From NCBI GenBank assembly GCA_030611765.1, contig JAUWPE010000003.1:1-47677 (forward strand): DNA of 47,677 nt, in the 5' to 3' direction. The translations under genes and the position numbers were made by a program. Position 1 is the stretch's first letter. Each line of letters opens with the position of its first letter. The stretch is from Candidatus Cloacimonadota bacterium. Its GTDB lineage: Bacteria; Cloacimonadota; Cloacimonadia; JGIOTU-2. This document shows positions 1 to 47,677 of this stretch, piece by piece. Below the pieces are notes generated by a model, which worked only from the letters and a program-made list of their open reading frames with translations, was not told where the DNA came from and did not search any database.

Positions 1-601
1 GAACTTTTATTAAAAGATGAATAAGTGCTGTCAAGAAAACATTAAAGGATTTAAGAAATTCACTTGCTAAATTACATCATTTCGGCAAGTTCTTTTAGTT
101 TCTTTGTTGCTCTTGGCAAATCAGTATTTCTTCTTTTTGCATTCTTCGTTTGTCTAACGGAAAAGCTCACCCCGTTAGATAGTATCCCATCCCGATAAAT
201 CGGGACGGAGCAAGAGTATCTAACAGGGTAAACCTGCCCGGTGAAATAATTTAAAACTATGGTTAGTAACATAAAGTAGTCAACAAAAATAAATTAAATG
301 GGTATAGTCATAGATTATGCCGCTATTTCACGGGGTCAGGTGAAGCGGGGGTTAGTCACTTAATTCTAAAATCCTTGCATTTTTTGGCAAAAGAATTTTT
401 ATCAACTAACTCCATTTGAATAGAAAAAAAGATTCAACGGAGTTCGTTTTGCTTGCCCCGTGAAATGTTTTTTCTTTTATTTCATTGGGGTTCGTTGCTA
501 ATTCTTTGGTTCGGTTTACCCTGTTGGATAGCTATCATGCTGGATTTACCTCGTTAAAATAATTATCCTACAGGGTTTATCCGAGTTAGGTGTTTTGTAC
601 T
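1..601. repeat. Repeat-rich left-edge region without a supported gene
   Basis: No convincing gene lies here. The stretch contains several relatives of one repeat family built from CTAACAGGGTAAA, TTTCACGGGG and TTTACCCTGTTGGATA in both orientations (about 170-245, 320-355, 450-476 and 508-590). The same words recur near 19.8 kb, 39.67 kb and 42.05 kb. A reverse-strand reading frame at 72-272 crosses this repeat. Its last 25 or so codons (72-150) are lysine-rich and could be the tail of a decayed gene, but I cannot identify it. Confidence 0.55.
170..228. repeat. 59 bp element with inverted ends CCCCGTTAGATA/TATCTAACAGGG
   Basis: The ends are inverted copies of each other over about 12 bases with one mismatch. 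A second hairpin (CCCGATAAATCGGG) lies inside. An element of the same length with related ends (CTGTTAGATA and TCTAACGGAG) interrupts a four-helix-bundle gene at 36351-36409. The interiors of the two differ. This looks like a miniature, non-autonomous element or a structured repeat. Confidence 0.55.
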
Positions 602-820
602 TTATGTATGTAGCAACAGTTTTGCTTGAACAGATTCCAAAACATTATCTCTAAGATAAGAACTGGCATTGAGAATTTCTACACCAATAATTTCACCTTT
701 TTCATCTAGTTCCGCTGTAATGTTTGGAGAAAGTTCGACACTATTTGCCTCTGGACCGTCTTTAATCTTTATATGAATAACGTCTTCTTTGGGAAAATAT
801 TTCATATTTGTATTATTCAT
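602..820 (-). CDS. DUF2283 family small protein (putative antitoxin)
   Basis: The protein has 72 residues. The central stretch has the DUF2283 pattern: a YFPKEDVIHIKI strand, an acidic Ala/Glu turn, a strand ending in a Leu-Asp-Glu-Lys-Gly turn, and an IIGVEILNAS strand. Proteins of this family are small and of unknown biochemical function. They often lie next to DUF4258-like or BrnT-like proteins, which suggests toxin-antitoxin pairs. The start is well set: GGGAGG lies 7 nt before the ATG. The gene overlaps the upstream partner (813-1085) by 8 bases in an ATGAATAA junction, so the two are translationally coupled. Family call is good; the antitoxin role is inferred from context. Confidence 0.8.
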   Translation of the reverse strand: MNNTNMKYFPKEDVIHIKIKDGPEANSVELSPNITAELDEKGEIIGVEILNASSYLRDNVLESVQAKLLLHT

Positions 821-1085
821 TAGTATACCTCCCTGTTCGGATGCGAAAATTAATTTGTTGTCTTGTGGTTCGATGAATTGTAATAGGTGTGATAAAATTT
901 TCAGACTTTTTATATGGTATTGCCACTATCTGATTATTGTGTTTTCCAATAGTAATTAATCTTTGATTTTCGGTATCAAAATATCGTTCTTGTGAATATT
1001 TGATTATTTGTTCAATTGTTGACAGATCGTATCCTCTTATTAAGGAACGATATTGAAGATATTCAGTCCAGATTATTTTTTTCAT
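813..1085 (-). CDS. DUF4258-like small protein (putative toxin partner)
   Basis: The frame is open from 1163, but an internal ATG at 1083-1085 gives a 90-residue protein starting MKKIIWTEYLQY that fits the domain better. The extra 26 residues are not family-like. The order of elements resembles DUF4258: an N-terminal helix with an RSLIRG motif, a hairpin with a Tyr-Phe-Asp turn, strands LITIGK and IVAIPY, a strand ending in ITIH, and a basic C-terminal FRIRTGRY. It precedes and overlaps the DUF2283 gene by 8 bases, the usual partner of this family. AGGTGG lies 15 nt before the ATG, which is long, so the start is uncertain. The toxin role is inferred. Confidence 0.65.
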   Translation of the reverse strand: MKKIIWTEYLQYRSLIRGYDLSTIEQIIKYSQERYFDTENQRLITIGKHNNQIVAIPYKKSENFITPITIHRTTRQQINFRIRTGRYTNE

Positions 1086-1248
1086 ATGACAGTTTTTTAT
1101 CCACCTAACATATATTAGACTGCACTGTGCATAAAATAACACACTTATTTTCGAAATTAACATACATAATAAAACAAATTCCTATCTAAGAAATTAACTT
1201 TTACAATTATTTCATTACTCAATCTTTTAAATGATTTCATCAAAAGTA

Positions 1249-1280
1249 TTGTCAAATTTTTTATAATAAATTGCTATAAA
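1249..1280 (+). promoter_or_regulatory. Possible secA promoter
   Basis: TTGTCA at 1249-1254 is followed by an extended -10-like TGCTATAAA at 1272-1280, with a spacing of 20 nt to TATAAA, longer than the usual 17. The same TGCTATAAA word precedes the phosphomannomutase gene at 45173-45181. This is weak evidence, because the promoter code of this lineage is unknown to me. Confidence 0.25.
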
Positions 1281-1342
1281 TATTGACGTAAAACCAAGTA
1301 AAAAATTACTGGGTTTTCGATTAATAAGAAGTTAAAGTTAAT

Positions 1343-4300
1343 ATGATAAAAAAAGTTTTAAAAAAGATTTTCGGGACTCAGTTCGAGCGGGAAGTGAAGA
1401 AAATTCAGCCCGTTGTGGATGAGATAAATCGCATATATGCGGAACTTTCCTCTCTTTCAGAAGAGGAACTTAAGCACAAAACGGTAGAATTCAAAGAGAG
1501 AATTCAGGATCGTCTTGATAAGAAGCAGCAACTGGTTGATGGGCTTGAGTTACATTATGATGAGACTTCTGACGATAATGAAAAAGATCGGATCGGTTTC
1601 CAGATCGATGATGCAAAGAAAGATCTCGATGAGGAAACCAAGAACGTTCTTGAAGAAATTCTTCCTGAAGCATATGCTGTGATCAAGGAAACATGCAGAC
1701 GCCTCGTTGGCACCTCATGGCAAGTTCGCAGCCGTGAAACAGAATGGAACATGATACCTTATGATGTGCAGCTCATTGGCGCGATCTCATTGCATAATGG
1801 AATGGTCACAGAGATGAAAACCGGTGAAGGAAAAACTCTTGTTGCAACCATGCCTCTGTATCTGAACTCACTTGTGGGTAAGGGATCTCACCTTGTTACG
1901 GTGAATGACTATCTTGCTCAGCGTGATGCCGAATGGATGGGACAGATATACAAATATCACGGTTTGACTGTTGGTTGTATTTTCGGAAATCAAGAACCAT
2001 CGGTGCGTAGAGAGCAATATGCTGCTGATATCACCTACGGCACAAATAATGAATTCGGCTTTGATTATCTAAGAGATAATATGGCGATTAGCCCTGAAAG
2101 CATTGTACAGCGTGAACATTATTACTGTATCGTTGATGAAGCTGATAGTGTACTTATCGACGAAGCAAGAACTCCACTTATTATTTCGGGTACAGTTGAG
2201 CACTCGAAAAATTATTTCAGGGAACTCAATCCACAGATCAGAAAATTAGTGACCAAGCAGCAACGTTTAGTGAATGAACTTCTCTCCGAGATAAATACAA
2301 TGATCGAGAAAGGGACTTCGCAGGAAAATGAATTTGAATTCGGGAAGAAGATGCTAACAGTAAAGCGTGCTGCTCCGAAATCCAAACGGTTCATGAAGAT
2401 ACTGAAAGACGGAACTTATCAAAAGATCATGAATGAAATCGAGGGACAGTATCTGCGAGAGAAACAGCTTCATAAGCTTGACGAGCAGCTTTACTATACT
2501 ATCGACGAAGGGCAGCGCAGTGCAGACCTTAATGAGATGGGGCAGGATGAGCTTTCTAAATTTGACAGCTCACTTTTTATCATGCCGGACCTTGATGAAG
2601 AGATCGAAAAAATAAATAAAGATGAGTCCCTTAATTCGGCTGCAAAGCAGGTAAAAAAGCAGAAGTCGCAGGAAGATTTTTTAGAAAAGAATGAGAAGCT
2701 TCATAATATAAAACAAATGCTGCTTGCATATTCACTTTTTGAAAAAGATGTGGAATATATTGTAACAGATAACCGAGTTGTTATTGTGGATCAATTTACA
2801 GGACGTATCATGCCCGGCAGACGATTTAGTGAAGGACTCCATCAGGCGTTGGAAGCAAAAGAGAATGTTCAGATACAAGAAGCCACGCAAACGCTTGCAA
2901 CTATTACGCTTCAGAACTATTTCCGTATGTACACAAAACTTGCAGGTATGACGGGTACAGCCATCACAGAGCAGGTTGAGTTTGAAGAAATTTATAAACT
3001 TCCCGTGATTGAAATTCCTACCAATGAACCAATACGCAGAATTGATTATGATGATTTGATCTACAGAACTAAGAAGGAGAAATACGAAGCGCTCGCCGAT
3101 GAAATTGAAGAGATGTATCAACAACGCAGACCTGTGCTCGTAGGAACAATATCCGTTGAAGTTTCAGAGATCATCAGCCGGTTGCTGAAAAGAAAGAATG
3201 TTCCTCATGAAGTGCTGAACGCAAAATATCATGAGAAAGAAGCTGAGATCGTTGCCTATGCCGGACTACCCGGTGCTATAACCATTGCTACGAATATGGC
3301 AGGTCGTGGAACAGATATCAAACTTGGCGAAGAAGTTGTTCGATGCGATACCTGTATCGTTAAATGTGTGGGGGACTGTAAGGATGCGGGAAATAATAAA
3401 CCAAATCCTGATCATAACTGCAAGGAAAAAATGCCCTGCGGTTTGCATATCATTGGCACAGAGCGTCACGAAAGCAGACGAATCGACAGACAGTTGCGCG
3501 GACGTAGCGGGCGTCAGGGTGATCCGGGTTCATCAAAATTCTTTCTTTCTCTCGAAGATGACCTTATGAGAATTTTCGGCTCGGATAGAATTGCAGGTTT
3601 GATGTCCAGAATGGGGCTCAAAGAAGGCGATGCGATAAAGCATCCGTGGATGACCAAGGCAGTTGAAAACGCACAGAAAAAAGTGGAAGGTCATAACTTC
3701 GAAATACGTAAACAACTCATAAAATATGACGATGTTATGAACCAGCAAAGAGAGGTTATATACTCATATAGAAGAAAAGTTCTGAAAGGTTTGGACCTTC
3801 GGGATGAAGTTCTGGAAATGCTTGACGATACGATAAATAGCAAAGTATCCTCATTTATTGGTTCAAGTGAATATGAAGAGAATTGGCCTCTTGAAGATAT
3901 TGTTGGTTGGTTCGAAAATGAGCTTGGGGTCAAAATCAATATTTCTCTTGAACTTGGCTCAATCAATAATAAGGAAGACCTGATCCACACTCTTTATGAG
4001 CAGCTAACAAAAGCTTATGCACGCAAGGAAAAACATTTTGAAGAAGAGCAAAGAAAACTGGAGCGATACTCTGTTTTGAAAGTTGTGGATGAGCAATGGA
4101 AAGATCATCTATATGAAATGGATAGACTGAAAGAGGGCATCGGTTTGCGTGCATATGGACAGAGAGATCCACTCATCGAATATAAAAAAGAAAGTTTTGA
4201 ACTCTTCCTGAATTTGATCGATACTATTAAAGAGAAAGTGATAAAAAATGTCTTCACACTTTATCCTGCGCTCTATTATCAAGTGCAAGACAGAGTTAAA

Positions 4301-4534
4301 GATATGCAGCTTTCTCATAAAGAAAGGAATGCATTTGATCATGTTGCTTCCAGCGCTGAGGATCAGAGAGAACGAATGCAAAATATGCAGCAAGGACAAC
4401 ATCGAGTTCAGCAGCAACCTGAGGAACCAAAACGTCAACCTATGAGAAGAGATACAGAAAAAGTGGGGAGAAATGATCCCTGCCCCTGTGGAAGCGGTAA
4501 GAAATACAAGCATTGCTGCGGACAGAAAGGATAA
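1343..4534 (+). CDS. secA: Preprotein translocase ATPase SecA
   Basis: SecA is the ATP-driven motor that pushes preproteins through SecYEG at the inner membrane. The 1063-residue protein shows Walker A GEGKT (161-165), the DEAD-type motif in [15 protein letters not shown] (about 264-278), [19 protein letters not shown] and [15 protein letters not shown]. The C-terminal zinc site is [13 protein letters not shown]. It is longer than the roughly 900 residues of E. coli SecA. The extra length comes from a charged N-terminal insertion (about 55-100), a long charged insertion after the first ATPase subdomain (about 285-440), and an unusual cysteine-rich insertion (667-699) before the [11 protein letters not shown] motif. 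The ATG at 1343 gives the normal SecA N-terminus; no strong Shine-Dalgarno is visible. topA follows after 14 nt. Confidence 0.98.
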
Positions 4535-4548
4535 ATAGGAAAGTAGAT

Positions 4549-6741
4549 ATGGCAAAGAATTTACTCATCGTAGAATCACCGACAAAATCAAAAACAATTA
4601 GCCAATACCTTGGAAAAGATTTTAATATTCTTGCTTCAATGGGGCATATTCGAGACCTGCCCCAAAAGGAATTCGGAATAAATCTGAAAGATAATTTCAA
4701 ACCTACCTATGTGCTGGATCCAAAAAAATCCAAAGTAGTAAATAATATTAAAAAAGCTGCAAAAGAGAGCGAAAATATCTATCTTGCATCAGATAATGAT
4801 AGAGAGGGCGAAGCGATTGCATGGCATCTCAAAGAGATATTGAAAAATATTATTCCGGAAAAGGATATATACAGAATTGTATTTAATGAGATTACGCGGG
4901 AGGCTATTATTGAAGCAATTGAGAAACCCACCCATGTTGACGAGAACAAGGTTGATGCACAGCAGACACGCAGGATTCTTGATAGGATCGTTGGATACAA
5001 AGCAAGTCCAATCTTATGGAAGGTTATCACAAAAAACCTGTCCGCAGGTAGAGTACAGACTGTGGCATTACGACTTATTTGCGAGCGAGAACAAGAGGTC
5101 AGAGATTTCGTACCCCAGGAATACTGGTCAATCGAAGCTTATCTGAAAAAGGATATCGAATTCAAAGCTCAACTGAAAAAATATGCCAATAAAGTTATCA
5201 AGCTGAACACAAAAGAGGAAGCTGAAGAGATATTCGAGAAGCTCAAAAACGCTGATTATATCGTAAAGGGCGTGAAGAAAGAAAAAAAATCAATTGCTCC
5301 TTTTCCTCCATTTATAACAAGTACTCTGCAACAGGAAGGATCAAAATTACTGGGATTCTCGATTAAGAAAACCATGCAGATCGCCCAGCAACTCTACGAA
5401 GGAGTGACCATACACGGACGCAACACGGGTCTTATTTCATATATGAGAACTGATTCTGTACGTATCTCGGATAAAGCGAATTTTCAAGTCAGAAAATATA
5501 TCAAAGATTCCTTTTCTGAAGAATATTTGAATTCCTATATTCGAAAATACAAAAATAGGAATAAAGCTCAGGATGCCCATGAGGCGATCCGTCCCACGAA
5601 TTCTTTCACAACACCGAATTCAATCAAAGAATTTATGTCAAAAGACCAGTATAAGCTCTACAATCTAATCTGGAAAAGGTTTGTTGCCACACAACTTTCC
5701 AATGTGCAATTGGAAAATATCACCGCACAGATTCAGGCAGAAAAAGGATTGTTTGAATCTCAAGCAGGAAAAATCCTTTTTGATGGATTTATAAAAGTCT
5801 ATACTCATGTACCTATTAAAAATCTTAAAGAAACCTTTCCTGAGCTTGTCCAAAATGATGAAGTCGAGTTGCTGAAACTTAATAAAGAGCAGCATTTTAC
5901 TCAACCCTCATCACGATATACAGAAGCCTCGCTTGTTCGAAAACTCGAGCAGGAAGGTATCGGGCGTCCAAGCACCTATGCACCTATTATTTCTACCATT
6001 CTGCAGAGAAAATACGTGACACTTCAAAAGAAGAAATTTTTCACAACAGAGCTGGGCGAAACCGTTGAGAAATTCCTAATTGATAAATTTGAAGATTTTT
6101 TTAATGTGAAATTCACTGCGGAAATGGAGAACAAACTCGATAATATCGAGAAAGGGGAGTTGAACTGGATAGAAATACTTAAAAAATATTACGATGATTT
6201 TATCAGTCATCTGGATAAGATCGATATTTCAAAGGAAAAGAAGAAATATGAGCAGAAAACTGATATCGTATGTGATAAATGCGGTTCTCCGATGATAATA
6301 AAATTTGGGAAATACGGGAAATTCATTGCCTGTTCTGCCTTTCCGAAATGTAAAAACGTGAAATCCCTTGATGAGAATGAGGAGATCGTTGAACCGGAAA
6401 CCAATGAAAAATGTCCGAAATGCGGCGGTAGGATACTTTTGAAGAATGGTAAATATGGTAAATTTTATGCGTGCGAAAATTATCCGAAATGCAAATTCAC
6501 TAAACCTTTTACTATTGGTGTGAAATGCCCTCAATGCGGCGGAGAGCTTATTGAAAGAAAGGGCAAACAGAACAAAATTTATTATACATGTTCCAATTAT
6601 CCTACATGTAAATTTCTTACAAATAAGAAGCCCGTTGCTATTAAATGTCCTGATTGTGGTGCAGAATCCATGTTTGAAAAACCATCACGAAAAAAGGCGA
6701 AAATCCTTGTTTGTGAAAAATGCGGAAAAGAACTCGCATAA
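4549..6741 (+). CDS. topA: DNA topoisomerase I (type IA)
   Basis: The enzyme relaxes negative supercoils by a transient 5'-phosphotyrosine. The 730-residue protein has an N-terminal Toprim domain: LLIVESPTKSK with Glu9, and SDNDREGE with Asp82, Asp84 and Glu86. The catalytic Tyr298 lies in GLISYMRTDS. Four cysteine zinc-ribbon repeats follow at the C-terminus, starting about residue 585; three are classic CxxCG...CxxYPxC units and the last is a shorter form ending in CEKCG. The frame is open from 4513, but ATG 4549 has AGGA 8 nt upstream and matches family N-termini. The stop codon overlaps the next start by one base (TAATG), suggesting a secA-topA-permease transcript. Confidence 0.97.
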   Translation: MAKNLLIVESPTKSKTISQYLGKDFNILASMGHIRDLPQKEFGINLKDNFKPTYVLDPKKSKVVNNIKKAAKESENIYLASDNDREGEAIAWHLKEILKNIIPEKDIYRIVFNEITREAIIEAIEKPTHVDENKVDAQQTRRILDRIVGYKASPILWKVITKNLSAGRVQTVALRLICEREQEVRDFVPQEYWSIEAYLKKDIEFKAQLKKYANKVIKLNTKEEAEEIFEKLKNADYIVKGVKKEKKSIAPFPPFITSTLQQEGSKLLGFSIKKTMQIAQQLYEGVTIHGRNTGLISYMRTDSVRISDKANFQVRKYIKDSFSEEYLNSYIRKYKNRNKAQDAHEAIRPTNSFTTPNSIKEFMSKDQYKLYNLIWKRFVATQLSNVQLENITAQIQAEKGLFESQAGKILFDGFIKVYTHVPIKNLKETFPELVQNDEVELLKLNKEQHFTQPSSRYTEASLVRKLEQEGIGRPSTYAPIISTILQRKYVTLQKKKFFTTELGETVEKFLIDKFEDFFNVKFTAEMENKLDNIEKGELNWIEILKKYYDDFISHLDKIDISKEKKKYEQKTDIVCDKCGSPMIIKFGKYGKFIACSAFPKCKNVKSLDENEEIVEPETNEKCPKCGGRILLKNGKYGKFYACENYPKCKFTKPFTIGVKCPQCGGELIERKGKQNKIYYTCSNYPTCKFLTNKKPVAIKCPDCGAESMFEKPSRKKAKILVCEKCGKELA

Positions 6742-8000
6742 TGAAATACTCAGAAGTTTTAGTTTCTGGAATTAAAAGCATTTTATCTCATAAATTGCGC
6801 TCATTTCTGACCTTAGCAGGCATTATGATCGGTGTGGCAGCAGTTACAACAATGTTCTCCTCGGTTGAGGCAATGAAAAATCTCATCGAGGAGACGATCA
6901 GTTCACTTGGATATGATAATGTGATCGTGCTCTATTCAAAATTTCCTGATACCAGTACTGATAAATTAAAAAAATACAAAACAGTAAAACGCTTTCAGCA
7001 AATCAATTACGACGATTATGAAGCGCTAAAAGATAATCTTCAAAATGTGGAATATATCTATCCCACTATTGACGATCAACGAAATACGATCATAAATGGA
7101 AAGAAAAGCCAGATCCGTTTGAAAGGTGTTAAAAATATTTTCTTCGCAGAAAAAAATTATTATTTTGTAGAAGGAAGGGAATTCAATACCATCGAATCCA
7201 AAAACGGTGAGAATGTCTGCATTCTTGGCGAAACCATAAGCACGAAACTTTTTCCCAAAGGCAAAGTTCTCGGGCAATATATATCGATAGGGGATATTCG
7301 GCTGAAAGTGATTGGTGTCATTGACTTCGAAACCAGCGAGAGTGGTTTTGCTAAAGCGAATGAGTGGGAGAGAAGACTCGCACTTGAATCCTGCTATGTT
7401 CCTTCAAAATTCGCAGCGAAATATCTTCGTCCAACAATGAATATCGATGTCATGTGGATAAAAGCAACCGATGCTGATCTTGTAGGGGATGTATATAATT
7501 CAGCAGTTCAGATATTGCGTTCCAGACATAATATGGCAGATGATGTCGGTATGAGGGACATCAGTGCGGATATGCTCGAGGTCAGGCAGCAGGTGAATGA
7601 ATTTTTAAAGAATTGGAATATTATTCTGCTGGCAATTTCCAGCATCTCGCTTTTTACAGGCGGCATCGGACTCTTTAGTATTTTGCTCATTTCTATTACA
7701 GAACGTATGAAAGAGATCGGTATTCGTAAGAGTGTCGGTGCAAAGAATAGAGACATTTTTTTCTACTTTCTTTTTGAGTCGATAATTCTTGCTCTTATTG
7801 GCGGTCTGGTGGGTTCAGGTCTAGCCCTGTTACTGATAGGAGCGTTAAGCAATGCACTGAAAGTCGTTGTTTCATTCCCAATTATGGGAATTATTGTTGG
7901 TTTATCTTTTGCCATTATCATGGGTTTAGTTTCGGGATTTTATCCTGCGTACAAAGCATCAAAAATAGATCCCATCAAAGCAATTTTTTATACGGAGTAA
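6741..8000 (+). CDS. MacB/FtsX-type ABC transporter permease
   Basis: The start at 6741 gives 419 residues beginning MKYSEVLVSGIKSIL, with the typical first helix and LAGIMIGVAAV. A large periplasmic domain (about 55-275) follows. The C-terminal FtsX core has three helices and the TERMKEIGIRKSVGA coupling motif. This is the MacB topology used in efflux, lipoprotein release or mechanotransmission. The ATPase partner usually sits beside such a permease, but none is seen in this window, so the substrate cannot be named. The gene overlaps the topA stop by one base and is followed 9 nt later by rseP. The earlier in-frame start at 6720 would add seven residues within topA and is less likely. Confidence 0.9.
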   Translation: MKYSEVLVSGIKSILSHKLRSFLTLAGIMIGVAAVTTMFSSVEAMKNLIEETISSLGYDNVIVLYSKFPDTSTDKLKKYKTVKRFQQINYDDYEALKDNLQNVEYIYPTIDDQRNTIINGKKSQIRLKGVKNIFFAEKNYYFVEGREFNTIESKNGENVCILGETISTKLFPKGKVLGQYISIGDIRLKVIGVIDFETSESGFAKANEWERRLALESCYVPSKFAAKYLRPTMNIDVMWIKATDADLVGDVYNSAVQILRSRHNMADDVGMRDISADMLEVRQQVNEFLKNWNIILLAISSISLFTGGIGLFSILLISITERMKEIGIRKSVGAKNRDIFFYFLFESIILALIGGLVGSGLALLLIGALSNALKVVVSFPIMGIIVGLSFAIIMGLVSGFYPAYKASKIDPIKAIFYTE

Positions 8001-8009
8001 TACGATATA

Positions 8010-9362
8010 GTGATTACAATTATTGCAATACTTTTTCTGATAGGCATATTGGTTTTTGTTCATGAGTTCGGGCATTTCATCGTAGCTCGGCTCAATCATG
8101 TCAAAGTTGAGAAATTCTCATTTGGCTTTGGACCAAAACTATTTTCGTGGACTATTGGAGAAACCGAGTATAGAATATCACTCATACCGCTTGGCGGGTA
8201 TGTTAAAATGTTGGGTGAGAACCCTGATGAAGCATCCAACGGGGAGCTTCTTGATAAGAGGAGTTTTAAGCAGAAACGCTGGTGGCAGAAAGCTCTGATC
8301 GCTTTTGGAGGACCCTTTGCCAATTTCCTGTTCGCAATTTTGATCCTTGCGCTTACGTACACCATTGGAATAAAAATCTATGACATTGCTCCAGTGATAG
8401 GCAGAATTTCCGAAGAAGCATATACGGCAATTCCCCTTGAAAGCGAAGATAGGATAGTGAGCATTGATGGAGTTCCAATTACTGGCTGGGCATCCATAAT
8501 TCAGGAATGGGTAACAAAATCTCCAGATAAAAGGCAGATCACTTATATACGGGATAATGATACACTTTTTACTCAAACGAAAAATTTTTCCTATGAACTT
8601 TGGCTTTCAGACATAAAACCTTATGTGCCTGCAATTATCGGAGATGTCTATTATGGATTACCTGCATATCAGGCAGGTTTGAAAAAGGGTGATACCATTG
8701 TTAGAATTGAGGATACGGAAATTCATGACTGGTATGACCTGCAGGGAATCATTAAAAATAATGCGGATCGTCCTTTGCATTTTGTAGTGCAAAGAGATGA
8801 TGAGTTGCTGGAGATGGATATCACTCCTCAGATTAATATCGAACTTGATGAAAACTCGGGTATTATTGGAATCTCTCAAATTCTGGAACAGGAATATATT
8901 GAGAGTTTCTCTGTGTCAAACTCATTTAAATACGCATTTCTTACAACAATAGACTTCATAGGTCGGTATTATAGTGGATTATTCAAACTTGTTCAGCATC
9001 CGTCTCAAGTTGGTAAAAGCGTGGGTGGTCCTATAATGATCGCATCGCTGACAAGCCAGCAGGTGAGAGAAGGCATAAGTGCCTATCTCTCATTCCTCGC
9101 AATGATCAGCATCATCTTTATGATCGTCAACCTGCTTCCTATTCCTGTTCTTGATGGAGGAATGATCATCTTTTCCATTATTGAAGGTATAAAAGGTAAG
9201 CCGCTCAAATTAAACACGCAGGTGATCCTTCAACGTATAGGGGGAATAGTTTTACTGTTTATCATGATTTATGCTTTCTATAACGATATTTCGAGATTTG
9301 TGGGGCGATATTTCTCCCTGAAGCGATCCAATACTCCCACAACTCTCGAAAAACCACAATAG
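8010..9362 (+). CDS. rseP: RIP metalloprotease RseP (site-2 protease)
   Basis: This is an intramembrane zinc protease that cuts anti-sigma factors and signal peptides inside the membrane. The 450-residue protein has the zinc motif HEFGH in the first helix (about residue 18), the IPLGGYVKMLGE loop, and PDZ-like regions (about 120-190 and 205-275). The second metal motif is LLPIPVLDGG in the third helix (about 375), and a final helix follows. The start is GTG, with GGAG about 12 nt upstream. It lies between the ABC permease and tgt. No anti-sigma factor target is nearby. Confidence 0.95.
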   Translation: MITIIAILFLIGILVFVHEFGHFIVARLNHVKVEKFSFGFGPKLFSWTIGETEYRISLIPLGGYVKMLGENPDEASNGELLDKRSFKQKRWWQKALIAFGGPFANFLFAILILALTYTIGIKIYDIAPVIGRISEEAYTAIPLESEDRIVSIDGVPITGWASIIQEWVTKSPDKRQITYIRDNDTLFTQTKNFSYELWLSDIKPYVPAIIGDVYYGLPAYQAGLKKGDTIVRIEDTEIHDWYDLQGIIKNNADRPLHFVVQRDDELLEMDITPQINIELDENSGIIGISQILEQEYIESFSVSNSFKYAFLTTIDFIGRYYSGLFKLVQHPSQVGKSVGGPIMIASLTSQQVREGISAYLSFLAMISIIFMIVNLLPIPVLDGGMIIFSIIEGIKGKPLKLNTQVILQRIGGIVLLFIMIYAFYNDISRFVGRYFSLKRSNTPTTLEKPQ

Positions 9363-9449
9363 AATGGGCTTGTTGAAGAAATAAGTGGGTTAGTTGAAAA
9401 TTCAGATTTTAAGTATATCGACCCACTTAAAAATAAAAGGAACCATAAA

Positions 9450-10586
9450 ATGAGTTTCAAGTTCTCCGTTCATACTCAGGATTCGATCACTTCAGCTCGC
9501 ACAGGAGAGCTTACACTTCCTCACGGAACAGTCAAAACTCCTGTCTTCATGCCTGTGGGTACACTCGGTACAGTGAAAGCCACTTCCCCGGAAGAATTAG
9601 AGAACATCGGATTTGATATAATCCTTGGAAACACTTATCATTTGTATCTACGTCCTGGAGATGAACTTATTAAAAAAGCAGGCGGACTGCACTCTTTTAT
9701 CAACTGGGACAGGAATATGCTTACTGACAGCGGTGGCTTTCAGGTCATGAGCTTGCAGCAGTTCAGGAAGATCACGGAAGAAGGCATTGGATTTCAATCT
9801 CATATAGATGGGAGCTCTCATTTTTTCAGTCCGGAACGAGTAATGGAGATCGAGCACAATCTTGGGGCTGATATCATTATGGTGCTGGATGAGTGTGCTC
9901 CCCATCCCTGCACAAAGGAATATGCAAAGGAATCTGCCGATATGTCACTCCGCTGGGCAGAACGATGCAATATCAAGCATGAGCAGCTCGGTGGGGAACA
10001 ATCCATATTTGGAATAGTGCAGGGAAGTATTTTTGATGACTTGCGTGAAGAGAATGCAAAAGAACTTATCAGCATTGATTTCCCCGGCTATGCCATTGGA
10101 GGTTTAGCTGTTGGTGAAAATAAGGAGGATATGCTACGAATTGTTAACCTGATGGATAGGGTTCTGCCCAAAGAGAAACCACGCTATTTAATGGGCGTGG
10201 GAACACCACTCGATCTGCTTGAGAATATCGAGCGCGGGGTGGATATGTTTGACTGTGTGATGCCCACGCGTCATGCACGAAACGGGCAGGCATTTACCAG
10301 AGATGGCAGACTTACAGTAAGAAACGGTAAATATAAAGAGGATTTCCGTCCTATTCAGGATGATTGTAACTGTTATGCTTGTAGAAATTTCTCTCGCGCC
10401 TACATTCGCCATCTTATCAATGTGAAAGAGATACTTGGTGTTCGATTAACGACCCTGCATAATTTAACCTTTTATAATACTCTGATCAAAGAAATAAGAG
10501 AAGCCATTAACAGTGGCGTTTTCTCACAATACAAAAGCAATTTTATCGAACGTTACACACGTTCCGATGATGTCCAATACATATAA
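9450..10586 (+). CDS. tgt: Queuine/preQ1 tRNA-guanine transglycosylase
   Basis: Tgt swaps guanine 34 of GUN-anticodon tRNAs for the queuosine precursor. The 378-residue protein carries the general acid/base Asp93 in LTDSGGFQ, the GGLAVGE base-recognition loop (217-223), and nucleophile Asp268 in DCVMPTRHARNG. The zinc ligands Cys306, Cys308, Cys311 and His are placed as in the family (CxCxxC then H about residue 321 or just after). AAGGA lies 6-10 nt before the ATG. An 8 bp inverted repeat (AAGTGGGT/ACCCACTT) fills part of the 87 nt gap after rseP. A GxxExxY gene begins 10 nt downstream. Confidence 0.97.
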   Translation: MSFKFSVHTQDSITSARTGELTLPHGTVKTPVFMPVGTLGTVKATSPEELENIGFDIILGNTYHLYLRPGDELIKKAGGLHSFINWDRNMLTDSGGFQVMSLQQFRKITEEGIGFQSHIDGSSHFFSPERVMEIEHNLGADIIMVLDECAPHPCTKEYAKESADMSLRWAERCNIKHEQLGGEQSIFGIVQGSIFDDLREENAKELISIDFPGYAIGGLAVGENKEDMLRIVNLMDRVLPKEKPRYLMGVGTPLDLLENIERGVDMFDCVMPTRHARNGQAFTRDGRLTVRNGKYKEDFRPIQDDCNCYACRNFSRAYIRHLINVKEILGVRLTTLHNLTFYNTLIKEIREAINSGVFSQYKSNFIERYTRSDDVQYI

Positions 10587-10596
10587 TTATTAAAAA

Positions 10597-11037
10597 ATGA
10601 ACACAAAGAAGTCATTTAAAACCAACGTGACCACCGAGTACACTGAGAAAATAGAAAGAGACTCTTTCACTGAGAAAATTATTGGCTGTGCAATAGAGGT
10701 ACATAGAAATCTCGGACCTGGGTTGCTTGAATCGACATATAAACAATGCTTAGCAAGGGAGCTGTCAACTCATAATATTAAATTCTTTTTGGAACATCCT
10801 ATACCAGTCAATTATAAAGGGATCCATTTAGAATGCGGATATAGAATTGATATTTTATGTGTAAGCAGTGAGCAAAATCGTAAAGTCATCTTGGAATTGA
10901 AATCTATAGAAGAAATTATTAATATTCACAGAGCTCAATTGCTTACTTATATGAAACTTGCCAATATTGATACAGGTTTATTAATGAATTTCAATGTAAA
11001 ACAATTAAAAGATGGAATTGAAAGATTTAAGTTTTAA
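10597..11037 (+). CDS. GxxExxY protein (PD-(D/E)XK nuclease-like), copy 1
   Basis: The 146-residue protein has the motif GLLESTY (GxxExxY), the preceding AIEVHRNLGPG, and a nuclease-like core with RIDILC followed by VILELKS, matching the D...ExK pattern of the PD-(D/E)XK superfamily. The biological role of the family is unknown. The first 25-30 codons are not family core. They are encoded by DNA resembling the intergenic CCACAGAGNNCACAGAGAA repeat (10627-10660). A complementary, inverted copy of that repeat follows directly after the stop (11039-11100), so the gene is bracketed by inverted repeats. No clear Shine-Dalgarno precedes ATG 10597. Confidence 0.88.
   Translation: MNTKKSFKTNVTTEYTEKIERDSFTEKIIGCAIEVHRNLGPGLLESTYKQCLARELSTHNIKFFLEHPIPVNYKGIHLECGYRIDILCVSSEQNRKVILELKSIEEIINIHRAQLLTYMKLANIDTGLLMNFNVKQLKDGIERFKF
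10627..10662 (+). repeat. CCACAGAG-family repeat read as coding N-terminus
   Basis: The sequence around ACCACCGAGTACACTGAGAA resembles the intergenic repeats at 39266-39296 (ACCACAGAGGGCACAGAGA) and 39589-39615. Here it is in frame and encodes the variable N-terminal residues of the GxxExxY protein. Confidence 0.5.
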
Positions 11038-11038
11038 A

Positions 11039-11103
11039 TCTCTGTGTCCTCTGCCTGCCACGTCGAAGTGTAACGGAGACGGGTGCTCTCTGTGGTGGGA
11101 AAG
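11039..11103 (-). repeat. CCACAGAG-family repeat, inverted, with a nested ~30 bp GC-rich insert
   Basis: Read on the minus strand, this is CCACCACAGAGAGCAC, then about 30 GC-rich bases (11054-11085), then GAGGACACAGAGA. The repeat unit looks split by the insert. The insert shares GTGTAACGGAGA with a segment at 15004-15015, and its GCCTGC start with segments at 17517 and 36640. It fills most of the 106 nt between the GxxExxY gene and porX. Confidence 0.6.
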
Positions 11104-11143
11104 AATGTGTGTAATGGATAAGTTCTGATGAAAGGAATATAGA

Positions 11144-12700
11144 ATGAAAAAAGCAAAGATACTCTGGATAGATGATGAAATACAGATGCTCAAACCGCAT
11201 ATAATATTTCTAGAAGAAAGAAATTTCGAAGTGGTTTCAGCATCCAATGGAAACGACGGTATTGCCCTCGTCGAAGAACAAAATTTTGATATCGTACTTC
11301 TCGATGAGATGATGCCCGGACTCGACGGACTGGAAACTCTTGTGCAGATCAAGAAGCTCAATGAAAGTCTGCCTGTGGTAATGGTTACCAAGAACGAAGA
11401 AGAGGGTTTGATGAACAAAGCGATCGCCCAGCAGATCACAGATTATATCATCAAGCCGATCAATCCCAACCAGATACTGATGTCCCTTAAGAAGATATTG
11501 ATGTCTGAAGAGATCCGCAGAAACCGGACAGGCGAAGAATATGCGGAATTCTCTGCAAAACTCAATCAAAAACTTTTTGCAGAACCGAACTGGCAGGATT
11601 GGATAGATATTTATCGCTCCATTGCAGAGTGGGATCTGAAGCTGGATCAGCTATACTACGAAGATATCATTCAAATGCACTCGTATGAAAAGAAAAATTG
11701 CGATACCGAGTTTTCAAACTACATCGCTGCTCATTATGAAGATTTTCTCACTCAATCCGATAGTCCGGTGCTTTCTCCTGATATTGTAAGAAAATACGCT
11801 GCCGACAGATTGTACACAAAGAAGGTTGTTTATTTTGTTGTTCTCGACTGTCTTCGACTCGATCAATTCATGACAATTAAGCCCTTTATTGAAGAGCTTT
11901 TCAATGTGAAAACCGATTATTATTATTCAATTTTACCCACGTCAACGCCATATTCTCGAAATGCAATTTTCAGCGGTATGATGCCAGGCAAGATAGCGAA
12001 AGTGTACCCACAATTCTGGCGCACCAGCAAAGAAGTGGAAAGCAGTCTTAACCGCGATGAGCACTTTTTCATGGATGAACAGCTCAAGAAAATGGATATT
12101 CCCATGCCACATGGAAGTAAGTATATAAAGGTACTGAATACTGAGGAAGGCGAGTATGTCACAAGAAAGATCCCTTCCTATAAAAAAGAGCGATTGGTCA
12201 TTCTCGTATATAACTTTTTGGACATGCTGCTTCATCACAGATTTAAAGATGAAATACTTCAGGAAATTATACCTAACGACCGCGCATTGCGTTCGTTAAC
12301 AAAGCTGTGGTTTTTGAATTCTCAGTTCTATGAGACACTCAAACTCATTGCAAAACAGGATGCGGTTGTCATACTTACAACTGATCACGGATCGATAAAA
12401 GTCGAGCATCCAACAAAGGTTATCAGCGATAAGGAAATCTCATCCGGATTGCGCTCAAAACACGGCAAGAATATCACCTGTAATGATAGGCATACTATCA
12501 AAGTTTCAGACCCGAAAAGATACGGACTTCCTATTGAAAATGTTGTAGAGAACTACATCTTTGCCAAAGGTGATCATTACTTTGTGTATCCAACTGCTTA
12601 TAATGAGTACAAGCGTAAATTCGACGGCACCTATCAGCACGGCGGTGTTTCCATGGAAGAAATGATCCTGCCGGTATCGATCTTAACAACCAAGAAGTAA
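11144..12700 (+). CDS. porX: PorX-type response regulator with PglZ (alkaline phosphatase fold) effector domain
   Basis: The protein has 518 residues. An N-terminal receiver domain (1-120) has acidic residues Asp10/Asp11, phosphoacceptor Asp54 in LLDEMMPG, Thr82 and Lys104 in IIKPI. A helical linker follows, then a PglZ domain of the alkaline phosphatase superfamily (about 225-518). Its metal-site candidates are Asp235 in VLDCLRLD, Thr268 in PTSTPYSRNA, Asp414-His415 in TTDHGS, and His499. PorX of Porphyromonas gingivalis has this architecture and similar length. It controls type IX secretion and has phosphodiesterase activity on oligonucleotides. A T9SS-signal protein in this window (39907-41883) fits that role. 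No PorY-like kinase is adjacent. tsaE starts 1 nt after the stop. Confidence 0.93.
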   Translation: MKKAKILWIDDEIQMLKPHIIFLEERNFEVVSASNGNDGIALVEEQNFDIVLLDEMMPGLDGLETLVQIKKLNESLPVVMVTKNEEEGLMNKAIAQQITDYIIKPINPNQILMSLKKILMSEEIRRNRTGEEYAEFSAKLNQKLFAEPNWQDWIDIYRSIAEWDLKLDQLYYEDIIQMHSYEKKNCDTEFSNYIAAHYEDFLTQSDSPVLSPDIVRKYAADRLYTKKVVYFVVLDCLRLDQFMTIKPFIEELFNVKTDYYYSILPTSTPYSRNAIFSGMMPGKIAKVYPQFWRTSKEVESSLNRDEHFFMDEQLKKMDIPMPHGSKYIKVLNTEEGEYVTRKIPSYKKERLVILVYNFLDMLLHHRFKDEILQEIIPNDRALRSLTKLWFLNSQFYETLKLIAKQDAVVILTTDHGSIKVEHPTKVISDKEISSGLRSKHGKNITCNDRHTIKVSDPKRYGLPIENVVENYIFAKGDHYFVYPTAYNEYKRKFDGTYQHGGVSMEEMILPVSILTTKK

Positions 12701-12701
12701 A

Positions 12702-13166
12702 ATGTCTCACGATTCTTTTTCTCAGGAATTTACAAGTGGTTCTGAAAACGAGACTTCCCAGATCGCAAAAGATTTTGCTGAAATACTGCAAATGGGTGAT
12801 GTCGTGGCACTAAGAGGTGAACTGGGCAGCGGGAAAACTTTTTTTGTGAAAAAGGTAGTTGAGAAATTGGGATTTAATGGCTATGTATCAAGTCCAACCT
12901 TTACCATCCTGAATATTTATGAAGCTTCGACCTATCTCTATCATTTTGATTTCTACCGCCTGAATAATATCGAAGCAATTGAAAAGATCGGCTTTTACGA
13001 TCTGCTCACGGAAGATGGGATTTTTTTCATAGAATGGCCAGAAAAAGCTGAAGAACTATTCCCTGATGAATATTTTGAGATAAAAATTGACATTATTAAT
13101 AGAACTCACAGAAAAATAAGTATAAAGAAAATCACTGGAAATGAGGATGCATTATGTCGAAATTGA
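12702..13166 (+). CDS. tsaE: tRNA threonylcarbamoyladenosine biosynthesis ATPase TsaE
   Basis: TsaE is the ATPase that helps TsaB/TsaD add the t6A modification to ANN-decoding tRNAs. The 154-residue protein shows the P-loop LRGELGSGKTFF (about 38-49), SPTFTILNIYE, the YHFDFYRLN motif and FIEWPEKAEELFP, all typical of TsaE. It is packed between porX (1 nt upstream) and the phosphohexomutase gene, which it overlaps by 13 nt, so the three are likely cotranscribed. Confidence 0.95.
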   Translation: MSHDSFSQEFTSGSENETSQIAKDFAEILQMGDVVALRGELGSGKTFFVKKVVEKLGFNGYVSSPTFTILNIYEASTYLYHFDFYRLNNIEAIEKIGFYDLLTEDGIFFIEWPEKAEELFPDEYFEIKIDIINRTHRKISIKKITGNEDALCRN

Positions 13167-14500
13167 TGAAAAGTGTTTCCGGCATTCGAGGAATTGTTGG
13201 AGACACTCTCACAACGGAACTTGTGCTCTCTTTTGCAAAACGTTTCGGAGTATTTTCCGGACGAGGAAAAGTCGTAGTTGGAAGAGATTCCCGAACCACT
13301 GGAAAAATGCTGCTCAACGTTGTTTCTGCAGGTTTAGTGTCAGTTGGAGTTGATGTGATCGATCTCGGGATTTGTCCCACGCCTACAATACTTCTTGCTG
13401 CAGAAAATCTCAAAGCTGACGGAGGGATTGCTATCACTGCGAGCCATAACCCGCAGGAATGGAATGCATTGAAACTTATAAATAACACTGGCACTTTTTT
13501 GACGCCAGCCCAATCTCATGATTTCTGGAACATTCCCGAAAATGAGTTAAAAGACCTTGATTGGGCTAAGATCGGATCATTCTCACAATATGGTTGTGCG
13601 ATCGAAGACCACATCGAAGCGATCCTGAAACTTCCTATTATAGCGTCAGATAAGATAAAAGAAAAGAATTTCAAAGTAGTCATAGATTCCACAAATGGTG
13701 CAGGTGGTTTGATGTCACCACTTCTGCTAAAAGCGCTTGGTTGTGAAGTGATAGAGCTGTATTCAAAACCGAATGGAATGTTCTCACGCATTGCAGAACC
13801 GGCAGCAAAAAATCTTGGCGTCCTGGAAAATGAAGTAAAAAAATATGCTGCTGATATTGGCTTTGCTACAGATCCCGACGTGGATAGATTATCCATTGTT
13901 TCTAATGATGGGATTGCGCTTGGCACAGAATATACACTGCTGCTTGCTGAAAAGTATGTGCTCTCACAAAAGAAGGGAAATATTGCTACGAATTTATCTT
14001 CCTCGATGGCTTCAGATGTGATTGCAAAGGGAAACGGAGTTGAAATTTTTCGATCTCGTGTAGGTGAGATCAACGTCGCAGAAGCAATGAAGGAGCACGA
14101 TTGCATCATAGGTGGTGAGGGCAATGGTGGAGTCATTCTGCCCGATCTTCACTTCACTCGTGATGCTCCACTTGGAATGGCGCTTATCCTTTCATATATG
14201 GCTGTTTCACGGAAAAAAATCTCAGAATTAGCAGCAGAAATTCCTAAGTATTATATCTATAAGACCAAGCTGGATATCTCTGAAGATACTGATTTTGATG
14301 AAGTGACGAGAAATATCATTCAAGATTATTCTCATAAAAAACTTGATACACTGGATGGCATTAAAATTATTGATCCTGAGTTTTGGATTCATATAAGGAA
14401 ATCCGGAACCGAACCGATCGTGCGAATTATTGCAGAGAGCAGTTCCGAAGAAGAATCAAAAAAACTGTGTGAAGATATTATTCAAAAATATTTAGGGTAA
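13154..14500 (+). CDS. glmM: Phosphoglucosamine mutase-like phosphohexomutase
   Basis: This alpha-D-phosphohexomutase has 448 residues. The phosphoserine loop is ITASHNP with Ser97, the magnesium loop is TDPDVDRLS, the sugar-binding loop is GGEGNGGVI, and the phosphate-binding RKSGTEPIVRI is near the C-terminus. The GEGNGG loop (not GEMSGH) and the N-terminal SVSGIRGIVG fit GlmM-like enzymes, which make GlcN-1-phosphate for UDP-GlcNAc. Some archaeal/FCB members have wider sugar specificity. GAGG lies about 10 nt before the ATG. A second phosphohexomutase of a different subgroup is encoded at 45207-46571. Confidence 0.9.
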   Translation: MSKLMKSVSGIRGIVGDTLTTELVLSFAKRFGVFSGRGKVVVGRDSRTTGKMLLNVVSAGLVSVGVDVIDLGICPTPTILLAAENLKADGGIAITASHNPQEWNALKLINNTGTFLTPAQSHDFWNIPENELKDLDWAKIGSFSQYGCAIEDHIEAILKLPIIASDKIKEKNFKVVIDSTNGAGGLMSPLLLKALGCEVIELYSKPNGMFSRIAEPAAKNLGVLENEVKKYAADIGFATDPDVDRLSIVSNDGIALGTEYTLLLAEKYVLSQKKGNIATNLSSSMASDVIAKGNGVEIFRSRVGEINVAEAMKEHDCIIGGEGNGGVILPDLHFTRDAPLGMALILSYMAVSRKKISELAAEIPKYYIYKTKLDISEDTDFDEVTRNIIQDYSHKKLDTLDGIKIIDPEFWIHIRKSGTEPIVRIIAESSSEEESKKLCEDIIQKYLG

Positions 14501-14560
14501 GAAATAATGGAAAAATTTACGGTAAATTGTTTTGATACTAATTCACAAAAAGGAGTATAA

Positions 14561-14848
14561 ATGACAAACTTTGACAAAGATTCCGAAGAATACAAAAGAG
14601 CAAAAATGCGGGTTGATGAGATCAGGGGATTTTGGTCACATCTCGCAGTGTATATTATAGTGAATATTGGTATATTTATTATAAATATGTTAACCTCTCC
14701 TCATCACTTATGGTTTTATTGGCCCCTTCTTGGATGGGGGATCGGTTTGTTTGCACACAGCTTCCATGTATTTTGCGCACAGGGTATATTCGGCAAGGAT
14801 TGGGAGGAGCGTCAGATCAAGAAATATATGGATAAGAGAGGTCAATAA
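14561..14848 (+). CDS. 2TM domain small membrane protein
   Basis: The 95-residue protein has a short charged N-terminus (YKRAKMRVDEIRGFWSH), helix 1 (about 29-47), a loop with LWFYWPLLGWGIG leading into helix 2 (about 58-75), and a basic tail (WEERQIKKYMDKRG). This is the 2TM domain pattern. In other bacteria the domain is fused to histidine kinases or DNA-binding domains, or stands alone. AAAGGAG lies 7 nt before the ATG. The function is unknown. Confidence 0.9.
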   Translation: MTNFDKDSEEYKRAKMRVDEIRGFWSHLAVYIIVNIGIFIINMLTSPHHLWFYWPLLGWGIGLFAHSFHVFCAQGIFGKDWEERQIKKYMDKRGQ

Positions 14849-15216
14849 GATTACTCTTAATTTATTTCTATATTGTTAGTTAGGAAGCAGTTTCTTATAT
14901 TTTAGTTTAGATAATATTGATCTGATTTTTTGCTTCTATGAGATCGTTTTCTGTATCAAATTCAAAAATCAGAATTATCTTGTAATAAGCCCGTCACGGA
15001 GCAGTGTAACGGAGATGGATCGAGAGCTTGGGATTTCTTGTCACAAGTCGGAGAGCTTATGATAAGTAATTCGTTGGAACATTACAACTTAAGACATGCT
15101 CTGCGACATGTCTCAAGTTTTCAAAAAATAGAATTTAATTTATTTTTCTTCATTTTTTTCTAAATCAGTGTTAATCTGTGTTCTGGAAATGAAATGAAGA
15201 CGGATTCTTTTCTGCT

Positions 15217-15250
15217 CCCGAGTCGTTCTCTTCGCGACCGACTCGTGATT
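15217..15250 (-). repeat. CACGAGTCGG hairpin family, copy near 15.2 kb
   Basis: On the minus strand it reads CACGAGTCGG, a short loop containing TCGCGAAGAGAA, then CGACTCGGGA. The stem is CGAGTCG/CGACTCG. The same element brackets the REP-type transposase at 26.3-26.9 kb. Confidence 0.7.
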
Positions 15251-15309
15251 TCCACCACCACAAAAAACAAAAAATGTCATTCTCGACCATGCTCAACTTG
15301 ATTGGGTAT

Positions 15310-15347
15310 CGGGAATCCAGTATTTTCGCCTTCTCTGAACTCCATCC
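15310..15347 (+). repeat. GGGAATCCAGTATTTTCG family, copy a
   Basis: A stretch of about 37 bp (GGGAATCCAGTATTTTCGCC, continuing to CTCCAT) is repeated at 15659-15694 and, inverted and slightly diverged, at 26127-26166. The upstream TGTCATTCTCG half pairs with the GGGAATCCAG half, like the common TGTCATTCCCG...CGGGAATCCAG intergenic hairpins. Confidence 0.75.
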
Positions 15348-15658
15348 ATATAAATCGGGCTGAAGTCCAGTCTGCTAGGGTTGGACTGGACTTGAGAGAC
15401 GAAGTCCTCGAGTTCAGAACAACCGGACAACCGACTATGCATTCTGAACTCCACCCACCTTTGGCGTGCGAAGTCCAGTCTTTGAATCCCTCTCATCAAA
15501 TCGGAGATACCTATAAAAATTAGAGGATAATTTTCTGAAATACTTATTAATAAAGTGTTTGCGAAAGATTTAAGTTTAAAATTACTAATCAATATCATTA
15601 TGGAAATCTTTCAAAAAAAATTAAAAAAAGACGTCTTTCTTCCCGATATTCTGGAATC

Positions 15659-15694
15659 GGGAATCCAGTATTTTCGCCTTCTCTGAACTCCATC
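15659..15694 (+). repeat. GGGAATCCAGTATTTTCG family, copy b
   Basis: This is nearly identical to 15310-15347 through CTCCAT. It then diverges into a GC-rich segment (CGCCGGCTGGCTGATGAAG). Confidence 0.75.
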
Positions 15695-15837
15695 GCCGGC
15701 TGGCTGATGAAGTACAGGAATGCTTAGTGTAAGTATAATGTTATCTCGAACAAAGATTGGAACAATAATTATTTCCTTAATGATAGTCCATGAATTCAAT
15801 TAGGGTAATTTTAGGAAGGGAATAACTGCAACATCTT

Positions 15838-16617
15838 TTAGCATAGCTCTTTCAAGTATTCTACGAGTTTTTTTGCGACTTCTTCCGGTTCACCTTCGAG
15901 CATCATTGTTTTCTTTTCTAATGTTGGAGTATAAATTTCTTCAACCTGTGTGGGAGAGCCATTAAGTCCAACTTTAGCTTCATCAAGATGAAGATCGTCA
16001 AAAGTCCAGACAGGTATTTCGGCTTTTTTCGCTTTCATTTTTGTTCGCAAAGAGGGCAGTCGCGGTTCATTGATGTCTTTAACGACAGTAAGCACGATCG
16101 GCAGTTGTGATTTGATCACATCAAAGCCATCTTCCATCATTCTATGAGCTACGATTTTGCCATTCTCAATAGCATCGATCTCTTTTACAAAAGCGATCTG
16201 CGGAATATCAAGGTGACGCGCAACGCCCGGTCCGACCTGTGCTGTATCTCCATCAATCGCCTGTTTGCCAAACAGAATTATATCATAATCACCAAGTTTT
16301 CTTATAGCGGCAGAAAGCGTGTAACTTGTTGCCAGAGTGTCTGATCCGGCAAATTTTTTATCGGAAATCAGAATTGCATTATCCACACCGAGCGCCAATG
16401 CTTCGCGCAGTGCATTTTCTACTTGTGGAGGTCCCATACTGATGACTGTAACAGTACCTCCGTGAGCTTCCTTAATGCGTAATGCCTCTTCCAAAGCGTA
16501 CATATCAAATGGGTTGATGATGCTTTCCACTCCTTCACGAATAAGTGTATTGTCTTCCGGATTTATCTTAACATCAGTGGTATCCGGAACCTGCTTTATA
16601 CATACTATAATGTTCAT
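15838..16617 (-). CDS. etfB: Electron transfer flavoprotein, beta subunit
   Basis: EtfB binds AMP, or a second FAD in bifurcating forms, and shuttles electrons between acyl-CoA-type dehydrogenases and quinone or ferredoxin. The 259-residue protein starts MNIIVCIKQVPDT and shows INPFDMYALEEALRIKE, GKQAIDGDTAQVGP (nucleotide loop, about 117-130) and VKDINEPRLPSLRTKMKAKK near residue 190. The DGDT loop and the NPFDxYALEEAL segment resemble the anaerobic, possibly bifurcating group. The normal etfA partner is not adjacent: repeats flank the gene on both sides. Start chosen at ATG 16617, preceded by AGGAG. Confidence 0.95.
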   Translation of the reverse strand: MNIIVCIKQVPDTTDVKINPEDNTLIREGVESIINPFDMYALEEALRIKEAHGGTVTVISMGPPQVENALREALALGVDNAILISDKKFAGSDTLATSYTLSAAIRKLGDYDIILFGKQAIDGDTAQVGPGVARHLDIPQIAFVKEIDAIENGKIVAHRMMEDGFDVIKSQLPIVLTVVKDINEPRLPSLRTKMKAKKAEIPVWTFDDLHLDEAKVGLNGSPTQVEEIYTPTLEKKTMMLEGEPEEVAKKLVEYLKELC

Positions 16618-16648
16618 TTTATTTCTCCTACAAATGAATTATGTTACA

Positions 16649-17560
16649 CTACAATAAATAATTTTAACCACGAAAAACACGAAAATCACGAAAGAGTTTT
16701 TTAAGAAAAATATTTCATTAAATTTCATTTTATTTATTATGTGTTTTTTTTATTCATGAATTAACTCTATTAAAAATCCAGAACACGTTTTTTCATATAC
16801 TTCAAAAAATCGTACACTGAATTGAATTATTCTTTTCTTCAAAATAATTTACGTCTAACATAATTTGTATTAATTGTCATTCAAATGCTATCTTTATTTT
16901 TATTACATTATCATAAATAATTTTAACCACGAAAAACACGAAAAGCACGAAAGAGTTTTTTAAGAAAAATAGTCTATAAAACTTCATTTTATTTATTATG
17001 TGTTTTTTCTATTCATGAATTAACTCTATTAAAAATACAGAACACATTTTTTCATATACTTCAAAAAATCGTACACTGAATTGAGTTATTCTTTTCTTTC
17101 AAAATAATTTACGTCTAACATAATTTGTATTAATTGTCCTTCAAATGCTATCTTTATTTTTATTACATTATCATAAATAATTTTAACCACGAAAAACACG
17201 AAAATCACGAAAGAGTTTTTTAAGAAAAATATTTCATTAAATTTCATTTGATTTATTATATGTTTTTTTTATTCATGAATTAACTCTATTAAAAATCCAG
17301 AACACATTTTTTCATATACTTCAAAAAATCGTACACTGAATTGAGTTATTCTTTTCTTCAAAATAATTTACGTCTAACATAATTTGTATTAATTTTTCTT
17401 CAAATGCTATCTTTATTTTTATTACATTATCATAAATACTTTTAACCATGAAAGTGGTGTTTAAAAAAAATATTCTTAAAAACTTCATTTAATTTTTCGC
17501 GTTTTTCGTGCCTTTCGCCTGCAACGGCGTAGCGTAGTGAAGATGTGTGGTTCAAAATAT
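16649..17560. repeat. Tandem array of a ~260 bp unit (three copies plus a degenerate fourth end)
   Basis: The marker TTTTAACCACGAAAAACACG starts at 16662, 16921 and 17181, and a decayed form (TTTTAACCATGAAAG) starts at 17440. The period is 259-260 bp. The units are nearly identical, with scattered substitutions and one-base indels. Each unit contains an ACCACGAAAAACACGAAA box, then AT-rich DNA with TTCATGAATTAACTC, ATCGTACACTGAATTG and TTTACGTCTAACATAATTTG. Near the right end (17498-17550) the box reappears inverted (TTTTTCGTGCCTTTCG...TGTGGTTC), split by a GCCTGC-type mini-insert (17517-17547). No coding frame runs through it. The array fills the gap between etfB and the sugar-nucleotide gene. 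Confidence 0.9.
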
Positions 17561-17565
17561 TCTTC

Positions 17566-18639
17566 TTACAGAGTACCCAGTATTTTATCATCTGATCCCA
17601 GAAGAAGGGCGCAGTCACCCTTGAGGTCGATCGAGCTCAATTCTACATTTTTTCCGATGATGCTTTCGACGATCTTGCCTTTTACATTTCGTATGATGGA
17701 ATTTTCCAGGATTATGGAATTTTCAATATTAACATTTCTTATTACAGAGCCGTTTCCGATGCATGTGTTAGGAAGAAGTGTCGCATTTTCGATTTCACAG
17801 TTTTCGCCGATGATCACCGGTCCTTTTATCGTGCACTTTCTCATTCTGGAACCTCTTCCAATAAACAATGCTCCGTCAAGAATTGAATCCTCATCAAGAT
17901 CGCTTTCACCTGCAATGTGCCAGCCGTTTAGCTTGCTGCACAGATATATGTTCGCATCGATAATATCTTTTGGTTTTCCTGTGTCCAGCCATTTGCCATG
18001 AAGTATTTCACCTTTGACTGTCAAACCTTTATTAATAAGTCCCTGTATTGCGTCTGTGATCTCATACTCGTTTCGCCAGGAAGGTTCGAGCTCATCTATC
18101 GCTTGAAATACATCTTTATCAAAAATATACACTCCTGCAAGCGCCAGATTTGACTGAGGATCTTTCGGTTTTTCTACGACTTTTATTATCCTTTCTCCAT
18201 CAAGAATTGCGACCCCGAAACGCTGCGGATCTTCCACTGCTTTCAGATTTATTATGCATGACGGCTTTTCTTCATTATATCTGCGCACAAGATTGGTGAG
18301 GTCATCTTCAAAAATATTATCCCCAAGAAAGACCATAAAAGAATCATCTCCCACAAAATCCTGTCCCATTTTGACAGCATGGGCAAGCCCTTTTGGTTTA
18401 TCCTGTACAATGTATGTGATCTTCGCACCGAGTTGCGAGCCGTCACCAACCGTTTCTCGTATCTGTTCCTGCATATAGCCAACGATCAGTCCGATCTCTG
18501 TAATACCGAGATTCACCAGTTTTTTAATGATATGGAACACAATAGGCACGTTTGCCAAAGGTAAAATATGCTTTGGCATTGAGTATGTAAGTGGCTGCAA
18601 GCGAGTTCCTTTTCCTGCACAAAGGACCAATGCTTTCAT
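17566..18639 (-). CDS. rmlA: Long-form glucose-1-phosphate thymidylyltransferase / NDP-sugar synthase
   Basis: The 357-residue protein has an N-terminal nucleotidyltransferase domain: LCAGKGTRLQPLT signature, PKHILPLANVP, FLGDNIFEDD with the metal-binding Asp, VEKPKDP and WLDTGKP. A C-terminal left-handed beta-helix (about 255-357) has hexapeptide-like repeats (ILDGALFIGRGSRM, VIIGENCEIEN, CIGNGSVIRN). This is the long RmlA-like family, which activates glucose-1-phosphate with dTTP or UTP for deoxysugar or antibiotic-sugar synthesis. The exact nucleotide and sugar are not provable here. The rest of the pathway (rmlB/C/D) is absent. Start ATG 18637-18639 has GGAGG about 8 nt upstream. Confidence 0.9.
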   Translation of the reverse strand: MKALVLCAGKGTRLQPLTYSMPKHILPLANVPIVFHIIKKLVNLGITEIGLIVGYMQEQIRETVGDGSQLGAKITYIVQDKPKGLAHAVKMGQDFVGDDSFMVFLGDNIFEDDLTNLVRRYNEEKPSCIINLKAVEDPQRFGVAILDGERIIKVVEKPKDPQSNLALAGVYIFDKDVFQAIDELEPSWRNEYEITDAIQGLINKGLTVKGEILHGKWLDTGKPKDIIDANIYLCSKLNGWHIAGESDLDEDSILDGALFIGRGSRMRKCTIKGPVIIGENCEIENATLLPNTCIGNGSVIRNVNIENSIILENSIIRNVKGKIVESIIGKNVELSSIDLKGDCALLLGSDDKILGTL

Positions 18640-18865
18640 AGAAAAACCTCCGAGATTAGCTTTGTTTGCGACATTTGAAATAGAGCGATTCTGAGTGTCA
18701 ATGAAATAAAGTTATAATGTTAGAAGGTTAAAATATTTTAATGTTTGATCGATGAATGGTGAATAAAGTTTCAGTTTCAAAAATATTGACGTCAAATAGA
18801 TCGAACTCAATGTGCATCTGTTCCCTTAAAAACAATAAAATAAAAATATGAAAGAGAGCATATCT

Positions 18866-19405
18866 ATGTCAGAGAATATAAGGAAATGGTTGAAAAGCGG
18901 AGAGCAAAGTAAGATCACAAAGGATGCGACAGATATTGTTTCCGAATTTACAGGTAGTGATTTTGAAAAGATCATAAGCATTTTAAATTGGATGAACAAA
19001 AACCTGAAAAGATGTACTGATCAGGATAAAGTATTGAAAATTTTTGCCACAAGAGACATCTCTGAAGTTTTAAAAGATATGCTGAGTACTGGATGTCATG
19101 ATGATGCTCTCATTTTTACAACATTTTGCAGAGCAGTGGAAATACCAGCGAAATATGTGGTAGGTATCAATAAACTTAATCCGAAAAACAGCGGTCATTG
19201 CGTTGTGGAACTTTATCTGCACGACAGGTGTATTCTTGTAGATCAATCGAGAGGAAGTGTGTTCATCGATCCAAAACGAAGCGATTTCTATAGAATGAAT
19301 TTTATCGTAGGCAAGGGCTTGGATTCGTGGGATGTTGGCATTAGCTCTTTTAAAACATGGGAAGAGAAATCCAATAAAATAATGGAGATTATTTCAAAGA
19401 TATAG
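18866..19405 (+). CDS. Transglutaminase-like cysteine peptidase domain protein
   Basis: The ATG at 18866 (179 residues) has AGAGAG 7 nt upstream. The earlier in-frame ATG at 18848 has no Shine-Dalgarno and would add six residues. The protein carries the transglutaminase-like triad: Cys77 in STGCHDDALIF, His111 in NSGHCVVELYL and Asp126 in LVDQSRG. FCRAVEIPAKYVVGI lies between Cys and His. No signal peptide or membrane segment is seen, so it is probably cytoplasmic. The substrate is unknown. It stands alone on the plus strand, divergent from the sugar-nucleotide gene. Confidence 0.82.
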   Translation: MSENIRKWLKSGEQSKITKDATDIVSEFTGSDFEKIISILNWMNKNLKRCTDQDKVLKIFATRDISEVLKDMLSTGCHDDALIFTTFCRAVEIPAKYVVGINKLNPKNSGHCVVELYLHDRCILVDQSRGSVFIDPKRSDFYRMNFIVGKGLDSWDVGISSFKTWEEKSNKIMEIISKI

Positions 19406-19980
19406 ATGAAGTTTTAGCAATCAAGCTATAAATACTGGAATTCCGGTAAAAATTGTTCCTAATTTTTTTTATTGTAGAAATACTCAAAATTATACTGGAA
19501 GAGCAGTAAATACTTGGTAAATTTCACGATTGTTTCATTAAATACTTTGGAAAAGAGCGTATGGAGATTCCTGAAAAAAAGTGAGTAACTAATAAGCAAA
19601 TTAACCATTTCACTAATTTACTAATTCACCACATCACCAATTTCTTGACAGCTAAATATAATTCTCTTCACACAATACGTTGATGTGAGACCGTGAAAAT
19701 GAATGCTCTGAAAACATGGAAAAGAAAACTTATGAAAGCAAAAGTGGAATGAAACGTTCGATACTTGAATCGCAGTGAGTGAAACGACCCTGTGAAATAA
19801 AAAAACAGATTTCACCCATGTGTAATAAAAGATATAAGAGATTACACAGGGTAAACGGGTTAAAAGTGTGATTCGAGAATTGCGGATGAGAAAAATGAGA
19901 TGTTTATGTTTAATCATTCTCGCTTCATACTTCGCAACGAAGCAAGCCTGACAGAAATAATTTTCAAAAAGGAATTTATC
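19406..19980. other. Gene-free 575 bp with repeat fragments
   Basis: No gene is supported. It contains a near-palindrome TACTGGAATTCCGGTA (19434-19449), low-complexity TTAACCATTTCACTAATTTAC-type sequence (19600-19640), and TTGACAGCT at 19645. An inverted repeat ACCCATGTGTAAT...ATTACACAGGGT (about 19815-19854) belongs to the CTAACAGGG/CCCGTTAG-like family of the left edge. Confidence 0.55.
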
Positions 19981-20157
19981 ATGAAATGCAAAAAAGAAGA
20001 ATTCGTCGAAGGTGCAATTTTTCATTTATTCAACAAAACACCTAAAGGGAAACCATTATTCAAATGTGATGAAGATTATTTATATTTTTTGGAAAAGTTT
20101 AAAAAGAATATACAGAAATATCCTTGTAAAATATCTCCCTATTGTATAGTCAGTTAA
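19981..20157 (+). pseudogene. Truncated REP-associated (Y1/HUH) transposase, N-terminal fragment
   Basis: From ATG 19981 (AAAAGGAA 8-10 nt upstream) the frame encodes 58 residues (MKCKKEEFVEGAIFHLFN...KISPYCIVS). They align with the first ~57 residues of the intact transposase at 26326-26895 (MRVKKENFIKGSCFHIYN...TIFSYCLMP). A stop codon arrives exactly where the MPNHYH metal-binding motif should begin. The catalytic HUH motif, the tyrosine and all later sequence are missing, and no homologous continuation is seen in 20158-20456. It is therefore a remnant. Confidence 0.8.
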
Positions 20158-20456
20158 GAATTCAAAGTGTTAAAGATGAGTCTAAATATTAAAAATTTTA
20201 ATAAAAATTAAACAATTTTAAGAAGAATTTAATGGTTATTTTTATCAATTTAATTATCAGAAATTGTTTTTATGATTGGGGAACAATGAGCATAAAAGGG
20301 CATTAAAAATATGGGCGGGATTGAATTATTTGACAAATATTCTAAGTTTAAATCTATTATCCAACTTTAAAAATATAGTTTAAATTCAAAATGATAATAG
20401 GATTCATTAATAATTGTTTTTGCTTTGTTTGAATCAATGGTAAGTTAGGAGATATC
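20158..20456. other. AT-rich spacer before the M20 peptidase gene
   Basis: About 300 bp of AT-rich DNA with no gene or recognisable repeat. It presumably holds the promoter of the following gene. Confidence 0.4.
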
Positions 20457-21590
20457 GTGAACAGATTAGTAGATTATTTCATCTCGTTAGTTGAAATTGA
20501 CAGTGAATCTAAAGATGAAAAGAGGGTTGCTGAGAAGCTTGCAAACGATCTTTCTGAAATGGGTGCGGAAGTTATCTTTGATAATGCACATCATGCGACA
20601 CAGGGGAATGTAGGAAATCTTATTGCAAATTTCAAAGGGAAAGTCGATAAAGCACCTCTTCTACTCTGTGCTCATACCGATACTGTCAACCCAGGAAAGG
20701 GAATCAAACCTATCATCAAAGATGACCTCATCACATCTGACGGTTCGACAATTCTTGGGAGCGATGACAAATCCGGAATCGCGCAGATCGTTGAAGCCAT
20801 AAGGCGCCTCGATGAAGAGGGTTACGAATATGCACCAATCCAGGTTTTGTTCACAATATCTGAAGAGATCGGACTGCTTGGAGCGAAAAATCTGGATTAT
20901 TCTCTTATAAAAGCCAAAGTCGGCTTTGCACTCGACTGTAATGGAGTTGGTTCGATAGTAACGCATGCACCCTCATTAAATGTATTTGAGATCACCATAA
21001 CCGGTAAAGAAGCCCACTCAGGTGGATCTCCCGAAAAAGGTATCAATGCAATTCAGGTTGCCGGAGAAGCTATTAGTAAGCTGAAACTTGGACGAATTGA
21101 TTTTGAAACCACTGCTAATATCGGAAATATCAAAGGAGGTCTTGCTCATAATATTGTTCCGAAAGAATGCTTTATCAGCGGGGAAGTTCGCAGTCACGAT
21201 GAAGTAAAACTTGAAAAAGTTACTAATAAAATTGTTAAGACCTTTGAAGAAGTAGCTGCCAAATATGAGGTTAAGTTTGATTCAAAGGTGTTTCACGCAT
21301 GTTCTAGCGCTCATGTAATTAATGATTTTTCCGCAATGAAGATCAAAGAAGATGAAGATATCATAAAAATTGCTAAACAGGCAGCAAGGAATATCGGAGT
21401 CGAGCCCAAGATCGAAACGGGCGGTGGTGGAAGTGATGCAAATGTGTTTTTTGCTCGCGGACTCGTGGTTCCTATCATAGGTACAGGCATGAATGATGTT
21501 CATTCCACACATGAAAATATCAAAATTGATGATCTTGAAAAAGTAACACAGTGGGTTATGGAAATCATAAAAGAATACACTAAAAAATAA
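20457..21590 (+). CDS. M20-family peptidase, PepT-like
   Basis: This is a di-zinc aminopeptidase-type enzyme of 377 residues. Metal ligands and catalytic residues are visible: His73-x-Asp75 in LCAHTDTV, Asp103/Asp104 in LGSDDKSG, the Glu136-Glu137 pair in TISEEIGLLGA, Asp in FALDCNG (about 163), and a C-terminal His in GMNDVHSTHENI. The dimerisation domain begins at KEAHSGGSPEKGINA. The spacing matches PepT-like (tripeptidase-related) proteins. The start is GTG with AGGAG 6-7 nt upstream. The class V aminotransferase gene follows after 26 nt, so the two are probably one transcript ending at the terminator near 22.79 kb. Confidence 0.9.
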   Translation: MNRLVDYFISLVEIDSESKDEKRVAEKLANDLSEMGAEVIFDNAHHATQGNVGNLIANFKGKVDKAPLLLCAHTDTVNPGKGIKPIIKDDLITSDGSTILGSDDKSGIAQIVEAIRRLDEEGYEYAPIQVLFTISEEIGLLGAKNLDYSLIKAKVGFALDCNGVGSIVTHAPSLNVFEITITGKEAHSGGSPEKGINAIQVAGEAISKLKLGRIDFETTANIGNIKGGLAHNIVPKECFISGEVRSHDEVKLEKVTNKIVKTFEEVAAKYEVKFDSKVFHACSSAHVINDFSAMKIKEDEDIIKIAKQAARNIGVEPKIETGGGGSDANVFFARGLVVPIIGTGMNDVHSTHENIKIDDLEKVTQWVMEIIKEYTKK

Positions 21591-21616
21591 ATACTTCTCA
21601 AAGAAGGGAGTAAAAA

Positions 21617-22759
21617 ATGAAAAAATACTTATTGGCACCCGGTCCTACACCGGTTCCGGAAAAAATCCTGCAGGTTATGGCAGAACCAATGGTTCATCAC
21701 AGAACACCTGCGTTCAAAGAAAAAGTAGGAAAAGCGATCGAAGGTTTGAAATACATATTTCAAACAAAAAATGATGTGTTGATTTTTTCATCAAGCGGTT
21801 CAGGCGCGATGGAAGGAGCAATATCCAATGTTCTCAACCCAGGAGATAAAGCCATCATTATTCGCGGCGGAAAATTTGGTGAACGTTGGGGTGAGATCGC
21901 AGAAAAATTTGGCGTACAACCCCTGTATATCGATATTGAATGGGGCACTGCCGTCGATCCTGCTGATGTAGAAAAACTCCTAAAAGAAAATCCCGATGTA
22001 AAGGGTGTATATACGCAACTTACAGAAACTTCAACCTGTAGCGTGCAGCCGGTCAAAGAGCTTGGCGAGATCGTAAGCAAAACCGATACATTGCTCGTTA
22101 TTGATGCAATTTCCGGACTTGGCGGACAGGAATTCTACATGGATGACTGGAAAGTAGATATCTGCGTTGCCGGTTCGCAGAAAGGGCTTATGCTTCCTCC
22201 TGGACACGCCTATGCAGCAGTGAGTGAGAAAGCATGGAAAGTTATCGATGAGTGTAAACAGCCAAATTATTACTTTGATTGGAAGAAATATCGTAAAAAA
22301 TTGGCTACTAATACCGATCCATTTACAGGTTCTGTGTTACATGTAAAAGGTCTGCTTGTTGCAATTGACATGATCAAAGAGCGTGGACTTGAAAATATGT
22401 TCTATCAGTACAGAGTGCTTGGAAAAGCAGTCCGTGCAGCAGCAGAAGCACTCGGTTTGGAAGTCTATGCACATCCTTCCTGCGATGTGGCAACAGCAGT
22501 TAAAGTTCCTGAATCAGTGGATGGGCTTGCGCTGGTAAAGATACTTCGTGATAAATACGGATTCACCATTGCAGGTGGACAAGCTCCTATTAAAGGTAAG
22601 ATATTCCGCATTGCCCACATGGGTTATATTGAGATGTTCGATATTATTTCAGTGATATCTGCTCTCGAGATCGTGCTTCATGAACTCGGCTGGGAATTCA
22701 AGTGGGGTGCAGGTCTGACTGCAGCTCAGGAAATTTTTGCAAAAGAATACAAATTCTAA
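21617..22759 (+). CDS. Class V aminotransferase (serine/alanine-glyoxylate aminotransferase family)
   Basis: This PLP enzyme has 380 residues. LLAPGPTPVPEKIL at the N-terminus, SSSGSGAMEGAISN (cofactor phosphate loop), VIDAISGLGGQEFYMDDW (Asp for the pyridine ring) and VAGSQKGLMLPPG with Lys189 as the Schiff-base lysine are typical of serine-pyruvate/alanine-glyoxylate aminotransferases. In anaerobes such genes often serve serine metabolism. AAGGGAG lies 7 nt before the ATG. The pairing with a PepT-like peptidase suggests amino-acid use. Confidence 0.92.
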   Translation: MKKYLLAPGPTPVPEKILQVMAEPMVHHRTPAFKEKVGKAIEGLKYIFQTKNDVLIFSSSGSGAMEGAISNVLNPGDKAIIIRGGKFGERWGEIAEKFGVQPLYIDIEWGTAVDPADVEKLLKENPDVKGVYTQLTETSTCSVQPVKELGEIVSKTDTLLVIDAISGLGGQEFYMDDWKVDICVAGSQKGLMLPPGHAYAAVSEKAWKVIDECKQPNYYFDWKKYRKKLATNTDPFTGSVLHVKGLLVAIDMIKERGLENMFYQYRVLGKAVRAAAEALGLEVYAHPSCDVATAVKVPESVDGLALVKILRDKYGFTIAGGQAPIKGKIFRIAHMGYIEMFDIISVISALEIVLHELGWEFKWGAGLTAAQEIFAKEYKF

Positions 22760-22775
22760 CATATAAAAGCGTCTA

Positions 22776-22808
22776 AAAGGCGGATTCATTCCCGCCTTTC
22801 TTATTTTT
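22776..22808 (+). terminator. Rho-independent terminator after the aminotransferase gene
   Basis: The stem AAAGGCGG (22776-22783) pairs with CCGCCTTT (22792-22799) across an 8 nt loop. It is followed by the T-rich tract CTTATTTTT. It lies 17 nt after the aminotransferase stop codon. Confidence 0.85.
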
Positions 22809-22809
22809 C

Positions 22810-24033
22810 ATGCTGGTAAAAATACGATCCGTTACAACTGATACAATTGCCGATGAAATCGGGATCCAGCCCGAAGATTCACTTCTTTCAATAAATGGTC
22901 ATGCCATTCATGACGAACTCGATTACATATTTTATCAAGCTGATGAGAAGATAACTGTGAGGATTCAAAGGGGAGAAAAAACATTCACTCATTTCTTCGA
23001 GAAAGATATAGATGAGGATATTGGACTTGAATTATATACAATGAAGGTTCGAAAGTGTGGCTGCGACTGCATTTTCTGCTTTGTTGACCAGATACATCCT
23101 GACGCACGACCATCGCTGAAAGTGAAAGACGATGACTTTCGGTTCTCATTCTTTCACGGGAATTTTATCACACTTTCAAATTTGACCGAGAAAGATTACC
23201 ATAGGATCATCGAGCAGCATCTCTCACCTTTGTACATTTCCGTACATACCACAACTGATAAGCTCCGACAGAAGATCATGCGGTATAAGAAAGAAATTTC
23301 AGTTATGGAAAAGCTTAGATTTCTCGCAGAAAATGGTATTACTTTGCATACTCAGATCGTGCTTATCCCTGACTGGAATGATGGCGTAGAATTTGAAAAA
23401 TCCGTATTTGATCTCGCTTCTCTCTATCCTGCGGTGCAGTCAATCGGGATTGTGCCGGTTGGTTTAACGAAATTCAGAAAAGATTTGACTCGACTAAAAA
23501 AAGTAAGCAAATCGCAAGCAAAAGAAGTTATTATACAATCAAAAAAATGGAGAAGGCAGTTTCAGGAGAAATATGGTTCAGGTATTGTCTCACTTGCTGA
23601 TGAGTTCTTTCTTCTTGCTGATGAGCCGATTACAGCAGATGAGTATTATGAGGATTTTCCCCAGATTGAGAATGGTATCGGACTTGTTCGTGATTTTCTT
23701 GATAATTGGAAAGATTATTCCGATGAATTGCTCGAACAACACAGGAATAAAAAAGTGCTTTTTGTGACTGGAGTATTATTCTATCCTATTTTAAATGAAT
23801 TGGTCGATGTGCTTAATTCAAAAGAAAATCAGCAATGGAAAGTTATTCAGGTTGAGAATGAATTTCTTGGTAAAAATGTGACAGTTGCCGGTTTGCTTGT
23901 AGGTCAGGATGTGATCAAGGCAATTCAAAAAGAAAAATATGATGTGCTTTTGCTTCCTGATGAGATGTTCAATGTGGATGGGATTACGCTGGATAATGTT
24001 AAAATGGAAAATTTAAAATTTAATCCCCAATAA
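22810..24033 (+). CDS. DUF512 protein: PDZ-like domain plus radical-SAM-like iron-sulfur protein
   Basis: The 407-residue protein has an N-terminal PDZ-like domain (about 1-62; IGIQPEDSLLSINGHAI). A cysteine cluster, Cys83-x3-Cys87-x2-Cys90 in CGCDCIFCFVDQ, follows, typical of radical SAM [4Fe-4S] sites, with an extra Cys85. Next come FRFSFFHGNFITLSNL and YISVHTTTDKLRQKIM, then the DUF512 C-terminal domain with GLVRDFL and LFVTGVLFYP. The family is broadly conserved but uncharacterised. The ATG at 22810 sits one base after the terminator T-tract, leaving no room for a Shine-Dalgarno, so either translation is leaderless or a downstream start is used. Confidence 0.88.
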   Translation: MLVKIRSVTTDTIADEIGIQPEDSLLSINGHAIHDELDYIFYQADEKITVRIQRGEKTFTHFFEKDIDEDIGLELYTMKVRKCGCDCIFCFVDQIHPDARPSLKVKDDDFRFSFFHGNFITLSNLTEKDYHRIIEQHLSPLYISVHTTTDKLRQKIMRYKKEISVMEKLRFLAENGITLHTQIVLIPDWNDGVEFEKSVFDLASLYPAVQSIGIVPVGLTKFRKDLTRLKKVSKSQAKEVIIQSKKWRRQFQEKYGSGIVSLADEFFLLADEPITADEYYEDFPQIENGIGLVRDFLDNWKDYSDELLEQHRNKKVLFVTGVLFYPILNELVDVLNSKENQQWKVIQVENEFLGKNVTVAGLLVGQDVIKAIQKEKYDVLLLPDEMFNVDGITLDNVKMENLKFNPQ

Positions 24034-24052
24034 AATCAGATAGGGAGAATCA

Positions 24053-25108
24053 TTGAACTATAAAATAGTTTTCGCAAATCCTTCTTATTCAAAAGAAAAA
24101 ATAGAAGCTATTATAGACAAATGCAAAGATATTAATGAACTTCAAAAATTGATAAATCAAAACCTTTTCACCTTTGACCGATTGGAATTACCTTGCGGGA
24201 CATTACGCTTAGAGCATATACAAAAAGCTTTAAATATTGCTGATTATTTCGGAACTTCAGATGTCTTGCCGGATATTCCATTATTAAACAGACTTTATTA
24301 CAAATCTCATCAGAAGGGAAGTAATAAAGGAAAAGTTGATGATGCAGATATCATTAGATATTTACGTGATACCTTTCACGATCTCGACTTGAGCGATGAT
24401 GACTGGCAACGTGTGATTGAGAAATTAAGCATCGAAGAATTTATAAGCATAGACACGATCGCTGAAAGGACAGTGATCATCTGGAATTCGCTTCCATACA
24501 TATCAACGACTAATTCCTGCACAGGTCATCGGGATGCACTACGCTATTTCTGTTTTTCAAATTTGCATTTTAAATTCGATCCCGAGCATATTTCCGTCTC
24601 ACGCATCACTGATTTGATAAAATCTGCTTTTGATGATTTCAATTCCAATATTTTTAAAATAGATATAGAGAATTTTGATAACACATTAGGTATCTTATTT
24701 TTTCAGATCCCGCCCTCGGAGTGGATTGCCACAAATAACAAAGAGCCGGTGAAAACAATATGCGAAAGATGTTATAAACAGTTGAAAACTACTTTCAAGA
24801 CGGACAATGATCTTGATGGTTTCGAGCTTGAAAAAAGTACGTCGGATGCCCGAGTTGCGGACTATATCCGTAAGAAAATGTATAAGTACTTTAATCGATT
24901 GAACACAAATTTTGAGATCGATGGGTCTGAAGATGAATTTTTCTGGGAGGTATTTCGTAAACGCTGTTTGGTTTTCGAGGAAAGCTACAAAGATTTTTAT
25001 ATTTCACATGAAGCGATTGAGAATATAAAGCATTTTTGGGAGCGTTGTGAAGAGCTTGGGAAAAGTATAAAAACATGGTATCGTAACTCGAAGAAAAACC
25101 AGGAGTAA
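24053..25108 (+). CDS. Conserved-looking hypothetical protein, 351 aa
   Basis: I do not recognise this family. The start is TTG with GGGAG 6-7 nt upstream, 19 nt after the DUF512 stop. The protein is soluble, rich in charged and aromatic residues, and has no signal peptide or membrane helix. Visible features are an N-terminal helical region (FANPSYSKEKIEAIIDKC), an Asp-rich stretch DLDLSDDDW (about 113-121), a Cys-His segment TNSCTGHRDALRYFCF (about 161-176), FFQIPPSEWIA (about 224-234), and a helical C-terminus with FWERCEELGKSIKTWY. Codon use looks like the neighbours, so it is probably a native gene. Confidence 0.7.
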   Translation: MNYKIVFANPSYSKEKIEAIIDKCKDINELQKLINQNLFTFDRLELPCGTLRLEHIQKALNIADYFGTSDVLPDIPLLNRLYYKSHQKGSNKGKVDDADIIRYLRDTFHDLDLSDDDWQRVIEKLSIEEFISIDTIAERTVIIWNSLPYISTTNSCTGHRDALRYFCFSNLHFKFDPEHISVSRITDLIKSAFDDFNSNIFKIDIENFDNTLGILFFQIPPSEWIATNNKEPVKTICERCYKQLKTTFKTDNDLDGFELEKSTSDARVADYIRKKMYKYFNRLNTNFEIDGSEDEFFWEVFRKRCLVFEESYKDFYISHEAIENIKHFWERCEELGKSIKTWYRNSKKNQE

Positions 25109-25133
25109 TGAATAAGGATTGGAGGTTTGCATC

Positions 25134-26096
25134 ATGAAAAAGAAGAATCAACAAACAGATAAGATCGACTGGTCGAAAGATGAGTATAGAAAACATATTA
25201 TCGAAGAGCGGAAGTTCTTGTGGAGAGAGGATTCGGTCGAGTTGTATGCAAGGTGGATCGGTTTGAAATCCGGAATGACAGGCGTGGACGTGGGCTGCGG
25301 ACTCGGTTATCTTGGCTGGACATTCTGGAAATATTTCGGCAAAGGAGGAAAATATATAGGCATCGACGTATCCGAAAAACTCATCTCCGAAGCAAAAGGA
25401 ATCTCAAAAGATTGGTTGAAAGAGGGTTCTGCAGAATTTTTAGTCGGTGATACTTATGCTTTACCCCTGCCGGATAATTCTGCTGATTTCGTAATGTGCC
25501 AGACCTTGCTGATGCATCTGGAGGAACCGGTAAAAGCACTTACCGAGATGAAACGTATAGTCAAACCCGGCGGCATTGTGATTTGTATGGAACCGGATAA
25601 TCTTTCAAATTTTATGAGGGTTAGTTACAATTCTGTTCATCAGTTTTCTATGGAAGAACTCCTTTTGATTCATAAGGTGCAGTTCTGTTGGACTGAGGGC
25701 AGGAAAAAGCTCGGAGAAGGAGATTGGGGTATCGGTTCGAAATTGCCGAAATTGATGAGCGATGCAGGACTGAAGAATATCGATATTCGTAATAATGATA
25801 TCGTGAAGTTTATACTGCCATCTTACGAAACACCCGAACAAAAAGATATGTCAAAAAAAATTAAAGGATACTGCAAGAAACCATTTAACAGAAAAGCGAT
25901 CAGAGAATCAGTCGAGGAGAAGGTCTTAGCAGGTGGGGGATCAAAGTATCTTTTACGAAAATATTATAATTTTCTTAAGGATCAAAAACAACAAATTTCT
26001 TCCAAAATTTTGCAGGAATTAAAAAAGAAATATTATTATGCTTTTTGGGGAAGTTCTTTCTTTTATATTTGTATTGGAAGGAAAAAGAAGGTTTGA
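25134..26096 (+). CDS. SAM-dependent methyltransferase (class I, Methyltransf_11-like)
   Basis: The protein has 320 residues from ATG 25134, which has GGAGG 8 nt upstream. The TTG at 25119 is only an earlier in-frame option. The Rossmann methyltransferase motifs are clear: motif I VDVGCGLGYLG, motif II IGIDVSEKLISEAK, motif III-like VGDTYALPLPDNSADFV, MCQTLLMHLEEP, and IVKPGGIVICMEPDN. The C-terminal ~110 residues are lysine-rich and ungrouped. The substrate is unknown. It is the last gene of the rightward run; repeats begin directly after the stop. Confidence 0.9.
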   Translation: MKKKNQQTDKIDWSKDEYRKHIIEERKFLWREDSVELYARWIGLKSGMTGVDVGCGLGYLGWTFWKYFGKGGKYIGIDVSEKLISEAKGISKDWLKEGSAEFLVGDTYALPLPDNSADFVMCQTLLMHLEEPVKALTEMKRIVKPGGIVICMEPDNLSNFMRVSYNSVHQFSMEELLLIHKVQFCWTEGRKKLGEGDWGIGSKLPKLMSDAGLKNIDIRNNDIVKFILPSYETPEQKDMSKKIKGYCKKPFNRKAIRESVEEKVLAGGGSKYLLRKYYNFLKDQKQQISSKILQELKKKYYYAFWGSSFFYICIGRKKKV

Positions 26097-26126
26097 AGAG
26101 CGTAGAGAGTGAAGCGAAGGGAAGCG

Positions 26127-26213
26127 ATAAATATGAATTCAGAGAATACGAAAATACTGGATTCCCATACCCAATCAGCCAGTTGGCGGAGGCAAGCTTT
26201 CGAGGGAATGACA
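26127..26213 (-). repeat. GGGAATCCAGTATTTTCG family, copy c (inverted) with GC-rich insert
   Basis: On the minus strand the segment reads GGGAATCCAGTATTTTCG and continues through TTCTCTGAATTC, matching 15310-15347 with a few changes. The adjoining CCAGTTGGCGGAGGCAAG (about 26179-26196) looks like a GC-rich insert between this repeat and the GAGGGAATGACA end. Confidence 0.65.
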
Positions 26214-26237
26214 TTATGTTTTTGTTGGTTGTGAAAA

Positions 26238-26319
26238 TCACGAGTCGGCCACGAAGGGAACGACTCGGGATGGAGTTTCAATCTTTAAACCCGACTCATC
26301 TTTGCAAGCTGAGTCGTGT
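26238..26319 (+). repeat. CACGAGTCGG double-hairpin repeat, left flank of the transposase
   Basis: CACGAGTCGG, a spacer, and CGACTCGGGATGGAG form hairpin 1. CCGACTCA, a spacer with TCTTTGCAAGC, and TGAGTCGTG form hairpin 2. The terminal CACGA/TCGTG also pair. A near-identical copy in the same orientation lies at 26920-27000. The left copy ends 6 bp beyond the transposase stop codon. Confidence 0.85.
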
Positions 26320-26325
26320 TTATCA

Positions 26326-26895
26326 TTATTCAAATAATTTCCTGTCTTCCTCATACTTTTCATCTGAATAAACTTCCATCATCTTTGAATATTCCAACGG
26401 TGTTAGATCAAACCAATCCCATACCTCATTGCAAAATAACTTCCCTTTTCGTTTACCAATCCATTCAAGACAATTTGAGTAGATCCAGTCCTCCGGTCTT
26501 TTAACAAGATTTGATTTCACTGGATTGAAATGGATATACAGGCATAATCTGATAAAATATTTTTCTGTTGCTACTATTTTGTGTTGCAAAGGACTTCGAA
26601 ACAATGTTCCTTTTCTGCTATATTTGTGATTGTAATATAAAGTATACCCCGAAAATATATCGTTAAAGATTTTGTATATGGGCACATCACTATCTTGCCG
26701 GATGAAGAAGTGATAGTGATTCGGCATTAAACAATAAGAAAATATCGTTGCGGGATATAATAGTATTTTCTGTTTAAACTTACTGATAACTCTGAGATAG
26801 TCATTTTTTTTACGGAAAAGATTTTGGTGCTCAACCGCGTGATTGTATATATGGAAACAACTTCCTTTAATAAAATTTTCTTTCTTTACTCTCAT
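26326..26895 (-). CDS. REP-associated tyrosine transposase (Y1/HUH family, RAYT-like)
   Basis: The 189-residue protein shows an N-terminal GSCFHIYNHA strand and the HUH metal motif MPNHYHFF (His60, His62). The catalytic tyrosine is most likely Tyr120 in FIRLCLYIHFNPVK, followed by the family-typical NPVK and a WxxSN-like motif (DWIYSNCLEWIG). Such enzymes cut and join single-stranded DNA at palindromic repeats. The gene is closely bracketed by two ~80 bp copies of the CACGAGTCGG double hairpin in direct orientation (26238-26319 and 26920-27000), as in REP/RAYT elements. It looks intact. A truncated relative lies at 19981-20157. Confidence 0.93.
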   Translation of the reverse strand: MRVKKENFIKGSCFHIYNHAVEHQNLFRKKNDYLRVISKFKQKILLYPATIFSYCLMPNHYHFFIRQDSDVPIYKIFNDIFSGYTLYYNHKYSRKGTLFRSPLQHKIVATEKYFIRLCLYIHFNPVKSNLVKRPEDWIYSNCLEWIGKRKGKLFCNEVWDWFDLTPLEYSKMMEVYSDEKYEEDRKLFE

Positions 26896-26919
26896 AATAA
26901 TTACATATTATCATGGAAT

Positions 26920-27000
26920 CACGAGTCGGTCACGAAGGGAACGACTCGGGATGGAGTTTGCGCGATTTCAACCCGACTCATCTTTGCAAGCTGAGTCGTG
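26920..27000 (+). repeat. CACGAGTCGG double-hairpin repeat, right flank of the transposase
   Basis: This has the same two-hairpin structure as 26238-26319, with GTCACGAAGGG in loop 1 and an identical TCTTTGCAAGC spacer in hairpin 2. It begins 25 bp upstream of the transposase start codon. Confidence 0.85.
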
Positions 27001-27419
27001 TCTCAAAAATATCATGAGACCTCCTGATTATTTTTTCACAAGAGAATTTGAAATTATTTTTCAACGAAATAAACTACGATTTTTGCGTCAAGGAATATGA
27101 TAATCGAGTCACGAGTCGGCCACGAAAGGAACGAATCAGGATGGAAGAAGTGAAAAGTGATCCGCCTTCATTACATTTCAGTCTTCTCCGCTGGCGGATA
27201 CGACCTGGCAAGATGGCGCGACTCGTCTTCTTTCCGACCCCGACAAGTCAGCGGGATTACGTCGCAGCAGGCAGGAGAGAGTGGAGCGAAGAGAAATATT
27301 AAATGTAATTTTTTTATGAGTCGTCAGGGACCATTCCCTGATGACAAAAAATCTTAACTCTAAATCCAAAATCCCAAACTAATAAGTAAATTGAATTTTT
27401 AAAATAGGAAAAAGGGATA
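27001..27419. repeat. Repeat fragments between the transposase and the SRAP gene
   Basis: No gene is supported. The stretch holds a partial CACGAGTCGG element (27110-27142), a GC-rich segment with CCGCTGGCGGATACG (27188-27203), and an 11 bp hairpin GTCGTCAGGGA/TCCCTGATGAC (27320-27345) related to one at 31464-31486. AT-rich low-complexity DNA follows. Confidence 0.6.
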
Positions 27420-28094
27420 TTAATTATGAAGAAAATCTTGGGATGGCTCAATCAGCTCAGGATAATTATTAGCCGGTGAATTTACATCCATTGAGACCTC
27501 ATAATAATCGAGATCATGTTCCTGGTAGGGAATGAGCAACTGTTTCAATGCTTTCGTATCAGAATTATTTAACCATAAAGAAAAGTTGTTTTCGGAAAGA
27601 ATGACAGGCATTCGAGGGTGGATATTTCTCAGACTTTTAATCGCATCTATAGTAATTATGCTGCACGAAGTAATCTTATCACCATCCGGAGATTTCCAAT
27701 TATCATAAATACCTGCAAAGCAAAAGGGCTTGTTGTCCTTCAAATGAATGAAATAGGGGAATTTGTTAGATCCGCGTTTCTGCCATTCATAAAAGCCGTT
27801 TGCAACTATAAGGCATCTTCTTTTCTGAAATGAGTATTTAAAGCTTGGTTTTTCATCAATTGTTTCTGCGCGTGCATTGATGAGTTTGGAACCAATTGAA
27901 ATATCCTTTGCCCAAAAGGGGATCAATCCCCAACGCATGGCAGTTAGTACTGAGCTTCCATTTTCAATGATGACTGCAACATCCTGAGTGGGAGCGATAT
28001 TATAGCTTGGCCCGAGCTCGATCTCAATTTGATCGAGATTAAATATTTCCATTATCTCTTTTGCAGTATTTATTCGAGCAAATCTTCCGCACAT
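27420..28094 (-). CDS. yedK: SRAP-domain protein (YedK/HMCES type, abasic-site shield)
   Basis: SRAP proteins form a thiazolidine crosslink between Cys2 and abasic sites in single-stranded DNA, protecting them during replication. The 224-residue protein begins MCGRF, so Cys2 is present. It also has NIAPTQ, MRWGLIPFWAKD, the INARAET motif, Glu in NGFYEWQ, and the active-site His in IHPRMPVIL. It starts 2 nt after the umuC stop codon, so the two are translated from one message and are likely induced together on DNA damage. Confidence 0.96.
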   Translation of the reverse strand: MCGRFARINTAKEIMEIFNLDQIEIELGPSYNIAPTQDVAVIIENGSSVLTAMRWGLIPFWAKDISIGSKLINARAETIDEKPSFKYSFQKRRCLIVANGFYEWQKRGSNKFPYFIHLKDNKPFCFAGIYDNWKSPDGDKITSCSIITIDAIKSLRNIHPRMPVILSENNFSLWLNNSDTKALKQLLIPYQEHDLDYYEVSMDVNSPANNYPELIEPSQDFLHN

Positions 28095-28096
28095 TG

Positions 28097-29392
28097 TTAC
28101 TCCTTTTCGTCATCTGTTTTCACCACGAGGATCTGGTCCCATTGCGTGGTGAAATGAGGGGATTTGTGCATACGCTTCATCATCCATGGCTTTTTAATAC
28201 CAGTTGCTGCGTAGTGCAGTGTATCGCTTCCCCATTTCTCATTGATGTTGTCTATGATATGTGTCAGTTTTCGGTTTCTGCTGTGGAAATAGGATTCTGT
28301 GAAAAGATTGAGCTGGTACTTACCCTGCTCAACAATTCCGCTAAGCATCACACCTGCTTTTTTGTAGCGGTACCCTTCTCTGAATATTTTTTTTAGATTT
28401 TCATGAGCGTGGGAAATGAATTCCGCAGTACTATCTGTAGCTTCCGGCAGTTCAAACATATAAGCATTTGAATATTGAGGTTCCTTTGGCCTGAACCGAT
28501 TTGTCGCCACAAAAACCTGAACGAAAGAGGCAAGGCATTTCTGTTTTCTGAGTTTTTCAGCAGCAGTTGTTACATATGTCGCCACCGCCTCCTCCAGTTC
28601 TTCAAGAGTCTCAACAGGTCGTCCAAAAGAGCATGAGCTTACGATCTCTTTTTTGTGTGGAGTAACTTCTTCAAGATTTATCGAGGGAGTTCCCCTTAGT
28701 TCAAAAACTGTGGCAAGTCCCATGACCGTCATATTCTTTTTCACCCATTTATCAGGTGCATATTTGAGATCATAAGCCGTGTGAAAATTATTACGTTTAA
28801 GCAGTTTTTCATATTGCCATCCCACCCCCCAGATGTCTGATACATCTACCTGTTTCAGGAATTCATCTATCTCATGCTCGCAGAAGGATGTGATGTCGAA
28901 CACTCCATTATACTTATTTGATTTTTTTGCAAAACGGTTTGCGATCTTTGCCAGAGTTTTTGTCTCTGCAATGCCAATTGAGACAGGAATCCCTGTCCAG
29001 TTCGTAACTGTGTTTTTGATTCTCCAACCATATTTAGTCAGGTCTCGATCTGCAAAACCTGTCAGATCAAGAAAAGCTTCATCGATTGAGTAAATTTCTA
29101 AATCGGGACTGAATTGCTCCAGGGTTTGCATCACACGATGCGACATGTCGCCATAAAGGGTATAGTTGGATGAGAATACATAGATGTTATGTTTCTTAAT
29201 AAGATGCTCTGCTTCGAAAACCGGTTTGCCAAAAGGCATACCCAAAGCTTTAGCTTCGTTAGAGCGAGCGACTACACAACCGTCATTATTCGAAAGCACG
29301 ATGATGGGTTTGCCCTCAAGCTCAGGTCTGAATACACGCTCGCAGGAAGCATAGAAATTATTGCAATCAACAAGGGCGACGATGTTTTTCAT
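28097..29392 (-). CDS. umuC: DNA polymerase V catalytic subunit UmuC (Y family)
   Basis: UmuC is an error-prone Y-family polymerase that copies past lesions. The 431-residue protein from ATG 29392 starts [21 protein letters not shown]. It shows [29 protein letters not shown], the catalytic [43 protein letters not shown] (helix-hairpin-helix) and the little-finger domain. An upstream GTG (29407) would add five residues that fall inside repeat DNA. No clear Shine-Dalgarno is left at its 5' end, which borders the repeat cassette at 29397. It is normally next to umuD; here 745 bp with a GxxExxY gene separate them. Confidence 0.96.
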
Positions 29393-29396
29393 GTAA

Positions 29397-29640
29397 GAAT
29401 AGAACACTCAAGAATAGCACGCAGATGAACACAGATTGAGCAGATTTGCGCAGATGAATATTTAGTATATATTTTCTTTTTCATTTTCATTTTACATTTC
29501 TTAATCAGTGTTTATCAGCATCATCAGCGAAAATCTGCGTTCTATTCTCTTTATAATAGCACGCAGATGAACGCAGATTGAGCAGATGTTCGCGGATAAA
29601 ATTCTTCATATTACTTTATTTCATTTACTTCGTTAATTCA
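29397..29640. repeat. CGCAGAT / ATCTGCG repeats, left flank of the GxxExxY cassette
   Basis: Several copies occur in both orientations: GCACGCAGATGAACACAGATTG (29418-29439 region), ATCAGCGAAAATCTGCGTTC (29523-29542), and GCACGCAGATGAACGCAGATTG with TTCGCGGAT (29560-29598). The last CATCAGCGTTTAT runs over the stop codon of the GxxExxY gene. The block begins immediately upstream of the umuC start. Confidence 0.85.
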
Positions 29641-30042
29641 TCAGCGTTTATATGTAATCCACTGCTTAGTCGTATTTGAATAGATCTTTCTCCTAACTTC
29701 AGGCTTATTGCCGAAATTAAGTATCAGTCCTACTTCATATTCAGTTGCCTTTAGATAGTTTATTAATTGAGTTTCATTTTCTGGAATTAGAAATTTGTTA
29801 GCTTTGAGTTCAATTATAACCTTATTTTCAACAACTAAATCAGCATAATATTCTCCAACTATACTTTCTTTATAAAACACTTGAATTCGTTTCTGAGATT
29901 CAACAGAAAAATTCTTCATCTCAAGTTCAAATTTTAACGAATTCTCATAAACTTTTTCAAGAAAACCGTAACCTAAAGTATTATACACTTTATAGAAACA
30001 GTTAATGATCTTATCAGTTAAATCTGAGTATTTATATTCCAT
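29641..30042 (-). CDS. GxxExxY protein (PD-(D/E)XK nuclease-like), copy 2
   Basis: The 133-residue protein is a second GxxExxY member: LGYGFLEKVYENSL holds G-x-x-E-x-x-Y, and YYADLVVENKVIIELKA supplies the D...ExK nuclease-like core. ATEYEVGLILNFG is the typical last strand. It is only distantly similar to copy 1 (10597-11037). It lies on the same strand as umuD and umuC, exactly between them, and is flanked by CGCAGAT-family repeats on both sides. The left repeat overlaps its stop codon. The function is unknown, but the context suggests that gene and repeats arrived as a unit. Confidence 0.9.
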   Translation of the reverse strand: MEYKYSDLTDKIINCFYKVYNTLGYGFLEKVYENSLKFELEMKNFSVESQKRIQVFYKESIVGEYYADLVVENKVIIELKANKFLIPENETQLINYLKATEYEVGLILNFGNKPEVRRKIYSNTTKQWITYKR

Positions 30043-30074
30043 ATTTAATTAATATTTTTGTTTTTCATTTTCAT

Positions 30075-30136
30075 TTTTTCTTTTCTTAATCAGTGTTTAT
30101 CCGTTTCATCAGCGTTAATCTGTGTTCCATTCTTTC
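30075..30136. repeat. CAGTGTTTATC / ATCTGTGTTC repeats, right flank of the GxxExxY cassette
   Basis: TTAATCAGTGTTTATCCG and CATCAGCGTTAATCTGTGTTCC belong to the family at 39.68-39.81 and 42.07-42.20 kb. The block ends at 30136, directly against the umuD stop codon (30137-30139). Confidence 0.8.
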
Positions 30137-30607
30137 TTACACAGGTTTATGGATAACATAGGTGACAACACCCCAGATGTGAAAATCCATATTGGGAGTG
30201 ATCTCGATAGGTGAAAAATTAATATTTCCAGATTGTAAAAAGAGTCTGTCCTCATCATACTGAATCCTTTTAACGGTCAGTTCGCCATTTACTGCTGCGA
30301 TAACTATCTTATGCTTCTCGGCTTGAACTGCTCTATCGACAATGAGAATATCTCCTGAATGTATCCCGGCATCGATCATGGAATCACCTTCCACGCGTAC
30401 AAAAAAAGTGGCTGCAGGGTGTTTAATAAGGAATTTGTTCAGATCAAGTGTGGATTCGATATAATCACTTGCAGGGGAGGGAAATCCGGCTTTGATCTCC
30501 GATTTGTACATTGGCAGTTCGAGTTCAATACCTTCTTCATAGCTCATTATCTTCGCGATGCCCTTTCCTCTTTTTAAAGGACGGATATGATTATCATTTT
30601 TATTCAT
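30137..30607 (-). CDS. umuD: UmuD/LexA-family autoprotease (S24)
   Basis: UmuD cleaves itself on RecA filaments to give the processivity partner of Pol V. From ATG 30607 it has 156 residues. The cleavage site Ala40-Gly41 lies in EIKAGFPSPA, catalytic Ser76 in RVEGDSMIDAG, and Lys113 in NGELTVKRI. The N-terminal arm has no helix-turn-helix of normal LexA size, so UmuD is preferred. The TTG at 30628 is an alternative start. The gene overlaps the yggS end by 8 nt (ATGAATAA) and is thus translationally coupled to it. Confidence 0.93.
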   Translation of the reverse strand: MNKNDNHIRPLKRGKGIAKIMSYEEGIELELPMYKSEIKAGFPSPASDYIESTLDLNKFLIKHPAATFFVRVEGDSMIDAGIHSGDILIVDRAVQAEKHKIVIAAVNGELTVKRIQYDEDRLFLQSGNINFSPIEITPNMDFHIWGVVTYVIHKPV

Positions 30608-31271
30608 ATTTACAAGCTCTTTCTCCAAATAATTTGGTGCCTACTCGAATGACATTTGCACCTTCTTCAATCGCTACTTTATAGGAATTGCTCATGCCCA
30701 TGGAAAGGTATTTCATATCAACATGAGGGATTTGAAGGCTTTTTATATGATCAAATATTCTTCGTGTTTCCACAAAGTAGGGACGTGCATCTTCAGGATC
30801 ACCGGTAAAGGGTCCCATAGTCATGAGTCCAAGTAGTTTTGTATGTGAAAGAGGAGCGATTTCTCTTACAAGATTCTCCACATCTTCGGGCATCACGCCA
30901 TTCTTTTGTGGTTCGCGTCCGCTGTTCACTTCAATAAGTATGGACATTATTTTGTTGTTCAGTTTAGCATATTTATCGATCTTACGTGCGAGTTTAGCAG
31001 AATCAACAGTTTCGATCATGTCAAAGATCGGCACGACCTGCACGACTTTATTGCTCTGCAAATGCCCGATGAAATGCCATTGAGCTTTTTTACCAACAGA
31101 TTCATAAACCGTGAGGGCTTCCTGCACATAATTTTCACCGATTTTGGATATTCCTGCATCAAGCACTTCAAGAATTTCATCTGCTGTTCTTGTCTTTGCA
31201 GCTGCAACGACCTCGACTCCTTCCGGTACTTCGGAAAGCAAACGTTTCACATTCTCAGTTATTTTTCCCAT
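30600..31271 (-). CDS. yggS: PLP homeostasis protein YggS (PROSC/YlmE family)
   Basis: YggS-family proteins bind pyridoxal phosphate and buffer its level, with no known enzymatic reaction. The 223-residue protein shows AAAKTRTADEI with the PLP lysine, IGENYVQEA, WHFIGHLQSNKV, VNSGREPQKNG, GLMTMGPF, the LSMGMSNSY signature and VRVGTKLFGER. It is the first gene of an unusual run, yggS-umuD-(GxxExxY)-umuC-yedK. It overlaps umuD, so the vitamin B6 protein and the lesion-bypass polymerase parts would be made from one message. Confidence 0.96.
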   Translation of the reverse strand: MGKITENVKRLLSEVPEGVEVVAAAKTRTADEILEVLDAGISKIGENYVQEALTVYESVGKKAQWHFIGHLQSNKVVQVVPIFDMIETVDSAKLARKIDKYAKLNNKIMSILIEVNSGREPQKNGVMPEDVENLVREIAPLSHTKLLGLMTMGPFTGDPEDARPYFVETRRIFDHIKSLQIPHVDMKYLSMGMSNSYKVAIEEGANVIRVGTKLFGERACKYE

Positions 31272-31291
31272 ACAAACCTTTCATTATAGTT

Positions 31292-31372
31292 TTATACATT
31301 ATGTACTACATTCATTTTAATGAACTTTCCTTTGTCAACTCCTATTTCATTATCCGAATTGACGTAACGCAT
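31292..31372 (-). pseudogene. Partial duplicate of the zinc-ribbon gene's 3' end
   Basis: The minus strand encodes MRYVNSDNEIGVDKGKF and continues IKMNVVHNV before a stop. The last 17 residues are identical in translation to the C-terminus of the zinc-ribbon protein at 32756-32980 (IGVDKGKFIKMNVVHNV), and the DNA is about 85% identical over 60 bp. The cysteine-bearing part is missing. It lies just upstream of yggS and might be a remnant or a 26-residue short reading frame. Confidence 0.7.
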
Positions 31373-31746
31373 AATTCCGGTCTTGCGTAATTGAATTTAC
31401 CACGAAAGGCACGAAAATATCTCTGCTTCTAATCCCTATTTCTATTTAATTATTTGCTGTGAGTCGTCATGGACCACTCCGTGACGAAGTTTTTGAATGA
31501 TGATTGAAGAATACTGATTTGGGATTTTAGGGGTGGGTGGTTGTCTCAAATGTCGGTTACTTGGGGGTAATTGACCCTACATGTAAACCGTTGCGAAGGT
31601 CAAAAGAAACCGTTCGCAAGGTTTATTATAACCAAAAATATCGATTGTCACCCTGAGCCGACATGTCGTAAGATATGGAGAGTCGCGGGGTCTAGCTTGC
31701 TGTAAACCATAATAAAATCATTATTATTAGTAGCAGCTTCTTCATT
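31373..31746. repeat. Gene-free spacer with repeat fragments
   Basis: No gene is seen. It contains a short ACCACGAAAGGCACGAAAAT fragment (31400-31419), a hairpin TCGTCATGGA.../TCCGTGACGA (31464-31486), a pair of ACCGTTGCGAAGGT/ACCGTTCGCAAGGT words (31588-31622), and a TGTCACCCTGAGC repeat (31648-31660) with a GC-rich continuation. Confidence 0.5.
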
Positions 31747-32415
31747 TTACCTCCCATTAATAATTAACGATAATTTTATATTACTTATAAACATTTTTAT
31801 TCCAAAATCCATCGAAATATGAAAAAAGGAATTTTTACTAATTTTGAAGCTATATCCTCCACCTGCTGTTACATTTGGTAATAAACCCACATATGCTAAA
31901 GAAGCTACATAATCACACCCGAGATTTACCGTGGTAAAAAAACCTTTTCTATCTAAGTTTTTAAAATTGTTTACAGTTATTGATATTCCAGCAGTACGGA
32001 CAACCCTGATTGCATTAGCATGCAAAACTATTATATTCTCTTTAATATAACTACTACTGTCGCTCGTAATCCATCCATAACCAATATATATTCCTGGAAT
32101 CAATCCAGGTGAAAGACTAGCATTATAGCAACCTTTCTTTGAACGAATTTTTTCCCCTAAAGTTTTTGGGATTTCACTTTGTTCAACATTTTTTTCCACA
32201 TTTAAGACATTTTCAGATTCAGTATTCATTGAGTAAAACAGAACACATACCCAATTTAGGTTGTTATTAAAAATCTTGATATGTCCAAATTCAGAGACAT
32301 AACTTTTTCCAAAGTTATAATAAGAAGCTGGGATTTCTGCGAAAAGATTTGCTTCAATAAATACTATTGACAATAGAATTAATCCTAAGATAATACCCAT
32401 CAGTTTTTTATACAT
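31747..32415 (-). CDS. Hypothetical exported protein, possibly outer-membrane
   Basis: The 222-residue protein begins with a lysine pair and a hydrophobic helix (KLMGIILGLILLSIVFIEANLFA), a plausible signal peptide cut near residue 26. After a charged linker (about 70-95) the rest is rich in alternating hydrophobic and Gly residues (LIPGIYIGYGWITS, TTVNLGCDYVASLAYVGLLP, NVTAGGGYSF, SFFHISMDFGIKMF), suggesting beta strands of a small barrel. I do not recognise the family. It stands alone between repeat-bearing spacers. Confidence 0.65.
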   Translation of the reverse strand: MYKKLMGIILGLILLSIVFIEANLFAEIPASYYNFGKSYVSEFGHIKIFNNNLNWVCVLFYSMNTESENVLNVEKNVEQSEIPKTLGEKIRSKKGCYNASLSPGLIPGIYIGYGWITSDSSSYIKENIIVLHANAIRVVRTAGISITVNNFKNLDRKGFFTTVNLGCDYVASLAYVGLLPNVTAGGGYSFKISKNSFFHISMDFGIKMFISNIKLSLIINGR

Positions 32416-32755
32416 TTTTTATTTCTATCCTTATTTTTATAAATAGGAATTCTAAATTTATTGTTTACTTCCTTTATGTGAATGTCCCTCTATCTGTAGA
32501 AAACAAATAGAGGGGAAAAATAAATAAACGTATTTTTTTCAAGAATGCATATAGACTTTCCATTTGTATGGAATAGTTATATCGTAATTTATGCAACTTG
32601 CTTACTTGTATTGGCGAACAGACGGAGTTGTAATAAGTTGGAGAGGGGATATACGCTCCTAATACATTCTTCCGCTTACTTATCGTTTCCATCATATGAT
32701 TCATTAGTTTCGAATTAATGAGAATTGTGATATGGGTGTCAATTTTTATTGTTCG
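32416..32755. other. Spacer without a supported gene
   Basis: AT-rich DNA with no recognised repeat. A reverse frame of 76 codons (32474-32704) exists, but it has no Shine-Dalgarno and no family resemblance, so I leave it out. Confidence 0.45.
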
Positions 32756-32980
32756 TCACACATTATGAACAACATTCATCTTAATGAACTTTCCTTTGTC
32801 AACTCCAATTTTATTTCCGCATGAGCATTTGACGATTTTATCTTCATGAATTGAGTGATCTTCCAAAATTCTTTTCTTATAGCATCGCAAAATGTGACCC
32901 CTTCCCACTTTTTCATATTTGAAAATTTTGCTTTTGCATTTATCGCATTTTATGATAATAATGCGCAATGAATCTGCCAT
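32756..32980 (-). CDS. Small zinc-ribbon protein
   Basis: The 74-residue protein has IIKCDKCKSKIFKYEKVG (CxxC at about 12-15), a single Cys in ILRCYKK, and VKCSCGNKIGVDKG (CxC at about 52-54). This pattern fits a one-zinc ribbon. It starts 1 nt after the stop codon of the EndoQ-helicase gene, so it is translated with it and may be a partner. The function is unknown. A 3'-end duplicate lies at 31292-31372. Confidence 0.8.
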   Translation of the reverse strand: MADSLRIIIIKCDKCKSKIFKYEKVGRGHILRCYKKRILEDHSIHEDKIVKCSCGNKIGVDKGKFIKMNVVHNV

Positions 32981-32981
32981 A

Positions 32982-35900
32982 TTAGAATAGCTCTTGCTGT
33001 GATTGCGGGTGTGAAGGTTTTTTCTTTTTCTTGTACTCTATTTTCTTTTCCTCAAGAAGCTCCTGCTCGATCGATTTAATGTAAGAGGATTGGGGAAAAT
33101 TACAAGTTTTTCCATAAATGAAGCGACTTTGGGCACCTGTCAGATACAGCAGGTTCCTTGCACGGGTCATACCAACATAGAACAATCTGCGCTCTTCATC
33201 TATGTTGCATTTTTTATTTTCGAATAATGAGTAGGGAAGTATGCCATCTTCACAACCTGCGATGAACACACAGTCAAATTCCAAACCTTTTGCAGAATGG
33301 AGTGTGAGCAGATTCACCCGTTCCAAAGTGAAGTCGTTTGTGTCAACACCGGAACCAAGAATTGCAAACTTCAGGAATGCATCAAAGTCATTATCAAATT
33401 TCTCGGTACAGTTAATCAATTTTTTAATAGATTCATCAAGTTGAGATATCTGTCCTTTAAAAAATCTCGCGATGATCATTTCAAGTGCTTGCTGCACGTT
33501 ATTTTCTATAAGACAGGTCTTAAGCTCGTTCAGGTCGGGGATGGTCAAAATATTCCGTTTGATAAGTTCATCTATGAGAAACATATTTCTCGGGTTGAGT
33601 GCAAGACGCAGCACATCGAGCACTGATTTTACGGGCTCTTCAAAGAAAAATGAATTTTCTGTTACTTTCTGATAGGGGATCGAATGGTCATTAAGCGCCT
33701 TTTCCAGCACAGGCATTTGTGCCTTCAGCCGACAAAGGATTGCAACTTCGGAAAGACTGCCCACTTTCGAGCCCTCGCTTCCATCGGTGATAGAACTGTC
33801 CATCGAGAAAAATCGCACACCGCCGATGAGTTTCTCGATCTCACGAGCTATAAATTCTGCTTCGCTTTTATCTGTGGCATGAGAAGAAATATTGATCTTC
33901 ACACCTTCCTGCAAACCGGAGAGTATTTCCTGCTCCTCAATAACCTGGTGGGAAGCTCTCAAAATTGTATTGGTGCAGCGGTAACTCTGCAGCAATGGAA
34001 TGATTGTTGTTTGGGTGTAATCCTTTTGAAATTTTTGGATTAAACCGACATCTGCACCACGAAAACCGTAGATTGCCTGATTTGGATCACCGATCGCTGT
34101 GATATTTGCCTGCTTTTCCGGCTTAATAAGTTTGATGAGCTGGTACTGTGCTGCATTGATATCCTGAAATTCATCAATTAGAATAAACTGTATTTTTTTC
34201 TGATATTTTTTCTGGATTTTCTGCTCGTTCTTTAAGAGCATGACCGGTTTATAGATCAGATCTTCAATATCAAAAAGATTGAACTGCCGCAGAGCTTTCT
34301 CGTATTTTGCAAAGAGTTCCTTAGTTGCTTTTTTTCTGATCTTTGATCGTGATATTGCCTGCTGCTTGATATGCGAAATTTCCTCATAAAGAGATTTTAC
34401 TTTTTTCTTATTACATCCCACTTTTTCGATAAGAAAACGCTGTTTTTCTGTTTCATCAAGAATACTGAATTGCGAATCCCGATTAAAATATGATGCATGC
34501 TCTTTGAGGATCGAGTAGCCATAAGAATGAAAAGTCGAGATCTGCAGCTCCTCTTTTGAGATGGTGTCCAATATTTTATCGAGCCGTTCCTTCATTTCCT
34601 CCGAAGCTTTATTGGTAAAGGTAACCGCAAGTATATTTGCCGGCTTGATACCTCGCTGTTTGATAAGATAAGCAATACGCGCCGTAAGTGTTCTTGTTTT
34701 GCCTGTTCCCGGTCCAGCCAAAATGAGTAGTGTTCCCGGATAGTGTTGTACTGCAAGCTTTTGATTTTCGTTGAGTTCCTCAAGAAAATCTGAAGGAGTT
34801 TGTTCAACTGCAGTTTTTTTTTCCTTCACGATAAAAAGCTCGGGTTCCGTTTCCTTTGTATATAACTTCTTAAATGATGCAATGTCAAAGTTGATGAGCG
34901 GTTTGGGTGGTGGGGCTTTTATCTCTTCAGTGAAATCTGAGAAAAGGGCTTCCTGGTTTTGCATATCCTTTATTTCATCCTTGGTGAAAACGCGAATAAT
35001 GCCGTATTCTCCATCAAATCCTTCCTCGATATGCACCTGTCCGTTACGCATCCTTCTAATGGCTTCGGTAAGGATTTCATTAGTTTTTTTCTGCAAATCA
35101 TCAAGTGGAGTATGTAAGAGAATATCAAACTCGGAAGTAAATTTTTGCAGCAACGCTTCATAAGCTTGAGCAACTTTTTTTGAATTTTTGCCTACACCGA
35201 GAATCTCTGAAAGAATTTCATCCAATGTGATAAGAGAATGGAATTTATCTCTGTGTGGTCTTGCTTTTGGATCGGATCTGTCTGCGAGCTGGGCAACGCG
35301 GTTGAGCACGCCAACAGTAACTTTTTTCCCGCAAACAGGGCAGATGCCTTTATGCTTGAGCGTTTCAACCGGATCCCAGCAAATGCCGCATTTTCTGTGT
35401 CCGTCAAAATGATATTTCCCTTCCTGGGGAAAGAACTCGACTGTTCCTAAAAATTGCTCATCATTACCGAATTTCATCGCATCACGAATTGCATGATAAC
35501 TCAGCTCTGTATCAAAAAAATTTGCTTCTCTACCAAGCTTTGATGGTGAGTGCGCATCAGAGTTTGAAATGAGGGTATATTTATCCAGAAATGAACAGAC
35601 CCAGTTCATCGGAGGGTCGGAAGAAAGCCCTGTTTCAACTGCGAAAATGTGTTCAGAAAGGTCGTCATAGCATTCTTCGATAGTATCAAATCCCGATTTT
35701 GAACCAAGTGCAGAAAACCAGGGCGTCCAGATATGTGCAGGAACAAGGAAGGAATCGTCCGAGCTTTCGAGCACAATTTCGAATAGATCGCGGGAATCCA
35801 AGCCGAGGATCGGCCTGCCGTCTGAAGTGATATTTCCTATTTGCGAGAGCTTGTTTTGAATCTTCTCAACAGTTTCGAAATCAGGTGCAAAAAGAACATT

Positions 35901-36203
35901 ATGTACCTTGCGGACTTTTCCGTTCTTTTTGTAGATATTGCTGATCTCAGCAGTAAGAATGAAGCGTGTTTGATTATGAAAATTGTATTTTTTAAATTCC
36001 TTTTTAAGTGTGAAAAGACCGGGCTCGGCAGGTTCGAGTTTTTCTTTCAGTTCCTTAAGCCATCCCGGATGAGAAAAATCTCCTGTCCCAACAACAGTGA
36101 TACCTTTTTTCTGCGCCCATTTGTCGAGTTCTTCGGGAATGAGACTTTTACTGGTGGCAATTGAAAAATGCGAGTGAATATGGAAATCGGCAATAAATTT
36201 CAT
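32982..36203 (-). CDS. Endonuclease Q-type PHP nuclease fused to a UvrD/PcrA-type helicase
   Basis: The protein has 1073 residues. The N-terminal ~410 residues match Endonuclease Q: PHP metal motif FHIHSH (His8, His10, His12), GTGDFSHPGW (Asp42, His45), SNSDAHSP (213-220), zinc site Cys272/275...Cys288/291, and RVAQLADR (302-309). EndoQ nicks DNA 5' of deaminated bases and abasic sites. After a linker comes a full SF1A helicase: Q-motif LNENQKLAVQH (477-487), Walker A AGPGTGKT (496-503), DEFQDINAAQY, GDPNQAIYGFRGAD, TLHSAKGLEFD and YVGMTRARNLLYL. The fusion suggests nicking followed by unwinding of the damaged strand. The C-terminal tail is lysine-rich. It is coupled to the zinc-ribbon gene. 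Confidence 0.92.
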   Translation of the reverse strand: MKFIADFHIHSHFSIATSKSLIPEELDKWAQKKGITVVGTGDFSHPGWLKELKEKLEPAEPGLFTLKKEFKKYNFHNQTRFILTAEISNIYKKNGKVRKVHNVLFAPDFETVEKIQNKLSQIGNITSDGRPILGLDSRDLFEIVLESSDDSFLVPAHIWTPWFSALGSKSGFDTIEECYDDLSEHIFAVETGLSSDPPMNWVCSFLDKYTLISNSDAHSPSKLGREANFFDTELSYHAIRDAMKFGNDEQFLGTVEFFPQEGKYHFDGHRKCGICWDPVETLKHKGICPVCGKKVTVGVLNRVAQLADRSDPKARPHRDKFHSLITLDEILSEILGVGKNSKKVAQAYEALLQKFTSEFDILLHTPLDDLQKKTNEILTEAIRRMRNGQVHIEEGFDGEYGIIRVFTKDEIKDMQNQEALFSDFTEEIKAPPPKPLINFDIASFKKLYTKETEPELFIVKEKKTAVEQTPSDFLEELNENQKLAVQHYPGTLLILAGPGTGKTRTLTARIAYLIKQRGIKPANILAVTFTNKASEEMKERLDKILDTISKEELQISTFHSYGYSILKEHASYFNRDSQFSILDETEKQRFLIEKVGCNKKKVKSLYEEISHIKQQAISRSKIRKKATKELFAKYEKALRQFNLFDIEDLIYKPVMLLKNEQKIQKKYQKKIQFILIDEFQDINAAQYQLIKLIKPEKQANITAIGDPNQAIYGFRGADVGLIQKFQKDYTQTTIIPLLQSYRCTNTILRASHQVIEEQEILSGLQEGVKINISSHATDKSEAEFIAREIEKLIGGVRFFSMDSSITDGSEGSKVGSLSEVAILCRLKAQMPVLEKALNDHSIPYQKVTENSFFFEEPVKSVLDVLRLALNPRNMFLIDELIKRNILTIPDLNELKTCLIENNVQQALEMIIARFFKGQISQLDESIKKLINCTEKFDNDFDAFLKFAILGSGVDTNDFTLERVNLLTLHSAKGLEFDCVFIAGCEDGILPYSLFENKKCNIDEERRLFYVGMTRARNLLYLTGAQSRFIYGKTCNFPQSSYIKSIEQELLEEKKIEYKKKKKPSHPQSQQELF

Positions 36204-36255
36204 GGTTTATTATAGGTCTTTCTAATTTTAAGTGGGTTGAAATATTGAAATAAAC

Positions 36256-36305
36256 GAATCTGAATTTCCAATATCCAACACGGAATAACCAATATCCATT
36301 TAACT
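36256..36305. repeat. CCAATATCC/GGATATTGG repeat, 3' flank of the four-helix-bundle gene
   Basis: On the minus strand it reads TGGATATTGGTTATTCCGTG then TTGGATATTGG. It reads into and apparently replaces the 3' end of the four-helix-bundle gene. A related segment (TTGGATATTCCGTG...GGTTGAATATTAGATATTG) lies upstream of that gene at 36627-36684. Confidence 0.65.
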
Positions 36306-36600
36306 ACACTCTCTCTTAACTCTTTTAAAGTTGCTTTCAATTTATTTATACTGTTAGATATTTCGCTTAACATATTGTTTTCCATTATTGTATTAATTGT
36401 CTAACGGAGTAAATAAAATCAGACCTAAATTCAGTATTTTGAGCTTCTCCATAATTCGCTGTAGGTGATGATCCGCTTTTCAGTATTTGAAATATGGTAT
36501 GTTTAACTGCCTTTGTTTCGGGTAGTTGCGCATAAACATGAATAATCTTAACCGAATAATCAATCAGACGTTCCTGCAAATCGAACTTTTTATGAATCAT
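36306..36600 (-). pseudogene. Four-helix-bundle (23S rRNA intervening-sequence type) protein, interrupted
   Basis: The first frame (36385-36600) encodes FDLQERLIDYSVKII, LPETKAVKHTIFQILKSGSSPTANYGEAQ and TEFRSDFIY, the hallmarks of this family, then stops early. The downstream frame supplies the missing helix, KLKATLKELRES. Between DFIY and KLKA lies a 65 bp insert (59 bp with inverted ends at 36351-36409 plus about 6 bp). Deleting it on paper joins the frames as DFIYKLKATLKELRES, as in intact relatives. The 3' end then runs into GGATATTGG repeat DNA. The start is ATG at 36598-36600. Confidence 0.8.
36351..36409. repeat. 59 bp insert with inverted ends inside the four-helix-bundle gene
   Basis: The ends CTGTTAGATA and TCTAACGGAG are imperfect inverted copies. 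The length equals that of the element at 170-228, whose ends are CCCCGTTAGATA/TATCTAACAGGG. The interior is AT-rich and different. With the adjoining TTTATA it accounts for the 65 bp that break the host frame. Confidence 0.6.
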
Positions 36601-36626
36601 TTTCTTTATTCTTTTCCTTCATTAAT

Positions 36627-36684
36627 TGGATATTCCGTGCCTGCCGAGCCATAGCCTAAGCGACGGCTGGTTGAATATTAGATA
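36627..36684. repeat. GGATATT repeat with GCCTGCC mini-insert, 5' flank of the four-helix-bundle gene
   Basis: TTGGATATTCCGT is interrupted by about 30 GC-rich bases (36640-36669, GCCTGCCGAGCC...GCGACGGCT) and resumes with GGTTGAATATTAGATATTG. The outer words mirror those downstream of the gene (36256-36305). Confidence 0.65.
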
Positions 36685-36724
36685 TTGTTTGCAACTTACC
36701 AACTCAATGCTCAAAAGATCCTTA

Positions 36725-37834
36725 TTATGTCGCAGTTCTGAAGAGTCCGATCAAGCCGATAGTTCCAAAGATAATATTTGCAAACCACGCAGCCATAACC
36801 GGTGAAAGCAGTTCATTGTAGCCGAGACTTTGTCCGAATCTGACCATTGAAATGTATAAAAAACAGATTGCAATTGCTACCACAAAGCCGATTCCCCGGG
36901 ATTTTCCTCTTTTTGAAATCGTGGCAAGTGGAATGCAGAACAGGATCATTATCACATTCACAAAAGGATATGCTATCTTCAGATTCATTTCCACCAGCTC
37001 TTTTTGATGTTTCTCACCAATTCTTCGTAAACGTTCAATATAATCCCGTAACTCGAATACAGTCATCTCATCAGGTTTTTTTGTGCTTTTTACCAGATCT
37101 TCGGGCTGTATGTGAATATCATCAAAATACTGTTCCTCAAAATTAATATATGAAACGAGTTTATTATCCTCGAATTCTCGAATGTAGCCATTATAAAAAG
37201 TTAGCTTCATATCTTGATCATCATTCTTGGTTTCTGTGTCCCAGAGTCCGTGTTCCGCATGTATCTTTTTCACAATATGACTGTCATTATTAAAGATAGA
37301 GATGTCTATATTCTTGATCTTGTTTTTGTAGCCATCAAGAAATCCGATATAGTACAAACGGTTCTTATCATCCTTATATTGAATGTCAGACCGGACCCTG
37401 ATGTCGGCTCTATTCTGTTTTTTTATCTTTACTCTTTCGATGTACACGAGTGTATCTTCTGCCCACGGCATGACTGTATCACCGAAAACAAATAAAAGTA
37501 TCGTGATAAGAAATCCAAAGGCAAAAAGAGGAACGGACATCCTTTTTATGCTTATGCCTGCGCTGCGAATTGCGACTGTTTCGTTGTGCTTGCTCATGTA
37601 TTGCATAAGGAAGAGTCCTGCAAGAAGGATCGCTACAGGAGATGAGAGCACCATAATATAGGGAATCCTGCAGAGGAAATAGAAAACCACATCCCAGAAT
37701 GCCGGATTCTCACTAAAAAACCTGCTCCATTTTTCAAAGAATTCAATAACCAGAAAAATTGCTGTGAAAGAACTTAGAATGATCATGTAGAGACGGGCAA
37801 AGCTTTTAAAGAGGTATTTATCAATTATTTTCAT
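36725..37834 (-). CDS. lptG: LptG-like permease of the LPS transport ABC system
   Basis: LptF and LptG form the membrane part of LptB2FG, which extracts lipopolysaccharide from the inner membrane. The 369-residue protein has the YjgP/YjgQ layout: three N-terminal helices (about 10-33, 48-75, 98-120) with VAIRSAGISIKRM between the second and third, a periplasmic beta-jellyroll (about 125-270), and three C-terminal helices beginning KIAYPFVNVIMILFCIPLA. It overlaps the preceding lptF by 14 nt. Assignment to LptG, not LptF, follows gene order and shorter length and is less certain than the family. Confidence 0.88.
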   Translation of the reverse strand: MKIIDKYLFKSFARLYMIILSSFTAIFLVIEFFEKWSRFFSENPAFWDVVFYFLCRIPYIMVLSSPVAILLAGLFLMQYMSKHNETVAIRSAGISIKRMSVPLFAFGFLITILLFVFGDTVMPWAEDTLVYIERVKIKKQNRADIRVRSDIQYKDDKNRLYYIGFLDGYKNKIKNIDISIFNNDSHIVKKIHAEHGLWDTETKNDDQDMKLTFYNGYIREFEDNKLVSYINFEEQYFDDIHIQPEDLVKSTKKPDEMTVFELRDYIERLRRIGEKHQKELVEMNLKIAYPFVNVIMILFCIPLATISKRGKSRGIGFVVAIAICFLYISMVRFGQSLGYNELLSPVMAAWFANIIFGTIGLIGLFRTAT

Positions 37835-39143
37835 CGGATGCTTCTGTTTTTTGCTTTCGTTTGAAGATGTTCTTTATTCGTTCAAGATGAATTATTTTTC
37901 GCTCCCGCATTGAATAGATCACAAGATACACGCCTGCGATAGTGAAGATAATATTCGAGATCCACATGCCGATAAATGGTGAGATGATCATCTTGTCTGC
38001 CAGCTCCTCGCCTGCAAAAAGCGATACGTAATACACCACAAAAACAAGCGAACTCACTGTAAATCCCATTCCCACGGAATTTGTCCGGGTCATCATGCCG
38101 ATGGGCGCTCCGATAAGGATGAATACAAGGCAGGCAAAGGCGATCGAGTATTTCTTGTCTACCTCCACCTGATACTTGCTGATCTCCCTGCTCAAGCTAT
38201 AAATACGTTGATCGTGAACTCTGATAAGATGTTTCAGTTTACTTATTTCTTTGTTATCTCCATCTTTCGGGTTCTCCGCTATTTCTACAAGCTGTGTTTC
38301 ATATTTTAGCTTTTCTTTGATCTTATTCTGTCGTTGAGTATCAAGTTCCCTGATGTGCTTTTTCATGTCCGAAGAGCTCATTTCTCTATCCCCACGCTGT
38401 GCAAGATGGGCTTCGCTCACACCGATGCCGAGGTCAGGGATTTTTATCAAGTACTTCTTGAATACAATAGTTGTATAATCCTGCGGATCATCTTTAGAAA
38501 TTTCGTGGATCAGTCCGTTATACAGCGTCGCATTCAGAGAATTCCCGCCATTGAAAAGCTCGATATTGCCGTATTCTGACGTGATTGTTTTGGGATATTT
38601 GCCGTTGTTCTTATCGTAAATAACGATTTCATTATAACGTTTGCCATCTTCAGATTTGTCATGAAAATAAAAATTGTAATCTTTCAATTCTGTGAACAGT
38701 CCGGGTTTGAGTTCCGAAGTGGGTCTGCGAGTGCTTATTTTAATTAAGAGATTTTTCAACTCAAAATTACTCTCCGGCAAAATGTGGTCGTTGAAGTAAA
38801 TCATAAAAAGAGAAATGAGGATCGCAACGATCACCACAGGCTTCATCATACTGTAAATATTGATGCCGCTTGCTTTAAATGCAGTGATCTCATTGTCCGA
38901 TGAGAGCCGACCAAATGCCATAATTGTGGCAACGAGCACAGCCATCGGGATAGCGAGAGCAAGCATAAAGGGTAAACTCAACACAAAAACCTGCGTGGTC
39001 GTCCAGAGGTCGAGATGCTTTGTGATGATGAGATTCAGCAGATCCAGCACTCTGTCCAGCAGCATAATGAAGGTGATCACCATGACTGAGAGTATAAAGG
39101 GACCTGCATGCTCCCTGAGAATATATTTAGATAGAATTTTCAT
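37821..39143 (-). CDS. lptF: LptF-like permease of the LPS transport ABC system
   Basis: From ATG 39143, with AAGG 7 nt upstream, the protein has 440 residues; an in-frame ATG-less extension to 39191 adds a poor sequence. It starts MKILSKYILREHAGPFI and has three helices with ITAFKASGINIYSMM, then a jellyroll with LKPGLFTELKDYNFYFHDK. A charged, coiled-coil-like insertion (about 270-340, MSSSDMKKHIRELDTQRQ) precedes the C-terminal helices SIAFACLVFILIGAPIG. That insertion makes it longer than LptG and is also seen in FCB-group homologues. LptB, LptC, LptA and LptD are not in the window. Confidence 0.88.
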   Translation of the reverse strand: MKILSKYILREHAGPFILSVMVITFIMLLDRVLDLLNLIITKHLDLWTTTQVFVLSLPFMLALAIPMAVLVATIMAFGRLSSDNEITAFKASGINIYSMMKPVVIVAILISLFMIYFNDHILPESNFELKNLLIKISTRRPTSELKPGLFTELKDYNFYFHDKSEDGKRYNEIVIYDKNNGKYPKTITSEYGNIELFNGGNSLNATLYNGLIHEISKDDPQDYTTIVFKKYLIKIPDLGIGVSEAHLAQRGDREMSSSDMKKHIRELDTQRQNKIKEKLKYETQLVEIAENPKDGDNKEISKLKHLIRVHDQRIYSLSREISKYQVEVDKKYSIAFACLVFILIGAPIGMMTRTNSVGMGFTVSSLVFVVYYVSLFAGEELADKMIISPFIGMWISNIIFTIAGVYLVIYSMRERKIIHLERIKNIFKRKQKTEASDENN

Positions 39144-39191
39144 TGAACGACCTTTCGCAGTGCAGTTTTTGAGATGGGGGAAAATTGTCAA

Positions 39192-39906
39192 TTTTTGGGA
39201 GAAAATAAATCAAATAAAATCTTAACCACGAAAAACACGAAAAAACACGAAAAAATAAATTTAAACAACCACAGAGGGCACAGAGAAACACAGAGATAAA
39301 AATAACCGAGAAGAAAAGCGAAGAGAGAAGAGCGAGGAAAGAATAAAAATCACGATCCGTCTTCATATCAACTATCGGGACGACGCTGTGGCAAGCCAGT
39401 CTTAGTTTCACTACTCTGTGATAAAACGGCGTAACATGCAGGTAGAGGAATTTTCGACTTGTGACAAGATAATTCCAAATAAAAAAGGGCATGTCATTCC
39501 CGTGAAAACGGGAATCCAGTTTATTAATAACAGCACGCAGATAAACGCAGATTGGGCAGATTTTGGCAGATATATATTGAATATTTTTAACCACAGAGAG
39601 CACAGAGAACACAGAGGAATTATCAAGTTAAAATTTTAAATATAATCAGTATTCCTTCTTTGCAGGATTTCACGGGGTAAATCAGTTTCATCAGCGTTAA
39701 TCTGTGTTCTATTCTTTTCAGATCCCCGAGTCATTCCCTTCGTGGCTGACTCGTGAAACGCAACACATGTTTATCAGCTTCATCAGCGTTTATCTGCGTT
39801 CTATTCTCTATTTTTAGCTCTTCGCGAATATTTGTCTTGACAGCTTTCTGAACAGATATTCCATTCATCACGAAGTTAAAAACTTAGCTTCGTAAAGAGA
39901 GGTAAA
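39192..39906. repeat. 715 bp repeat-packed spacer upstream of the beta-helix gene
   Basis: No gene is supported. In order it contains: ACCACGAAAAACACGAAAAAACACG (39224-39256); ACCACAGAGGGCACAGAGA (39269-39296); a TGTCATTCCCGTG/GGGAATCCAG hairpin (39492-39520); GCACGCAGATAAACGCAGATTG (39532-39553); ACCACAGAGAGCACAGAGAAC (39590-39612); and the left copy of the 156 bp repeat (39652-39807). TTGACA follows at 39837-39842, a possible -35 box for the next gene. Confidence 0.75.
39652..39807 (+). repeat. 156 bp direct repeat, left copy
   Basis: This copy is about 95% identical to 42040-42195. It contains TTTCACGGGGTAAATCAG, CAGCGTTAATCTGTGTTC, a CGAGTCA/TGACTCG hairpin (39726-39756) and CAGCGTTTATCTGCGTTC. 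The two copies lie in the same orientation, one on each side of the beta-helix gene. Confidence 0.9.
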
Positions 39907-41883
39907 ATGGAAAAAAAGATATTTTTATTAGTCTTTTCTTTATTGTGTGCGGGAATACTCGATGCAGCGATCCTCAATGTGCCGGCAGATTATGCAACAA
40001 TACAAGCTGGAATCGATGCAGCAAACACTCATGATACAGTCCTTGTTGATACAGGAACTTATGTTGAAAACATTAACTACAATGGGAAGAATATTACTGT
40101 CGCTTCATTATTTCTTACTACTGCTGATACTTCCTATATTTCGCAGACCGTGATTGATGGAGACAGTGTGGATAGCGTTGTGAAATTTATGAGTGGTGAA
40201 GATTCTACTGCTGTATTGTGTGGATTTACAATAACAAATGGTAGTGCTTATGTTGGTGGCGGGATTTACTGCGAAGAATGCTCCCCAAGTCTAATAAATG
40301 TAATAATCACAAGTAATACTGGCGGGTTATATTGTATTAATAATTCAAATCCGAATTTAGAGGATGTTACTATTATTAGAAATACAGGCAGGGGGATAAG
40401 CTGTTTTGATTCAAGTCCAATTTTAGAAAATGTAATAATAAAAGGAAATGCTCCTGGTGGTGGAATTTATTGTAATAATGCTAATATGAGTTTAAGCAAT
40501 GTTACTATTACCGGTAATTTTGCTAATAATTCGGGTGGTGGAATTTTATGTGCTGGGAATTCTTCCATTAGTTTTGATCCAGATAATCGGTGTAATATAT
40601 TTTTAAATTATGCAGGTTTTGGGAATGATTTATATGCTTTCGACTGTCCACCTATTAATGTAATTGTGGATACTTTTACAATTTTAGAACCTGACCAAAA
40701 TTTTGCATATCCCATTGATAATTTTACCTTTGATATTCTTCATAGTAAAGTAGAGCAGGTTAATAATAACCTGTATGTTAGTCCTGATGGTTCTGATGAT
40801 AATAGTGGATTATCTCCCGATGAGCCATTACTTACAATATCCTTGGCATTAATAAAAATTTATGCTGATAGTTTAAATCCCAATATAATACATTTAGCAA
40901 ATGGAATTTACTCACCTTCTCAAACAGGCGAGAGATTCTCTTTAAATTGCAGAAACTATGTTTCTTTACAGGGAGAAGATGTATCTTCTACTATCTTAGA
41001 TGGTGAAGAGACGAGTCGTATTTTATGTTGTTATAGTGATAATTATTTTTTCATAGATAATATGACTATTAAGAATGGCTTTGTTAGAGATGGTGGTGGT
41101 ATTTATTGTGGCAAATATTCCAGTCCTGATTTAAAAAACGTTATTATTAGCGGTAATAGTGCTGATGATTTTGGAGGTGGAATTCTCTGTTATGATAATT
41201 CTAATCCTAATGTAGTTAATGTTACTATTAGTGAAAATATATCTTTAGTTGGTGGTGGGATTTTTTGTCAAAATGCTAGCCCTTGTTTAATAAACTGTAT
41301 TCTCTGGAATGATACTCCGAACGAAATTACCGGCACTATAGCAGCAACTTATTCAGACATTCAGGGTGGATGGGCTGGAAGCGGCAACATTAATGCTGAT
41401 CCATTATTCGCAGATACATTAAATGAGGATTACCATCTCACTCAGGATTCTCCCTGCGTAGATACTGGAATTCCTGACACAACTGGACTTAATCTTCCAC
41501 CTTGGGATCTGGATGGAAATATTCGTGTTTGGGATGGTAATGGAAATGGGGTTGCTATAATTGATATGGGAGCATATGAATATGGCTCACCTTCATGCTC
41601 GATACATGAACCTGAAATCCCAGAAGAAAGTATAATATATAATTTCCCCAATCCAACAAGAAACTCAACAACAATCCAATATTCACTTAAAATGAATTCT
41701 CATGTTATGATAAGTATCTACAACATAAAAGGACAACTCGTTTATGAGCTTATAAATGAGACAAAACCTAAAGGAGAATATTCGGTTTTCTATAATACAA
41801 AAGAATTGAGTTCTGGAGTGTATTTTTATAAATTACAAACTGACGAAATTTCAGAAATTAGGAAGATGATTGTGATAAGGTAA
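39907..41883 (+). CDS. Secreted right-handed beta-helix protein with T9SS C-terminal sorting domain
   Basis: The 658-residue protein has a signal peptide (KKIFLLVFSLLCAGILDA, cut near 20). An N-terminal VPADYATIQAGIDAA motif, typical of pectate-lyase-like helices, follows. Two beta-helix blocks (about 95-225 and 370-480) have repeated GGGIYC...SNPNLxNVTIxxN turns, and a DUF1565-like YVSPDGSDDNSGLSPDEPLLTI segment (about 292-313) lies between them. The end has the type A sorting domain: NFPNPTRNSTTIQYSL, VMISIYNIKGQLV, and SSGVYFYKLQT...KMIVIR. It is probably exported by T9SS and anchored at the cell surface; its ligand is unknown. GAGAGG lies 5 nt before the ATG. Direct repeats of 156 bp flank it. 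Confidence 0.93.
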   Translation: MEKKIFLLVFSLLCAGILDAAILNVPADYATIQAGIDAANTHDTVLVDTGTYVENINYNGKNITVASLFLTTADTSYISQTVIDGDSVDSVVKFMSGEDSTAVLCGFTITNGSAYVGGGIYCEECSPSLINVIITSNTGGLYCINNSNPNLEDVTIIRNTGRGISCFDSSPILENVIIKGNAPGGGIYCNNANMSLSNVTITGNFANNSGGGILCAGNSSISFDPDNRCNIFLNYAGFGNDLYAFDCPPINVIVDTFTILEPDQNFAYPIDNFTFDILHSKVEQVNNNLYVSPDGSDDNSGLSPDEPLLTISLALIKIYADSLNPNIIHLANGIYSPSQTGERFSLNCRNYVSLQGEDVSSTILDGEETSRILCCYSDNYFFIDNMTIKNGFVRDGGGIYCGKYSSPDLKNVIISGNSADDFGGGILCYDNSNPNVVNVTISENISLVGGGIFCQNASPCLINCILWNDTPNEITGTIAATYSDIQGGWAGSGNINADPLFADTLNEDYHLTQDSPCVDTGIPDTTGLNLPPWDLDGNIRVWDGNGNGVAIIDMGAYEYGSPSCSIHEPEIPEESIIYNFPNPTRNSTTIQYSLKMNSHVMISIYNIKGQLVYELINETKPKGEYSVFYNTKELSSGVYFYKLQTDEISEIRKMIVIR

Positions 41884-41917
41884 CTCACGACTCAGCTTGC
41901 AAAGATGAGTCGGGGCG
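41884..41917 (-). repeat. CGAGTCGTG hairpin-2 half of the double-hairpin family
   Basis: CACGACTCAGCTTGCAAAGATGAGTCGGG is the complement of the second hairpin of the elements that flank the transposase. It lies directly after the beta-helix stop codon. Confidence 0.7.
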
Positions 41918-42011
41918 AAATGGGACGTAGATATACGCAGATTCAGCGGATTTTCGCAGATAAAGAATTAAATTTATTTTTCATCATTATATTTTCTGAA
42001 TCAGTGTTCAT

Positions 42012-42064
42012 CCTGTGAAATAATCCCGATGCATCGGGATTCCTGCTTTGCAGGATTTCACGGG
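42012..42064 (+). repeat. Three-way-junction palindrome
   Basis: The outer stem CCTGTGAAAT (42012-42021) pairs with ATTTCACGGG (42055-42064), with one G-T pair. Inside are two adjacent hairpins without unpaired bases between them: a perfect 20 bp palindrome centred on GATGCATC (42022-42041), and CCTGC-TTT-GCAGG (42042-42054). The other copy of the flanking repeat, at 39.65 kb, lacks the left half. Confidence 0.85.
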
Positions 42065-42195
42065 GTAAATCAGTTTCCTCAGCGTTAATCTGTGTTCTAT
42101 TCTTTTCAGATCCCCGAGTCATTCCCTTCGTGGCTGACTCGTGAAACGCAACACATGTTTATCAGCCTCATCTGCGATTATCTGCGTTCTATTCT
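42040..42195 (+). repeat. 156 bp direct repeat, right copy
   Basis: This is collinear with 39652-39807, with a few substitutions (for example TTTCCTCAGCG for TTTCATCAGCG). It lies between the beta-helix gene and rnhA. Confidence 0.9.
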
Positions 42196-42234
42196 TAAAA
42201 TATTGAAGAAAGTACGTGGAAATAAATTATAAAC

Positions 42235-42263
42235 TTGACAGCTCCATTCCAAAAAAATCTATT
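42235..42263 (+). promoter_or_regulatory. Possible rnhA promoter
   Basis: TTGACA (42235-42240) is followed after 17 nt by TCTATT (42258-42263). The ATG at 42272 is only 8 nt downstream and has no Shine-Dalgarno, so the message may be leaderless. TTGACAGCT also occurs at 19645 and 39837. Confidence 0.35.
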
Positions 42264-42271
42264 CCAAATAC

Positions 42272-42730
42272 ATGAAAAATGAAAACAAAATTCTCAAAGA
42301 AGTCGTCATATACTGCGACGGCTCATGCAAAGGAAATCCCGGTCCAGGCGGTTGGGCAGCAATTCTGATCTATCGAGGAAAAAGGAAAATACTTACCGGC
42401 TTTGCTAAAGAAACAACCAACAACATCATGGAACTCACCTGCGCTATAAAAGCTCTGGAAAAGCTGAAAGAGCCGTGCACTGTCGCATTATACTCGGATT
42501 CGACCTATCTCGTTAAAGGCATGACAGAATGGATGGATAACTGGAAAGAAAAGGGATGGAAAAATTCTAAGAAGAAGCAGATCAAGAATCTGGAATTATG
42601 GCAGCAGCTTGAAAGATTAGCTCAGAAACACAATATTTACTGGCAGTGGCTCAAAGGGCACGAAGGTCATCCCGAAAATGAGGAATGCGATAGACTGGCA
42701 AAATACCAAATTAAGAAATATATAAAATAA
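42272..42730 (+). CDS. rnhA: Ribonuclease HI
   Basis: RNase HI degrades RNA in RNA-DNA hybrids. The 152-residue protein has the catalytic acids Asp16 in YCDGSCKGNPGPGGW, Glu54 in NNIMELTCAI, Asp76 in LYSDSTYLVKGM, and the last Asp in ECDRLA (about 142). WKGHEGHPENE-type spacing with the active-site His (KGHEGH) is normal. It lacks extra N- or C-terminal domains. It is followed after 25 nt by a lipoprotein gene with AAAGGAG. Confidence 0.96.
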   Translation: MKNENKILKEVVIYCDGSCKGNPGPGGWAAILIYRGKRKILTGFAKETTNNIMELTCAIKALEKLKEPCTVALYSDSTYLVKGMTEWMDNWKEKGWKNSKKKQIKNLELWQQLERLAQKHNIYWQWLKGHEGHPENEECDRLAKYQIKKYIK

Positions 42731-42755
42731 TGCGATCTTCAAAAAAGGAGATTCG

Positions 42756-43262
42756 ATGAAAAAAGCAATCCTTCTTATTATGATACTACTACTTTCAACG
42801 AGTTGTAGTGTGTTCAAAACTGCTCCGAAAGAACGATTTCAAACACAGATTCTTCCTGATCCAGTGAAGGATCTTTATTTTGGCATGTCTATGAATAAAT
42901 TTGAAGATGAGAAAGATGAAAAGAACTTGGAAAATCGCACCGATTTGTCTTTTCGGTACGAGTATGTAGAAAATATCGAGAATGCTGAATTCCAATCCAT
43001 CACCTATTATTTTGATGCAAAGATATCTTCCCACCCTCTTTATGAAACGATCTTTACGTTTAAGGATAATGTGGATGTGGAATCCTACACACGGAATATG
43101 TATGGTAATCCCTCGATAATGCATCATCTTCCATTTGATGAGTGGTGCTGGAAGAGCGGAGAGGGTTTCCAGATCGTTGCCTGGACATTTGAAAATAAAC
43201 TGGTCATCATTGCAACGATCAAGAAAACTGAATGGGCTGAGCTCAATATTTGCGGAGAATAA
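42756..43262 (+). CDS. Putative lipoprotein of unknown function
   Basis: The 168-residue protein has a lipoprotein signal, MKKAILLIMILLLSTSC, with the modified cysteine at 17 followed by Ser-Val (not Asp), consistent with transfer to the outer membrane. The mature part (DLYFGMSMNKFEDEKDEKN, QSITYYFDAKIS, YETIFTFKDN, KLVIIATIKK) looks like a small alpha/beta periplasmic domain. I do not recognise the family. Its stop codon overlaps the start of the acetyltransferase gene. Confidence 0.75.
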   Translation: MKKAILLIMILLLSTSCSVFKTAPKERFQTQILPDPVKDLYFGMSMNKFEDEKDEKNLENRTDLSFRYEYVENIENAEFQSITYYFDAKISSHPLYETIFTFKDNVDVESYTRNMYGNPSIMHHLPFDEWCWKSGEGFQIVAWTFENKLVIIATIKKTEWAELNICGE

Positions 43263-43810
43263 TGGTTTTTGAAACAACTCGTTTGATTGCAAGAAGACCA
43301 ACCACAAAAGATGAGGATGTGGACTTCTATTTTCAGCTCTGGAATGACCCACAGGTAATGAAAAATGTCGGGTTCCCAAAAGGATTACTGATACGTAGAG
43401 AAGAGATCATTGCGCAGTTGGCTCGTGCAGAAAACTCAGAATTTGACCACACCTTAATAGTGATAGACAAAGAGAGCGATACTCCAATAGGGGAATGCAA
43501 ACTCGGCAGTCCTGATGAAAAGGGTATCAGCACAACAGATGTAAAATTATTGCCTCTTTATTGGAACAAAGGATTTGGCACAGAGATAAAAACATGTCTT
43601 ATCAATTATATTTTCACACACACGAACTGCAAAGCAATTCAAGCAACTCCGAACAAATCAAATATCGCATCCCAAAAAATGCAGGAGAAAGTTGGTGCGA
43701 AACGTGTTAGCGAAGGAACCTACCGGTTTCCGGAATCCATGCGATCCTATACAAAACCTGTTGAATATATTTTATACCAAATTGATAGAGCAGAATGGGA
43801 AAAGAGGTAG
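43262..43810 (+). CDS. GNAT-family N-acetyltransferase (RimJ-like)
   Basis: The protein has 182 residues from ATG 43262, which has GGAG 5 nt upstream and overlaps the preceding stop by one base. It begins MVFETTRLIARRPTTKDED, as in RimJ/RimL-like acetyltransferases. HTLIVIDKESDTPIGECKLG forms strands 2-3. VKLLPLYWNKGFGTEIKTCLINYIF carries a variant of the acetyl-CoA loop (WNKGFGTE). ATPNKSNIASQKMQEKVGAKRV is the usual N-x-x-S motif. The acceptor is unknown. Confidence 0.88.
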   Translation: MVFETTRLIARRPTTKDEDVDFYFQLWNDPQVMKNVGFPKGLLIRREEIIAQLARAENSEFDHTLIVIDKESDTPIGECKLGSPDEKGISTTDVKLLPLYWNKGFGTEIKTCLINYIFTHTNCKAIQATPNKSNIASQKMQEKVGAKRVSEGTYRFPESMRSYTKPVEYILYQIDRAEWEKR

Positions 43811-43894
43811 GAACACATAAAATTAAAAAATTTATGGACATTCTTATTATGAATATAAAAGAAGTAAAAAAATAAAAAAAGGAGTTATCTGAAG

Positions 43895-44221
43895 ATGGAA
43901 AATATTCTTAATTATTTAAATGCAAATCCGATTTTGTGGGTGATACTCGGCATTCTTGCAGTACTTCTTATAATAGCGATCATAAAAAAAATGTTTAAAC
44001 TTCTCATTGTTTTAGTTGTGATCGCTCTGGTGTATGTTGGTTATCTGTTCTTTACAGGCAAGCCAATTCCCACAAATAAGGAAGCATTGATCGAACACGG
44101 AAAAGAATTGCTGGAAAAAGGAAAAGATGCAGGTAAAGATCTGCTCGAGAAGGGAAAAGATGCCGGCGAGGATCTAATAGAAAAAGGTAAGGAGGAACTG
44201 AAGAAGAAAACAGACAGTTAG
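43895..44221 (+). CDS. Small membrane protein with an amphipathic repeat tail
   Basis: The 108-residue protein has two adjacent hydrophobic helices (about 12-30 and 33-53). A hydrophilic tail follows with an imperfect 11-residue repeat, LLEKGKDAGKD / LLEKGKDAGED / LIEKGKEELKK, expected to form an amphipathic helix like apolipoprotein or LEA-type repeats. No family is recognised. AAAAGGAG lies 9-10 nt before the ATG. Confidence 0.75.
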   Translation: MENILNYLNANPILWVILGILAVLLIIAIIKKMFKLLIVLVVIALVYVGYLFFTGKPIPTNKEALIEHGKELLEKGKDAGKDLLEKGKDAGEDLIEKGKEELKKKTDS

Positions 44222-44370
44222 AAATCCGGAATATTATTGCTTTCTATTGTCGATATATTGTTAATTCAACTCTGCGTTCTCTGTGGTGTAATTTTTTCTC
44301 TTTAGTTTCCTTTGGCTTAAATTTTCTACAGTGTAAATACCTCATATCCTCTTGCGTATTTAGTACATTA

Positions 44371-45030
44371 TTACGCCCTGATCACTCCGAAACTGACCGC
44401 AGAATTTATCATTGCCTGCAGTTCATTGATGGCTTTGGATACCGATTGTCCGATCAGATCCATCTTGGAGATTTGATAGATCCGTTCAGATGCCTTTTTG
44501 ATCTCCTGTGAAGAGAATATCTGGTCAACAAGTCCGCATGATTTTATAAGGGAAATGACCACAATATCGCGTGGTTCGGGAATTTCATCGCTGAGAACGA
44601 TCTGCCGGACACGGTTTTTTACCGAAACTTCCTCTGCGTTGTTTAGCACGGGATAACGTTTCTGAGGAAAAATCCAAAGTAGCTTCTTCTTTTTCTCTTC
44701 AAGGATTCCCTTTTCAACAAGGCGCTGTGTTAAAATTTCTCTCAGATTGGTGAATCTATTTCTGATCTCTTTCACCCAGTACAGGGCATTTTTACTGTCT
44801 GGGTATTGTTTTATAAGCGTGATTACTTCATCATAGATCGGGTCACCTGTTTCGGAATCATCGATAAGTATCAGATGTTTAAGGTCTGTATCGATTTTGT
44901 TTTCTAAAGCCAGTTCCATCAAAATAGCTCCTGCCAGCGCACTCTCAAAGGACATAAGCGACATCGGGAGAAAGTAGCCCTTCTTATCATCAAGGGCAAG
45001 TAAAATTAATTCTTCTGCAAAACTAAGCAT
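44371..45030 (-). CDS. GPP34 family phosphoinositide-binding-like protein
   Basis: GPP34 (GOLPH3-like) proteins bind phosphoinositides in eukaryotes; the bacterial role is unclear. The protein starts MLSFAEELILLALDDKKGYFLP, has ALAGAILMELALENKI, then LTQRLVEKGILEEKKKKLLWIFPQKRYPV, followed by the VKNRVRQIVLSDEIPEPRDIVVISLIKSCGLVDQIF helices. All are characteristic of the domain in order. ATG 45030 has GGAG 8 nt upstream; ATG 45036 has it only 2 nt upstream, so the former is preferred (219 residues). It is divergent from the phosphomannomutase gene. Confidence 0.9.
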   Translation of the reverse strand: MLSFAEELILLALDDKKGYFLPMSLMSFESALAGAILMELALENKIDTDLKHLILIDDSETGDPIYDEVITLIKQYPDSKNALYWVKEIRNRFTNLREILTQRLVEKGILEEKKKKLLWIFPQKRYPVLNNAEEVSVKNRVRQIVLSDEIPEPRDIVVISLIKSCGLVDQIFSSQEIKKASERIYQISKMDLIGQSVSKAINELQAMINSAVSFGVIRA

Positions 45031-45138
45031 CCTCATTTCTCCATTGATTTTATTTTGAATACGATTCAGGATACTCTCATTTTTTTCGTCAATGAAATTT
45101 ATAAAACAATTTCAGGAATCAATAAATTTATAAATTCT

Positions 45139-45181
45139 TTGACAACAAATATACTTCTCTATCAAACATAGATGCTATAAA
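45139..45181 (+). promoter_or_regulatory. Possible phosphomannomutase promoter
   Basis: TTGACA at 45139-45144 lies too far (31 nt) from the TGCTATAAA at 45173-45181 to form a standard pair. The TGCTATAAA word, also found before secA, could act as an extended -10 alone. This is low-confidence. Confidence 0.25.
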
Positions 45182-45206
45182 GAAATGCTATTGCTATGGA
45201 GGAACG

Positions 45207-46571
45207 ATGATTAATCCACAGATTTTCAGAGAATATGATATTCGTGGTATCGTAGATAAGGATCTCACAGATATTGCTGTTGAGAATATTGGACTTAGCT
45301 TTGGTACATATTTGCACAGCTTGGATCTGAAAACAGTGGCTCTCGGTGGAGATTGCCGTCTCAGTTCAAACCGATTTCGAGCTATACTCAGCGATGCCCT
45401 GGCGCAAACGGGCTGCAAAGTTATAGATGTGGGCACTGTGCCTACTCCTGTGCTGTATTATGCAATTGAAAAGCTAAAGACAGATGGCGGATTGATGGTC
45501 ACAGGCAGTCATAATCCTCCGGATTTTAACGGCTTTAAACTCTGCATTGGCACCTTCTCTATTTATGGAAAGGAAATTCAAAAGATCCGAGAGATAATTG
45601 ATGACGGCGTATATATTTCAGGTGAAGGTTCTTACGAAAAATACGACTCTATCATTCAGGATTATCAGGATTATGTGGTTGAGCATCTCATTATTGACAG
45701 ACCTATTAAGGTCATTATCGATTCTGGAAACGGCACTGCAGGTCCAGTTGCTCCGGACATTTATCGAAAACTGGGATGTCAAGTGATCTCCCTTTTTGAA
45801 GAAATGGACGGCACTTTCCCAAATCATCATCCCGACCCGACAGTCAAAGAGAATATTGAAACTCTTATTAGAAAAGTTATTGATGAAAAGGCAGATGTGG
45901 GAATCGGTTTTGATGGCGATTCCGACCGCATCGGCGCTGTTGATGAGAACGGAAATATTGTCTGGGGTGACCAGTTACTTATGATTTTTGCTCGTGCAGT
46001 GCTCAAGGAACACCCGGGTGCAACTGTCATCTCTGAAGTGAAATCATCAAAAAATCTCTATGATGACATACGAAAGCACGGCGGAAATCCCATTATGTGG
46101 AAAACCGGCCATTCTCTTATTAAGGAAAAAATGAGAGAAGAAGAAGCATTACTCGGAGGCGAGATGAGCGGTCATATGTTCTTTGCCGATAAATATTTCG
46201 GCTTTGACGATGCGATCTATGCAGGCGGGAGATTGCTTGAAATTCTCTCTCAAACCGATAAGCCACTCAGCGAACTTCTATCCGATGTACCTCCGGTGTA
46301 CAACACTCCTGAGATCAGGATCGACTGTGCTGATGAGAAGAAATTCGACGTCGTTGAACATGTGAAACACTATTTTGAAAAGAAGAAATGCAATATAAAT
46401 GATATTGACGGAATGCGTATCACATTTGAGGATGGGTGGGCTCTGGTGCGTGCATCGAACACCCAACCGGTGCTGGTTCTCAGGTTTGAAAGCACTTCGG
46501 AAGAACGTCTTGCAGAGATCAAAGATATGATCATGAGAAAAGTCGAGGAGTTTATCAAAGCAGCTTCCTGA
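45207..46571 (+). CDS. manB: Phosphomannomutase/phosphoglucomutase (AlgC/ManB type)
   Basis: The 454-residue protein begins INPQIFREYDIRGIV, typical of the PMM/PGM subgroup. It has the phosphoserine loop VTGSHNPPDFNGFK (Ser101), the magnesium loop GFDGDSDRIG, the sugar-binding loop GGEMSGHMFF, and the phosphate-binding RASNTQPVLVLRFE at the C-terminus. It interconverts hexose 6- and 1-phosphates for surface polysaccharide precursors, complementing the GlmM-like enzyme at 13.2 kb and the NDP-sugar synthase at 17.6 kb. GGAGG lies 5 nt before the ATG. Confidence 0.95.
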   Translation: MINPQIFREYDIRGIVDKDLTDIAVENIGLSFGTYLHSLDLKTVALGGDCRLSSNRFRAILSDALAQTGCKVIDVGTVPTPVLYYAIEKLKTDGGLMVTGSHNPPDFNGFKLCIGTFSIYGKEIQKIREIIDDGVYISGEGSYEKYDSIIQDYQDYVVEHLIIDRPIKVIIDSGNGTAGPVAPDIYRKLGCQVISLFEEMDGTFPNHHPDPTVKENIETLIRKVIDEKADVGIGFDGDSDRIGAVDENGNIVWGDQLLMIFARAVLKEHPGATVISEVKSSKNLYDDIRKHGGNPIMWKTGHSLIKEKMREEEALLGGEMSGHMFFADKYFGFDDAIYAGGRLLEILSQTDKPLSELLSDVPPVYNTPEIRIDCADEKKFDVVEHVKHYFEKKKCNINDIDGMRITFEDGWALVRASNTQPVLVLRFESTSEERLAEIKDMIMRKVEEFIKAAS

Positions 46572-46575
46572 TCCA

Positions 46576-47052
46576 ATGAACTCTTCATACGAAATATCCG
46601 TTTCTGATTTGCTTTCCCCAAAAGCAATTCTACTCGATCTTACCGAACCGGATAAAACTGAATTGTTACATTTCCTTTGCACCAAAATTTCTAAACTGTA
46701 TCCCGATGTTGATCTACAGATTTTTTTTACAGATATTATGAAACGCGAGAATGACCTATCCACTGGCATTGGAAATCATATTGCGATTCCACATGCCTTT
46801 GCTGAGTCCGTACAGAAAATGCACCTACTCTTTGCAACTCATACTGGAGTTGAATACGATTCTCTCGATGGCAAAACTGTGAACATAATCTTTATGCTCG
46901 CAATACCACCAGATGAAAACAAATTATATGCTTCCTTTCTCATGAAGGTCTCTCAACTTATGAGGATCAGGGAACTTAGAGAATCGCTAATGAATACTCG
47001 ATCAACCGAAGATGTCATTATGTTATTCCAAAAATATGAAGGCACAGATTAA
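46576..47052 (+). CDS. PTS IIA domain protein (PtsN/fructose IIA type)
   Basis: The 158-residue protein has the EIIA-fructose/nitrogen fold: DLLSPKAILLDL, FFTDIMKREND, and STGIGNHIAIPHA with the phosphorylatable His73, then VNIIFMLAIPPDENKLYASFLMKVSQLMR. Stand-alone IIA proteins of this type are usually regulators (PtsN), not sugar importers. No EI, HPr, IIB or IIC gene is nearby. The start is 4 nt after the phosphomannomutase stop without a Shine-Dalgarno, suggesting coupled translation. Confidence 0.9.
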   Translation: MNSSYEISVSDLLSPKAILLDLTEPDKTELLHFLCTKISKLYPDVDLQIFFTDIMKRENDLSTGIGNHIAIPHAFAESVQKMHLLFATHTGVEYDSLDGKTVNIIFMLAIPPDENKLYASFLMKVSQLMRIRELRESLMNTRSTEDVIMLFQKYEGTD

Positions 47053-47079
47053 ATGAAAAATTATTAGTTGGAGACAAAA

Positions 47080-47677
47080 ATGTCAGAAAATAAAAAATAT
47101 GTAGAACTTATCTGGGCTGGCAAATACGATAAAATTGAAAAAGGAAACAGAAATCCTATTGAAAGACCAAACCTTCCTCTACAATTAGTTGAAACTATAA
47201 ATGAACCCCGAATGAAAGAATATGATTATGATAAAGATATATTTAGAAATGTTTATTATCCAAAAGCTGAATATCCTGAGAACTACCCAAAGGACTGGAA
47301 AAATAAACTCATCTGGGGTGATAATAAGCTGGTGATGTCATCTTTGATAAAACAAGGTTGGGCTGGAAAGATAAATCTGATATATATTGACCCACCATTT
47401 TTCACAGGTTCGGATTTTACTATAAGGACAAAATTAGGTAATGAAAAAATAGAAAAAGAACCTTCCATTATTGAAGAACGAGCTTATAAAGATACCTGGG
47501 GCGGTGGAATTGCTTCTTATCTGAAATATATGTATGAAAGATTGGTTTTAATGAGAGAACTTCTGGCAGAAAATGGTTCTATTTATGTGCATCTTGACTG
47601 GCATGTAGGACATTATGTAAAATGTATGATGGATGAGATTTTTGGATATGAGAATTTCAGGAATGAGATTGTGTGGA
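47080..47677 (+). CDS. Site-specific DNA methyltransferase (adenine-specific type), 5' part
   Basis: The reading frame runs off the right edge; 199 codons are visible. ATG 47080 has GGAG 6 nt upstream. The N-terminus (VELIWAGKYDKI) and KNKLIWGDNKLVMSSLI lead to motif IV, IYIDPPFFTGSDF (a DPPF variant of DPPY). LAENGSIYVHLDWHVGHYVK and FGYENFRNEIVW follow, as in type III Mod-like and related beta-class N6-adenine methyltransferases. A restriction gene or defence locus may continue beyond the window, but that cannot be seen. Confidence 0.9.
   Translation, partial: MSENKKYVELIWAGKYDKIEKGNRNPIERPNLPLQLVETINEPRMKEYDYDKDIFRNVYYPKAEYPENYPKDWKNKLIWGDNKLVMSSLIKQGWAGKINLIYIDPPFFTGSDFTIRTKLGNEKIEKEPSIIEERAYKDTWGGGIASYLKYMYERLVLMRELLAENGSIYVHLDWHVGHYVKCMMDEIFGYENFRNEIVW

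Follow-up and report, generated by a model that had tools for sequence, protein, structure and literature searches.

The unit that parts umuD from umuC in this stretch of DNA is probably (at a rough probability of 0.62) a minimal mobile element, in which a predicted Cas4/RecB-fold nuclease of the GxxExxY family would read the repeats that bracket its own gene. Four observations at the sequence level support this reading: inverted arms bracket the gene, the two arms of one unit change in concert, residues of the protein follow the letters of the repeats, and the same sites are occupied in some genomes and empty in others. The GxxExxY family is common but has no known function, and the repeats are conspicuous and unexplained in many environmental genomes. 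If the arms are read by the protein, this would provide a function for the family and a source for the repeats, together with a set of nuclease-site pairs whose code would be open to single-residue exchange.

The umuD-umuC junction and its history

The window, i.e., the whole stretch of DNA analyzed here, comprises 47,677 nucleotides from a Candidatus Cloacimonadota bacterium. The gap between umuD and umuC is 744 bp (29393-30136) and contains two tandem inverted-repeat units, of which unit A carries a GxxExxY gene and unit B is empty (Table 1). This confirmed the original prediction that the two genes are parted by repeats and a GxxExxY gene, and also that a repeat overlaps the end of that gene, since its TGA stop falls within a CGCTGAT word. 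The product exceeded the cut-offs of both family profiles, i.e., TIGR04256 (35 bits) and PF13366 (22 bits), and thus belongs to the GxxExxY/PDDEXK_3 family. Unit B resembled the arms of unit A over 82 nt at 78% identity and over 46 nt at 89% identity. The heptamer CGCAGAT occurred 19 times in the window when 4.5 copies were expected, and none of 100 shuffles contained as many; the proposed CGCAGAT repeat family is therefore enriched, although it is one of many flavours that a more general site can take. The SRAP/YedK-type gene lies directly downstream of umuC, forming a umuD-umuC-SRAP cluster. The Y1 transposase-like gene lies 1.2 kb past the end of umuC, and scored 61.5 bits with NF047646 (below the cut-off of 80) and just over the cut-off with PF01797.

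Table 1. Features of the window discussed in the text
Feature	Position	Strand	Remarks
GxxExxY cassette, second in window	10597..11037	(+)	directly after tgt; residue 21 is R; arms of CACCGAG/CACTGAG/CACAGAG flavour
Three tandem CACGAAA arrays	16666..17512	none	about 259 bp apart; apparent GxxExxY reading-frame remnants between, by eye against L007
REP-associated Y1 transposase-like gene	26326..26895	(-)	
SRAP/YedK-type gene	27420..28094	(-)	
umuC	28097..29392	(-)	ATG at 29392; downstream operon neighbour of cassette; NF002955, 436 bits
Unit B	about 29413..29548	(-)	gene-less inverted-repeat unit in tandem with unit A; flavour as unit A
Unit A	about 29555-30132		arms enclosing the GxxExxY ORF
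Unit A, 3' arm	29555..29600	(+)	AATAGCACGCAGATGAACGCAGATTGAGCAGATGTTCGCGGAT
GxxExxY PD-(D/E)XK nuclease gene	29641..30042	(-)	133 aa; TIGR04256, 132 bits; PF13366, 138 bits
Unit A, 5' arm	30086..30132	(-)	GAATGGAACACAGATTAACGCTGATGAAACGGATAAACACTGAT
umuD	30137..30628	(-)	upstream operon neighbour of cassette; NF007621, 167 bits; PF00717
Intergenic stretch	39227-39798		nested CACGAAA, CACAGAG and CGCAGAT arrays; site took several flavours
Gene-less unit	39536..39798	none	CRCAGAT flavour; CACAGAG and CACGAAA arrays inside or beside it
Gene-less unit	41936..42186	none	CRCAGAT flavour

Nothing separates umuD from umuC in L068 and L070, which represent two other genera of the family; the site is empty there, which supports an insertion into the operon as originally proposed. 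By contrast, the junction spans 290-420 bp in three relatives from the same genus as the window genome (G001, G007 and G005) and contains two gene-less units, whose flavour is that seen in the window; in G001 there is an additional nested CACTAAG/CACAAAG unit. Gene-less units equivalent to unit B were seen in L064, L065 and L066. Among the same-genus relatives compared, only the window genome has a GxxExxY gene at this position. Since these relatives contain two gene-less units, the gene was either added to one unit, the arrays at umuD-umuC then being older than the gene, or it has been lost from the relatives. The empty-site comparison came out as anticipated in the other genera but not within the genus, and the suggestion that gene and repeats had been inserted as a whole needs correction, in that the repeats appear to have come first. 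No target-site duplication was evident in the A-rich and diverged flanks of either this site or the Flavobacterium site described below, nor did we find a fixed target sequence.

The other cassette of the window, which follows tgt, was present in G000 and G007, but only internally deleted remains were present in G002 and G004; there was a deletion in G001 and no cassette in G005. Given this patchy retention and decay, the cassette is dispensable. The window genome contains 11 GxxExxY matches, and only two of these genes have CGCAGAT arms; most of the others have arms of other flavours, i.e., CACAGAG, CACGAAA or CACAAAA, which were always inverted where both flanks were covered. Five similar GxxExxY genes with CGCAGAT-type arms, apparently tandem duplications, lie within a 34-kb stretch of a contig of G017 (C1:793844-827837).

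Bracketing arms and their letters

Genes of the GxxExxY family were present in 65 of 99 sampled genomes of the phylum, with up to 16 matches per genome. Bracketing was scored by aligning the upstream flank of each gene with the reverse complement of its downstream flank, using a threshold of 26; the 99th percentile of the background was 25 for shuffled sequences and 24 for random geometry in the window. Over 113 loci of the phylum the median arm score was 29 for true pairs of flanks versus 16 for mismatched pairs, and 70 of the 113 loci were above the 99th percentile of the shuffles. Inverted arms (score of 26 or more) bracketed 251 of the 332 GxxExxY genes that had full flanks, so that the proposed tie between these genes and repeats is supported well beyond this locus. 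The background in repeat-rich contigs is not zero, the threshold having been passed by 3 of 21 control ORFs. In a wider sample, made up of a genome-contig search plus named or held-out genomes, the same bracketing was seen in Bacteroidota, Ignavibacteria, Cyanobacteria, Verrucomicrobiota, a planctomycete, SAR324 and archaea. The count of GxxExxY genes flanked by CGCAGAT repeats, proposed as a check, therefore gave a divided answer: bracketing is general, but the literal CGCAGAT word does not define it, each protein clade having its own flavour. GxxExxY was named in 2 of 5.39 million papers searched and PF13366/PDDEXK_3 in one, and we found there no description of GxxExxY genes with bracketing repeats; the enclosure of a nuclease gene by what would be its own recognition sites may be a general kind of element, apparently undescribed.

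An arm typically consists of three copies of a 7-bp site, C-p1-C-N-p4-A-p6, repeated every 8-10 bp. The outermost site was preceded by C in 56% of cases, versus 8% for inner sites. The letters at p1, p4 and p6 vary from one cassette to the next, yet both arms of any one cassette share them, just as the two ends of a transposon agree with each other. Within a cassette the arms disagreed at 9% of site positions, whereas the figure was 43% for the spacers and 44% for position 3, which is free within the site. Because the arms agree at the sites and differ at the spacers and position 3, the letters of the site, rather than base pairing of the arms, are under constraint; we rejected a base-paired stem as the conserved feature for the same reason. 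The flavour of the arms followed protein identity both between genera (r = 0.41) and between families (r = 0.30), with p ≤ 0.0005.

A predicted nuclease fold and residue-letter covariation

There were no sequence relatives of the window protein in the PDB at E ≤ 1, and we therefore compared folds. The solved structures closest to the model (pLDDT 93) were Cas4 SSO0001 (4ic1, E = 2e-4), an LHK/lambda-type exonuclease, MGME1 and Hjc. The active-site residues of the window protein are E29, D68, E78, K80, Q92 and Y96; in 221 proteins of the family E29, Y32, D68 and K80 were invariant, E78 was present in 220 and Q92 was nearly invariant. The predicted model and the conserved residues correspond to a RecB/Cas4-type PD-(D/E)XK fold with its catalytic D, ExK and QxxxY motifs, and the best reading is that the window protein is a predicted nuclease of this Cas4/RecB type. 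Cas4 itself reads a short motif, the PAM. Unlike Cas4, the GxxExxY protein is only 133 residues long, has one cysteine, lies away from cas genes and has arrays around its own gene; a Cas4 iron-sulphur site, which needs four cysteines, was excluded by the single one. A GxxExxY domain has been reported where another tool called cas4 (PMC8934634).

Across 74 representatives, residue 21 was the strongest covariate of p6. In the training data N21 was accompanied by T at p6 in 27 of 27 cases and D21 by C in 5 of 5, while K or R21 went mostly with G or A. At p4, G was found with T9 in 29 of 30 cases and with R13 in 13 of 13, and A with V13 in 34 of 36. The corresponding candidate specificity residues in the window protein are T9, I13 and N21. 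We then had a held-out set of 126 proteins, 75 of them with a called site, from the phyla of L219 (a Verrucomicrobiota sequence) and of Methanoperedens. Here T at p6 accompanied N21 in 18/18 cases (base rate 23/75) and G or A accompanied K/R21 in 42/43; at p4 the agreement was 32/32 for T9 with G, and 8/12 for V13 with A.

A pairwise "both differ" test was uninformative, K21 being accompanied by several letters, and tree-based and within-genome tests were used instead. There were 171 agreements out of 184 between residues and letters, compared with a mean of 125.6 and a maximum of 150 when sites were shuffled within genomes. On a tree built without the tested columns, N21 was acquired on 11 occasions, and in every one of them the background was T (3.8 expected), although parsimony on a 100-residue tree is noisy; the K/R21 rule for G or A, taken alone, was not significant on the tree. 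When 352 residue states were scanned, N21 ranked first for T at p6, E10 first and T9 second for G at p4, and V13 first for A. All four of these residues lie on helix 1 (residues 6-23; model pLDDT 93), and no clear reader residue emerged for p1. The pairings are chemically sensible, i.e., Asn for a T:A pair, Lys or Arg for purines and Asp for C. With this covariation in hand, we consider it very likely that the GxxExxY protein binds the DNA of the arms directly.

Arrays also occur without the gene. In one genus of the phylum (G022, G029 and G064) there were 21-28 CACGGAT arrays per genome; G022 has one GxxExxY gene, with arms CACGAATT, and no GxxExxY gene was detected in G029 or G064, which have 22 and 21 arrays, respectively. 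Arrays, which form dispersed extragenic inverted-repeat units, can thus outlive the gene, and their persistence does not require a nuclease today. Such gene-free arrays, the apparent precedence of the arrays over the gene at umuD-umuC, and the REP-like Y1 transposase gene near the end of umuC would also be expected if the arrays were an independent repeat family, spread for example by REP-type transposases, in which GxxExxY genes merely lodge, the covariation reflecting joint inheritance. We regard this as quite improbable, because flavours differ among the GxxExxY genes of a single genome, each gene having the flavour that matches its own residues, because N21 was gained repeatedly in T backgrounds, and because held-out phyla follow the rules.

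Gain, loss and likeness to known systems

One intergenic site in Flavobacterium was empty in four genomes (G144, G170, G124 and G140), contained a GxxExxY cassette with CATATAAG arms in others (including G109, G165, G139, G160 and G126), and in yet others contained gene-less hairpins of ATATAAG, CATTAAG or CACGAATT flavour. This amounts to insertion, with different flavours having taken a single site. A homing endonuclease recognizes the empty site that its element splits; here the covarying letters lie in the arms and the empty Flavobacterium sites have no such array, which speaks against an element of that kind. Transcription terminators were judged unlikely by eye, the 3' arm in the Flavobacterium units being followed in the sense direction by A rather than T.

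Of the 128 GxxExxY genes examined for orientation in the first data set, 122 lay in the sense of both neighbors, an orientation that was weaker in the held-out, GC-rich set (36 of 49, by a cruder count). Cassettes were found in many kinds of operon, including those of tgt, the SUF cluster and polysaccharide genes, which carry them as often as SOS operons do. The idea that the family benefits from SOS-linked expression was not supported by this distribution, and we rejected an SOS-specific role, SOS linkage not being a property of the family. The same neighbors bear on whether the nuclease serves the host, e.g., in defence or repair, the arrays then acting as processing signals or as marks of self. 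The RecB/Cas4 fold, and umuD, umuC and the SRAP gene as neighbors in the window, are what such a service would lead one to expect; we nevertheless hold it to be very improbable, as neighbors elsewhere are unrelated to repair and the cassette is freely gained, decayed and lost.

Another alternative is that binding to the arms serves local regulation, or lets the protein control its own expression or copy number, rather than movement. The residue-letter rules require only binding, and the cassettes, which lie in untranslated leaders, are read together with the host operon. Against this, catalytic residues are kept in all or nearly all of the 221 proteins; moreover, gene-less arms of the same flavours are found at many sites, and the Flavobacterium site has seen three flavours replace one another, a pattern more in keeping with mobility than with local regulation. 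We therefore think regulation unlikely to be the explanation.

On the preferred reading, i.e., a mobile cassette with its own nuclease, the element would consist of two inward-pointing inverted arms with about three 7-bp sites each (here CRCNGAT), one per helical turn, with residues 9, 10, 13 and 21 of helix 1 reading p4 and p6. The GxxExxY gene would be transcribed with the host operon, with which it has no visible business; such transcription would account for the sense orientation and for placement between a stop and a start codon. The nuclease would bind the arms and cut there or close by, after which the unit would be copied or moved by repair or rejoining. Gene-less copies with the same arms may be non-autonomous relatives, travelling as passengers, or deletion products, and nuclease and arms would evolve together as do a transposase and its ends. 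From the sequence patterns described above we infer that the protein binds DNA directly, that it cuts in or close to the arms, and that the unit spreads via cutting and repair; cutting at the arms we consider probable, and mobility driven by the GxxExxY enzyme itself somewhat better than an even chance.

A second, unrelated family is arranged in the same manner. Genes for four-helix-bundle proteins (TIGR02436) were present in 48 of 59 genomes, with up to 33 matches in each, and 24 of the 29 scored (loci L337-L365; L012-L030) were bracketed by inverted periodic arrays of other motifs, such as GGTGTTAGGTGTTAGG and GAGGTCGAGAGGTC. Bracketing alone would therefore need no nuclease, and the two classes look alike in plan, with a different protein and motif in each. 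An ORF of the four-helix-bundle kind, S23p, is also found in the Coxiella 23S rRNA intervening sequence, together with a terminal stem of 28 bp and tandem GACAGAT heptamers (PMC4990558). Such intervening sequences resemble the GxxExxY cassette in their inverted arms, single small ORF, nearby tandem heptamers, tolerance in transcribed places and selfish appearance (PMC4990558); the cassette differs in lying outside rRNA (at umuD-umuC), in its unrelated protein (TIGR04256), and in that its site letters rather than its pairing are constrained. These likenesses, the similar anatomy of the four-helix-bundle genes of the phylum and the prevailing sense orientation would fit a cassette that acts as RNA, with the arms pairing, RNase III removing the loop and the ORF a passenger. 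However, although the arms are partly complementary, as a terminal stem cut by RNase III would be, the spacers and site position 3 are unpaired between them, the protein is a predicted PD-(D/E)XK nuclease with residue-letter rules, and Rfam gave no meaningful match for the cassette. We judge the RNA explanation improbable.

Three other systems invite comparison. Like REPINs and their RAYT genes (PMC3116915, PMC8266576), the cassettes are short extragenic inverted-repeat units in many copies, with a single nuclease-like gene tied to its own flavour, protein-repeat co-evolution, and gene-less copies outnumbering gene-bearing ones. RAYT is, however, a Y1/HUH single-strand transposase, whereas GxxExxY is a PD-(D/E)XK protein, and its arrays of 7-bp sites bracket their own gene, with dozens of flavours across phyla. 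With insertion sequences and MITEs the cassette shares terminal inverted repeats, non-autonomous gene-less copies and empty sites, but its unit lacks a DDE or HUH transposase, we saw no duplication of the target, and the ends are arrays of sites. The Beggiatoaceae TAACTGA repeats (PMC4679880) are likewise abundant intergenic heptamers with an unknown binding protein, but they are direct repeats and have no linked nuclease gene.

More broadly, and tentatively, GxxExxY proteins could be a large class of compact (about 130 residues) sequence-specific nucleases with a one-helix recognition code, which together with their arrays would make up widespread mobile elements of bacteria and some archaea, the four-helix-bundle cassettes being a parallel class with different motifs. 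Relatives of the protein were found on 8 of 72,556 plasmids and on none of 50,697 phages. This rarity suggests that most of the spread takes place within chromosomes, or else through routes that were not picked up here. The closest plasmid relative (62% identity) was on a Fusobacteria plasmid, pZRK30-1 (L503, CP102406.1); it has N21 and arms of CACGGAT/CACAGAT, in agreement with the residue-letter rule.
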